NCBI GenBank assembly: GCA_937944885.1 | Contig: CALFBB010000050.1 | Location: forward strand, 1 to 39,978 | Direction: 5' to 3' | Origin: an uncultured cyanobacterium | Lineage (GTDB): Bacteria > Cyanobacteriota > Cyanobacteriia > Thermostichales > Thermostichaceae | Length of the DNA: 39,978 bases | Shown here: one piece after another, positions 1 to 39,978 of the stretch | Position numbering within the stretch: the stretch's first letter is position 1 | How the letters are laid out: each line of letters begins with the position of its first letter | Made by a program: the position numbers and the translations under genes | Notes under the pieces: generated by a model | What the model was told of the DNA's origin: nothing | Seen by the model: the letters and a program-made list of their open reading frames with translations, nothing else | The model's database searches: none

Positions 1-153
1 GGATACGGGGCGCACGCCGATGCCAATGCTGCGAGGAAGATCCGGGACTGGCGCGAGCTGTGCTGCCTGCTTGAGCTTGATGTTCAGGCGGGCGGGCGGA
101 ATGACCCGGCCCTGAAGCGTGTAAGCCCAACTGCTGCGCAAGCGGCAGCGTAG
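1..153 (+). CDS. tnpB: TnpB (IS200/IS605-type RNA-guided nuclease), C-terminal fragment
   Basis: Frame 1 is open from the window edge to TAG at 151-153 and gives 50 residues. It begins GYGAHADANAARKI, which matches the conserved C-terminal end of TnpB/OrfB: the HADxNAA block holding the last RuvC aspartate (D7 here), preceded in the full protein by a Cys zinc finger that lies outside the window. TnpB is an omega-RNA-guided endonuclease carried by IS200/IS605 elements. The tail after the RuvC block (from about residue 15) is typical low-complexity sequence. Only the 3' end is visible, so intactness and any TnpA partner cannot be judged. Confidence 0.85.
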   Translation, partial: GYGAHADANAARKIRDWRELCCLLELDVQAGGRNDPALKRVSPTAAQAAA

Positions 154-196
154 CGAGAAGCGCAACCAACCCCCTTCGGGCGGGGGAGGAGGTCAA
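121..196 (+). mobile_element. Right end of IS200/IS605-type element and presumed 3' part of omega-RNA
   Basis: Two short hairpins lie over the end of tnpB and just after it: GCTGC/GCAGC (133-137 with 145-149) and CCCCC/GGGGG (170-174 with 182-186). They are followed by TCAA at 193-196. In IS200/IS605 elements the right end carries subterminal hairpins; in the IS608 type the right cleavage site is TCAA, and the omega-RNA scaffold comes from this 3' end. I place the right boundary at about 196. This is inference from motif and position; the left end is outside the window. Confidence 0.5.
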
Positions 197-1116
197 GGGC
201 GAAAGGATGGATCCACCAGCTGCTCAAAAGCTTGGGCGGCACGTGAGCTGTAGCGTTGTCGATGCTTGAGCAACAAAAAGGGACGTTGCAAAGCATCAGA
301 TCCAGTAGCTAGGGGTACCTCCCGCAGATCTCCCAGGCGAATTTCATTCTGGATCATCATCTCCGAGATGGCGGCGGCAGCGGATCCTTGGCTAACAAGG
401 GCTTTGATCATTTCGCCGCTCTGCACCCGCAAGCTCACCGATAGACACTCGATGGGGATCCCCCACTGGGTCAGAGCAGCCTCAAAGCGTTGTTGTGTGC
501 CGGATCCCGCCTCCCGCATAACCCAGTCGGTTTCCACCAGCTCTGGGATCGAGACCTCAGCCCTTGTGTACCAGGGATGCTTTTGCCCCACCACAATAGA
601 GAGGCGATCCCAGGCGATGATCTGCTGCGTCAAGTGAGGTTGATCTGCAGCTCGGATTACCCCTTCCACCAAACCCAAGTCAAAATCTCCCCGCAGTACC
701 CCTTCACAAATGGCTTCTGTGTTGCCTAGGGTGCAGCGGACTTGAATGCCCGGGTAACACTGCTTATAGGTGCTAAGACGATAGGGCAACCAGTAGTTAC
801 CAATGGTGAGGCTGGATCCCAGGTGCAGCTCCCCCACCTGCAGGTTGCTCAGATCTTGCAGGCCCTGTTCCAGTTGTTGCACCTGACTCAAAATCCGTTG
901 CCCCTGCTCCTGTAGCCAACGTCCTGCTTCAGTCAATTCCACCCGCCGCCCCAGGCGGTGAAATAAGGGGATCCCGTAGCGGCGTTCTAGAGCTTGGATG
1001 GCAGCGCTGACAGCAGGCTGAGTGATGTAAAGGGCAGCAGCAGCACGGGTAAAGTGCAGATGTTCGGCAACTGCTAAGAAAATGCGCAGTTGTTCCAGAG
1101 TCATGGAGAAAGTCAT
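193..1116 (-). CDS. LysR-family transcriptional regulator
   Basis: The 307-residue product has the normal LysR length. Its N-terminal winged helix-turn-helix (about residues 5-65) contains FTRAAAALYITQPAVSAAI and LFHRLGRRVELTEAG; a periplasmic-binding-protein-like effector domain follows (about 95-300). It is divergent from the TauE/SafE permease gene with an 80-base gap, the usual arrangement when a LysR protein controls its neighbour, so a sulfur-oxyanion or related small-molecule signal is possible but unproven. ATG at 1116 is used; ATG at 1104 (MTLEQLRIF) fits family alignments equally well. Its stop codon (complement of 193-195) lies inside the presumed end of the IS element. Confidence 0.9.
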   Translation of the reverse strand: MTFSMTLEQLRIFLAVAEHLHFTRAAAALYITQPAVSAAIQALERRYGIPLFHRLGRRVELTEAGRWLQEQGQRILSQVQQLEQGLQDLSNLQVGELHLGSSLTIGNYWLPYRLSTYKQCYPGIQVRCTLGNTEAICEGVLRGDFDLGLVEGVIRAADQPHLTQQIIAWDRLSIVVGQKHPWYTRAEVSIPELVETDWVMREAGSGTQQRFEAALTQWGIPIECLSVSLRVQSGEMIKALVSQGSAAAAISEMMIQNEIRLGDLREVPLATGSDALQRPFLLLKHRQRYSSRAAQAFEQLVDPSFRP

Positions 1117-1196
1117 CAGTAGAGTTTATCTTTTCTAGAATTAAAACTATTTGCTCTTATGTTGCGATCCCTTTACCGTCAAGGAAGGGCTTTACA
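1117..1196. promoter_or_regulatory. Divergent promoter region of LysR gene and TauE/SafE gene
   Basis: This 80-base AT-rich gap contains the palindrome TTCTAGAA (1133-1140) flanked by T- and A-rich sequence. LysR proteins usually bind dyads with a T-N11-A core between divergent genes, so this is the natural place for the operator. A strong Shine-Dalgarno AAGGAAGGG (1181-1189) sits 7 bases before GTG 1197. No clear -35/-10 pair was identified. Confidence 0.4.
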
Positions 1197-1961
1197 GTGG
1201 GGATGGTTATGACCTGGTGGCTAACTTTCTTGGTGGGATGTGGGATTGGCCTTTGTGCTGGGTTATTTGGCTTAGGGGGTAGTTCTTTGGGTACCCCGCT
1301 GCTGCGTCTGATGGGTATGCCTCCTCTGCTGGCCTTAGCCAGCCCTTTGCCCCTGACGCTGCCTAGCGCTTTGGGAGGAGTGGTCACCTTCCAGAAACGG
1401 GGGATGATCTGCTGGCGGGTGGTGCTGCCCACAGTGGCTTGGGGGATCCCGGCGGTGGCCCTGGGCGCCTGGACAACCAAGTTGGTGCCGGGGGTAGTGC
1501 TGATGCTGCTGACGGCAGTCTTTATTTTTGGGATTGGGTTGTATGGCTTAAGCGGTTTACGGGGTTTTCTGCCTAGCGAGGGAGCAAAGCAGCTGCACTT
1601 GGGGCGGATCCCGGTGGGTTCGCTGGTGTTGAACTTTTTGAATGGTGTGCTGGCCAATGGCGGGGGGTTGGTGTTGGTGCCCTTCTACCAATTGGCGGTA
1701 GGGTTGGATCTGCGCAGTGCTTTGGCTAGCTCTTTGGCTTCGGTGGCTATGCTGGCCATCCCAGAGATTTGGGTGCATGCCAGCCTGGGCAATATCGATT
1801 GGGGTACCACCTTCTGGCTGGCTCTAGGGGTGTTTCCTTGCACGGTGTTAGGGGGCAAATTGGCCCTCCGCCTTTCCACACCTTGGCTAACCCGCCTGTA
1901 CGGAGGGTTCTTAGTGGTGCTGGCTCTCTACTTCGGCATGCGCGAGATCTTGAGGTTTTAG
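1197..1961 (+). CDS. TauE/SafE-family sulfite/organosulfonate exporter
   Basis: The 254-residue, strongly hydrophobic protein has about eight predicted membrane segments. The glycine-rich N-terminal motif GLCAGLFGLGGSSLGTPLL and the second-half counterpart NGVLANGGGLVLVPF are the two inverted repeats of the TauE/SafE family, whose members export sulfite, sulfoacetate or related anions across the inner membrane. GTG at 1197 is preferred because AAGGAAGGG ends 7 bases upstream; ATG at 1203 and 1209 are alternatives. It is divergent from a LysR regulator. The true substrate cannot be read from sequence. Confidence 0.85.
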   Translation: MGMVMTWWLTFLVGCGIGLCAGLFGLGGSSLGTPLLRLMGMPPLLALASPLPLTLPSALGGVVTFQKRGMICWRVVLPTVAWGIPAVALGAWTTKLVPGVVLMLLTAVFIFGIGLYGLSGLRGFLPSEGAKQLHLGRIPVGSLVLNFLNGVLANGGGLVLVPFYQLAVGLDLRSALASSLASVAMLAIPEIWVHASLGNIDWGTTFWLALGVFPCTVLGGKLALRLSTPWLTRLYGGFLVVLALYFGMREILRF

Positions 1962-2067
1962 GAGAGATTTTAGGACGCTCGGCGTTTTCCCAGATGGATT
2001 TGGATCCCATCCCATGGTATGAATGTAAAGCTTCTTTAAGCTCAACCTTGGAATACGGATCCCATTC

Positions 2068-3126
2068 ATGACTCTATCTGTAGTTCCCGTTTCGCCGATG
2101 CCAGTTCCTCCTCCGGCTTTTCCCGAAAAGCTGAGCACCATCCTCAGAACCTTGCCGCATCAGTGTTTTGAAAAGGATCGCCGCCAGGCCTGGATGTCAG
2201 TGTTGAGGAGTGTGTTTGCTGTTGCTTTGGGCTATGCTGCCATTGCCTTTTTGCCGGTTCTGTTTCTCCCTTTAGCTTGGGTCTGGACAGGAACTGCCCT
2301 TACGGGTTTATTTGTGTTGGCCCATGATTGTGGGCACCGTTCTTTTGCCAAGCGCCGCTGGGTCAATGACTGGCTGGGGCATGTGCTGATGTTGCCTCTG
2401 ATTTATCCTTTTCATCCCTGGCGCATTTTGCACGACCGTCATCATCGCTTTACCAATCAACTGCAGCAAGACAACGCCTGGGAACCCTGGACCAAGGAGT
2501 TTTTCTCGGCCAGTTGTCCGGCAATACGGGTGCTGTATCGAGGCTTGCGCGGCTACTTTTGGTGGACGGGATCCATTGTTCATTGGCTAACTTTACACTT
2601 TGATTTGCGTCAGTTTTCTGAACAAGAACGCCCTCAGGCCCGATTTTCCATCACTATTTGTTTGGGATTTGCCTTGGTCTTTTTTCCGCTCCTCTTTTAT
2701 TGGACGGGGTTGTGGGGGGTGGTCAAGTTCTGGTTGTTGCCCTGGCTGGTTTACCACTTTTGGATGAGCACCTTCACCCTGGTTCATCACACCGATGCCG
2801 GGATCCCCTTTCAACCGGCGGAGCGCTGGAATGCTGTCACCGCCCAGCTGATCGGCACTGTCCATTGTGATTACCCCCGCTGGGTGGAGTTCCTCTGTCA
2901 CGATATCAATGTGCACATTCCCCACCACATTTCGGTTGCCATTCCCTCCTACCGGTTGCGCCTGGCCCAGCAGAGTCTGGAGGAACATTGGGGAGCCTAT
3001 CTACAAAAGCGGCGCTTCTCCTGGACTCTGATACAGGGTATTGTGCAACGGTGTCACCTTTACCATCCCGAAACCGCCTATCAATCTTTTGCCGAGTTAG
3101 AGGGATCCCTTCTGACTCGCTTCTGA
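2068..3126 (+). CDS. desA: Fatty acid desaturase, DesA (delta-12) type
   Basis: A 352-residue integral membrane protein, the usual length of cyanobacterial DesA (about 350). It has all three histidine boxes of acyl-lipid desaturases: HDCGH at about 86-90, HDRHH at about 122-126 and HIPHH at about 282-286, which bind the di-iron centre. [16 protein letters not shown] and the C-terminal [12 protein letters not shown] are DesA-like, and DesC (delta-9) boxes are absent. It would insert the delta-12 double bond into glycerolipid acyl chains using ferredoxin in the membrane, which supports cold acclimation. Start ATG 2068 has no obvious Shine-Dalgarno. It converges on the phosphoesterase gene with 8 bases between stops. 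Confidence 0.88.
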
Positions 3127-3134
3127 TGGAGTCT

Positions 3135-4343
3135 CTAGTCGTGACAAAGGGATCCGATGCGAGCTCGGCAGGTAGCAATTTCCTCGGCACTAAGGGCATC
3201 CCAACTCACATCCCGACGCAGCACCAAGCCGTTGTGTCCGGTAATGAAACGGGGCAGTTCCGCCTGATCGATGACGCTCAGATCCCGCATGTGGTAAGTG
3301 GTGTAATAGGTGATGTCTGGGCTAGCAAAATCGATATCCACCAGGGTGAGGGTCTTGCGCGGGGGCAGGGGGCTATCCAGGAGAGGACGAGGACCGGAGC
3401 CGAGGATACCGCAATGGAGCAGTTGCAGTTGCCCCTTGTGGCCGGGGTAATAGCCGTGGTGATGACCGCTGATGTAGGTGTGAACGCGGTATTTCTCCAG
3501 CAGGGCCCGTTTGGCATCGGCCTCCAGCAACACTTCTCCTGGATCATTGCGCCCAACGGTAATGGCGTAGAGAGGTAAATGGCCGATAACAATGCGCAGC
3601 TTGGCCGCTTGTGCCCGTTCGCTGGCCAAGGCTGCCTCTGCCCATGCCATTTGTTCTGGAGGGATGTAATTGCAGGTGGCATCCCAGGTGAGGTAGAAAA
3701 TATCGTCTTTCTCGAAGGTGTAGTAGAAGGGAAAATCCCCCCGATCCACAAAATTTAATCCCGGGTCATGGGCCGGGTCATTCCAAAATTCGCGGGCCAA
3801 ATCCCGTTCTTTTTGAAAGAGAAACCCACCTCGAGTTGTGCGGGCACAGGAGGCATCGTGATTGCCAAGGGTAAACCCATAGGGGAGTTTTGCTGCTCGG
3901 ATGGGGCCGGCCACATGCCGGTCAAAGGCCGCCCACATGGCCCGAATACGCTCTTCGGAAAGGCGGGGATCCTGCCCAGCTACCATATCCCCCCCACCTA
4001 GGACAATATCCGGCTGAAAATAGGGGATCAGGCTAAGGGCTCGATCCACTTCCGGGTCGTACTCCACCGAGCCGTAGGCAGAGTTCATGTCGCTGATCAC
4101 CAGCAGGCGCAGATCTCGGCGGGGGGGAATAAACAGGCCATTAGGAGCGGCAGGGTGAGCTACCACCGTAGCGGTGGGAACAGGGGTGGGGGGGGGCATC
4201 GTCGAGGAGCCCGTCGCTTGTGCTGAAGGAATCGGCGTAGGAGATACAGAAGCAGGCTGCTGCCGACTGGCCAGATAAGCCCCCGCCAATCCACTGCTGC
4301 CGGCTAACCCCAGCAGACTCAGCATAAATTTGCGCCGTTGCAT
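3135..4343 (-). CDS. Exported calcineurin-like metallophosphoesterase
   Basis: A 402-residue protein. The N-terminus MQRRKFMLSLLGLAGSSGLA has a twin-arginine start and a hydrophobic stretch, so it looks like a Tat signal peptide or signal anchor, followed by a Pro/Ser/Thr-rich linker (about 30-70). The catalytic domain shows the phosphoesterase motifs in order: LLVISDMNS, VLGGGDMV, LGNHDAS, IGHLPLY and SGHHHGYY. In motif I the usual D-x-H is D-M-N. The family hydrolyses phosphomono- or diesters with two metal ions; the substrate here is unknown and the location is probably periplasmic. Confidence 0.85.
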   Translation of the reverse strand: MQRRKFMLSLLGLAGSSGLAGAYLASRQQPASVSPTPIPSAQATGSSTMPPPTPVPTATVVAHPAAPNGLFIPPRRDLRLLVISDMNSAYGSVEYDPEVDRALSLIPYFQPDIVLGGGDMVAGQDPRLSEERIRAMWAAFDRHVAGPIRAAKLPYGFTLGNHDASCARTTRGGFLFQKERDLAREFWNDPAHDPGLNFVDRGDFPFYYTFEKDDIFYLTWDATCNYIPPEQMAWAEAALASERAQAAKLRIVIGHLPLYAITVGRNDPGEVLLEADAKRALLEKYRVHTYISGHHHGYYPGHKGQLQLLHCGILGSGPRPLLDSPLPPRKTLTLVDIDFASPDITYYTTYHMRDLSVIDQAELPRFITGHNGLVLRRDVSWDALSAEEIATCRARIGSLCHD

Positions 4344-4720
4344 TGACTCAATCCCCCCAACTCCCCAGGGGTATTGTAGGATCCCCAGCCGGCGAATTGG
4401 TGCGATCTAGACCCCCGCTAGAGATTAGCCTAAACCCCAAAGAGGTATGGGTTTCCTACGACACTACTGGTTGTCTTGAAAGGTTCTAGGGAGTCGAGTA
4501 ACTCCGCCACAAGCGGGATCCCTTCCGTTGCGCCAAAAGTGGGAAAAAGCTGCGCGGATACTTGTGAAAAGAGACTTTCACCCGCAGATACAACGCGTGA
4601 GAAAATCAGAAACTAGCAGGTTTCAACACGTTAAGGTATGTTTATTTTTGAGTTTCAATGCTAGCCTGGAGCTAGTAGGTAATTACCTATCTCAGACTTA
4701 GTATGACCTGAGGTTGTCTC
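4344..4720. promoter_or_regulatory. Intergenic region with PerR/FurC-like gene promoter and palindrome
   Basis: No gene is seen in this 377-base divergent gap. Near the plus-strand gene there is an inverted repeat CTAGC/GCTAG (4661-4665 with 4671-4675), directly followed by a perfect 14-base palindrome TAGGTAATTACCTA (4676-4689) and a -10-like TAGTAT (4698-4703). GAGG at 4710-4713 is the ribosome-binding site of the next gene. Fur-family repressors bind AT-rich dyads and often repress themselves, so the palindrome is a candidate operator. The half nearer 4344 holds an AAACCC/GGGTTT inverted repeat of unknown role. Confidence 0.5.
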
Positions 4721-5149
4721 ATGCCTCGCCCACTGGATTCTTTAGAAGCTGCTCTAGAGCGTTGCCGGGAATGTAACTTGCGTCTAAGCCGACAGCGTCG
4801 CTACATTCTGGAGTTGTTGTGGGAATCTGGTGAACACCTCTCTGCTCGTGAAATTTACGATCGTCTCAACCAACAGGGCAAGCTGATTGGCCACACCTCT
4901 GTCTATCAGAATCTGGAAGCCCTAGCCAGCCACAATGTTGTGGAGTGTTTGGATCGCGCTGATGGCCGCCGCTATGGCAACCGTACCCATCCCCACAGTC
5001 ATGTGAATTGCACAGATAGTGGCCGTATTTTGGATGTGGACGTTCAATTGCCTCCTGAGTTATTGGCTCAGGTGGAGCAGCAAACCGGTACCCAAATTCA
5101 GAGCTACCGCATCGAGTTTTTCGGCGTAGAGGGATCCAAAAAACCCTGA
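4721..5149 (+). CDS. perR: Fur-family repressor, PerR/FurC-like
   Basis: The 142-residue protein has a winged helix (about 15-85) with LRLSRQRRYILELLW and HTSVYQNLEAL, the recognition region typical of Fur proteins, then a short dimerisation domain. The metal-site region reads HPHSHVNCTDSGRILDVDV (about 90-108). It keeps the His cluster and one Cys but lacks the CxxC pair found in Fur, Zur and Bacillus PerR. My recollection is that cyanobacterial PerR/FurC proteins share this form. It would sense peroxide or metal and repress defence genes. ATG 4721 has GAGG seven bases upstream. Its stop codon abuts the stop of the next gene (TGA|TCA). Confidence 0.8.
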   Translation: MPRPLDSLEAALERCRECNLRLSRQRRYILELLWESGEHLSAREIYDRLNQQGKLIGHTSVYQNLEALASHNVVECLDRADGRRYGNRTHPHSHVNCTDSGRILDVDVQLPPELLAQVEQQTGTQIQSYRIEFFGVEGSKKP

Positions 5150-7255
5150 TCAAGCGCGGTTTTGGCCTTTGCTAATCTGCGATTGCAGCTGCTCCACAGA
5201 CTGGGCAGGGGCCAAACACTTGGTACCCCAACACACCAACCCCACCGCGTCTTCCGGCAAGGGATCCGCCTCGGTTGGGAGGGTAAAGGCAGTGGTCGGC
5301 CAGGGCTTCTGCCACAGGGTGGGGAGGTGCTCTGCAGGCAGAGTGACCTTGATCCAATTGGCGTACCAGTCCAAGCCCGTAAACAGACTGGGACAAGAGC
5401 GGGGCTGAGTGCTCATCATATGGACAAAGGTTTTTAAGCCGGTTTCGGCACGCTCCAAATAGTCAAGATCCCCTGTTATGGCGCTGAGACGGGCCAGATT
5501 GGCAATGGCAACCCCGTTGGCAGCAGGAGTGGCATTGTCCTGAAACTCTTTTTCCCGTACCAGGAGCTCGGGGGCACTCTGGGGATCACTCACAAAATAG
5601 CCCCCTGCCACCGGATCCCACAGCTGGCTGTCCATTTCCTGTTGCAGTCTCATGGCAGCTTCTAGCCAGTACTCAGCCGAGGGATCCCCCAGCAGCGGTA
5701 GACAAGCTTGGTGCAGATCCAGCAGGGCCTTGATCAACAAGGCATAATCTTCCGACTTGGCCGGAACGGCGGCCGTGCCGTTGTAGTTAACCCGCAGCAG
5801 GGATCCCGTTTCCGGGTGGCGTTGGTGGTTAAGGATAAACTGAGCCGCCCGCAGCGCCAATTGCAAGTATTCCTCAATACCAAACACCTGATGGGCCCGT
5901 GCCAAGCCGGAAATCATCAGGCTATTCCAGGACACAATCATTTTCGTATCGGTAACCGGCGGGATCCGCCTCGGCCAAGCACGGAGACGGGCCGCTTGAG
6001 CATCTACCGCCGGCGGAAAAGGTTGGCGCATATCTTGGGGGCCATAGCGAGCTTGAAACAGTTGGGTTGTGAGGGCAGTTTCCACCACAGCCGGTAGCTC
6101 CCCCCCCTGCTTGCGCTGCAAAACCAAATATCCCGGTCGATCCGGAAAGTTGCCCCCCGGTGACAGATCAAAAGCCTGTTGCAGCGCCCGGAACCCTTCA
6201 TCCCCCAACAAATCCTGCAACTCCTGCCACCGCCAAACGTAAAATTCCCCTTCTTCCGGCTCCTGGTCCTCAGAGTTGGCAAAGCTATCCGCATCTTGGG
6301 CGGCGTAGAAATACCCTGCCGGGTCTGTCATCTCCCTGGCCAACCAACCAATGGTGAGCTGGACCGCCCGTTGAATGGCCGCATCCTGGATCCCATACGC
6401 CCACAAATCTGAGAGGAACTCCAAAATCTGCCCATTGTCGTAGAGCATTTTTTCAAAGTGGGGCACTGTCCAGGTAGCATCGACGGTGTAGCGATGAAAT
6501 CCACCCGCCACATGATCAAAAATGCCTCCCAAAACCAGGGCCATCCCCCGTTCTTTAGCCCGCTCCAGAGCCGTTATTGAGGAACCTGCCTCCCCACTCT
6601 CAAACCGAGCTGAACGCAGCACCAACTGGGCATAGGGTATCATCGGGAACTGTTGCACCGCCCCAGCATTCGACACCAAAGGTTGAATTTTTTGGATCCC
6701 GGAGCGCAGCAAATCCGTAGGAATAGTATCCTCAGGCACCAACTCGCTGAGGGTGGTAAGAGCCGCCATAATTTGGCCCTTCATCTCCTCAATTTTGTCT
6801 TTTTCCTGTCGGTAAAACTGCAAGATCCGTTGCAGCAGCGCCAGAAACCCAGGACGGCCAAAGCGTGGCTCCACCGGGAAATAGGTACCGGCATAAAAGG
6901 GCACCAAATCGGTTGGGGTGAGAAATACATTTAGAGGCCACCCCCCCTGCCCAGTCATCAATTGCAGCGCTTGCATGTAGATGCTGTCTAGATCAGGGCG
7001 TTCCTCCCGATCCACCTTGATGGGCAAAAAATGCTCATTCAAGAAAGCAGCAATCTCGGGATTGGAAAAGGCCTCCCCCTCCATCACGGTGCACCAATGG
7101 CAACTGGAGTAGCCAATGGAAAGAAAAATCGGCTTATCCTCGGCACGCGCCTTCTCCAGAGCCTCCGGGATCCAAGGCCACCAATCCACCGGGTTCTCGG
7201 CGTGCTTGCGCAGATAGAGGCTAAGGCTGGTGGCGAGGCGATTGGTCATAGACAT
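5150..7255 (-). CDS. Thioredoxin-fold DUF255 protein of the YyaL/SPATA20 family
   Basis: The 701-residue cytosolic protein has an N-terminal thioredoxin-like domain (about 5-165) starting NRLATSLSLYLRKHAENPVDWW, with a redox-type CHWC at residues 52-55, then a large (alpha/alpha)6-barrel-like domain (about 200-640) resembling N-acylglucosamine 2-epimerase and cellulase-type barrels. Length and order match the bacterial YyaL family and human SPATA20. The biochemical role of the family is not established. ATG 7255 or ATG 7249 could be the start. It is convergent with the PerR-like gene with no bases between the stop codons. Confidence 0.9.
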   Translation of the reverse strand: MSMTNRLATSLSLYLRKHAENPVDWWPWIPEALEKARAEDKPIFLSIGYSSCHWCTVMEGEAFSNPEIAAFLNEHFLPIKVDREERPDLDSIYMQALQLMTGQGGWPLNVFLTPTDLVPFYAGTYFPVEPRFGRPGFLALLQRILQFYRQEKDKIEEMKGQIMAALTTLSELVPEDTIPTDLLRSGIQKIQPLVSNAGAVQQFPMIPYAQLVLRSARFESGEAGSSITALERAKERGMALVLGGIFDHVAGGFHRYTVDATWTVPHFEKMLYDNGQILEFLSDLWAYGIQDAAIQRAVQLTIGWLAREMTDPAGYFYAAQDADSFANSEDQEPEEGEFYVWRWQELQDLLGDEGFRALQQAFDLSPGGNFPDRPGYLVLQRKQGGELPAVVETALTTQLFQARYGPQDMRQPFPPAVDAQAARLRAWPRRIPPVTDTKMIVSWNSLMISGLARAHQVFGIEEYLQLALRAAQFILNHQRHPETGSLLRVNYNGTAAVPAKSEDYALLIKALLDLHQACLPLLGDPSAEYWLEAAMRLQQEMDSQLWDPVAGGYFVSDPQSAPELLVREKEFQDNATPAANGVAIANLARLSAITGDLDYLERAETGLKTFVHMMSTQPRSCPSLFTGLDWYANWIKVTLPAEHLPTLWQKPWPTTAFTLPTEADPLPEDAVGLVCWGTKCLAPAQSVEQLQSQISKGQNRA

Positions 7256-7410
7256 ACCGAACTGAGCTTTCGTACTGGCACGTCCCTATTCTCAGGCCGT
7301 TCACACGAGCAGGACGTAGTCCTTACCAACTGTTGTTCAAGATACACTTTTTGCCGTTCACCGATGGTGCAGGCTGGCCGAGCATTCACAGATGTTCAAA
7401 TCCATCTGCT

Positions 7411-7905
7411 TTAGGCTTTGCTGAGCGGGGTTAAAAACTCTAGGGAGCGGCCATGCAGAACCAAGGTGGTGCTGGTATTTTCCACAAAGCCAATCCGTTT
7501 GTAGAAGTCCTGCTGATGGGTGGTGAACAGGTAAACCCGCTCCACCGATTGCAAATGGGGGTGGCTGATCAAAGTTTCTACCAACTTGCGCCCAATCCCC
7601 TGGCGACGGTAATCCTGGTCTACCACAATATCCCAAATTACAGCCCGGTACACCCCGTCGGAGGTGGCCCGTCCAAAGCCGATCAACCGCTCTCCATCCC
7701 AAACGCTCACCACCGGATGGCTGTGGAGAATCGCTTGCTCCATCTGTTCCCGTTGGCGATTTTGCGCCCAAAAAGCATTGCGATTAAACAGCAGGAGCAG
7801 CTGCTCCAAATCCAGTTCGGCCCGATCCAGAGAAAAGCGAATGTTGCGATTATCTACCAGCTGATGGGAGATAGCAGCCACAAGTTCAGGTGAGGGATCC
7901 AGCAT
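7411..7905 (-). CDS. GNAT-family N-acetyltransferase
   Basis: A GNAT domain of about 164 residues. The acetyl-CoA pyrophosphate-binding signature is in YRRQGIGRKLVETLI; VVSVWDGERLIGFGRATSDGVYRAVIWDIVVD before it and VYLFTTHQQDFYKRIGF after it are typical of a cyanobacterial/chloroplast GNAT group related to plant NSI/GNAT2. Members transfer acetyl groups to amines or protein lysines; the substrate is unknown. I start at ATG 7905, with AAGG about 10 bases upstream, rather than the TTG two codons earlier. It stands alone between the YyaL-like and SRPBCC genes on the same strand. Confidence 0.85.
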   Translation of the reverse strand: MLDPSPELVAAISHQLVDNRNIRFSLDRAELDLEQLLLLFNRNAFWAQNRQREQMEQAILHSHPVVSVWDGERLIGFGRATSDGVYRAVIWDIVVDQDYRRQGIGRKLVETLISHPHLQSVERVYLFTTHQQDFYKRIGFVENTSTTLVLHGRSLEFLTPLSKA

Positions 7906-7952
7906 GAGCAAGCCTTGAGAATGAAAGAAACATCCCGGATTAGGATCGGGGA

Positions 7953-8420
7953 TTAATCGACCAGGTCATTTTCAGCAGTTAGCTGCAGGTGTTCTAGAGC
8001 ATAGGCTTTGAAGCGCTCCAGATCCGCCTGGATAGTACTCTCCACCACTTTGCCCACAAACAGGCCATCCAAAATTTTGCCGATAATCCCCGGAATCATG
8101 TAAGAGACCGATAGCTTAACAATGGTGCTACCTTTACGGTCGTAAAACCGCAGCGCACCGCGATTGGGCAAACCTTCCACCGAGTTCCAGCCGATGTGTT
8201 GATGTTTCACCACCGTGTGCGTACGGGAGACCCAACTGAAGGTGAAGCCGCGCGTATCTAGCGTCCAACGAGACAGTTCGTGATCCAAGAGCTCTACAGA
8301 GCGGATCCACTTCATCCAACGCGGCATGAGAGAGAGGTTGGCCCACAAGTCCCAAACCTGCTCGATGGGAACAGGCACCTCCACCTGACAAGTATGCTCT
8401 AGCCAATCGGATTCAGACAT
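7953..8420 (-). CDS. SRPBCC (START/polyketide cyclase-like) lipid-binding fold protein
   Basis: The 155-residue product has the pattern of the cyclase/dehydrase or COQ10-START family: an N-terminal strand HTCQVEVPVPIEQVWDLWAN, then LMPRWMKWIRSVELLD, and a long C-terminal helix from about residue 118. These proteins bind hydrophobic ligands in a helix-grip fold. It may belong to the COQ10-like subgroup that handles quinones or lipids, but nothing specific supports a ligand. ATG 8420 has GAGG just upstream. It is on the same strand as the GNAT gene with a 47-base gap, so co-transcription is possible. Confidence 0.75.
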   Translation of the reverse strand: MSESDWLEHTCQVEVPVPIEQVWDLWANLSLMPRWMKWIRSVELLDHELSRWTLDTRGFTFSWVSRTHTVVKHQHIGWNSVEGLPNRGALRFYDRKGSTIVKLSVSYMIPGIIGKILDGLFVGKVVESTIQADLERFKAYALEHLQLTAENDLVD

Positions 8421-8702
8421 AGGACCTCGCGCAGCATCCAGCAGAGTCTATCTGTTCGGCAGACAGAGTCTCCGGGTGGATCCCTGCCTTTACAAAATTT
8501 TATATCGACCTAAGATAACATTATTAGCTCTGTGGCAGTTGCGGAACCTGTACTTTACAGGAAATCCGTTTCCCCAAGACCAGTTGGCAGCTTATACCCG
8601 CGAGGGCAGAGGCAGAAGCCAGATATCATGGTTGCCATCTGCAAGCCTCACTTGCACTGGTTAGCTATACCTCTTGATTTAACTCACCGGAACAACCTCA
8701 CC

Positions 8703-9473
8703 ATGGTTTCACAGTGGAAGCAGCATCTGAAGAATTATTTTGTGGCAGGGTTGCTGGTGGTGATCCCGTTGGCGACCACCATCTGGTTAACGGTGGAGGT
8801 AGCCACCTGGAGTATTGGCTTTCTCACCAGTATTCCCAAGCAATTTAACCCCATCCAGGGACTGCACCCGATTTTGATTAATTTAATCGATTTGGCGGTG
8901 GGCCTGTTTACCCCGATTCTGTTTATTTTGCTGATCGGGTTTATGGCACGCAACATTGTCGGTCAGTGGTTGCTCAACCTGAGCGAGCAACTGCTTCATG
9001 CCATTCCAGTAGCAGGCTTGGTCTATAAAACCCTGAAGCAGCTGCTCAGTGTTTTGTTTGCCCCCAACAACCCGCGTTTTCGACGGGTGGTGCTGGTGGA
9101 GTACCCCCGCCCCGGCATTTGGGCTTTAGCGTTTGTCACAGGGACGATTCAGACTCCCATTCGTCCTGATGGAGCGCAGCGCCACCTCAGTCTGTTTGTG
9201 CCCACCACGCCTAACCCTACCACAGGCTGGTACGCTATTGTGCCGGAGGAGCAGACGGTGGAGGTGTTTATGCCGGTGGAGGATGCCTTTAAGATGCTGA
9301 TTTCCGGCGGCATTGTTACACCAGAAACTTTTGAGGCGGGCTTACAGCGCCGGGAAGGGGCTTTGGCAATGACCCTACCCAACCTACGGGAGCTGGTGGA
9401 GCAAGAGCGGGTTGCCCACAAGGGGGAGCCTTTATCTTCAGAGGGGGCTTTTGAAGCGGAACGGGCGATCTGA
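8703..9473 (+). CDS. DUF502-family membrane protein
   Basis: From ATG 8703 the protein has 256 residues. It begins SQWKQHLKNYFVAGLLVVIP, as DUF502 proteins do, with two membrane helices (about 10-32 and 60-85), followed by the conserved PVAGLVYKTLKQLL segment and a soluble C-terminal domain with PTTPNPTTGWYAIVPEE. Family members occur across bacteria and plants (LIKE COV in Arabidopsis), with unclear function in membrane trafficking or organisation. The frame is open back to 8532 but the upstream part does not resemble the family. AT-rich sequence at 8495-8525 is the likely promoter area. Confidence 0.85.
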   Translation: MVSQWKQHLKNYFVAGLLVVIPLATTIWLTVEVATWSIGFLTSIPKQFNPIQGLHPILINLIDLAVGLFTPILFILLIGFMARNIVGQWLLNLSEQLLHAIPVAGLVYKTLKQLLSVLFAPNNPRFRRVVLVEYPRPGIWALAFVTGTIQTPIRPDGAQRHLSLFVPTTPNPTTGWYAIVPEEQTVEVFMPVEDAFKMLISGGIVTPETFEAGLQRREGALAMTLPNLRELVEQERVAHKGEPLSSEGAFEAERAI

Positions 9474-9570
9474 GCAACTTGACTGGGGAGGATCTGAGGA
9501 TCTATCGCTGCAAAGGCTGTACTTGCGGTGAAAGAGCAGGCTCCATGCGGACAGAGTCACTTCTTCCCGC

Positions 9571-9882
9571 TTAGGCCCATAGCTGATACTCCCTAGTCTG
9601 CTCTAGGCAAATATAGAAGGGTTGCATGGCGCGATCTAGGGCTTCAACTTTCTCTGGGGGGAAAGCCTTCCAATCAGCACGGCTAGCCCAGTAGATGATG
9701 ATATGGATTAACTCGGCATCCTCCCCATCCAGCCAAGTTTCCTTGCGCAAAAAACCGGGGTGCTGCCGCAGTGGGGATCCCCAAATCTGCTCATCCTGCT
9801 TAAGAAATTCCGCTTGACCACCGGGAGGAACGCGAAAGCAGAGATGTTCGATGGTAACCGGGCTAGGTTGGGGGGCAGGCAT
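9571..9882 (-). CDS. TIGR03792-like small conserved protein
   Basis: A 103-residue protein with a ferredoxin-like alpha/beta-barrel (ABM-like) pattern: TIEHLCFRVPPGGQAEFLKQ, HPGFLRKETWL, LIHIIIYWASRADWKAFP. This matches the cyanobacterial family I know as TIGR03792, of unknown function. Dimeric barrels of this shape are often monooxygenases or small-ligand binders, but no catalytic residues can be named. It follows the uracil-DNA glycosylase gene on the same strand with a 12-base gap, so the two are probably co-transcribed. AAGGGA precedes the ATG. Confidence 0.75.
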   Translation of the reverse strand: MPAPQPSPVTIEHLCFRVPPGGQAEFLKQDEQIWGSPLRQHPGFLRKETWLDGEDAELIHIIIYWASRADWKAFPPEKVEALDRAMQPFYICLEQTREYQLWA

Positions 9883-9894
9883 GGCAGGGATCCC

Positions 9895-10656
9895 TTAAAA
9901 CTCCAGTTCCTCTTCTGAGCTATCTTCTCGGTGAGCTGCGCAGGTCAGCTCTACATACTTCTGCTTGACCGCTTGAATATCTTGCCACATCAACCACTTG
10001 GGGCTGCCAGGGGTGCGGGCTTGGTTGCGCAACAGGTAGGCAGGGTGAAAAATCGGCATACACCAGCGCCCCTGCCACTGGATCCATTCCCCCCGGATCT
10101 TGGTGATGCCGCGCTTATCTCCCAAGATTGAGCGCACAGAGGTTGCCCCTGTGAGGAGGATAATCAGCGGATCCACCAGCCGAATTTGTTCTAGCAGGTA
10201 GGGCCGACAGGCCTCCATTTCTTCAGCGGTAGGCACCCGGTTGTTAGGGGGACGACACTTGACTGCATTACAGATGTAGGTGTCCCGCTCCGGATCCAAG
10301 CCTACGGAGGCGAGAATCTTGTCCAGCAACTGTCCAGATTTACCCACAAAAGGTAAGCCTTGCAGATCTTCGTTTTCCCCTGGCCCTTCCCCAATGATCA
10401 AGATCTTGGCCTGGGGGTTCCCGCGCTGTACCACCACATGTGTGCGATTTGTCGCCAATTCACAGCGCTGACAGACCAGACAATGTTGCTTCAGCTGCTC
10501 CAGATCGCGGTAGGTACCGGGTGGGATGGGCACCTGGGCCGACAACGGGATCCGCTCCCGGTCAGGCACAGCCTCCTGGGTAGGTTGGGGCTGAGGTTCG
10601 GAAGCCAATTCAAATAAGCTGGGCTGGATCCCTGAGGTTGTTTTTTTGGCAGCCAT
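9895..10656 (-). CDS. Uracil-DNA glycosylase, family 4 (iron-sulfur)
   Basis: The 253-residue enzyme excises uracil from DNA to start base-excision repair. The family 4 signatures are present: HCLVCQRCELATNRT (cluster cysteines, about 56-70), motif A GEGPGENEDLQGLPFVGKSG, a further Cys in YICNAVKCRPPNNR, and motif B HPAYLLRN. The first ~45 residues are a proline-rich linker absent from many homologues. The gene is divergent from tldD and followed closely by the TIGR03792-like gene. Family 4 enzymes are common in thermophiles, in line with a hot-spring host, though many mesophiles have them too. Confidence 0.92.
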   Translation of the reverse strand: MAAKKTTSGIQPSLFELASEPQPQPTQEAVPDRERIPLSAQVPIPPGTYRDLEQLKQHCLVCQRCELATNRTHVVVQRGNPQAKILIIGEGPGENEDLQGLPFVGKSGQLLDKILASVGLDPERDTYICNAVKCRPPNNRVPTAEEMEACRPYLLEQIRLVDPLIILLTGATSVRSILGDKRGITKIRGEWIQWQGRWCMPIFHPAYLLRNQARTPGSPKWLMWQDIQAVKQKYVELTCAAHREDSSEEELEF

Positions 10657-10874
10657 TGCAAGTTGCAGTTCCTTTGTGCAGCGATCTTCGGCTGCCCCTC
10701 CACGCTTGTCAAGTCATGGGCACTGTCACCCGTTTTAGCCATCCTCTTCGGGGCTCCTTTACATCTTGTTAAACTGGACAGAAGCAAAGGATCCCGAGGG
10801 ATCCCGCCTACCAAATCCTGATTCCGTCAGGGTTCTCCTGTTGCTTGTGCCTTTTTCCCTATTCCAGGCTCGCC

Positions 10875-12335
10875 ATGCTGTTATTGTCCAGAGAACTGCC
10901 TTCCCTGAATTACTGCCCTACCTCCCAGCGCTTTGACCAGGATTGGCGGGATCCCCTTGCGGCACTATTGGGTTGGGGGCGAGCTGCCGGAGCGGACTTG
11001 GTGGAAATTTTTCTGGAGCGGAACAACTACATCAGTTGTTTGGCGGAGGATGACGCTATCACCAGCATTACGCCGCGCTTATCTACCGGGGCCGGGATCA
11101 GAGTGTTTCGAGGCCAAGCGGATTGCTACGTCAGCACCAACGATCTGTCTTTTACCGGGTTAAAAGCTGCTTTGGAGAAGGGCTTGCTGCTAATGGGCTT
11201 CACCCCACCTGCCCCGACGGCATTGGTAGCGGCTGTCAACTTGCAGCTCCTGCAGGACTATGCCGAGTATCGTCAAAAAGATGCCTGGTTACCGGAATGC
11301 AGCTCCATTGCCGAAATGGGCGAGATTTTGCTAGCAGCCAACGACTACCTGAGTCGCCAAGCCCAACATGTCCAGTCTCGCCGCTCCACCTACTTCCGCG
11401 ACTGGCAGGAGATCCTGGTGGCCTGTAGCGACGGCACCTTTGTGCGGGATGTGCGCCTCACCCAGTCAGTGGGATCAACTTTACTCTGTGCCGATGGTCC
11501 CCATCGCTCTTCTGTAAGCAAGCGTTCTGGTAGTACCGGGGACCCGGCCTTCTTGCGCCGCTGGGATGCCCAGGCCGACAGTGAGGAACTAGCGGAAGCC
11601 GCCGGCCAGATGCTCTATGCCGACTATGTGGAATCGGGTACCTACCCAATTGTGATGGCCAATGCCTTTGGGGGGGTGATCTTCCACGAAGCCTGTGGCC
11701 ACTTGCTGGAAACCACTCAGATTGAACGCAAAACCACCCCCTTTGCGGACAAAAAAGGCCAGAAGATTGCCCACAAGAACCTAACTGCTTGGGATGAAGG
11801 CCTGTCCGCCGGTGCCTTTGGCAGCTTAGATGTGGATGATGAAGGTATGCCGGTGCAACGAACGCTGTTGATCGAAAAGGGCATCCTCAAGAATTTCCTT
11901 TCGGATCGAGCTGGCTGCATGCGCACAGGTCATCCCCGCACCGGCAGTGGTCGCCGCCAGAACTACACCTTCGCCCCTGCTAGCCGCATGCGCAACACCT
12001 ACATTGCCCCAGGGGATGCCGAGCTAGAAGATCTGTTTGCCTCCATTGACAAAGGCATCTACTGCAAACGCATGGGGGGCGGTAGCGTCGGCCCGACCGG
12101 TCAGTTCAACTTTGCGGTTGAAGAAGCCTATTTAATTGAGAAAGGCAAGGTCACTAAACCCTTAAAAGGAGCCACCCTGATCGGGGAGGCCAAAGACATC
12201 ATGACCAAAATTTCCATGTGCTCCAAAGATCTGGGTTTGGCTGCCGGCTTCTGTGGTTCGGTCAGTGGCAGCATCTACGTCACTGTCGGGCAGCCCCACA
12301 TCAAGGTAGATTCGATTACCGTTGGCGGACGTTAA
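10875..12335 (+). CDS. tldD: TldD metalloprotease subunit
   Basis: From ATG 10875 the protein has 486 residues, the usual TldD length. It carries the catalytic zinc motif HEACGH (HExxxH, residues 271-276) in [18 protein letters not shown], and the conserved [14 protein letters not shown] and [13 protein letters not shown] blocks. TldD forms a heterodimeric protease with TldE/PmbA that cleaves unfolded peptides and matures some RiPP-type peptides. The frame stays open to a TTG at 10845, but the upstream residues are not conserved. It heads a plus-strand operon; a GGATCC-rich divergent region separates it from the glycosylase gene. Confidence 0.93.
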
Positions 12336-12340
12336 CCCCA

Positions 12341-13189
12341 ATGGCCTATGACAACGTCTGCAAGTACCTGGCAGAACGGTTCCCAGAGCAATTTGTGCAA
12401 TGGTTGCTGGGAGAAACTGTGGTGCCTGTACAGCTGCAACCCACCGAGCTTTCCGACGATCCCATTCGAGCGGATTCCCTCATTCTTTTGGGATGGCAAC
12501 AGCAAATTCTGCATCTTGAGTTTCAAACTGATCCTGAGACAAGCATCCCCTTTCGAATGGTGGATTATCGCCTGCGTCTCTATCGAAAATATCCTGAGTT
12601 ATCAGTACGACAGATTGTGATTTATTTGCGTAAGACAAACTCAGAACGGGTTTACCAGAACTCTTTTCGTCTAGAAAGACTAAGCCATGAGTTTGATGTG
12701 CTGCGACTGTGGGAACACCCACTGAGGGTAGGAAGTGATTTGCAAGGATTACTTCCCTTTCGCGTCTTGAGTCAAGTGGATGACCCAGCAGAGACTCTGC
12801 GAGAGGTTGTCAGGGAGCTAGATGCCATCCCAGATCGACAAAACAAGAGGGAGCTAGCGGCGGCAACTGCAGTCTTGGCCGGACTAGCATTGGATCGAGG
12901 CTTGATTCAGCAAATCATGAGGTCCCTAGACATGAAAGAATCGGTGATCTACCAGGAATGGCGCGCAGAAGCTCTGCGAGAAGGGCTGCAACAGGGGATC
13001 CAACAGGGGATCCAACAGGGAGAGGCTACTCTGGTTTTGCGCATGTTACAGCGGAAACTGGGTGAGCTACCGACAACAGTTGAGGCACAAATTCGAACTT
13101 TGCCGGCTCAGCAACTGGAAAGCTTGGGAGAAGCTCTTTTGGAGTTCGGAAGTCTGGAGGATTTGAACCAATGGCTAACCTGCTTATAG
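12341..13189 (+). CDS. Rpn-family PD-(D/E)XK nuclease-like protein with C-terminal DUF4351
   Basis: From ATG 12341 the protein has 282 residues. The N-terminal half has a PD-(D/E)XK-like core: RADSLILLGW, then ILHLEFQTDP (acidic pair with ExQ), then MVDYRLRLYRKYPELSVRQIVIYL. The C-terminal ~60 residues match DUF4351 of cyanobacterial Rpn/transposase-like proteins (MLQRKLGELPTTVEAQI). Three QQGI/QQGE repeats link the halves. Rpn proteins are linked to recombination and phage defence. It starts only 5 bases after tldD and is followed by tldE, so it sits inside that operon. ATG 12341 lacks a strong Shine-Dalgarno, so it may be translationally coupled. Confidence 0.85.
   Translation: MAYDNVCKYLAERFPEQFVQWLLGETVVPVQLQPTELSDDPIRADSLILLGWQQQILHLEFQTDPETSIPFRMVDYRLRLYRKYPELSVRQIVIYLRKTNSERVYQNSFRLERLSHEFDVLRLWEHPLRVGSDLQGLLPFRVLSQVDDPAETLREVVRELDAIPDRQNKRELAAATAVLAGLALDRGLIQQIMRSLDMKESVIYQEWRAEALREGLQQGIQQGIQQGEATLVLRMLQRKLGELPTTVEAQIRTLPAQQLESLGEALLEFGSLEDLNQWLTCL
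12989..13023 (+). repeat. 12-bp tandem repeat inside the Rpn-like gene
   Basis: The unit CAACAGGGGATC recurs about three times and encodes QQG(I/E) units at the start of the DUF4351 tail. Each unit contains GGATCC. In-frame 12-bp units can change copy number without breaking the gene, so the linker length may vary between strains. Confidence 0.7.
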
Positions 13190-13226
13190 GGAAGTCGGCC
13201 CCAATTGCCCTGGAGGAGTCAAGATT

Positions 13227-14564
13227 GTGCAAGTAGAACGGTTGGCAGAACGAGTGCAAAGCTGTGCAAAACGTCTGGGGATCCCTCAGTTTGATCTGTA
13301 TGGGGCACAGGTGGATGAAACCAGTGTGCAAGTGGATCAAGGGGATCCTCGCCAGGTGAAAGCCTCCAATCGGTGTAGCGTGACGGTACGGGTCTGGAAT
13401 GATCAAGGGCAGGTGGGAGTTACCTCCACAACCGATGTGGATGAGACCGGTCTGGAACTGGCTCTGCAAATGGCTTTTGAAGCTAGCCGTTTTGGTGTCC
13501 GAGAACATGCCCCGCAATTTAGCCCGGAAGCCACTTTGCCTATTCCTCAACCCTCCAACGACAGAGCACCCTTGGCTCCGGCCAGCGATCTGCTAGAACA
13601 ATTGCTGGCTGCTGAAAAAGCATTGCTGGGATCCCATCCGGCCATTCAGGGGGTACCCTACAACGGTTTGGCCCAGCGGCAAATTGAGCGCTTTTACCTG
13701 AATAGTGAACAAGCCCTACGGCAGGAAGGCCATACCCTGACGTCGATCTATCTCTACAGCAAAGCGGAGCAGGAGGGCCGCAAACCTCGGAGTGGCGGGG
13801 CTCTGCGGGTTAGCCGTAGCCTGGAGGAGTTGGATATTCAAGGCTGCATTCAGGAAGCGGCTGAAAAATTGATCAGCCACCTAGACTATGAGCGGATCCC
13901 TTCTGGCAGGTACACGGTTGTCTTTTCCGGGGAAGCATTCTTAAGTTTGTTGGGGGCCTTCTCCAATTTGTTTAATGCCCAGAGCATTTTGGATAAGCAA
14001 AGTCTTTCCACCCCTGAATCTTTGGGGACTACTGTTGCCTCACCTCTGTTGTCGGTGTGTGATGATGCTCTGCACCCGAGCAAGGTGGGGGCGATTAGCT
14101 TTGATGGAGAGGGCACCCCCACCCGCCGTGTTCCTTTGATTACCAACGGCGTGCTCACCCACTTTCTCCACAGCGCCGGCACAGCCAAACGTCTAGGAGC
14201 CAAGCCCACTGGACATGCCAATATCGGCTCCAAGGTGACGGTGGGGGCTCATTACTACCATGTGTTCGCCGGATCCCCGCCAGAAACCACCTATGATCTG
14301 GCTACCGCTGAGAATGTGGTTTGGATCGATGAGCTGCAAGCTTTGCATGCCGGGGTAAAGCCTTTGCAGGGATCTTTTTCCCTGCCCTTTCAGGGCTGGT
14401 GGGTGCGCAATGGGGAGCGTATCAGCATTGAGGCGGCTACGGTGGCAGGGGATTTCTTACGGCTTTTGAAGTCGATTGTCTATGTGGAGCCGGAGCCACA
14501 AGTCACGCCGGGGGGTTTGTGCCCCCGCATTTGGGTGGAGGATCTGTCGATTACCGGCCAATGA
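13227..14564 (+). CDS. tldE: TldE/PmbA protease subunit
   Basis: The 445-residue protein is the TldE/PmbA half of the TldD/TldE protease. It has the family N-terminal domain with SVQVDQGDPRQVKASNRCSV and the C-terminal conserved segments TRRVPLITNGVLTHFLHS and GHANIGSK. It lacks HExxxH, as expected, because the active site lies in TldD. Start GTG 13227 has GGAGGAG eight bases upstream. In most genomes with both genes adjacent nothing intervenes; here the Rpn-like gene does. Its TGA overlaps the ATG of the next gene (ATGA, 14561-14564), which implies translational coupling. Confidence 0.9.
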   Translation: MQVERLAERVQSCAKRLGIPQFDLYGAQVDETSVQVDQGDPRQVKASNRCSVTVRVWNDQGQVGVTSTTDVDETGLELALQMAFEASRFGVREHAPQFSPEATLPIPQPSNDRAPLAPASDLLEQLLAAEKALLGSHPAIQGVPYNGLAQRQIERFYLNSEQALRQEGHTLTSIYLYSKAEQEGRKPRSGGALRVSRSLEELDIQGCIQEAAEKLISHLDYERIPSGRYTVVFSGEAFLSLLGAFSNLFNAQSILDKQSLSTPESLGTTVASPLLSVCDDALHPSKVGAISFDGEGTPTRRVPLITNGVLTHFLHSAGTAKRLGAKPTGHANIGSKVTVGAHYYHVFAGSPPETTYDLATAENVVWIDELQALHAGVKPLQGSFSLPFQGWWVRNGERISIEAATVAGDFLRLLKSIVYVEPEPQVTPGGLCPRIWVEDLSITGQ

Positions 14565-15358
14565 AGCTAACCCGTATTGATCTCAACAGTTGGTTCATCC
14601 AAGCAGGGCGGCAAACCCTGTTGCTGGATCCCTGGTTGGTGGATCCCCTGGTGTTTCTGGGGTTGCCCTGGTTCATCCGCATTGAGCACCGCCAGCCGCC
14701 TCCCTTTACACCGGAAACGCTACCCCCTGTGGATGGTATTCTGATCAGCCAAGGACAACCGGATCACTGCCACCCTCCCACCTTGCAACGGTTGGATAAG
14801 CGGATCCCGGTTTTGGCCTCCAGGAGCGCTGCTGCAATGGTGCGGCGGTTGGGTTTTGTCTCGGTACAGGCGTTGGATCCCTGGCAGTCTGTTCGTTGGG
14901 GGGAGCTTCGCATTACGGCAGTTCCGGGTGCACCCTTAGGTCCTATTCGCGAGCTGGGCTACCTGATCGAAGAAGAAACATCCCAGGTTCGCCTTTACTA
15001 TGAGCCCCACTTGTCCCAACCGGATGTTCGCCAACGCTTGCAGCAGCAGTTTCGGCCCATCCAATCCCTGTTGATCCCGGTGGTGGGGCAGATTTTTCCC
15101 CTTTTGGGAGAGGTGATTATGGGGCCGGAGCGGGCCTTGCAGGTGGTGGAAGCTTTGCAGCCGCAGCAGGTGATTCCAACGGCAATGGGAGAAGTAGACT
15201 ACCACGGCTGGTTCGCGGCCCAAATTCGCACCCTGGGTAGCCTGGAGGAGTTTCGGCAAAGGCTGGGATCCCTGAATGCCCGTGCAGGCACCTCCATCCA
15301 ATTGTGTTGCCCTACCCCCGGTGAAACGATTCCTTTATCGACCCAGGCAACTGCATGA
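14561..15358 (+). CDS. Metallo-beta-lactamase-fold protein with degenerate metal site
   Basis: The 265-residue protein has the fold pattern of MBL/UlaG-like proteins: MKLTRIDLNSWFIQAGRQTLLLDPWL, then VDGILISQGQPDHCHPPTL, RIPVLASRSAAAMVRRLGF and a C-terminal QVIPTAMGEVDYHGWFA. The usual HxHxDH is S63-Q-G-Q-P-D68-H69-C-H71, so the first two histidines are lost while the D-H pair remains. Related sequences in cyanobacteria and chloroplasts show similar loss, so this looks like a lineage property, not a recent mutation. Catalysis is doubtful. ATGA overlap with both tldE upstream and the DUF2358 gene downstream. Confidence 0.8.
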   Translation: MKLTRIDLNSWFIQAGRQTLLLDPWLVDPLVFLGLPWFIRIEHRQPPPFTPETLPPVDGILISQGQPDHCHPPTLQRLDKRIPVLASRSAAAMVRRLGFVSVQALDPWQSVRWGELRITAVPGAPLGPIRELGYLIEEETSQVRLYYEPHLSQPDVRQRLQQQFRPIQSLLIPVVGQIFPLLGEVIMGPERALQVVEALQPQQVIPTAMGEVDYHGWFAAQIRTLGSLEEFRQRLGSLNARAGTSIQLCCPTPGETIPLSTQATA

Positions 15359-15786
15359 GTGCTTCCTCCCCCACTCCCTACCCTAGGGATCCCCGCCCTG
15401 ACTTGCTGACTATTTTGCGGGAGGACTACGCTCGTTTTCCGGAAAATCAAACTTACTCTATTTATGACCCACAGGTGTATTTCAAGGATCCTGTGAATGA
15501 ATTTCGGGGTCTGAGCCGGTATCAAGAGATGATCGACTGGATGAAGCGTTGGTTTCGGGATATTCGCCTCGATCTCCATGAGATTCAAAAAACTGGGGAT
15601 CAGATCCGGACCGAATGGACGCTGAGCTGGACGCTGCCTTTGCCCTGGCATCCCCGTCTGCGCATCCCTGGTTGGACAGAGTTGCACATCAATGAAGCTG
15701 GGCGAATTGGATCCCATATTGATTACTGGCGCTGCTCCCGTTGGGAAGTGTTACTGCAGGTCTTTCGGCCGGGGGAGTCAGAATAG
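15355..15786 (+). CDS. DUF2358-family protein (cyanobacteria/chloroplast)
   Basis: The 143-residue protein has an NTF2-like pattern: ILREDYARFPENQTYSIYDP, VYFKDPVNEFRGLSRYQEMI and a C-terminal HIDYWRCSRWEVLLQVF. This matches DUF2358, found in cyanobacteria and plant plastids, function unknown. It is the last gene of the tldD-rpn-tldE-MBL operon, joined by an ATGA overlap at 15355-15358. There is no membrane segment. A tRNA-Ser gene lies 66 bases after the stop. Confidence 0.8.
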   Translation: MSASSPTPYPRDPRPDLLTILREDYARFPENQTYSIYDPQVYFKDPVNEFRGLSRYQEMIDWMKRWFRDIRLDLHEIQKTGDQIRTEWTLSWTLPLPWHPRLRIPGWTELHINEAGRIGSHIDYWRCSRWEVLLQVFRPGESE

Positions 15787-15852
15787 TTCAGTCAGCAAGC
15801 CAATCTGTCTGCTAAAATCACAAAGCTGACTTTTTGGCTAGGTCACACTTTT

Positions 15853-15937
15853 GGAGAGATGGCCGAGTGGTCGAAGGCGCAGCACTGGAAATGCTGTGTG
15901 GGGCAACTCACCGTGGGTTCGAATCCCACTCTCTCCG
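15853..15937 (+). tRNA. tRNA-Ser(GGA)
   Basis: A class II tRNA of 85 bases. Acceptor stem GGAGAGA (15853-15859) pairs with TCTCTCC (15930-15936), discriminator G at 15937. The anticodon loop CTGGAAA gives anticodon GGA for UCC/UCU serine codons. It has a long variable arm and a T-arm with GGTTCGAATCC. No CCA is encoded. A -10-like TAAAAT is at 15813-15818, a suitable distance upstream. Confidence 0.97.
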
Positions 15938-16090
15938 TTCAAGCTAACTGAGTTGCCGCAACTCACCGTGGGTCAGGCCATCCGGCCCGCTGACGCGAAC
16001 GAATCCCACTCTCTCCGTTCAAGCTAACTGAGTTGCCGCAACTCACCGTGGGTCAGGCCATCCGGTGCGAACAAATCCTAATTCTCTGAC
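15921..16090 (+). repeat. 80-bp tandem repeat containing tRNA-Ser 3' end fragments
   Basis: A 65-base segment at 15921-15985, beginning with the last 17 bases of tRNA-Ser and running through TTCAAGCTAACTGAG into GGTCAGGCCATCCGG, recurs at 16001-16065, period 80. A third, eroded start is at about 16067-16090 (GCGAACAAATCC against GCGAACGAATCC). Each unit also repeats GCAACTCACCGTGGGT from the tRNA variable/T-arm, interrupted by about 27 bases before GAATCCCAC. Each contains a TGAGTTG/CAACTCA hairpin. No intact second tRNA is formed. Confidence 0.85.
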
Positions 16091-16198
16091 CTAAAGCAAG
16101 GATCTGATTCAACTCCATGGGAGAGAATTTTCTCCCTTATCGTGTAAACCGGTGAAGCCTGCTCTAGGCTGGATCCCGGATGTGACTGTGAGTGCCTC

Positions 16199-17857
16199 AT
16201 GCTAAACGGGATCCCGTTTGCTGATTTCAACCTGGAGATCTTCTCTCCTTTGGTGGCTGACCTAGCGGAGTCAGGAGTCCTAGATGCACTGGAATCGGAG
16301 GCCATCAAAACCAACTTGGAGCGGTTTTTGTTGGTGCTGACTGTCTCTTTGAGTGTGGCGACTTTACCGCAAATCTTTCGCTGGGTACGGCAAATTCCCT
16401 ATACCTTGCTTCTGGTGGTTGTGGGAGCGGCCTTAGCTCTGGTGGATGTGCGCTTGGTCAATCTCTCGCCCGAGTTGATCCTGACCATTTTCTTGCCCCC
16501 GTTGCTGTTTGAAGCTGCCTGGAACCTGAAGTGGGGGGATCTGCGGCGGGATCTCTTCCCGATTACCCTCTTTGCGGTAGTGGGGGTAACCATCTCCGTT
16601 GTGGGTATTGGCTTAGGATTGGCCCAGTGGGCTGGGATCCCCTTATCGCTGGCTTTGTTAATCGGGGCTAGCCTATCGGCTACCGACCCGGTTTCGGTGA
16701 TTGCCCTGTTTCGGGAGTTGGGGGTAGGGGAGCGCATCCGAACGTTGATGGAAGGGGAAAGCTTGTTCAACGATGGGGTGGCCGTGGTCGCTTTTGGTCT
16801 GTTGGTTGGGATCCCCTTGGGTATCGAAACTTTTGATCTGCGGGTTACTGTGCTACGGGTTTTTACGGTGGTGGGGATCGGTGTCGGCATGGGGGCGCTG
16901 GTAGGCTTTGGCATCTCCTACCTAACGCAACGGTTTGATCTGCCTTTGGTGGAGCAATCCCTAACCTTAATTGCTGCCTATGGCACCTATTTGGTGGTGG
17001 AAGAATTGGGTGGATCCGGTGTTATCGGAGTGGTCACTACTGGGCTAATTTTAGGCAATTTTGGATCTCGTATTGGCATGAACCCGCGTACCCGTTTGAT
17101 CGTGAGCGAGTTTTGGGAGTTCCTTGCCTTTTTTGTAAATTCCATTGTTTTTTTATTGATTGGGGATCAGATTCGGTACAACACTTTGGGAGACAATCTT
17201 ATCCCGATTGGAGTAGCCATTATCGCCATGGTGGGATCCCGTGCCCTATCCACCTACGGCCTCAGCAGTTTCTACAACATGACGCTGTTCATTAACCCCA
17301 GAGGTGCTGAGGCGCAGTCAATTCCTTGGTCAGTACAAACGATACTCTGGTGGGGAGGATTGCGGGGGTCGGTTGCCATTGCCTTGGCCCTGAGCGTGCC
17401 TGAATCCTTGCCTGGACGGGAAGTTATCATTGCTACAGTATTTGGTGTGGTTCTCTTTACCCTTTTGGTGCAGGGATTAACCGTAAAACCACTCCTGCTT
17501 AGCCTCAATCTGCTGGGAGAAGATCAACCCCAAAAGCAGGAGTATTTAGAAAAACTAGCCCGTCACAAGGCTCTACAACGGGTTCTGGAATACTTAGTGA
17601 AAGGTGATCGCCGAGTGGGGGTAGAGGCCGATTTTTACCAGTACCAGAAAGCCTTAGTAGAAGGTAGGATCCGGGATTTGGAAGTAGAAATCAACACCCT
17701 GCAAAGTCAATATCCGCAACTCAAAGACTTTGCCGCTCAACAACTGCGAGAAGAGCTTCTAGCCATTGAGGCCGATACCTATGCCGAATACATGCGTTCC
17801 GGTCAGCTCCAGCGAGAGTTGGCCCCCTTCCTGCAAGAGGTGCTAGAGCAAGCCTGA
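16199..17857 (+). CDS. CPA1-family Na+/H+ antiporter (NhaP/NhaS type)
   Basis: The 552-residue protein has about 12-13 membrane segments in residues 35-420 and a soluble C-terminal domain of about 120 residues rich in charged helices. Diagnostic motifs are FLPPLLFEAAWNLKW, GASLSATDPVSVIALFRELG and EGESLFNDGVAVVAFG (the ND pair of electroneutral CPA1 exchangers), plus WWGGLRGSVAIALALS. It exchanges Na+ (or K+) for H+ across the plasma membrane for salt and pH balance. ATG 16199 is used; the first ~30 residues vary in the family. The tRNA-derived repeats lie just upstream. Confidence 0.9.
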   Translation: MLNGIPFADFNLEIFSPLVADLAESGVLDALESEAIKTNLERFLLVLTVSLSVATLPQIFRWVRQIPYTLLLVVVGAALALVDVRLVNLSPELILTIFLPPLLFEAAWNLKWGDLRRDLFPITLFAVVGVTISVVGIGLGLAQWAGIPLSLALLIGASLSATDPVSVIALFRELGVGERIRTLMEGESLFNDGVAVVAFGLLVGIPLGIETFDLRVTVLRVFTVVGIGVGMGALVGFGISYLTQRFDLPLVEQSLTLIAAYGTYLVVEELGGSGVIGVVTTGLILGNFGSRIGMNPRTRLIVSEFWEFLAFFVNSIVFLLIGDQIRYNTLGDNLIPIGVAIIAMVGSRALSTYGLSSFYNMTLFINPRGAEAQSIPWSVQTILWWGGLRGSVAIALALSVPESLPGREVIIATVFGVVLFTLLVQGLTVKPLLLSLNLLGEDQPQKQEYLEKLARHKALQRVLEYLVKGDRRVGVEADFYQYQKALVEGRIRDLEVEINTLQSQYPQLKDFAAQQLREELLAIEADTYAEYMRSGQLQRELAPFLQEVLEQA

Positions 17858-17919
17858 GTCCGCTGGCTATTGGCTATGTGGGTAAACTAAAGGAACCAGA
17901 ATTTGGTCCCGTTGTGCTT

Positions 17920-18906
17920 ATGAGCGAGACGCTTACCCCACCTCAGGCTGCTGCCGTTACCCCGTCTGAGCCTGCCATTGCCGTCCAAGGCCTAACAAAA
18001 ACCTACCGTACCGGCTTCTGGATGAACAAGGTGGTGAGTCCTCTTAAGGATTGTTCACTGACGGTGGCGCGGGGAGAAACCTTTGGGCTGCTCGGGCCAA
18101 ACGGAGCTGGTAAAACCACTACCATCAAATGTCTACTGGGTATTGTGGATCCCACCAGTGGCAGTGGTACCCTGCTAGGCAAGCCCTTAGGGGATCGCTC
18201 CATCAAGCAGCGGATAGGGTACCTGCCGGAAAACCCTTATTTTTACGACTATTTAACAGCCTGGGAGTTTCTTCATTTTGCTGGGCAAGTGTTCCGGCTG
18301 CCCAACTGTGTTTTGCAGGAGCGGATCCCGCAACTGTTGGAGTTGGTAGGACTTTCTATAGACACCGCCCGCAAAAAACAGCTGCGTACCTACTCGAAAG
18401 GGATGTTACAACGCACAGGCATGGCCCAAGCGCTGATTAATGATCCGGAGCTGGTGTTTCTGGATGAGCCAATGTCTGGGCTGGATCCCATCGGTCGCTA
18501 CCAAATGCGCGAGATCATTTTGTCCTTGAAGCAGCAGGGTAAAACCGTCTTTTTCAACAGCCACATCCTGGCAGATGTGGAGATCATCTGCAACCGGGTG
18601 GGCCTGATTATTGGGGGTAAACTGGTGCAACAGGGTACCTTAGACGAGCTGCTCGGACAAACTCAAACCTATGTGGTGCACGGACATGACGGCGATGTCC
18701 ATCAATTCCAGGATCGGCTAGAGCATTTTCATCTGCAGGGATCCCATTGGTCGGGAGAATGGGGTGGATCCCTACCGGAGTTGCTGGGCATCCTCACCGG
18801 GGCAGGGGCAGTGGTAACCGATTTGCGCCTACAGCGGCAGTCGCTAGAGGAATATTTTGTGGATCAGGTGCGGGCAGTAGAGGGGGATCGCCCCGTATCT
18901 GTCTAG
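17920..18906 (+). CDS. ABC transporter ATP-binding protein (CcmA/NatA-like)
   Basis: From ATG 17920 the protein has 328 residues. It has Walker A GPNGAGKTTT, Q-loop GYLPENPYF, signature YSKGMLQRTGMAQALI (a variant of LSGGQ, common in this export-type family), Walker B LVFLDEPMSGLD and H-loop NSHIL. A C-terminal domain of about 90 residues follows, as in DUF4162-bearing ATPases. It would power an ABC-2 exporter, but no permease gene is adjacent: the next gene is convergent ubiX. The frame is open to a GTG at 17878, so the start is uncertain. It lies 62 bases after the antiporter gene. Confidence 0.88.
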   Translation: MSETLTPPQAAAVTPSEPAIAVQGLTKTYRTGFWMNKVVSPLKDCSLTVARGETFGLLGPNGAGKTTTIKCLLGIVDPTSGSGTLLGKPLGDRSIKQRIGYLPENPYFYDYLTAWEFLHFAGQVFRLPNCVLQERIPQLLELVGLSIDTARKKQLRTYSKGMLQRTGMAQALINDPELVFLDEPMSGLDPIGRYQMREIILSLKQQGKTVFFNSHILADVEIICNRVGLIIGGKLVQQGTLDELLGQTQTYVVHGHDGDVHQFQDRLEHFHLQGSHWSGEWGGSLPELLGILTGAGAVVTDLRLQRQSLEEYFVDQVRAVEGDRPVSV

Positions 18907-18926
18907 GCACGGGATCCCTAGCCTGG

Positions 18927-19574
18927 CTAAGCCTGGGGCGGTACAGTTAGGGCACTGTGCTGTCGCATCCCTTGCCAGCGCTGTATCAGATCGCTGTCGA
19001 TACCGAATTGATCCAACGCCTTGACCACAACAAAATCCACCAGATCCAGGAGAGTACGCGGCTGATGGTACCAGGCGGGGATAGCTGGCACAATCCGCAC
19101 TCCTGCTTCTGCCAAGGTAGTCAGGTTGCGCAGGTGAATCAAACTGAAGGGGGTTTCTCGCGGCACCAGCACCAATCGCCGCCCCTCCTTGAGCTGGACA
19201 TCGGCGGCCCGTTCCAGCAAGTCAGAACTGAGCCCGGCGGCCAGCTTGGCCACAGTGCCCATGCTGCAAGGGATCACCAACATCCCTTCGGTGCGGTAGG
19301 AACCACTAGCAATGGGGGCCCCCACATCTTGCCAACGGTGACAGACTAGGGATCCCGTCTCGCTTTCTGCCTGTTGCCGCCAGAAGAGGGCCTGTTGCTG
19401 CGGATCCACCGGTAGCTGTCTCTGCTGCTCCCCCTGCCACACCTGATAGGCGGCCTTGGAGGCCACTAGCTCGACGCAGTAGTCCAGGCTGAGCAAAACA
19501 TGCAGAGCCCGCACAGCGTAGAGCATGCCCGAGGCACCGGATATGCCGAGAATAATAGGCTTGGAAGAAATCAA
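18927..19574 (-). CDS. ubiX: Flavin prenyltransferase UbiX
   Basis: The 215-residue flavoprotein makes prenylated FMN from FMN and dimethylallyl phosphate, the cofactor of UbiD-type decarboxylases used in quinone synthesis. Recognisable segments are PIILGISGASGMLYAVRAL at the N-terminus, GAPIASGSYRTEGMLVIPCS in the middle, and RRLVLVPRETPFSLIHLRNL. The only visible start in the right place is TTG 19574; there is no clear Shine-Dalgarno, so the true start is uncertain. It follows nusA on the same strand after 75 bases without an obvious terminator, so it may be read through from rimP-nusA. Confidence 0.92.
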   Translation of the reverse strand: MISSKPIILGISGASGMLYAVRALHVLLSLDYCVELVASKAAYQVWQGEQQRQLPVDPQQQALFWRQQAESETGSLVCHRWQDVGAPIASGSYRTEGMLVIPCSMGTVAKLAAGLSSDLLERAADVQLKEGRRLVLVPRETPFSLIHLRNLTTLAEAGVRIVPAIPAWYHQPRTLLDLVDFVVVKALDQFGIDSDLIQRWQGMRQHSALTVPPQA

Positions 19575-19649
19575 AACCGATACAAAATCAACAGGGCAGA
19601 TCTTTCCCTTAGTTTATCGTTTCCGATTGGCAGGGATCCCTGGCGAGCG

Positions 19650-21020
19650 CTACTCTTGAGGCTGAGCAATATCGAACTCGACATCGTAGTCGAAGTCTTC
19701 TTCTTCCTCGAGCCAATCTTCTTCCATCAAATCCTCCTCCAAATCCTCTACCTCCCGGTAAGGCTGTTCTTCGTAGTCCTTCTCCTCTAGGCCCAAAGCA
19801 GCTCGTTCTGCCCGTCGTTGGAAGCGCTGCAAAGCCTCTGAGCTCATGAAGGGGTAGGGCAAGCCTTGGGCTTTGGCTTCCTCTTGCGCGGCTCGGTAAC
19901 TTTCCACTTCCTTGATGTCGATTTTCCAGCCCGTCAGGCGGGCGGCCAGACGCACATTCTGCCCTTCCTTGCCGATGGCCAAACTGAGCTGATCACTGGT
20001 CACTAGCACATGCGCCTGCTGAATCTCCGGATCCACCAGCAACACCTCCACCACCTTGGCAGGGCTGAGGGCATTGGCAATGTAGGTGGCCGGATCCGGT
20101 GACCAACGAATCACATCAATTTTCTCGTTGCGTAACTCAGCCACCACTGCTTGAATGCGGGAGCCGCGAGCGCCGATACAGGCTCCTACTGGATCCACAT
20201 CCCGCTCCACCGTATCCACCGCAATCTTGGTGCGCGGCCCCACAGTGCGCGAGGGTGGGTTGGCTTCCCGTGCCACTGCCACGATCCGCACCACATCGTC
20301 TTCGATCTCCGGCACCTCATTGGCAAACAGGTTCACCACCAGGCCCGCATCAGCCCGCGACACCTGTAACTGTGGGCCCCGCCGGGATCCCTCGTATACC
20401 CGCTTGAGGTACACCTTCATCACCGCATTGGGGACATAGCGATCGCTGGCCAGTTGATCTCGCTTGAGCAGTTCTGCCTCAACTTCTGGCTGCCCAAACC
20501 CGCTGGATACGGACATGATCACCGTCTGCCTTTCCACACGCACAACCCGCGCCTGCAAGACTGTATTTTCCAGATCGCGGAATTCTTCTTGAATCAGACG
20601 GCGCTGCTGATCCCGTAATTTTTGGGCCAGCACCTGCTTGGTTTGAATAGCTGCCATCCGGCCAAACTCCGCCTGCTGCGGCGTCACATCATCAGTGACC
20701 TCCCAACCCACCTCTGCTTCTGGGTAATCTTGCTGCACATCATATAGGGAGATCTCGTGATCTGGGTTTTGCACCTGTTCGACAATAGTTTTGGTGGCCA
20801 GCACGCGAAAGCCACCCGCCTCCACATCCAACTCCACATCGAAGTTGGCAAAGTGATCTTCCTCAAAAGTTACATCCCGCTGCGTGGTTTTACGGTAACG
20901 CTCGTAACCCTTCAGCAGCGCCTCCCGCAGAGCATCAGTAACCACATGACGAGGCAAGTTGCGCTCCCGTGAGATCATTTCCACCATTTCTGCTAAACCG
21001 GGCAGAGGCACCATTGACAT
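19650..21020 (-). CDS. nusA: Transcription termination/antitermination factor NusA
   Basis: The 456-residue protein has the NusA N-terminal RNA-polymerase-binding domain (about 1-130), an S1 domain (about 135-200), and KH1/KH2 with GARGSRIQAVV and GKEGQNVRLAARLTGWKIDI. It modulates pausing, termination and rRNA antitermination. After the KH domains comes an approximately 40-residue very acidic tail with runs such as EDLEEDLMEEDWLEEEE; it lacks the AR repeats of E. coli NusA. ATG 21020 has AGGAGAA upstream. It follows rimP by 66 bases. The usual next genes, ylxR/rnpM and infB, are absent and ubiX stands there instead. Confidence 0.96.
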   Translation of the reverse strand: MSMVPLPGLAEMVEMISRERNLPRHVVTDALREALLKGYERYRKTTQRDVTFEEDHFANFDVELDVEAGGFRVLATKTIVEQVQNPDHEISLYDVQQDYPEAEVGWEVTDDVTPQQAEFGRMAAIQTKQVLAQKLRDQQRRLIQEEFRDLENTVLQARVVRVERQTVIMSVSSGFGQPEVEAELLKRDQLASDRYVPNAVMKVYLKRVYEGSRRGPQLQVSRADAGLVVNLFANEVPEIEDDVVRIVAVAREANPPSRTVGPRTKIAVDTVERDVDPVGACIGARGSRIQAVVAELRNEKIDVIRWSPDPATYIANALSPAKVVEVLLVDPEIQQAHVLVTSDQLSLAIGKEGQNVRLAARLTGWKIDIKEVESYRAAQEEAKAQGLPYPFMSSEALQRFQRRAERAALGLEEKDYEEQPYREVEDLEEDLMEEDWLEEEEDFDYDVEFDIAQPQE

Positions 21021-21086
21021 AAGAACCGTTCTCCTAAAAGAATGCTAAAAACCTGCTTCGCGTCACCCCGTAAGGATCCCTGAGTC

Positions 21087-21560
21087 CTATTCAGTTTCGG
21101 CCTCAGCAAGAGACACCTGCTTAACCGAAGCACGAGGTAACCGGACTCGCCGCCCTTTCAAAGACAGCAGCACGTTTTCCTCATCGCGGCCCAAGAGATG
21201 GCCTGACCAGAGCACTTTGCCTTTGTAGGGGGCATTCAGGGTAACCTCCACCGCAAAGCCTTTGAATACAGTGAAATCTCGGTCACTGTTTAAGAGGTTA
21301 CCGAGGCCGGGGCTGGAGATCTCTAGTACATACTGGCCAGGAATCACATCCACCCGATCCAGTTCCGCTTCCAAGGCTTGACTCATGACCTCGCAATCGG
21401 CATGACTGGTTTCTCGCTTCGGATCTAGCGGGCGAATATCGACCCGCAGGGTGGGCGGATATTGGTTGGTGTGAAAAACCATCTGCACCAACTCGTACCC
21501 CAGTTGAGTAGCCAGGGGGCGGGCCAGAATTTCTAGCTGCGGGATTAGAGGATGAACCAT
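21087..21560 (-). CDS. rimP: Ribosome maturation factor RimP
   Basis: About 157 residues from ATG 21560 (a GTG two codons earlier is also possible). The N-terminal domain has LEILARPLATQLGYELVQM and the conserved DCEVMSQALEAELD, then YVLEISSPGLGNLL; the C-terminal Sm-like domain has FAVEVTL and VLLSLKGRRVRLPRASV. RimP assists 30S subunit assembly. The rimP-nusA pairing is conserved in bacteria. A leader with a terminator-like hairpin precedes the gene. Confidence 0.95.
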   Translation of the reverse strand: MVHPLIPQLEILARPLATQLGYELVQMVFHTNQYPPTLRVDIRPLDPKRETSHADCEVMSQALEAELDRVDVIPGQYVLEISSPGLGNLLNSDRDFTVFKGFAVEVTLNAPYKGKVLWSGHLLGRDEENVLLSLKGRRVRLPRASVKQVSLAEAETE

Positions 21561-21605
21561 AAACACTCGATCTCAAAATCAGGCACACCAGGGAACTGTA
21601 GCCCC

Positions 21606-21638
21606 TAAAAACACAAAAAAAGTGGGTGCTAACCCACT
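21606..21638 (-). terminator. Intrinsic terminator-like hairpin in the rimP leader (candidate attenuator)
   Basis: On the minus strand AGTGGGT (complement of 21632-21638) and ACCCACT (complement of 21621-21627) form a 7-bp stem with a 4-base loop, followed by a run of seven T and then GTGTTTTT. It ends about 45 bases before rimP. The gene on the other side is transcribed away from it, so this hairpin lies within the rimP leader and does not end another gene. Bacterial rimP-nusA operons are known to carry such attenuators (rimP-leader type); assignment to that class is inference. Confidence 0.7.
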
Positions 21639-21783
21639 CCCCGTTGTTGCTGCGGAGGTTACCAGAGATTAACCCCGGTTGGCAAAGCCGAGGCAATCCC
21701 TCTTTCTCACCTTAAGAGATCCCGCCGGATTTTGCCAGGGGATCCCTTGGCACTCAAATCCACCCCCAAGAAAAGCAACCTCC

Positions 21784-21789
21784 TATAAT
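21784..21789 (+). promoter_or_regulatory. Consensus -10 element of the TIGR02652-like gene
   Basis: A perfect TATAAT lies 60 bases before the ATG at 21849, in the AT-rich gap facing the rimP leader. The -35 position (about 21761-21766) is not TTGACA-like, so an activator or extended contacts may be needed. Distance and strand fit the downstream gene. Confidence 0.5.
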
Positions 21790-21848
21790 GTGGACATAAC
21801 TATGAACAGCTGTGCCCGCACACGCAGTCCGTTTTTGTGGGGTTTTCT

Positions 21849-22370
21849 ATGACGGTTGCCTTTTCCTATCCCATTTTTGGCCCCAGCATCCAGTGCCCCC
21901 ACTGTCGGCAAACAATTGCTGCTCTGACCCTGACAGATACCTATCTGTGCCATCGCCATGGTGCCTTTGAGGTAGATCCCGAACAAGAAGAATTGGTTCA
22001 TTTACAATCGGGGCGGCGTTGGCGCTTCTGGGAAGGCCGTTGGTTCCGTCAACATACCCATGCAGATGGGATCCGCTTTGAGATCCATGAAGAATTGGAT
22101 CGATTGCGGATGCAGGGGCTGCGGGCCACCCAGGTGGTTGTGGCAGAGCGTTATCGGCAATTGCTCACCCCCTACTTAGAGCAGGGATCCCATCGTCGCC
22201 CTGGTCCACCCCGGCTCTACGGCCTACCAGTTAGTTTTAGTTCCAGCCTCCCGGCCGGCTCCAGTGGGAGTGGATCCCCCAATCGCTGGCGGGTGATCAA
22301 CTTTGAGCTAACCCACGAGATTGACCCAGCTATGCGGCAGCCGCAATCCCGTTTGCAACTGTGTGATTAG
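21849..22370 (+). CDS. TIGR02652-like cyanobacterial protein with Cys/His zinc-binding N-terminus
   Basis: From ATG 21849 the protein has 173 residues. The N-terminus GPSIQCPHCRQTI and TDTYLCHRHGAFE gives a C-x2-C...C-x-x-H arrangement that could bind zinc. The middle is rich in Trp and Arg (GRRWRFWEGRWFRQH). A Ser/Gly-rich linker at about 145-155 precedes WRVINFELTHEI. It matches the cyanobacteria-specific family I know as TIGR02652, function unknown. GTG 21837 is an in-frame alternative. It stands alone, divergent from rimP. Confidence 0.75.
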   Translation: MTVAFSYPIFGPSIQCPHCRQTIAALTLTDTYLCHRHGAFEVDPEQEELVHLQSGRRWRFWEGRWFRQHTHADGIRFEIHEELDRLRMQGLRATQVVVAERYRQLLTPYLEQGSHRRPGPPRLYGLPVSFSSSLPAGSSGSGSPNRWRVINFELTHEIDPAMRQPQSRLQLCD

Positions 22371-22474
22371 ATCATCAGCCCGAGCTCCAAGATTGCAACA
22401 GCTGCCCAGACAGAGAAATCTCCCAGTATCCTCCATTGTTCTGAAGCAATACGGCTGCTAGAGGTGACACAGCA

Positions 22475-22546
22475 TGGCTCAGGCGTGATTTGAACACGCG
22501 ACCAAGGGCTTATGAGTCCCCTGCTCTACCGCTGAGCTACTGAGCC
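22475..22546 (-). tRNA. tRNA with CAT anticodon (tRNA-Met, or tRNA-Ile2)
   Basis: On the minus strand GGCTCAG pairs with CTGAGCC with discriminator A. The D-arm is GCTC AGCGGTA GAGC and the anticodon loop CTCATAA gives anticodon CAT; the T-arm is GCGTG TTCAAAT CACGC. The anticodon stem GGGGA/GCCCT has an A-G opposition at its loop end. The first acceptor base pairs, so it is not the initiator type. CAT may be elongator Met, or Ile2 if lysidine-modified; the sequence alone does not settle it. CCA is not encoded. Confidence 0.92.
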
Positions 22547-22547
22547 A

Positions 22548-23025
22548 GATGATCGCTTAACTAGAGTAGCATCCTCCGATCCCAGATGAATCCTCCTGGC
22601 GTAAGGTGATTCAGAATACGCAGGCAGCTGCCATAGCTACTTCCCCTAACAGCAATTTCTTGACCAGAACTTCGCCCTGGCAACCGCCATAGGTCTTGAA
22701 TTTGCGCTGTCTTTTCTCGGCTAACCGAGCTAAAAACTCGAACTGATGAGGAAACTCAGATAATTACCCTTCTACCGCTGTTGCCGATGTAGCAGTTCAG
22801 AACCTCAGAGCAGGGTGAGTCGTTCTGTCGGTTGTCAGGTTGCCTGGGATCCAGAGCCACCGCCAGCTCAAGCCTGAGTGCAGGGCCGGGAACATGAGAG
22901 TAGCCCTCTAGCCCTATACAGCTTTGTTGCAGCTTTATTTCAATTCACAACTTTTTCTTAATAAGTGATTTCGATTTTTGAGGAATCATTTTACTCTGCT
23001 ATGTAGTGTTTCCATCCAAAAAGCT
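22548..23025. promoter_or_regulatory. Gene-free region upstream of apcD4, with promoter area
   Basis: These 478 bases hold no convincing gene. The part near the tRNA is featureless to my eye. From 22900 the sequence becomes AT-rich and carries the CCTATACAGCTTT box (22913-22925), part of a direct repeat shared with the isiX upstream region, followed by -10-like TTCTTAAT/TAATAA at 22955-22964. GGATCC occurs once, at 22847. Confidence 0.55.
22913..22938 (+). promoter_or_regulatory. Shared direct-repeat box, copy A (upstream of apcD4)
   Basis: CCTATACAGCTTT at 22913-22925 is identical to 24097-24109 upstream of isiX. Within it CAGCTTT (22919-22925) is repeated as CAGCTTT (22930-22936), start-to-start spacing 11 bases, followed by AT. 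Tandem half-sites about one helical turn apart are the usual operator form for OmpR/PhoB-type response regulators. It lies 88 to 113 bases before the ATG. Function is inferred. Confidence 0.55.
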
Positions 23026-23499
23026 ATGAGCCTGGTTGCCCAAGTTATTGCTCAGTCAGATGCTGCTGAACGCTTCCTCAGTAGTAGTGAGATCGCTAAG
23101 TTAGAAGATTTCTTTAGTAAAGGTCAAGTTCGAATTCGGACTGCTCAAAAGTTAGCAGATAATGAGCAGAAAATCGTTCAGGAAGGCAGCAAACGCTTTT
23201 GGGCAAAATGTCCCAACACTCCTAGCAACAAAGGAAATCCTCAGAAAACAGCCCTGTGCCAGCGGGATCAAGCCTGGTATATTCGTCTGATCAGCTACTG
23301 CGTTCTAGCGGGCAACGAAAAACCTTTAGATGATATTGGCTTGAATGGAATGCGTGAGATGTACCTCTCTCTGGGTGTACCTCTGCCAAATTTGCGGGTA
23401 GCGATGAGTTGTCTGAAGGATGTAGCTGCTGATGTGCTTTCTGCTGAGGAGATGGCTATGGCTGCTCCCTATTTTGATCGTCTCATCCGTGCTTTCTGA
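23026..23499 (+). CDS. apcD4: Allophycocyanin alpha-like subunit, ApcD4 type (low-light/far-red)
   Basis: From ATG 23026 the protein has 157 residues and a phycobiliprotein globin fold: SLVAQVIAQSDAAERFLSSSEI, then KTALCQRDQAWYIRLISYCV with bilin-site Cys78, then DDIGLNGMREMYLSLGVPL. The region before the cysteine is divergent from core ApcA/ApcD, which keep the ordinary antenna sequence; this points to a specialised paralogue. Followed by an ApcB-like gene and a CP43-like gene, it matches the apcD4-apcB3-isiX cassette reported for low-light-acclimating hot-spring Synechococcus, where ApcD4/ApcB3 make far-red-absorbing helical allophycocyanin. The frame is open to TTG 22978, but the family start fits ATG 23026. 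Confidence 0.85.
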   Translation: MSLVAQVIAQSDAAERFLSSSEIAKLEDFFSKGQVRIRTAQKLADNEQKIVQEGSKRFWAKCPNTPSNKGNPQKTALCQRDQAWYIRLISYCVLAGNEKPLDDIGLNGMREMYLSLGVPLPNLRVAMSCLKDVAADVLSAEEMAMAAPYFDRLIRAF

Positions 23500-23577
23500 G
23501 TAGATAATTTGGTTGTTCTACAGCTGGAAAATTCTCCTTTTTTGTTAGCTGATGCAGTGACTTTTTAAGGAAAACCG

Positions 23578-24063
23578 ATGAAAGATACCATCACTTCCCT
23601 AATCAACCCTGCTGATGAGAGGGGTTCCTACCTAGACGCTTCAGCTTTGGATCAGCTGAACCGCTACTTTCAAAGCGGTAGTATGCGAGTCAAGGCAGCT
23701 AAGACCATCAGTTCCACTGCCAGCAGTATCATCAGCAAAACGGTGGCCAAGAGCTTGCTCTATGGAGATATCACGTTGCCCGGGGGCAATATGTACCCTA
23801 CCCGTCGTTATGCTGCCTGTTTGCGGGACTTAACCTATTTCTTGCGCTATGCCACCTATGCCATGTTGGCTGCCGATACTTCCATCCTCGACGAGCGGGT
23901 GTTGAATGGCCTTAAAGAAACCTACATCACACTAGGGGTTCCTATTGACCGGGTGATTGAGGCACTTAATGCGATGAAGGAGGTGCTGACGGAAAGTCTT
24001 GGAACTGATGCTGGTCAAGAGATGGGAGTATATCTAGACCACATCATTGCTGGTTTGAGCTGA
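23578..24063 (+). CDS. apcB3: Allophycocyanin beta-like subunit, ApcB3 type
   Basis: The 161-residue protein has normal ApcB length. It has [20 protein letters not shown] with Asn71 (the residue methylated in beta subunits) and bilin-attachment Cys81, and [23 protein letters not shown]. It should pair with the upstream ApcD4-like alpha subunit and carry phycocyanobilin. AAGGA lies just before ATG 23578. The gap from apcD4 is 78 bases, so both are probably on one transcript. No core linker genes (apcC, apcE) are nearby, which fits a separate ApcD4/ApcB3 assembly and not the ordinary phycobilisome core. Confidence 0.88.
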
Positions 24064-24096
24064 AGGTTTCCCATTCCGGTTGCCCCTCCTCTTTGG

Positions 24097-24121
24097 CCTA
24101 TACAGCTTTTTCCAACTTTAT
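24097..24121 (+). promoter_or_regulatory. Shared direct-repeat box, copy B (upstream of isiX)
   Basis: The 13-mer CCTATACAGCTTT (24097-24109) repeats copy A exactly. CAGCTTT (24103-24109) is followed by CAACTTT (24113-24119), start-to-start spacing 10 bases, and then AT, as in copy A. It lies 34 bases after the apcB3 stop and about 215-240 bases before isiX. A second promoter for isiX under the same regulator is the simplest reading. Confidence 0.55.
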
Positions 24122-24334
24122 AAAGAAGCTGTTTGAGACCGGGCTTCTTATCGGGTTCAGATAGGAAATAAGCTCATTGTAGTAGGTATTGCTGGAAAAA
24201 GGCTATGGGAGGGGTCTTATCCCTTAGCAGGAACTGTTCAAAGACAGGATTCCTAGAAGAGTTAGAAGCCATCTCTGTCTATCCTCAATGGATGAGACTC
24301 AACAGAAGAAGTCATAGAGAATAAGGACTGAGTG

Positions 24335-25741
24335 ATGAACGCCAAAACCATACACCCTTCAGGCTACCCCTGGTGGGCGGGCAATGCTCGATTTGTTGAC
24401 CTCTCCAATACTTTTATTGTGGCGCATGTGGCCCAAGCAGCCCTGATCATGGCCTGGGCGGGGGGGTTTACCTTGTTTGAACTGGCGAGGTTCTCACCTG
24501 ATTTGCCAATGTACGAGCAGGGGCTAATTTTGCTGCCTCATCTGGCTACATTGGGATGGGGAGTTGGTGCTGCCGGCCAAATTGTTGATACTTTCCCCTT
24601 CTTTGGGATTGGCTGTATTCATCTTGTGGCGGCTGGAGTACTAGCTTGGGGGGCTTATTTTCACCAAACAAAGCTGCCTGCCAACTTGGACATGGAGTTT
24701 GGCAAAGCTGCTAAGTTTCACTTTAGCTGGAATGATGCTAAGACGTTGGGTGTTATTTTGGGACATCACCTCTTGGTCTTGGGTTTGGCAGCCTTCCTGT
24801 TGGTAACCAAGGCAATGTTTTTCGGAGGTCTATACGATGCCACGATAGGTCAGGTGAGGCTGGTCAGTCAGCCCACGCTGGACTTTGCCACCCTTCTTGA
24901 CTATCGCACCCATCTTTTTGATGTCGATAACTTGGAAGACTTGGTGGGAGGGCATGTATATGTAGCAACTCTGCTTATTTTGGGAGGAATATGGCATATT
25001 GCGGTACCCCCCTTTGGTTGGGTTCAGGCTCGCTTTTTGTTCAATGCTGATGGGATTCTGAGTTACTCCCTGTTTGGAATTGCCCTGGCTGGTTTTGCTG
25101 CCTCTTACTACTGTGGATTCAACGATCTAGCTTATCCAGAGGTCTTTTATGGGCCAACTTTGCAGTTAAAGTCTGCTTTCACACCTTTCTATTTTGATCC
25201 CACCCAAACAGAGGCGGGGGCCTATTCATCCCGAGTCTGGTTGGCCAACGCACATTTCTATTTGGCTTTCTTTTTCCTACAGGGATCCCTGTGGCATTTT
25301 CAGCGAGCTATGGGCTTTGACTGGTCTAAGCTTTTTCAAGCTTGGCAGCAGGGTTGGCAGGAGGCGGGCTTATCTGAGTTTGTTTATCAGACAGTAGTGG
25401 AGATCCATTCCCGGGCTATGCCTGAGATTGACTATGAGCCGGCCTTTGCAACTCCGGCCTCTCTGGTTCCTAAGAAAGATGAAAACCATATCTATCAGCC
25501 ACCTCAGAGCAACGCCACCCCTTCTTTAACTCTACTGAATGGTGTGCGAAATACTCTTTATCAAGTTACCTATCATCTCAATCGCAACCTGTTTTATCAG
25601 GTGCCGACCTCTTCTTCTGATTTCAAGAAAACACCACTACAGGTGGAATATGGATCCCCAAAGGCAAAAATCAATTCTGGAGAATGCTTTCGGTCTTTGC
25701 CTACCACTATTTATGAACCCAGTAGGGCTCAGCTAAGCTAG
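24335..25741 (+). CDS. isiX: CP43-like chlorophyll-binding antenna protein IsiX, with C-terminal extension
   Basis: The 468-residue protein belongs to the IsiA/Pcb/CP43 family: about six membrane helices in residues 1-330 with helix histidines in [56 protein letters not shown] and [17 protein letters not shown] that can ligate chlorophyll. The loop before helix 6 is short, so it lacks the large CP43 loop and is an antenna, not a PSII core protein. Residues about 335-468 form a polar C-terminal extension not found in ordinary IsiA (about 340 residues). Its position after apcD4-apcB3 supports IsiX. ATG 24335 has AAGGA 7 bases upstream; GTG 24332 is adjacent. Confidence 0.85.
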
Positions 25742-25800
25742 CTGGTCATCAATTCCAAGTGAGAGTTCTGAGTGAGAGTCTTTGCGGATCAATTCTCTCT

Positions 25801-25828
25801 AGAGAAGGCTTTGGCTTTCTCTTTTTTT
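25801..25828 (+). terminator. Rho-independent terminator after isiX
   Basis: AGAGAAGGC (25801-25809), loop TTTG and GCTTTCTCT (25814-25822) form a 9-bp stem with one G-T pair, followed by a T run to 25828. It lies 60 bases after the isiX stop and closes the apcD4-apcB3-isiX cassette. Confidence 0.85.
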
Positions 25829-26083
25829 AGTCTCTTTTTTCCACCTGTCAGTTAACCTCCTGTCAGCTAACCTAAGGAAGGACTGTTCTCCACCTGAAAG
25901 CCAACCGGTAGAGTTTTGTTTGACTCTACGTCATGATTGAGAGATAGCACGGACCAACCTACAGATCTTATGCGGGTCTCCAGCACCGGGTAGGTTACCA
26001 GAGACCTCTGCCAATACCCAAGCTGGCAGTAGCTGACATAAAGTCGGAAAAGGCTGTGCAGGATAACCGACAACTCAATAATT
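25829..26083. other. Gene-free gap between cassette terminator and methyltransferase gene
   Basis: Together with the isiX 3' end this makes a gene-free gap of 342 bases. It holds a tandem 15-base repeat starting CTGTCAG at 25845 and 25860. A minus-strand open frame of 68 codons from a TTG was not accepted as a gene. Nothing else is seen. Confidence 0.5.
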
Positions 26084-26722
26084 TTAGGTGCAGCGTCGCC
26101 CGATCACAGCATAAAAGGGATCCCCGCCCAGAAAACCAACCCAACTCAAGGGAGCCACCCGCTGGATAACCTGAACCACCTCAAACCCTGGCACCGACTC
26201 AAAATACCGCTGCACCCATTTCACCCGTTCCCCCTCGGAAGCATCCCGCCAGGCTTGAATGGCTTTCTGGAAAAACATGCGATTAGAGAAGCTGACAATA
26301 AAGATCCCTTGCGGTTTCAGAACTCGATAAACTTCGGCAAACACAAGCTCCGGCTGCTGCAGGTATTGTACCGAAACAGCATTGAGCACCGCATCAAAGG
26401 ATTGATCCGGCAGAGGTAAGATCGGGTTTTGGTTCAGGTTTTGGATAAAAAAGTGGTCAAGCCTTGGATTGGCTGCTAGTTCTTCGCGGTTCATGCCATG
26501 CCCTTCCACATGGGCAAAGGTGATTTCCGGGGGCAAGTGGGAAACCCAACTGCTCATCAGATCCAAAATTCGCGTCTGGGGCCGCAAGTACTTGCGATAC
26601 AGATCCGTAAGCTGCCCGATAAACCCAGAATCCACATGGGTCACAAAGCGGGGATAGTCGTAGAAAAGGCTGTCATCGCTAGGATCTAACTTGGAGCGCT
26701 GCCAATCGTTCAGAAGTGCCAT
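26084..26722 (-). CDS. Class I SAM-dependent methyltransferase
   Basis: The 212-residue protein has a Rossmann methyltransferase core (Methyltransf_11 type): motif I region TRILDLMSSWVSHLP, the acidic-loop counterpart HVEGHGMNREEL, motif IV LPDQSFDAVLNAVSVQYL, and VFAEVYRVLKPQGIFIVSFSN. Motif I lacks the usual GxGxG, so cofactor binding is somewhat unusual. The substrate is unknown. The N-terminal segment FYDYPRFVTHVD is conserved in cyanobacterial and plastid homologues, as I recall. It stands alone on the minus strand. Confidence 0.8.
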   Translation of the reverse strand: MALLNDWQRSKLDPSDDSLFYDYPRFVTHVDSGFIGQLTDLYRKYLRPQTRILDLMSSWVSHLPPEITFAHVEGHGMNREELAANPRLDHFFIQNLNQNPILPLPDQSFDAVLNAVSVQYLQQPELVFAEVYRVLKPQGIFIVSFSNRMFFQKAIQAWRDASEGERVKWVQRYFESVPGFEVVQVIQRVAPLSWVGFLGGDPFYAVIGRRCT

Positions 26723-26842
26723 ATCAGCAAGGTCTGTTGCAAAGCTTAATTAAACCTAACATTTTGGAATCCTATCGTAGGGGGGTGGCGTGATAGCTTA
26801 GCAGAGCAACTGTGGTTATTTTGCAGGGAACTGCTTACTGTG

Positions 26843-27055
26843 ATGTCTGCTTCCTACTCTTCTTCGGCAACGCTCATCTCCTCTGGCTCTGGCCTCCTGC
26901 GCGAGTACGTGATAGAGTTGCAGCTTCACATGGCCCTACAAGCCCGTAGCCTTACCCCATCCTTGAGCTTGTCTCCGGAGCAGGATAGCCGTTTGGCCCT
27001 CTTGCAGCAGGCGCAAGCGGACATGGAAAAAACTGCCTCCCGTCAGTGGCTGTAA
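26843..27055 (+). CDS. Small hypothetical protein
   Basis: A 70-residue frame from ATG 26843 to the stop at 27053-27055. It has a Ser-rich start and two helical stretches (LLREYVIELQLHMALQA and SRLALLQQAQADMEKTA) with no Cys and no membrane segment. I do not recognise it. AGGGA lies 15 bases upstream, which is far for a ribosome-binding site. The amphipathic composition looks protein-like, but short length and a weak start keep this uncertain. Confidence 0.4.
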   Translation: MSASYSSSATLISSGSGLLREYVIELQLHMALQARSLTPSLSLSPEQDSRLALLQQAQADMEKTASRQWL

Positions 27056-27521
27056 ACAGGGGGATCCCATCCCAGTCGCAACCTCAGCTTGGATAGACCT
27101 ACGCGCCCGGGTTAAGTACTTGAGGTATTCCCTAGCCTATGGCAACTGCAGGCCTTGAAGTGGTTAAGTCAGTAGCAATATCTAGACTGAGGTTAGGTTT
27201 TCAGATTGCTGTGGCTTACCCAAAGATGGGATCCCACCCCAACAGGACTTTCCCAAGGCTGGGGGTGAAAGAATCTAAAAAAAAGATAATAAGGAAGGGT
27301 ATCCGGCCTTTTTTCTGAGATTCTAGTAACTGTGTTCAATACAGCTTATTAATGGAGCCTCTCTTTAATTGCTCTAGATCTTTCATAAGTCACTGATTGG
27401 TTATACTTGAGCCCCTTCCTGGGGCTTTTTTACTGGTTGATTTTCCGGGGGTCAGAAGGGATCCCCAACAATGGGGGGTTTTGGTGAAAGTCTAAGAATC
27501 CTTAATGAGGCTTGAAATGAC
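27056..27521. other. Gene-free region ending in a strong terminator; possible small RNA
   Basis: No protein gene is seen in 466 bases. The middle is A-rich (about 27275-27295), and further on there is a stretch with CAATACAGCTTATTAATGG (27337-27355). The region ends with the AGCCCC/GGGGCT terminator. Since the nearest upstream plus-strand gene stops 355 bases earlier, a separate small RNA is possible. I could not match it to Yfr1, 6S or tmRNA. Confidence 0.4.
27410..27431 (+). terminator. Rho-independent terminator
   Basis: AGCCCC (27410-27415) and GGGGCT (27421-27426) form a 6-bp GC-rich stem with a TTCCT loop, followed by T's to 27431. It is oriented for plus-strand transcription and has no adjacent plus-strand gene. 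Confidence 0.75.
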
Positions 27522-28472
27522 CTAGCAGTCTGTGGCAGGAACCTTTTTTTCCAACCAAGCAGCTATATAATCCGCCAGATCCACCCCTTCCAACTGGCAG
27601 ATTTCCCGTAGCATGGTTGGGCTGGTCACATTGACTTCAGTCAACTTTTCTCCAATGACATCAATCCCCACAAAGTAGAGCTTTTCCTGCCGCAGGACAG
27701 GTGCCAAGGCTGCGCACAAAGCCCGTTCTTTTTCCGTAATCTCAGTTTTCTCGACCCTACCCCCGGCAGCAACATTGCCGCGGAAATCGCCTTCGCCAGG
27801 CACCCGGTTGACAGCTCCAATTGGCTCCCCTTCCAGCAACAAAATTCGTTTATCCCCGGTCACTGCTTCCGGCAAATACTCCTGCACCATCACTGGCACC
27901 TGGCCAAATTGGGTGCTGATCTCCAGCAAGGAGTTGATGTTGGGATCCCCAGCACTGACCCGTAGGATCCCTTCCCCACCTTTGCCTCCTAGGGGCTTAA
28001 GCACCGCCTGTCCTTCCTGCTCGATAAACTGGCGCAGGAGCTTTTTGTTGCTGCTCACCCGCGTGCGTGGGATCCAATCCTTAAATTGCAGAGCATAGAG
28101 CTTTTCGTTGGCGGAGCGGATCCCGGCGGGATGATTGAGCACCAGGGTTTGGTGGGGAGAAAGACGATCCAACAGGTAGGTTGCATAGAGATAGGCCGTA
28201 TCCACCGGCGGATCCTTGCGCATCCAGACCGCCTGCATCTGCTTCAAGGGCATGAGCTGCTCTTGCTTCACCTCATACCAGGTATCCGCCCTCAGATCCA
28301 ACTCAATTTCCTGAACGGCTGCCCAGGTCTCCCCCTGATCCAAGTACAGATCCCGGATCCCAAGGCAAAAGACGCGGTGCCCCCGCTTCTGAAGCGCTTC
28401 CATGAGAGCAAGGCTGGTGTCATGGCCCACCTGTAATTGGGGCAAGGGATCGACAATGAAGGCTACCTGCAT
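27522..28472 (-). CDS. gshB: Glutathione synthetase
   Basis: The 316-residue ATP-grasp enzyme joins gamma-glutamylcysteine and glycine in the second step of glutathione synthesis in the cytosol. N-terminal MQVAFIVDPLPQLQVGHDTSLALM, the substrate-binding VWMRKDPPVD, the ATP-grasp loop VLKPLGGKGGEGI, and the C-terminal VGIDVIGEKLTEVNVTSPTMLREI are all characteristic, and the length is typical. No grxC neighbour is present. ATG 28472 has no strong Shine-Dalgarno. Confidence 0.95.
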   Translation of the reverse strand: MQVAFIVDPLPQLQVGHDTSLALMEALQKRGHRVFCLGIRDLYLDQGETWAAVQEIELDLRADTWYEVKQEQLMPLKQMQAVWMRKDPPVDTAYLYATYLLDRLSPHQTLVLNHPAGIRSANEKLYALQFKDWIPRTRVSSNKKLLRQFIEQEGQAVLKPLGGKGGEGILRVSAGDPNINSLLEISTQFGQVPVMVQEYLPEAVTGDKRILLLEGEPIGAVNRVPGEGDFRGNVAAGGRVEKTEITEKERALCAALAPVLRQEKLYFVGIDVIGEKLTEVNVTSPTMLREICQLEGVDLADYIAAWLEKKVPATDC

Positions 28473-28731
28473 GGATCACCGACGAAAGGCTGCCCTGAGT
28501 ATGCAACAAATCGCAGCTGATCCGGCCTTTCTGTCAAGGGTTTCTTCTCAAAGGACATAAGATAGGGAGCTTGTCAGCTACGGAAGCAGTTGTTGTCATT
28601 GGCTTCTTAATCTGCTCTTAACCTCTCTGGCCAGAACAGACGTTAGCTTAATTACTGAAACAACCTCCTTCTGCATCTGTCAAGCTTCTGTTGGTTTCTC
28701 TTCTCACCTACCTAATGGGGATCCCTGCTCC

Positions 28732-29460
28732 GTGACTGCTTCCTCTCCGGAATCCTCTTCACCAGTCCGCATTGAAAGTACGCGGGAGTTGCTGGCAGCC
28801 CTACGTGAGGGACGCTCTTTGCTAGGTGCCAATCTGGAAAATGCCTATCTCTCCCGAGGCTTATTCGACCGTATTCAGATGCCCAAAGCTAACCTACACC
28901 GGGCCAATTTACGCTCCATTAGCCTGCAACAGGCGGATCTGCGCTTGTGCAACTTTCGCCGCGCCGATGTAGAACGGGCGAACTTTGCCGCTTCAGATCT
29001 ACGCGGATCTAGCTTCAGCCAAGCTTTGGGTGATTACAGCAACTTCACAGCCGCCAGACTAGACAAAAGCAGCTTTCAAGGGGGCCGCTTCAGCTACTCG
29101 ATTTTTCGTGAGGCCAGCTTGGTTGCCGCCAATTTGATGGAGGGGAACTTTTTCAACAGCGATTTCCGGCAGGCCAACCTGTTTCGCTGTAACCTTTCCG
29201 GAGCAGCCTTAGTCAGCTGCCAGTTGCAATCTGCTAACCTGGAGCAGGCCATCTTGGTAGGCGCCAACCTCCAGGATGCGCAGCTTGATCAAATACGCTT
29301 TGCCGGTGCAGACTTTACCGATGCCAAGCTCTCGCCTGAGATGCGCAAGGTGTTGATCGAGACAGCAACAGGCACCAACGAGCTGACCCAGCGGGATACC
29401 CTTAACACACTCCTGTCAGGGCTACAGACCAAACCCCACAAGCTTTTTGGACTGCTCTAA
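28732..29460 (+). CDS. Pentapeptide-repeat protein
   Basis: The 242-residue protein has A(D/N)Lxx/AxFxx pentapeptide repeats over about residues 30-205 (such as ANLHRANLRS, LQQADLRLCNF, ANLFRCNLSGAAL), which form a right-handed quadrilateral beta-helix. A short helical N-terminus (STRELLAALREGRSLLGANL) and a non-repeat C-terminus (TNELTQRDTLNTLLSGL) flank it. No signal peptide is seen. The first codon is GTG. Such proteins are abundant in cyanobacteria; most have no known role. The C-terminal LTQRDTL segment recurs in cyanobacterial family members, as I recall. Confidence 0.85.
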   Translation: MTASSPESSSPVRIESTRELLAALREGRSLLGANLENAYLSRGLFDRIQMPKANLHRANLRSISLQQADLRLCNFRRADVERANFAASDLRGSSFSQALGDYSNFTAARLDKSSFQGGRFSYSIFREASLVAANLMEGNFFNSDFRQANLFRCNLSGAALVSCQLQSANLEQAILVGANLQDAQLDQIRFAGADFTDAKLSPEMRKVLIETATGTNELTQRDTLNTLLSGLQTKPHKLFGLL

Positions 29461-29520
29461 CCTGCAAGTTCAACTGGCGATTGATTGTTTCCCAATCCTT
29501 TGCCCTCCTGCTTGTAGCCG

Positions 29521-29740
29521 GGAACCTCCACTGCCCCCTAGGCCATTTCTGCCTGTGAGTTTTTGATTGAAAGGGTCATCACAACTTTCAACCTCTCCCC
29601 TAGGCTTGGATGAGGTCAGGAGCTACAGGTTGAATCTACAGGTTGAGCTATACCTTGCTCAGGAGAAACACAGTATTTTCGTCCATGGGCAATAGGACTT
29701 GACTGGAACGGTCACATGCTACCTATTGCTAACGGCGAGT
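29521..29740 (+). repeat. Diverged direct repeat, copy 1
   Basis: Shared words with copy 2 in the same order are CATTTCTGCCTGTG (29544-29557), GGTTGAGCTATACCTTGC (29641-29658), GGGCAATAG (29687-29695) and ACTTGACTGGAAC (29697-29709), then GCTAAC. An internal CTACAGGTTGA is itself doubled near 29622-29645. Confidence 0.75.
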
Positions 29741-29842
29741 GAGGCTGTGCCTACAAGAGCTGAAATCTCTGTGAATGCTCCGCTTATTAAGCGGCTTCCC
29801 TGGCCTGTTACCAGAGAGGGAGGCGGCATTCTCCCCTACTGC

Positions 29843-30085
29843 CAGGAACTTTTGCCTTTGCAGCACCCCAGGTCATTTCTGCCTGTGGGTTTTGGGTTGA
29901 AAGTGTTCATGCCAACTTTTGGCCTGTTCCCCACGTTTACAAATCGGGTGATGCCAGGACTTGCAGGTTGAGTTGTACCTTGCCAAGGAGGTCTTATATC
30001 TACCTAGACGCCCAGAGTTCTGGTCTGGTGGGCAATAGTGCCGTACTTGACTGGAACAAGGATACCCCCTCCGCCGCTAACTAGC
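29843..30085 (+). repeat. Diverged direct repeat, copy 2
   Basis: It carries CATTTCTGCCTGTG (29874-29887), GGTTGAGTTGTACCTTGC (29966-29983), GGGCAATAG (30030-30038) and ACTTGACTGGAAC (30045-30057), 330 to 348 bases after the copy 1 counterparts. Indels separate the matched words, so it is an old duplication or two insertions of one family. Confidence 0.75.
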
Positions 30086-30213
30086 CAATGACGCTTCCCG
30101 TCCATTCGTAGGATGCGCGGCGCCGTTGCTCAAAGTCTCTCTAGGAAGACTGAGGTACTTGACCTGGCCTTTTTTTGTCGGCTCCCGGTACTGTCTCAGC
30201 CAGCAGCGACTGG

Positions 30214-30450
30214 CTAAAACTGATTCAGATCAATCCCTGCTTCACGAGCCATAGCCCCAACCCCTTTTGCTTTCAGGGTCTTGAGGGCCTTGGCGGAAAG
30301 GCGCAGGCGCACAAAGCGTTTACCCTCTTCCCACCAGATACGCTTCCACTGCAGGTTAACCTCCTGCAGGCGCTTGGTGCGTCGGTGGGAGTGGGAGATG
30401 GAAAAAGCGTTGTTCCGCTTCTTATCGGTCAGTTGGCAGCGACGCGCCAT
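30214..30450 (-). CDS. rpmB: 50S ribosomal protein L28
   Basis: The 78-residue basic protein has the L28 pattern: [59 protein letters not shown]. It is a structural protein of the large ribosomal subunit. Length matches cyanobacterial L28. It follows a conserved cyanobacterial gene on the same strand with a 24-base gap. Confidence 0.96.
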
Positions 30451-30474
30451 CGGCTCGGGGTGAACTCAGCTTAG

Positions 30475-30831
30475 CTATTTTAGGGTATCTTTTTGCTGAG
30501 CAGCAAGCTGAAGTTGGCTCTGCAACTGGGCTAACTCGGCTCTAAGCTGGTCAAAAGTTTGCTGGCAATGGTTAACACTTTTCAGCGGTAATTCCTCATT
30601 CTTAGCAATGCAGGTCACCTGGATAGAACCATCTGCACTCTTTCGATCCATCAGCACCTCCACAGTCACCAACTTGGTGTAGGGAGTTTTTCCTGGCGGC
30701 TCACCCGCTACCCAGTAGTCGGAGCTGTTGTGAAGGACAGTCAGTTGACAGCGCTCCAGAATGGCGCGAATCGACTCGCTCAACTGTTCGGCTGAGCCCA
30801 TAAGCTGGGTCACGCAGGAATATCGAGCCAT
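30475..30831 (-). CDS. Conserved cyanobacterial protein of unknown function
   Basis: From ATG 30831 (MARYSCVTQLMGSAEQLSES) the protein has 118 residues. Middle segments SDYWVAGEPPGKTPYTKLVTVEVLMDR and IAKNEELPLKSVNHCQQTFDQL look like a family I recall only from cyanobacteria; there is no named domain. The C-terminus is a Gln/Leu-rich helix that could form a coiled coil (about 92-115). An upstream in-frame start at 30867 adds 12 hydrophobic, unconserved residues and is less likely. It lies just before rpmB and may be co-transcribed with it. Confidence 0.7.
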   Translation of the reverse strand: MARYSCVTQLMGSAEQLSESIRAILERCQLTVLHNSSDYWVAGEPPGKTPYTKLVTVEVLMDRKSADGSIQVTCIAKNEELPLKSVNHCQQTFDQLRAELAQLQSQLQLAAQQKDTLK

Positions 30832-31133
30832 AGGAGAAGCAAGCCACCAAGGCCATCCTACCACCAACTTTTCAGATTCTGGCTGGGTTCACTCGGAGTA
30901 AGAGATTTTGATGCTCTCCCCCCAACCCTAACGGGTAGGGTCGGAGATCCCTGTTTCACAGACCCTTAACTCGATTGGGTTACCCCAACCCCCGTGAGAC
31001 CGTCTCCGCAGGCATTGTAGAAAAAATTGCGCTCAAGAGTAACCCACGTCGGTTCTGCCCAGCCTTTCGGAGATTGGCCGAGTCCGTTACAACAGAAGCA
31101 AAGCCCTGTATGCTCCTCACTTGGAGACAAGAT

Positions 31134-32243
31134 ATGCTTCTGGTTTCCTCTCTGGGTCGTTTGCTTCCCCTATTGGGGTTTCTGAGTGTGGGGTGGATGG
31201 CGGCGGCGGCTCCTAGCCAAGCGCAACCCTTTCAAGCCGGGGATCTGGATGGGGATGGCCGTTTGACTGTACAGGATCTCAACCTGTTGGGCGCCTATTT
31301 ACGCGGGGAACGGAGCCTAACAGACGACCAGATTCGTGCAGCCGATGTCAATCAAGATGGCCGCATCACAGAAGCCGATTGGCTCTTGTTGCAGCAGCGC
31401 ATTCAGGTGGCAATAGATGCTCCTACCGGCCAGGTGCGCTTAGACTCTGCCTATTCTGGCCAGGTGGTGGATCGCCTAACGGGACAACCCTTAGCCGGTG
31501 TAGAAGTAGCTATTCCTGGAGCCGGCATTTCGGTGCGCACCGATGCTCAGGGGCGTTTCCGCTTGCCCGGCCCTGTACCTGCTGAAGAAATCTTGGTAGC
31601 CCGCCTAGAAAACTACTTGCCTTACTCCCAAAGCACCGGCAGTGGCCAAGCCACCGGGGATCAACCTCTGCAACTGCAGCTAGAGCGCTGGGATCCAAAC
31701 ACCACCTTTGTTTTGGAAGCTAATGTTATTCGTCTGGGAGACAACCAATATTCACCGGAATCGGCTGCTGCCGGCCAATTTTTGGCCCCGGCCAAAGGGG
31801 TGGATCTCACCCGCTCCTTTACTCTGCAGCAAATGCCCCCCCGCCCGCCCATTCTGCGGATTGGATCCCTCATCGGGCTGGATACTGCCGCAGCCTATCA
31901 AGCCGGTCAATCCCGGATTCCGAGCGCCAATATGTCGCCTATGCAGGTGATCCTCAATGGAGTCGAGGTGGCGCAAATTCACTTAGGTGGAGACAACCTG
32001 CGGATTCCCTTGCCTCTTGACCATCTCCGCCTCGGCCTGAATACAGTTACCCTGCGTACCGGTAAAACAGTGGTTCACCCTGTCGCCCGGGGCGGGCCGC
32101 AGGTACCCGTTAGAATTCCTCTACTGGGGGGATCCCTACAAATTTCTGTACCCGTGGGGAGTAGCGGGAGGTCATCAGGAGGTGCTTGGGTGGACTATGA
32201 CGATGTGCAGCTAGCCAATGTAACCATCGAGATTCCCAATTGA
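31134..32243 (+). CDS. Secreted protein with dockerin-like EF-hand pair and carboxypeptidase-regulatory-like domain
   Basis: From ATG 31134 (GGAGA six bases upstream) the protein has 369 residues. The N-terminus is a signal peptide ending near AAAAPSQAQ. Two calcium-loop repeats follow, DLDGDGRLTVQDLNLL and DVNQDGRITEADWLLL, spaced as in type I dockerins. Next is a beta-sandwich of the CarboxypepD_reg type (GQVVDRLTGQPLAGVEVAIPGAG, then VRTDAQGRFRLPG), and a C-terminal beta-rich region. It is probably periplasmic or outer-surface and calcium-binding. No cohesin partner is visible here. Starts at 31110 and 30975 are in frame but less supported. Confidence 0.75.
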   Translation: MLLVSSLGRLLPLLGFLSVGWMAAAAPSQAQPFQAGDLDGDGRLTVQDLNLLGAYLRGERSLTDDQIRAADVNQDGRITEADWLLLQQRIQVAIDAPTGQVRLDSAYSGQVVDRLTGQPLAGVEVAIPGAGISVRTDAQGRFRLPGPVPAEEILVARLENYLPYSQSTGSGQATGDQPLQLQLERWDPNTTFVLEANVIRLGDNQYSPESAAAGQFLAPAKGVDLTRSFTLQQMPPRPPILRIGSLIGLDTAAAYQAGQSRIPSANMSPMQVILNGVEVAQIHLGGDNLRIPLPLDHLRLGLNTVTLRTGKTVVHPVARGGPQVPVRIPLLGGSLQISVPVGSSGRSSGGAWVDYDDVQLANVTIEIPN

Positions 32244-32292
32244 GTCAGTAGACCAACGATATCTCAGGTCCCATAATCAAGCTCCCAAAAAC

Positions 32293-32315
32293 AGGGATCC
32301 CCCGCAGGGATCCCT
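32293..32315. terminator. Hairpin between convergent genes, likely bidirectional terminator
   Basis: AGGGATCC (32293-32300) and GGATCCCT (32308-32315) form an inverted repeat made from two GGATCC palindromes. It is followed by CGTTTAAT on the plus strand and by GTTTTTG on the minus strand. It lies between the dockerin-like gene and psaI. Confidence 0.55.
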
Positions 32316-32360
32316 CGTTTAATCCGCAAGAATGAACTTACCCTGAGTATCGAGCTGAGG

Positions 32361-32474
32361 CTAATCCCGCTCGATATAGAGAAAGAGGACAGCCATACCA
32401 GCAGCAGGTAACAACCAGCAAACAATGGGAATCAAAATCCAAGGAAGGTAGGCAGCAGCGTAAGAACCGGTCAT
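32361..32474 (-). CDS. psaI: Photosystem I subunit PsaI (subunit VIII)
   Basis: A 37-residue single-helix protein beginning [19 protein letters not shown] and ending LFLYIERD, which matches PsaI closely. It sits at the PsaL/PsaM side of photosystem I and supports trimer formation. It follows psaL after 51 bases and is probably on the same transcript. A longer frame covering this place in another phase is not a gene. Confidence 0.93.
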
Positions 32475-32525
32475 GAGAAATGCTCCTGTCGAGTAAGCGA
32501 ACAACAAACGGTTGGCTCTTCAACC

Positions 32526-32999
32526 CTATCCATTGACCAAGCCACGGAAGATAGCATTGATACCGGCAAAGTTCTCCAACAAGAAGTAGGCAGCAAAGAC
32601 TCCACCCATGCCCCCCAAGAAGAATCCGGCAGTCAAATCTCCCCAGCCCTTTGCTGTGGCCAGAGGATCAGCTCCTGGAGCTTCCGGCTTGTTGCCAAAG
32701 GTCACACTGCCGTAGGCCGACATACAGGCGGTACCCAACAGCACAATTACCATAGCGGTGACCAACCCACCCAGATTGGCAGCCTCAGGATAGTCACGCA
32801 GGGGGCCAACCAGAATTTCCGGGCCAACCAAGAAGTAACCATGGGCCAGACCAATCTCCAACCCCCGCAGCAGGGGCGACAGTCCAGGACGATTGATGGG
32901 GAGATTGTTGATGAACAGACGGGTAACAGGAGAGTCACTGATGGGCGTAGAGAGATGCCCCTCGCAGGGATCGTCATTAAAGGTGCGAATGTAATCCAT
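32526..32999 (-). CDS. psaL: Photosystem I reaction centre subunit PsaL (subunit XI)
   Basis: The 157-residue protein has PsaL features: the N-terminal NDDPCEGHLSTPISDSPVTR, three membrane helices, LLRGLEIGLAHGYFLVGP, and the C-terminal GWGDLTAGFFLGGMGGVFAAYFLLENF. PsaL is required for photosystem I trimers. AGGACC precedes ATG 32999. Upstream are about 190 bases to the psbJ terminator, which should hold the psaLI promoter. Confidence 0.97.
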   Translation of the reverse strand: MDYIRTFNDDPCEGHLSTPISDSPVTRLFINNLPINRPGLSPLLRGLEIGLAHGYFLVGPEILVGPLRDYPEAANLGGLVTAMVIVLLGTACMSAYGSVTFGNKPEAPGADPLATAKGWGDLTAGFFLGGMGGVFAAYFLLENFAGINAIFRGLVNG

Positions 33000-33191
33000 G
33001 TCCGAAGGTCCTGCCTGGAATTTTGGGATTCATTCTACGGGTCTTCAGTTGCCCTCTCAGTAGCTATCAGCTGGATCGTTAAAAAAGTTCATGCTCCCTT
33101 AACACAGAAGCAAAATCGGCTGCGGTGTTCTCTCGACCGCTCACTGGACAAATCCCATCCCCCAATAGAGTCAAAAATACCTTTTGCCTAG

Positions 33192-33222
33192 AAAAAAAGA
33201 CCTAACTGAACTCAGCCAGGTC
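33192..33222 (-). terminator. Rho-independent terminator of psbEFLJ
   Basis: On the minus strand GACCTGGCTGA and TCAGTTAGGTC form an 11-bp stem (two G-T pairs) with a 2-base loop, followed by seven T. It lies 39 bases after the psbJ stop. Confidence 0.85.
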
Positions 33223-33260
33223 GAACCGATGGGAAAATAAGCTGAGAAAGAATCTCCAGT

Positions 33261-33380
33261 TCAGAGGCTTGAGCCTACGCCCACATAGGAGCCGTAGAAG
33301 AAAAGCCCAACCACCGTAAGCACACCCAAACCGGCAATTACCGCCACTATCCACAAGGGGATCCTTGCCTGACTGGTCAT
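33261..33380 (-). CDS. psbJ: Photosystem II protein PsbJ
   Basis: A 39-residue single-helix protein beginning [17 protein letters not shown] and ending [13 protein letters not shown], the conserved PsbJ C-terminus. It is near the QB site and affects electron flow from QA to the plastoquinone pool. It is the last gene of psbEFLJ; the gap from psbL is 131 bases, longer than usual for this operon. Confidence 0.95.
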
Positions 33381-33511
33381 AGGATTGGCCTCCAAAATCA
33401 AGAATCAACGCAGAACACGCTCTTAGAAACAGTTACGCTCGATCAGAAAAACAGCTCGGGGCTAATGTGGAACTGCACACTACCCCCGTCTCCTGAGGCT
33501 GGGAGGCAGCC

Positions 33512-33637
33512 TTAGTTGAGAAAGTAGCTAGAAAACAATAGCCCAACCACAAACACCAACAACAAACCCAAATACAGGGAAGTGCGGTTCAGTTCAACAG
33601 GCTGGGAATTGGGATTCTTTTCAGGTTGATCAACCAT
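33512..33637 (-). CDS. psbL: Photosystem II protein PsbL
   Basis: A 41-residue protein, [20 protein letters not shown] then a single helix ending LFSSYFLN. The [11 protein letters not shown] motif is diagnostic. PsbL stabilises the PSII dimer and QA function. It starts 5 bases after the psbF stop. Confidence 0.96.
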
Positions 33638-33642
33638 TGGAT

Positions 33643-33774
33643 TCACCGTTGAATAAACTGCATTGCCGCAATAGCTCCCAAGAAGAAAACCGTTGGGATC
33701 GCCAAGGTATGCACCGCTAGCCAACGGACGGTGAAAACAGGGTAAAAGACAGGTTCTTCAGAGTTAGATGCCAT
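33643..33774 (-). CDS. psbF: Cytochrome b559 beta subunit PsbF
   Basis: A 43-residue protein ending in [17 protein letters not shown]. His22 in [12 protein letters not shown] is the axial haem ligand shared with PsbE. The overlapping psbL upstream frame does not alter the reading. It follows psbE by 95 bases. Confidence 0.96.
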
Positions 33775-33869
33775 GGTCAAAGTCCTACCTCAATTAACAA
33801 AAGGAAACAAAACAGGTTTACAGATTGAAACATCAAGCCCCAAAGACCGGCTTGATCTAAATCTAACCT

Positions 33870-34115
33870 CTACTTAACCAGCTTTTCCAGCTGTTCAAGA
33901 GCCTGAAAACGGTCGCTTACAATTGGCAACTCCTGCCGCTCTGCTGTGAAATACTCATTGGGGCGGGGAGTGCCAAACACATCATAGGCCAAGCCGGTAC
34001 TCACAAAGAGCCAACCCGCCAAAAACAAGGCTGGAATGGTAAGAGCGTGGATAACCCAGTAGCGGACACTGGTGATAATGTCGACAAAGGGCCGCTCTCC
34101 GGTGCTGCCAGACAT
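33870..34115 (-). CDS. psbE: Cytochrome b559 alpha subunit PsbE
   Basis: An 81-residue protein beginning [20 protein letters not shown], with haem ligand His in [13 protein letters not shown] and the lumenal [10 protein letters not shown] segment. With PsbF it binds the PSII haem and is needed for PSII assembly. It heads the psbEFLJ operon. The usual cyanobacterial neighbours upstream, rubA and ycf48, are not present; an oppositely oriented surface-protein gene is there instead. Confidence 0.97.
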
Positions 34116-34456
34116 GAACTTCCTCCGTTAGTGCTGCAGGGATGACAAAAGTGCGTTCTGGATATACACAATGATAAAGATCTGGATGCACAACTACAAG
34201 TTACAGGAAAGTTACAGGAAAGTTGCAGGAAGGTTTCTCAGGAGATTTGGCACCTCATCGGAGCCCAGCTCAGATAAGTAAGCTCAGATAAGTAAAATTT
34301 CCTAATGATTGTTGCAGCCAATTGAGCGGGATCCCTTCTTTCAACCTGACTCTGCCAAAGGGCGCAATGCGAACGGCTATCCAGTCCTTGGGGATGAATC
34401 GGGCGTTTGAGATAAGCTGGCCCTGAGCAGATGTGATTGGAACAGGAGTTGCAGCT
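34116..34456. promoter_or_regulatory. Divergent region between psbE and SLH gene with tandem repeats
   Basis: The 341-base gap has no gene. It contains three tandem 11-mers, GTTACAGGAAA twice and GTTGCAGGAAG (34200-34232), and two perfect 14-mers GCTCAGATAAGTAA (34268-34295). The 11-mer array lies 85-117 bases before the psbE start. GTTACA direct repeats resemble the HLR1 motif of the RpaB regulator, except that the period is 11 and not 10. Confidence 0.55.
34200..34232 (+). repeat. Three tandem 11-mers upstream of psbE (HLR1-like)
   Basis: GTTACAGGAAA (34200-34210), GTTACAGGAAA (34211-34221) and GTTGCAGGAAG (34222-34232). Direct repeats at one helical turn suit an OmpR-family regulator such as RpaB. 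Confidence 0.7.
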
Positions 34457-36160
34457 ATGCGGTGCTTATGGCCCTTGGCACTGGGCTTGTGTTGGACGCT
34501 GGGTTGTTCGCCGATTAGCCTAGCGGTTTGGGCGCAAGGGGTAGGGCAAGAAACTTCATCGCTAGCTTGGGTTGAAGCCTATGTGGCTGCCCTGGAACAG
34601 CAAACGGATGTGGTGATTACGCAAGCTCCTCTGTCGGCTACTCTGACGCGACTGGAACTGGCCCAGTGGTTGACAGAGTTTTTTGGCTATGTGCCCAACC
34701 CGAACCAGGTACAGGTGATTAGCGATCTAGAACCCAACACTCCTGACTACTGGACGGCTCAGGCTGTTTTACAGGCAGGAGCGATGCGCTTGTTCGAGGG
34801 AGGTCAGTTCCGCCCCCAAGGGGATCTGACTCGCTTAGAGGCCTTGGCGATTTTGGTGCGTGCTCTGCAACTGCCTGCCCCCACTCAAGCGGATATTGAT
34901 GGCTGGATGGCCCTCTACACCGATGCAGCCGATGTGCCGGAGGTGGGTCGGGCTTTTGTGGCCATGGCCGGGCAGGCGGGGTTGCTGCTCAATGTACCGG
35001 ATCCGGCCCGTTTGCATCCAAACCGAGTCTTACAGCGGGGAGAAGGGGCGGTTCTGCTTCACCAGGCTTTGGTGTACCGGGGTCAACTTCCGCCCTTGCC
35101 GGAACCGGTAGCGCAACTGCGTCCAGTGCAGGCTGAGGCTCCTGTGGCAGCTCGGCCTGAGATTTTGCAAACCCGCATCACGCCTGAGTCAGGGGTAGTT
35201 CCCAGCGGCGGCACTCTCACCATTGAGGCGCAGGGCACCCCCAACGGCAGTGCCACCGTTGATATCGGGGGAGTGGTGCAGGGGTTGCCGATGCAGGAGG
35301 TTCAACCCGGCTACTACCGTGCCATCTACAGTCTTGGCCCGCAAGATAGCGCCCTCAGCCCGGATATCAGCATTCAGCTAACTGTCAACGGAGTCAGTAC
35401 CCGCATTCAGCAGCGACAGCCGCAACTAGCCTTGGGAAATGTGGCTCCACCGCCGGTTGAATCGATCTTTTCTCCACCTGCCTCGCAAGAGCCAACTTTT
35501 CCGGTCGGTCCATCGATTCCCACCACCGCTGGCGGTGTCTATCCCCGCATTGAGGCGATTCGTTTGTATCCCCAGCGCAACTTGGTGGAGGGGGATATTC
35601 TCACCATTGCCATCTGGGGAGACTCGGGTGGAATTGCCCAGTTTGATCTAGGCAATCTTGCTCTCAACCAACCCATGCGAGAGGTCCGGCCCAACCACTA
35701 CGAAGGCACCTACGTGGTCGCTCCCACCCACCAAGCCAACAACCCAGTACTGCGCGTTGTGCTCACTAAGGATGGCCTCAGCCAAGAGCATCGGGAGATC
35801 TTGCCCTTTTCCATAGATGGATCCCAGGGTACTCGCTCCACCATCCAACCGGTATCGACCCCCCTCACCACCGGCTTGCCCCAGATTTTCAGTATCACCA
35901 CCAACAGCAACACCTTACGGATGGGAGAAATCCTGAAAGTCACCATGCGAGGGGATCCAGGGGGTCGAGCTGCCTTTCGCATTGTTGGGGTAACGCCGGA
36001 AATTGAGATGCGAGAAGTTTCTCCAGGCCTCTATGAGACCCGGCAACAACTGCCGTTTAATATGCAACCGGTTAACAACGGTACGATTGAGGTGATCCTA
36101 CAGCGGGGCGGACAGCAGACAACTCAAACCAGTCCCTCATCCATTACCATTTCCCCGTGA
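34457..36160 (+). CDS. SLH-domain surface protein with three Ig-like repeats
   Basis: From ATG 34457 (GGAG nine bases upstream) the protein has 567 residues. It has a signal peptide ([17 protein letters not shown]..., cut near VWAQG), then SLH-like repeats over about 35-210 ([48 protein letters not shown]). Three beta-sandwich repeats follow at about 230-325, 365-455 and 470-560, each with a G-x-L-x-I/V start, GDxGG or similar turns, and M(R/Q)EV(Q/R/S)P(G/N). It probably sits in the cell envelope. Its 3' end overlaps the 3' end of convergent accA by 24 bases. Confidence 0.8.
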
Positions 36161-37132
36161 ATTGAGCTCCAAAAAGGAGCCCATGCGGCGAAACTTCTGG
36201 TAGCGTTCCTCTCGCAGTTGCCGGCCACTTAAGCTAGAAAGCTCCTGCAGATGCTTAAGCAGGGCTTGCTTGAGGGTTTGGGCTGCTTCCACCGGAGCGC
36301 GATGGGCACCCCCAACGGGTTCGGGTAGGATCTCGTCAATCACCTCCAGTTGCAGCAGATCTTGGGCGGTAATGCGCAGGGCTGCCGCTGCTTGCGGGGC
36401 TTTTTTGGCATCTTTCCAGAGGATGGCGGCACACCCCTCCGGCGAGATCACTGAATAGACGGCGTGCTCAAACATCAACACCCGATTACCAACACCAATA
36501 GCCAAAGCCCCTCCAGAACCTCCCTCCCCGATCACGGTACAGATAATCGGCACCTCGAGCCGGAAGAGGGTCTGTAAATTAGTGGCAATGGCTTCCCCTT
36601 GACCTTCTTCTTCCGCCTTCAGGCCAGGATAGGCGCCAGGAGTATCGATAAAGGTCAGCAGAGGTAAACCAAAGCGGTGGGCATGTTCCATCAGTCGCAG
36701 GGCTTTGCGGTAGCCAGCTGGGTTGGGCATGCCGAAGTTGCGGTGGATGTTGTCTTTGGTGTCACGGCCTTTTTGGTGACCTAAGATCACCACCGGCTGA
36801 TCTTCCAACTTGGCTAAACCGGCAACAATCGCCGGATCATCCTGGCCATGACGATCCCCATGCAGTTCAAACCAGTCGTCACAGATGGTTTGCACGTAGT
36901 CGAGGGTACTGGGGCGACGGGGGTGACGAGCCACCTGGAGGCGTTCTACTGGGGTAAGCTGGCGGAAGATCTCACGCCGCAGTTCTTCGGCTTTGGCCTC
37001 TAGCTGGCGGATTTGCTCGGAGGCTTCGATTTCATTCTCTTCTGCCAAAGCGCGAATCTCCTCGATGCGTTGCTCTAGCGCGGCGACAGGCTGCTCAAAA
37101 TCCAGCAGCAGGCGGTCGTTAGATTTGCTCAT
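36137..37132 (-). CDS. accA: Acetyl-CoA carboxylase carboxyltransferase subunit alpha
   Basis: The 331-residue protein catalyses, with AccD, carboxyl transfer from biotin to acetyl-CoA, the committed step of fatty acid synthesis. Diagnostic stretches are [21 protein letters not shown] at the N-terminus, [54 protein letters not shown] and [20 protein letters not shown]. Length is typical. It is convergent with the SLH gene and overlaps it at the 3' end. Confidence 0.97.
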
Positions 37133-37318
37133 GACCGATCAAAACAGGCTTCGAGTTAGGCAGGGTTGAATGTCAATCTTCTCATATCCGGTTCCTCACA
37201 GGTAGAAAACAGGTAGAAAACATGAAGCATCCTTCGGCTGTCTTCCTATCGAAGCTCCGGTACACCTTAGTTAAGGTGTAAAGAGTCATCCATAGCCAAT
37301 CTCTCAGGAAGGGATCCC

Positions 37319-37843
37319 TTGCCTACGACTGCCCATGCCCCGATACCTACGCCGCTTCCCCCCTGGATCCGTTGGGTTGTGGTGGGATCTGTGCTGGTGG
37401 GGATTGGGTTAGGGGCTTTCTGGCAGTACGGACAGCCGCAGCGGCAGGTGCGTGTTCACACTGAGCGGCTGCTGCAGGCGGTGGAGGGGCGTGATTGGGA
37501 ACGGGTGGAGTCGCTCTTTGCGGAGACTTACGCCGATGCTTGGGGTTTTGACAAAAAGACAGCCCTTGTTTATGGCCGGCAGGTTTTCGGCCAATTTCTG
37601 CGCCTGCGTATTCGCCCGCAAGAGCTACAGGTGCAGATCAGCTCAGAGGATAGAGGACGGGCCACTGTTTGGTTTGTTATCGAGGGATCCGGTGGCCCCT
37701 TGGCCAACCTAACTCGGGATCAGGTGAATGCTCTGCAGCAACCGTTTCAGTTTGATTGGCAGCGATCTGGAGGTAACCCTTATCGTTGGCAGTTGATCCG
37801 CATTGAGAACCCTGATCTGGAAATTCCTGAAGTTCCTTCCTAA
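37319..37843 (+). CDS. Membrane-anchored NTF2-like protein, function unknown
   Basis: The 174-residue protein has one N-terminal membrane helix (about 15-37, WIRWVVVGSVLVGIGLGAFW) after a proline-rich start, then a soluble alpha/beta domain with RLLQAVEGRDWERVESLFAE and a C-terminal YRWQLIRIENPDLEIPE, like NTF2/SnoaL-type accessory domains. The only start near the right place is TTG 37319, with AGGAAGGG upstream. The stop codon overlaps that of the next, convergent gene. I do not recognise a named family. Confidence 0.65.
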   Translation: MPTTAHAPIPTPLPPWIRWVVVGSVLVGIGLGAFWQYGQPQRQVRVHTERLLQAVEGRDWERVESLFAETYADAWGFDKKTALVYGRQVFGQFLRLRIRPQELQVQISSEDRGRATVWFVIEGSGGPLANLTRDQVNALQQPFQFDWQRSGGNPYRWQLIRIENPDLEIPEVPS

Positions 37844-38391
37844 GGTTTACCGGATTCCCCTGTAAACCACAGGTCAGGGTCAAGGATGAACAAGGGGGGG
37901 AATCCTTCTGAGGCAGGAACCCACTGAACGATGCCGCGCCGGCGCGCTTGAGCGGCATTGCGCTGGGGAACAGGCTGAAGCTGAGCAAGAGGTAAACGAC
38001 GCAACAGGGGTGGGGTAGGGATGGGCAGACCCACGTGTTGTTGATCCGGTCGCCGCAACAGGATCAGGGCTTGGGGCCGGAAAGGTAGGTGTTTACCCAA
38101 TAACAACTGACCGGGATTGAGCAGAGAAAGGGGCGGATCTTCGTGGCTGGATCGATGGGAAAGCCTGAGGCGGATTGATGGGATCCCATCGCCTGGGTTG
38201 GATCTGAGTTCCCCTTGAATATCCTGCCAGGCCAAAACCCGTTGTACCCGTAGAAGCGGCAGCCCAAAGTGAAAGGACTCTGTCCCGCCACTGCGAGGGG
38301 ATCCCAGTTGAAAGGTGATTAGCTTTTGCTGATTCTTCAGCTCTTCCTGCTGGGCCAAGCGCCGGGAGCGCAGCGGAGACAAGGGCGCCAT
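37840..38391 (-). CDS. CheW-like domain protein
   Basis: The 183-residue protein fits a degenerate CheW fold: LITFQLGSPRSGGTESFHFGLPLLRVQRVLAWQ in the first third, LLLGKHLPFRPQALILLRRPDQQHVGLPIPTP in the middle, and GIVQWVPASEGFPPLFILDPDLWF at the end, like the terminal strand where CheW proteins have a leucine/aspartate motif. CheW proteins link chemoreceptors to CheA; in cyanobacteria they serve pilus-based phototaxis. No CheA or receptor is adjacent. ATG 38391 has GGGGAGG six bases upstream. It is on the same strand as the Nudix gene, 61 bases after it. Confidence 0.6.
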   Translation of the reverse strand: MAPLSPLRSRRLAQQEELKNQQKLITFQLGSPRSGGTESFHFGLPLLRVQRVLAWQDIQGELRSNPGDGIPSIRLRLSHRSSHEDPPLSLLNPGQLLLGKHLPFRPQALILLRRPDQQHVGLPIPTPPLLRRLPLAQLQPVPQRNAAQARRRGIVQWVPASEGFPPLFILDPDLWFTGESGKP

Positions 38392-38452
38392 GGGCTACCT
38401 CCCCTTGAGAGTGTCTTCAGCAGGCGGTCTCGGATAAGGAGTTTCCCGCCCC

Positions 38453-38917
38453 CTAAATGACTTGGTGCTGCAAGTAGATCTGACACTGGCGCAACAACTG
38501 TCGGCTTTCTTCAAAGCTAATCTGTTCTAGAGCCTCCTCGTAGGTACACCAGCGGTAGGCAGCTATCTCTGCTGCTTGTGGGCGAATGGGGGGTGGAGGA
38601 AACTGGGGTGGGAGCAAAGCGATATAGTAGGTAACAGTTTTGGCAATTGGATTCCCTTGCGGATCGGTAAAGCAGTAGCTCTCTTGGAGGGTAAGCGGGG
38701 TGGATTGACCAGGAAGGGTCAGTAGCTGATAGTCGGTGAGGCCGGTTTCTTCTTCTAGCTCCCGCCGGGCAGTTTCTAAGTCAGTCTCTAAGCCATCTTT
38801 GTGCCCCTTGGGAAAGGCCCAATGTCCTTTCTGATGCTGAACCAAGAGGTACAACCAGGGGGATCCCTGTGTAGCAGGAATCACGGGAATTATGCCATAA
38901 GCAGCATCCGTCAGCAT
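38453..38917 (-). CDS. Nudix hydrolase (diadenosine-tetraphosphatase-like)
   Basis: The 154-residue protein has a full Nudix box, G-x5-E-x7-REUxEExGU, in GHKDGLETDLETARRELEEETGL (about residues 38-60). The preceding WAFPKGH is typical of the Ap4A hydrolase-like group. It would cleave a nucleoside diphosphate linked to another group, using Mg2+. ATG 38917 has GAGG upstream. It lies 10 bases downstream of the LolA/RseB-like gene on the same strand, so they are probably co-transcribed. Confidence 0.88.
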   Translation of the reverse strand: MLTDAAYGIIPVIPATQGSPWLYLLVQHQKGHWAFPKGHKDGLETDLETARRELEEETGLTDYQLLTLPGQSTPLTLQESYCFTDPQGNPIAKTVTYYIALLPPQFPPPPIRPQAAEIAAYRWCTYEEALEQISFEESRQLLRQCQIYLQHQVI

Positions 38918-38927
38918 GAGGATGACC

Positions 38928-39978
38928 TCAGTCTCCGAACAGCTTCAGGGCAGGTTGCCTAGGGGAAAAGACCTCATTGGGATCCACCCTAGGGGTGTTC
39001 AGCCCTTGCAAGGGCGACAGGGGACGACCAGTGTCAAACTGGAACAAGTAGATGGGCAACTGGTCGGAGCCAAGGGGCAAGAAGGCCAGCGTATCGATTT
39101 GGGTTAAGGCATTGCGGCTGGCCGGTCGCGTCAGATTAAAAGCGGCAATCCGATCCTCTAGGCGACTTTCCGCTGTGCTACGCCTGCCAATACTGATGCT
39201 GAACTGTTGATTCCCTTGCTCATCAACCCCCAGCGCTTGCACATCCCCCACCTCAAGGGCCGGGGTACTGTCGGGCAACCCGGCCACCACCGGCAGAGTA
39301 TCCACAGGGGGTTGTGAGGGGAGAAAGCGCAGTTGTGTGCCCTCTGGTAAGATTCGATACTCCTGATAGTCGTGCTGAATGGCAAGGGATCCCCTAAATA
39401 CCCGCCGAGTCAGGCCTTCTAGCGTCCAAAACCCGTAGCCCAGGTTAATACGGGTGCTATCGGGTAGCCAGTAGCTGATGCCCTCTGTTGCCGGTACAGC
39501 CGCAAAGCCGATCAGGGCGTAAGCTTGTCCCCATACCCCTGACAGAAACAACAAAGCCTGCCGCGGTAACCCGGATTCGGGATCCAGCCACAGTTCCCGC
39601 AGCTGGCCCTCCTGGATTGGCTCTAAGCGCAAATGCTGGGCAGGGGATCCGACCAAATCCACCTGTTCTGAAGAGAGTAGACGATACTGGCTTGGGGAAG
39701 CCTGCAGATCAAAGGCCACCGAGGGCAGTAGCGCCTCTGGTCGGTTTACATACACCGAATACAGCCCCAGCAAATCCGATTGGTTCACCACCTCCAGTTG
39801 CCGCGAATCCAGTAGGCGAATCCGATCCCCTTCCGCTACCCAAGCTTGCCAACTACCATCACGGCGGTAAAGCACATCTAAGGTGGCTGTGAAGGTTTGG
39901 GATCCCTCCACCCGCACCTGCTGGCGATACTGCAAATTGGGCAGAGGCGGCAATTGACGCAGAGCAGTGTTGTAGCGC
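38928..39978 (-). CDS. LolA/RseB-like protein, 5' end outside window (partial)
   Basis: The frame stays open to the window edge; the part seen has about 350 residues. Its N-terminal section (LQYRQQVRVEGSQTFTATLDVLYRRDG...) and LRELWLDPESGLPRQALLFL fit the beta-sheet lipid-binding fold shared by LolA, LolB and RseB-type proteins. A central 60-residue linker and a C-terminal section ending LNTPRVDPNEVFSPRQP follow. A TTG at 39953 could be read as a start, but residues before it (RYNTALRQL) continue the frame, so the gene is probably cut here. The role, probably in the envelope, is inferred. Confidence 0.6.
   Translation of the reverse strand, partial: RYNTALRQLPPLPNLQYRQQVRVEGSQTFTATLDVLYRRDGSWQAWVAEGDRIRLLDSRQLEVVNQSDLLGLYSVYVNRPEALLPSVAFDLQASPSQYRLLSSEQVDLVGSPAQHLRLEPIQEGQLRELWLDPESGLPRQALLFLSGVWGQAYALIGFAAVPATEGISYWLPDSTRINLGYGFWTLEGLTRRVFRGSLAIQHDYQEYRILPEGTQLRFLPSQPPVDTLPVVAGLPDSTPALEVGDVQALGVDEQGNQQFSISIGRRSTAESRLEDRIAAFNLTRPASRNALTQIDTLAFLPLGSDQLPIYLFQFDTGRPLSPLQGLNTPRVDPNEVFSPRQPALKLFGD

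Follow-up and report, generated by a model that had tools for sequence, protein, structure and literature searches.

Immediately downstream of an intact tRNA-Ser gene in an uncultured cyanobacterium of the Thermostichaceae, the 3' end of the gene is repeated in a short tandem array, which raises the question of how a tRNA tail came to be copied, interrupted, and left in place. Direct repetition of a tRNA 3' end is the usual att signature, and crossover commonly takes place in the T-loop region of tRNAs. The original prediction for this locus accordingly considered an integration hot spot, alongside repeated duplication of the tRNA 3' end. We analyzed the 39,978-nt stretch that contains the array (hereafter the window) and compared its genome (G000) with seven other genomes of the family (G001 to G007).

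Anatomy of the tRNA-Ser tail copies

The intact tRNA-Ser(GGA) gene, the source of the copied 3' part, lies at 15852..15938 (ARAGORN; Rfam RF00005) on the + strand, as do all other features of the array. The duplication of its 3' end with an 80-base period is real. Perfect 66-nt copies at 15920-15985 and 16000-16065 are spaced 80 nt apart, with a chance probability far too small to explain them, and GCAACTCACCGTGGGT occurs at 15903, 15958, and 16038. The array was not listed by Tandem Repeats Finder, and a scan of genome contigs for the unit itself gave no matches. Among 30 tRNA loci examined in this genome (of 38 matches), tail copies outside a second tRNA gene were found only here.

Downstream of the gene, spacer 1 (15937..15957; 21 nt from the base after CTCTCTCC) is followed by unit 1 (15958..16016), a 59-nt copy of the variable arm, T-arm, and acceptor strand that carries an insertion in its T-loop and has counterparts in G002 and G004. 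Spacer 2 (16017..16037), identical to spacer 1, leads to unit 2 (16038..16089), which matches unit 1 in its 5' half, has an insert 8 nt shorter, and is decayed in its T-arm/acceptor half. There are two downstream units, the second of which is no longer a full one. The interruption of about 27 bases that had been noted in each unit is located in the T-loop; it measures 26 nt in the first unit and 18 nt in the second. Unit 1 reads GCAACTCACCGTGGGT, 26 nt, CGAATCCCACTCTCTCC, and a single T joins the same two halves in the intact tRNA-Ser(GGA), so that 26 nt stand in place of one T-loop T (net +25), exactly between the GTGGG and CCCAC stem halves.

What the original prediction missed is that the interrupting DNA belongs to a family of dispersed mobile repeats. 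The 25-nt member within the T-loop copy (15975..15999), delimited by the family, its consensus, and 24-nt occupied and empty sites elsewhere, equals the 24-nt family unit plus an extra A in the loop of its first hairpin, and is flanked by GGGTT and CGAATCCC, with one base changed.

Two other hairpins are present at the locus. The TGAGTTG/CAACTCA hairpin, to which a possible role had been attributed, is a real palindrome (TGAGTTGC-C-GCAACTCA, 15949..15965) across the junction of spacer 1 and unit 1, with arms at 15949-15956 and 15958-15965, but it is missing from the relatives, in which the spacers differ, and we dropped it as a functional element. Further downstream, the predicted fold GGGAGAG-AATT-TTCTCCC (16119..16136) is a candidate transcript end with a weak T-run, to which the terminator scan gave no call. 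Elsewhere in the window are an IsrR antisense RNA (24728-24905, - strand; Rfam RF01419, 89 bits) and many GGATCC-rich words. In the available portions of the respective papers, two strains of Synechococcus A/B have GGGATCCC as their most frequent octamer (PMC4390886), and this group is also called Thermostichus (PMC11456837). Partly from these words, we tentatively place the window in that group.

The dispersed 24-nt repeat family and its past mobility

Copies of the repeat, searched with pattern GGNCTCCGNCCCGCTNNCGCGAACG at up to 2 mismatches, number 25 to 252 per genome in all six genomes of the genus, and 1 and 4 in the two remaining family members. In the class, 13 of 116 genomes have any match, with 0-4 copies in the other members searched. 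The reversed pattern, used as a control, gave 0-1 matches per genome and 0 in the six genus genomes, and a separate pattern for the family gave 25 to 245 copies. One exact member was also seen outside the genus, in OV696605.1 (Gloeomargaritales cyanobacterium VI4D9).

The consensus of 94 contexts is AAGGACTCCGTCCCGCTNACGCGAACGG; most of the first stem played no part in the selection of these contexts, which include related copies. Covariation is seen in the first hairpin (GGAC-TCC-GTCC), where 46 contexts have A-T at the third pair, 23 have C-G, and 12 have G-C. This pair is formed in 89% of the 94 versus 47% expected if the two positions were independent; the outermost and innermost pairs show little variation and contribute little. 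Directly after it comes the second hairpin, CGC-UNAC-GCG, whose stem was fixed by the search pattern, so that the covariation result covers the first hairpin alone. UNAC loops are able to mimic GNRA loops, according to the available portion of PMC5311481. Of 142 non-redundant sites, 88 have an A directly before the element, and the next three bases after it are CGG in 49 and CAG in 28. Tandem arrays at exact 24-nt steps occur in G004 (e.g., G004:C1:842764-842856). In G001, several copies are located just upstream of one recurring frame (at loci such as L058, L065, L090, L095, L096, and L100), which resembles a serine recombinase N terminus (KKDKRVVLYARVS-like).

Evidence of past mobility comes from the collinear stretches of G003 and G004, which comprise ~107 kb of alignments above 80% identity and hold 53 and 51 family sites, respectively. 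At three of the seven sites usable for comparison (those where the alignment reached the junction from either flank), one genome is occupied and the other empty, and the difference is exactly 24 nt. As for the remaining sites, one differs by 16, another, probably a chance match, differs by 6, and the last two entries represent a single shared site seen from either side. In two of the three 24-nt cases, the insertion adds 8 codons in frame to a long open frame; one of these frames looks like RecN by its motif. The exact 24-nt presence/absence at three sites therefore indicates that the family has been mobile; these sites give presence and absence, without the direction of change. The T-loop insertion fits the behavior of such a 24-nt mobile repeat. 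An indel listing over 58.8 kb aligned contained no tidy 24-nt insert, which we put down to gap placement, as other comparisons did show 24-nt inserts. Gapped BLAST between loci for clean empty sites gave four candidates, which were messy or coding and were not used.

Matches to Y1_Tnp are present in all six genomes, with RAYT and IS200/IS605 TnpA undistinguished among them, and one match adjoins repeat copies in G004. At that locus (G004:C1:544000-545100, L241), a Y1 transposase frame is followed by two family-like repeats of opposite orientation within ~50 nt, which we read as apparently lying inside the right-end hairpin of the element. One of the occupied 24-nt sites (case 1) sits in DNA that, on our reading, is similar to this locus.

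Because of the T-loop insertion and the copies at the end of an IS200-like gene, we asked whether the repeat prefers hairpin loops. An initial excess (at one window size, 126 of 186 sites vs. 820 of 1488 controls; weaker at three other sizes) was not significant with controls matched for the A|C[AG] flanking context, which is present at 70 of the 142 sites (for example, 52 of 70 vs. 406 of 648, p 0.066), and the preference was dropped; against matched controls, folding energy was slightly lower at repeat sites at two of four window sizes. A general link between the repeat and tRNAs was also rejected, with a tRNA within 1 kb at 2 of 67 usable sites, both of them tRNA-Ser units, and no other T-arm-like insertion was seen in the six genomes.

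SDR (small dispersed repeat) elements of cyanobacteria are said to be 21-27 nt long, with SDR4-6 forming hairpins with compensatory changes, and the host lineage here is presumably outside the Nostoc-type group in which they were described (reportedly by Elhai et al., 2008, Genome Res 18:1484, which PMC4390886 and PMC3116915 cite). The present family is similar in being a very short dispersed cyanobacterial repeat, at 24 nt within that length range, with a compensated hairpin, precise insertions, and past mobility. It differs in that its 24-nt unit has two adjacent hairpins, the comparison being with the description of SDRs rather than with the sequence of any named family. The repeat also resembles REP/REPIN elements, which the available portions of two papers describe as short palindromic non-coding repeats of many copies, possibly moved by a transposase in trans (PMC3116915; PMC3733652), in being short, palindromic, and abundant. 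Unlike REP/REPINs as portrayed there, it lacks a single terminal palindrome pair, occurs as single copies or tandem 24-nt arrays, and is in some cases inserted inside open frames; its consensus over the 94 contexts contains no GTAG or CGTC end tag. None of the papers listed in our literature searches dealt with this tRNA unit or with the repeat family in this genus.

Distribution of the unit and its probable origin

An insert-bearing tail copy follows the same tRNA, once each, in G002 and G004, making three carriers among the eight family genomes searched, the window's genome included. The distance between tRNA and unit is 21 nt in G000 and 20 nt in both G002 and G004, and the spacers themselves are unrelated, with a likeness no better, or barely better, than that of shuffled sequences. 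The three carrier species share a private variant of the insert: the 17-mer GGCCATCCGGCCCGCTG, which includes the extra A, has zero-mismatch matches in the eight family genomes only at the three tRNA units, which points to one origin of the units. In G003, the closest relative of G004, 78 bp are missing exactly between the CTCTCTCCG of the tRNA and that of the unit, and matching DNA continues on both sides.

The unit was not detected in G001, G005, G006, or G007, and overall it is absent from three of the six genus genomes. In comparison with shuffles, G001, G006, and G007 have nothing unit-like after the tRNA, G003 has a weak decayed match 218 nt further downstream (0 of 500 shuffles equal), and in G005 the tRNA is followed at ~43 nt by a family-like element but by no tail copy (6 of 500 shuffles equal); the upstream side of the G005 tRNA is unseen, as the contig ends 203 bases from the gene. 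G003 and G004 have in common a decayed, GGGTAAGGCCATCC-like stretch ~220-300 nt after tRNA-Ser that matches the central part of the unit. Downstream frames of G005 (L109, ~15.8-17.7 kb) contain repeated VPLRGKGRDQ and VDPYLFPARGRK words, perhaps a CRISPR-like array read as protein.

A one-gene tree groups G003, G004, and G001, apart from G000, G002, and G005, the latter group with modest support and with a different joining point of G000 in the protein and codon trees. Given this placement, the carriers lie on both sides of a deep split within the genus, unless the unit was exchanged. The upstream neighbor genes are common to G000 through G004, and the downstream genes differ among G000, G001, G002, and the G003/G004 pair; these differences look like ordinary rearrangement of chromosomal genes, as judged from the frames rather than family by family.

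Our preferred explanation, to which we assign a probability of about 0.72, is a duplication of the tRNA tail followed by invasion of an SDR-like repeat, with the resulting unit expanded here and lost elsewhere by recombination. In an ancestor of the genus, the 3' part of tRNA-Ser(GGA) would have been copied to a place ~20 nt past the intact gene, and a ~24-nt two-hairpin mobile repeat of SDR type would then have entered the T-loop of the copy, where its insertion would be harmless, the functional gene being left untouched. The identical tRNA tails would subsequently have recombined and so shifted the copy number, giving two units here and none in G003, and unit 1 may have been retained because it gives structure to the 3' trailer of the pre-tRNA. 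We infer the order of these events, the vertical descent of the unit, and that units were gained and lost by recombination. With no detectable unit in G001, G005, G006, and G007, descent needs several losses or some transfer, and the perfect 66 nt beside the decayed 3' half of unit 2 needs more than one recombination step. The earlier suggestion of repeated duplication was right, and the clean absence of the unit between two tRNA tails in G003 agrees with it.

The tail copies might instead be attL/attR-like remnants of a lost element of the kind that integrates at tRNA 3' ends, such as a tycheposon, a prophage, or an island, which we consider improbable. As in att sites, and as in an additive island of Methylophilaceae with repeats of a tRNA-Lys tail (going by the available portion of PMC10872708), direct repeats of a tRNA 3' end stand downstream of an intact gene, and the first tail copy could have arisen through integration. 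Unlike the tail repeats of these integrative elements, so far as that source describes them, those at this locus come without a recombinase or cargo, are very closely spaced, and are themselves interrupted. The 12 matches to the tyrosine recombinase family PF00589 in the six genus genomes include none near this tRNA, the DNA between the tails consists of 20-21-nt spacers in all three carriers, and the insert in the tail copy is accounted for by the dispersed family rather than by att DNA. BLAST against phages and plasmids gave no match, and pattern searches of viral contigs gave nothing relevant. Two viral contigs do contain the same 30-nt tail within a tRNA-Ser, adjoining what we read as an integrase-like frame; however, the gene is tRNA-Ser(TGA), which has the same tail, and the accompanying genes look alphaproteobacterial to us, so these matches were set aside as evidence for a hot spot. 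The predicted hot spot is thus not borne out by these searches.

Possible constraint on the unit and its possible role

Unit 1 has changed slowly. It is identical at 57 of 59 positions between G000 and G002, 55 of 59 between G000 and G004, and 53 of 59 between G002 and G004 (90-97%), and its 26-nt insert at 25, 23, and 22 of 26 in the same pairs. Identity at four-fold sites of the two upstream neighbor genes is 0.554 of 276 (G000-G002), 0.496 of 248 (G000-G004), and 0.500 of 256 (G002-G004). This suggests, from sequence comparison of only three carriers that were found by similarity (which favors conserved cases), that unit 1 may now be kept by selection, the least certain step of our reading. 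The tRNA-derived part is possibly held by conversion with the tRNA, and the case for selection therefore rests on the 26-nt insert.

Whatever their history, the units may be neutral, their likeness reflecting recent exchange of the tRNA region or conversion with the tRNA, and to this we give somewhat less than even odds. Unit 2 decays, G003 lives without the unit, and recombination between tails clearly occurs, all of which are as expected of neutral DNA. On the other hand, the insert is beyond the reach of tRNA conversion and yet is identical at 22-25 of 26 positions amid unrelated spacers and downstream DNA, and the carriers cross the deepest split of the genus (in the one-gene tree, with modest support). 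The unit could alternatively act as an RNA element in the 3' trailer of pre-tRNA-Ser, with a T-stem capped by two small hairpins that would take part in processing or quality control, or give rise to small RNA; this we view as a rather unlikely, tentative proposal. The three intact units, folded alone, are predicted to give this one shape, G004 keeps the T-stem pairing through a G-U pair, the distance to the tRNA is held at 20-21 nt, identity is far above that of four-fold sites, and a terminator-like hairpin lies beyond the unit in G004. Against it, the unit T-stem is absent from minimum-energy folds of long G002 and G004 transcripts, terminator scans found none in the window or in G002, and three of the six genus genomes manage without the unit. 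Because the T-stem is lost in long folds and the terminator is seen in G004 only, transcription across the unit is simply what we infer. The more specific proposal, that the hybrid T-arm in the trailer of tRNA-Ser(GGA) is selected, in this thermophilic and early-branching genus, as a predicted structured RNA controlling the maturation of that tRNA, is doubtful, a little more so than a role as an RNA element in general.

To our knowledge, how repeats of ~24 nt move is an open question, because they are too short for the usual transposase sites. The duplicated tRNA tail is a target of known sequence, so that both the insertion point and the ends of the element can be read, and close relatives offer exact 24-nt pairs of occupied and empty sites, in-frame 8-codon insertions included. 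Together with these pairs, the insertion into the T-loop copy makes the length, the ends, and the target of the element (often A|CGG or A|CAG) testable. The locus is a fossil record of the movement of a tiny repeat, possibly kept for a use; if the unit is indeed selected, a tiny piece of mobile DNA would have become part of a tRNA transcript.

Follow-up and report, generated by a model that had tools for sequence, protein, structure and literature searches.

IsiX of an uncultured cyanobacterium carries a conserved disordered tail of tyrosine motifs that likely tethers far-red allophycocyanin nanotubes

Introduction

The chlorophyll antenna protein IsiX encoded in the DNA analysed here (the window; 39,978 nucleotides of an uncultured cyanobacterium) ends in a long C-terminal tail, which is predicted to be disordered and in which short tyrosine motifs are conserved at spread-out positions. 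We consider it probable that this tail is a conserved, disordered and multivalent linker: its motifs would bind one ApcD4-ApcB3 protomer of far-red allophycocyanin (FRL-AP) after another and tether the resulting tube to the membrane by means of IsiX.

The extension itself and the idea that it tethers the nanotube are already known. IsiX was named by Olsen 2015 (PMC4477158), who put the length of the extension at nearly 100 residues and credited it with ‘probably one additional transmembrane helix’, and Gisriel 2023 (PMC10038336) gave its length as 127 residues. According to the text of the latter paper, earlier work found FRL-AP to be membrane-associated and to co-purify with IsiX, and low-light induction of IsiX and FRL-AP co-purification have been published for strain A1463 (PMC10038336). 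FRL-AP has been solved as a helical nanotube, in which seven protomers turn through 720 degrees and advance 72.6 Å, and it makes tubes in vitro without IsiX; it was proposed that the extension threads the ApcD4-ApcB3 nanotube as a ruler, while wrapping around the outside was left possible (PMC10038336). How the nanotubes are attached to the photosystem and what limits their length are questions left by this discovery paper that can now be tested, and the tyrosine array, the natural length variants and an antenna-less variant described below open the published ruler model to direct tests. These tyrosine repeats, length variants and the antenna-less form seem to be absent from the texts of PMC4477158 and PMC10038336, and a supplementary alignment of the latter may already show the tyrosines. 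If the proposal is true, the tail would represent a type of linker that has no relationship to the folded linker domains of phycobilisomes.

The isiX gene, its cluster and its antenna domain

The isiX gene (24335..25741, + strand; 468 aa, stop at 25741) starts with an ATG at 24335, with a GTG three bases upstream of it, and is the third gene of apcD4-apcB3-isiX. The first gene, apcD4 (23026..23499, + strand), encodes the far-red allophycocyanin alpha subunit: it is recognized by the ApcD4 profile, and its by far top match among solved structures is 8ddy_A (318 bits), an allophycocyanin alpha subunit that we take to be that of the nanotube. The second, apcB3 (23578..24063, + strand), encodes the beta subunit, with a phycobilisome domain scoring below the ApcB cut-off and the ApcB3-specific residues T4 and P11, which are published helix-forming changes. 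With isiX directly downstream of both, the gene order is that of the low-light photoacclimation (LoLiP) cluster, and 24335-25741 is the isiX of such a cluster. Judging from this cluster, the DNA belongs to a thermophilic, Synechococcus-like cyanobacterium of low-light type (Thermostichus group). The GAF photoreceptor gene that is reported beside the cluster in the A4/A14 strains was found nowhere on the window's contig (1-39978); it is likewise missing beside the LoLiP cluster of H. hongdechloris, and its adjacency therefore does not define IsiX. Elsewhere in the window (30975-32243), a secreted-looking protein combines a dockerin type I repeat with a carboxypeptidase-regulatory-like domain, which is unusual in a cyanobacterium.

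Residues 1-337 (24335..25345, + strand) form an IsiA/Pcb-type six-helix chlorophyll antenna, as assigned with TIGR03041, AlphaFold2 and Foldseek. The NCBIfam model TIGR03041 matches residues 13-330 with 398 bits, and no Pfam or NCBIfam model matched IsiX beyond this region. A Foldseek search with the antenna model returned as top matches IsiA chains in photosystem I (PSI) complexes (TM ~0.9 by target, 58-60% identity). The AlphaFold2 input was an alignment of 31 IsiX sequences, which is shallow, yet the antenna was well predicted from this same alignment.

A C-terminal tail predicted to be disordered

In a preliminary description of this DNA, the sixth helix was said to end near residue 328 and to be followed by about 130 extra residues, and both estimates agree with our results. 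The AlphaFold2 model places the sixth helix at residues 299-325 and a short helix at 330-346, and IsiA of the same genome (L020) aligns to IsiX only through residue 337 and then ends. As IsiA stops at 337 and the last modelled helix ends by 346, the extension measures ~125-130 residues, the protein running to 468. A structure prediction had been proposed as a check, and AlphaFold2 leaves the region from residue ~346 to 468 unstructured, with a pLDDT of ~30. We delimit the disordered tail, with its seven tyrosine sites, as residues 347-468 (25373..25738, + strand); it is conserved in 31 orthologues. Disorder without contacts had been regarded beforehand as an argument against the proposal; disorder is indeed predicted, for the protein alone, yet within the disordered region the sequence follows a strong pattern and is conserved.

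Both tail segments quoted in the preliminary description (PLQVEYGSP and one other) are present, and its statement that the extension is not a PsaL domain holds, with no Pfam or NCBIfam match and no membrane helix in the tail. The likeness to CpcD-like strands is not supported: a CpcD match was found neither in the window tail, even at E<=10, nor in any of 24 tails, and hhalign of the tail against 20 CpcD domains gave a probability of 0.1%. The phycobilisome linker domains PF01383 and PF00427 likewise had no match in the IsiX tail, and the PDB held no solved relative of it, a single KRAS match at E=1 being due to chance. An extra membrane helix was considered and rejected, as the 19-residue hydropathy maximum (0.37 in the window tail, 0.97 in any tail) is too low. 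Lacking a membrane helix, the tail therefore stays on the cytoplasmic side, where the phycobiliproteins are, a placement that rests on the topology of CP43 and IsiA.

Tyrosine motifs and their conservation

One scan of the genome contigs yielded 29 loci, of which 26 encode an intact tail-bearing IsiX, one is frameshifted (L065) and the other two (L067, L069) encode antenna proteins that lack the tail. The 26 intact loci, the window and four more sequences make up an alignment of 31 full-length IsiX, with 43-85% identity to the window IsiX. The preliminary description had allowed for the extension being missing or unconserved among orthologues; the tail is present in all 31. Its identity to the window tail is low (~15-37%), and the sole invariant columns beyond W337 are Y351, Q352, Y367, Y387, L408, Y409, Y421 and Y439. 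Tyrosine thus accounts for six of the eight (hypergeometric P 1.4e-7), and Y413 and Y460 are conserved in at least 90% of the 31 proteins. Given its presence in every full-length orthologue compared, with six invariant tyrosine columns, the tail is not a product of chance.

Seven motifs, all on the + strand, follow each other along the window tail: FVYQT (25379..25393; Y351 and Q352 invariant), IDYEP (25427..25441; Y367 invariant), HIYQP (25487..25501; Y387 invariant), NTLYQVTY (25550..25573; L408 and Y409 invariant, Q410 and Y413 in at least 90%), LFYQVP (25589..25606; Y421 invariant, F420 in at least 90%), VEYGSP (25643..25660; Y439 invariant) and TIYEP (25706..25720; Y460 in at least 90%). 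Along the tail, short aromatic motifs that approximate [F/L/V/I]-Y-[Q/E/G]-x-P thus recur in series, with enrichment around the tyrosines of F, L or V at -1, of Q, E or G at +1 and of P at +2 and +3. In 39 unique tails, the pattern [FLVIMC]-Y-[QEG] is found 183 times, compared with 17.5 +/- 4.2 times after shuffling, and the window tail contains it five times, compared with 0.33 (P 5e-5).

The motifs are also well spaced. Gaps in the window tail are 16, 20, 22, 12, 18 and 21 residues, and the probability that seven positions drawn at random from 128 residues all lie 12 or more residues from each other is 0.005. When tyrosines less than 7 residues apart are merged into one site, the window tail has seven sites and its relatives have 6-13, mostly seven in thermophile and Gloeomargarita types and 9-10 elsewhere. 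In three Chlorogloeopsis/Gloeocapsopsis-type loci (L063, L068 and L100), isiX and apcD4-apcB3 are arranged divergently, and the tails have diverged (YEFSY repeats) with the tyrosine spacing kept.

Natural variants

Tail length varies by more than one route. In genome G511 (L144 1772-3412), a 58-residue tail module with four motifs is present in tandem duplicate, which brings the tail to 13 sites; the frame of 547 codons is uninterrupted and lies on a contig of 2.7 Mb. The L046/G433 tail has been lengthened differently, to 12 sites.

In genome G070 (L143 2607-3140, contig C73), the whole membrane antenna has been deleted in frame, leaving a 178-codon frame in which the N-terminal 28 residues are fused straight to the tail, directly downstream of intact apcD4-apcB3. 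This tail retains every invariant tyrosine, and its dN/dS is 0.22 against L051 and 0.25 against L053, the value for L051 against L053 being 0.24. The antenna remnant has other residues in place of G16 and N17, which are invariant in the 31 intact IsiX; this speaks against an assembly error. Relocation of the antenna was considered, and the candidate fragment on contig C76 proved to be a broken IsiA, not IsiX. The isiA gene of G070 is also broken (L103 1534-2067), as if CP43-type accessory antennas were being lost there; for this reason recent decay is possible, and the antenna deletion may be young.

Co-occurrence with apcD4-apcB3

Among 388 genomes of the class, the tail profile has matches in 33 and the ApcD4 profile in 32, and 31 have both. 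One tail match (G519) is a chance hit to a low-complexity stretch of a DnaX-like protein. G610 has the tail without apcD4; its tail is that of L058, where isiX lies 607 bases from the contig end and apcB3 is cut off there. Conversely, G615 has apcD4 without the tail, and its contig ends 578 bases from apcD4, in the direction in which isiX would be expected. Both one-sided genomes are explained by contig ends. At the named loci, apcB3 is near isiX in every tail-bearing case, as is apcD4 except at the contig-end locus L058, and the tail-less antenna loci L067 and L069 have neither gene. As the genes share an operon and the genomes are related, this co-occurrence is confounded and shows linkage, not contact. 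Within the 388 genomes, no tail was found outside IsiX besides the antenna-less form of G070 and the chance match in G519; two weak matches from a single-sequence tail search (G306, G136) are stop-ridden or not beside any antenna, and were discarded as chance. In the frameshifted L065 (MAG Leptolyngbyaceae M65_K2018_010), isiX is disrupted after ~110 codons with apcD4 and apcB3 present, and the frameshift may be an assembly error, the contig being of low coverage.

Proposed mechanism and alternatives

The preliminary description had suggested that the extension could tether the antenna to ApcD4/ApcB3. The tether has also been published as a hypothesis (PMC10038336), and both the co-occurrence and the antenna-less G070 form agree with it; a tail tethering the nanotube to the membrane is likely, and only the likeness to CpcD lacks support. 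In the mechanism that we propose, the tail would exit the cytoplasmic face of the IsiA-type chlorophyll antenna, and its seven spread-out tyrosine motifs would each dock in the corresponding site of one ApcD4-ApcB3 protomer after the next. The tail would most likely run through the interior of the nanotube, on the side of the beta bilins. The far-red tube would thereby be held to the membrane beside IsiX, and through IsiX to PSI, and the tail may in addition set the length of the tube. Motif binding to FRL-AP, the lumenal position, the pairing of one motif with one protomer and length control are what we infer for this system. In ordinary phycobilisomes, linker domains line the cavity with evenly distributed Tyr and Phe residues, next to the bilins (PMC8448738), and the beta-bilin face that is open in FRL-AP is one of those covered by linkers in toroids (PMC11614940). 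The residues conserved specifically in ApcB3 are T4, P11, K39, G63, P74, L82, F88, Q147 and H155; judging only from their positions in the sequence near the bilin region, G63, P74 and F88 are candidates for a docking site.

The spacing of the motifs was compared with the geometry of the published helix, assuming a lumen wall radius of 10-20 Å. Under this assumption, neighbouring protomers are 19-33 Å apart on the lumen wall and protomers about one turn apart 32-45 Å, and motif gaps of 9-24 residues correspond to 31-84 Å when fully extended. Practically all gaps are long enough to span the distance to the next protomer, and the shortest is too short for the protomer one turn up; one motif per neighbouring protomer thus best fits all of them. 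Most tails would then carry 7-10 protomers, suggestively near the 10-13 of recombinant tubes made without IsiX. The tail contour (~430 Å) far exceeds the length of a 13-protomer tube (~135 Å), so the tail cannot be a simple taut ruler. More tentatively, we raise the possibility of a new class of phycobiliprotein linker, in which each motif docks one protomer beside a beta bilin, the motif count (seven in the window, 9-10 in most relatives and 12-13 after duplications) sets the tube length, and the cassette evolves by module duplication and is separable from the antenna.

A multivalent, disordered array of motifs could also bind the outside of the nanotube, which its discoverers kept possible (PMC10038336), or cluster several FRL-AP oligomers as a sticker-and-spacer scaffold on the principle of EPYC1 and CsoS2. 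We regard this as rather unlikely, as phycobilisome linkers sit within the cavity and, by analogy, would favour the inside. Less probable still is an action of the tail on PSI or on IsiX-IsiX contacts with no direct role for FRL-AP: the antenna is IsiA-like, IsiA binds PSI and the AlphaFold2 model contains no contact partner, but IsiA binds PSI without any such tail, the G070 tail persists without an antenna beside intact apcD4-apcB3, and the antenna proteins without a tail come without apcD4/apcB3. That the tail is a poorly constrained appendage of no specific function, as its low identity and predicted disorder might suggest, is scarcely credible, since the invariant spaced tyrosines of 31 orthologues argue strongly against it, as do motif enrichment far above shuffles, a dN/dS of ~0.2 and module duplication.

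Comparison with known systems

The window isiX shares its gene order, antenna, extension and proposed role with IsiX of Synechococcus (Thermostichus) sp. A1463 and relatives (PMC4477158, PMC10038336), whereas the extra membrane helix suggested in the 2015 report (PMC4477158) is not supported in the tails analysed here. IsiA has the same antenna fold and 58-60% identity to IsiX, but ends soon after the sixth helix and adjoins isiB, whereas IsiX has the tail and adjoins apcD4-apcB3. Pcb/IsiA-PsaL fusions (e.g. L022 of a sister species, 550 aa) likewise combine a CP43-type antenna with a long C-terminal extension, but their alignment with IsiX ends at about residue 346, and their extension is presumably a PsaL-type membrane domain. 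Phycobilisome linkers (PF00427, PF01383; CpcL, which links rods to PSI) share the role proposed here, namely holding stacked phycobiliproteins and presenting them to a photosystem; they are folded domains, whereas the IsiX tail has no sequence or profile similarity to them. EPYC1 and CsoS2 are disordered chains of short similar motifs that organize many copies of a partner. Their partner is Rubisco and their motifs are unrelated to those of IsiX, so that the likeness is one of analogy only. According to the alignment, the motif statistics and the AlphaFold2 model, the IsiX tail is likewise a chain predicted to be disordered, in which conserved short motifs recur, and by this analogy it would work like a disordered multivalent linker, each motif binding one copy of its partner.
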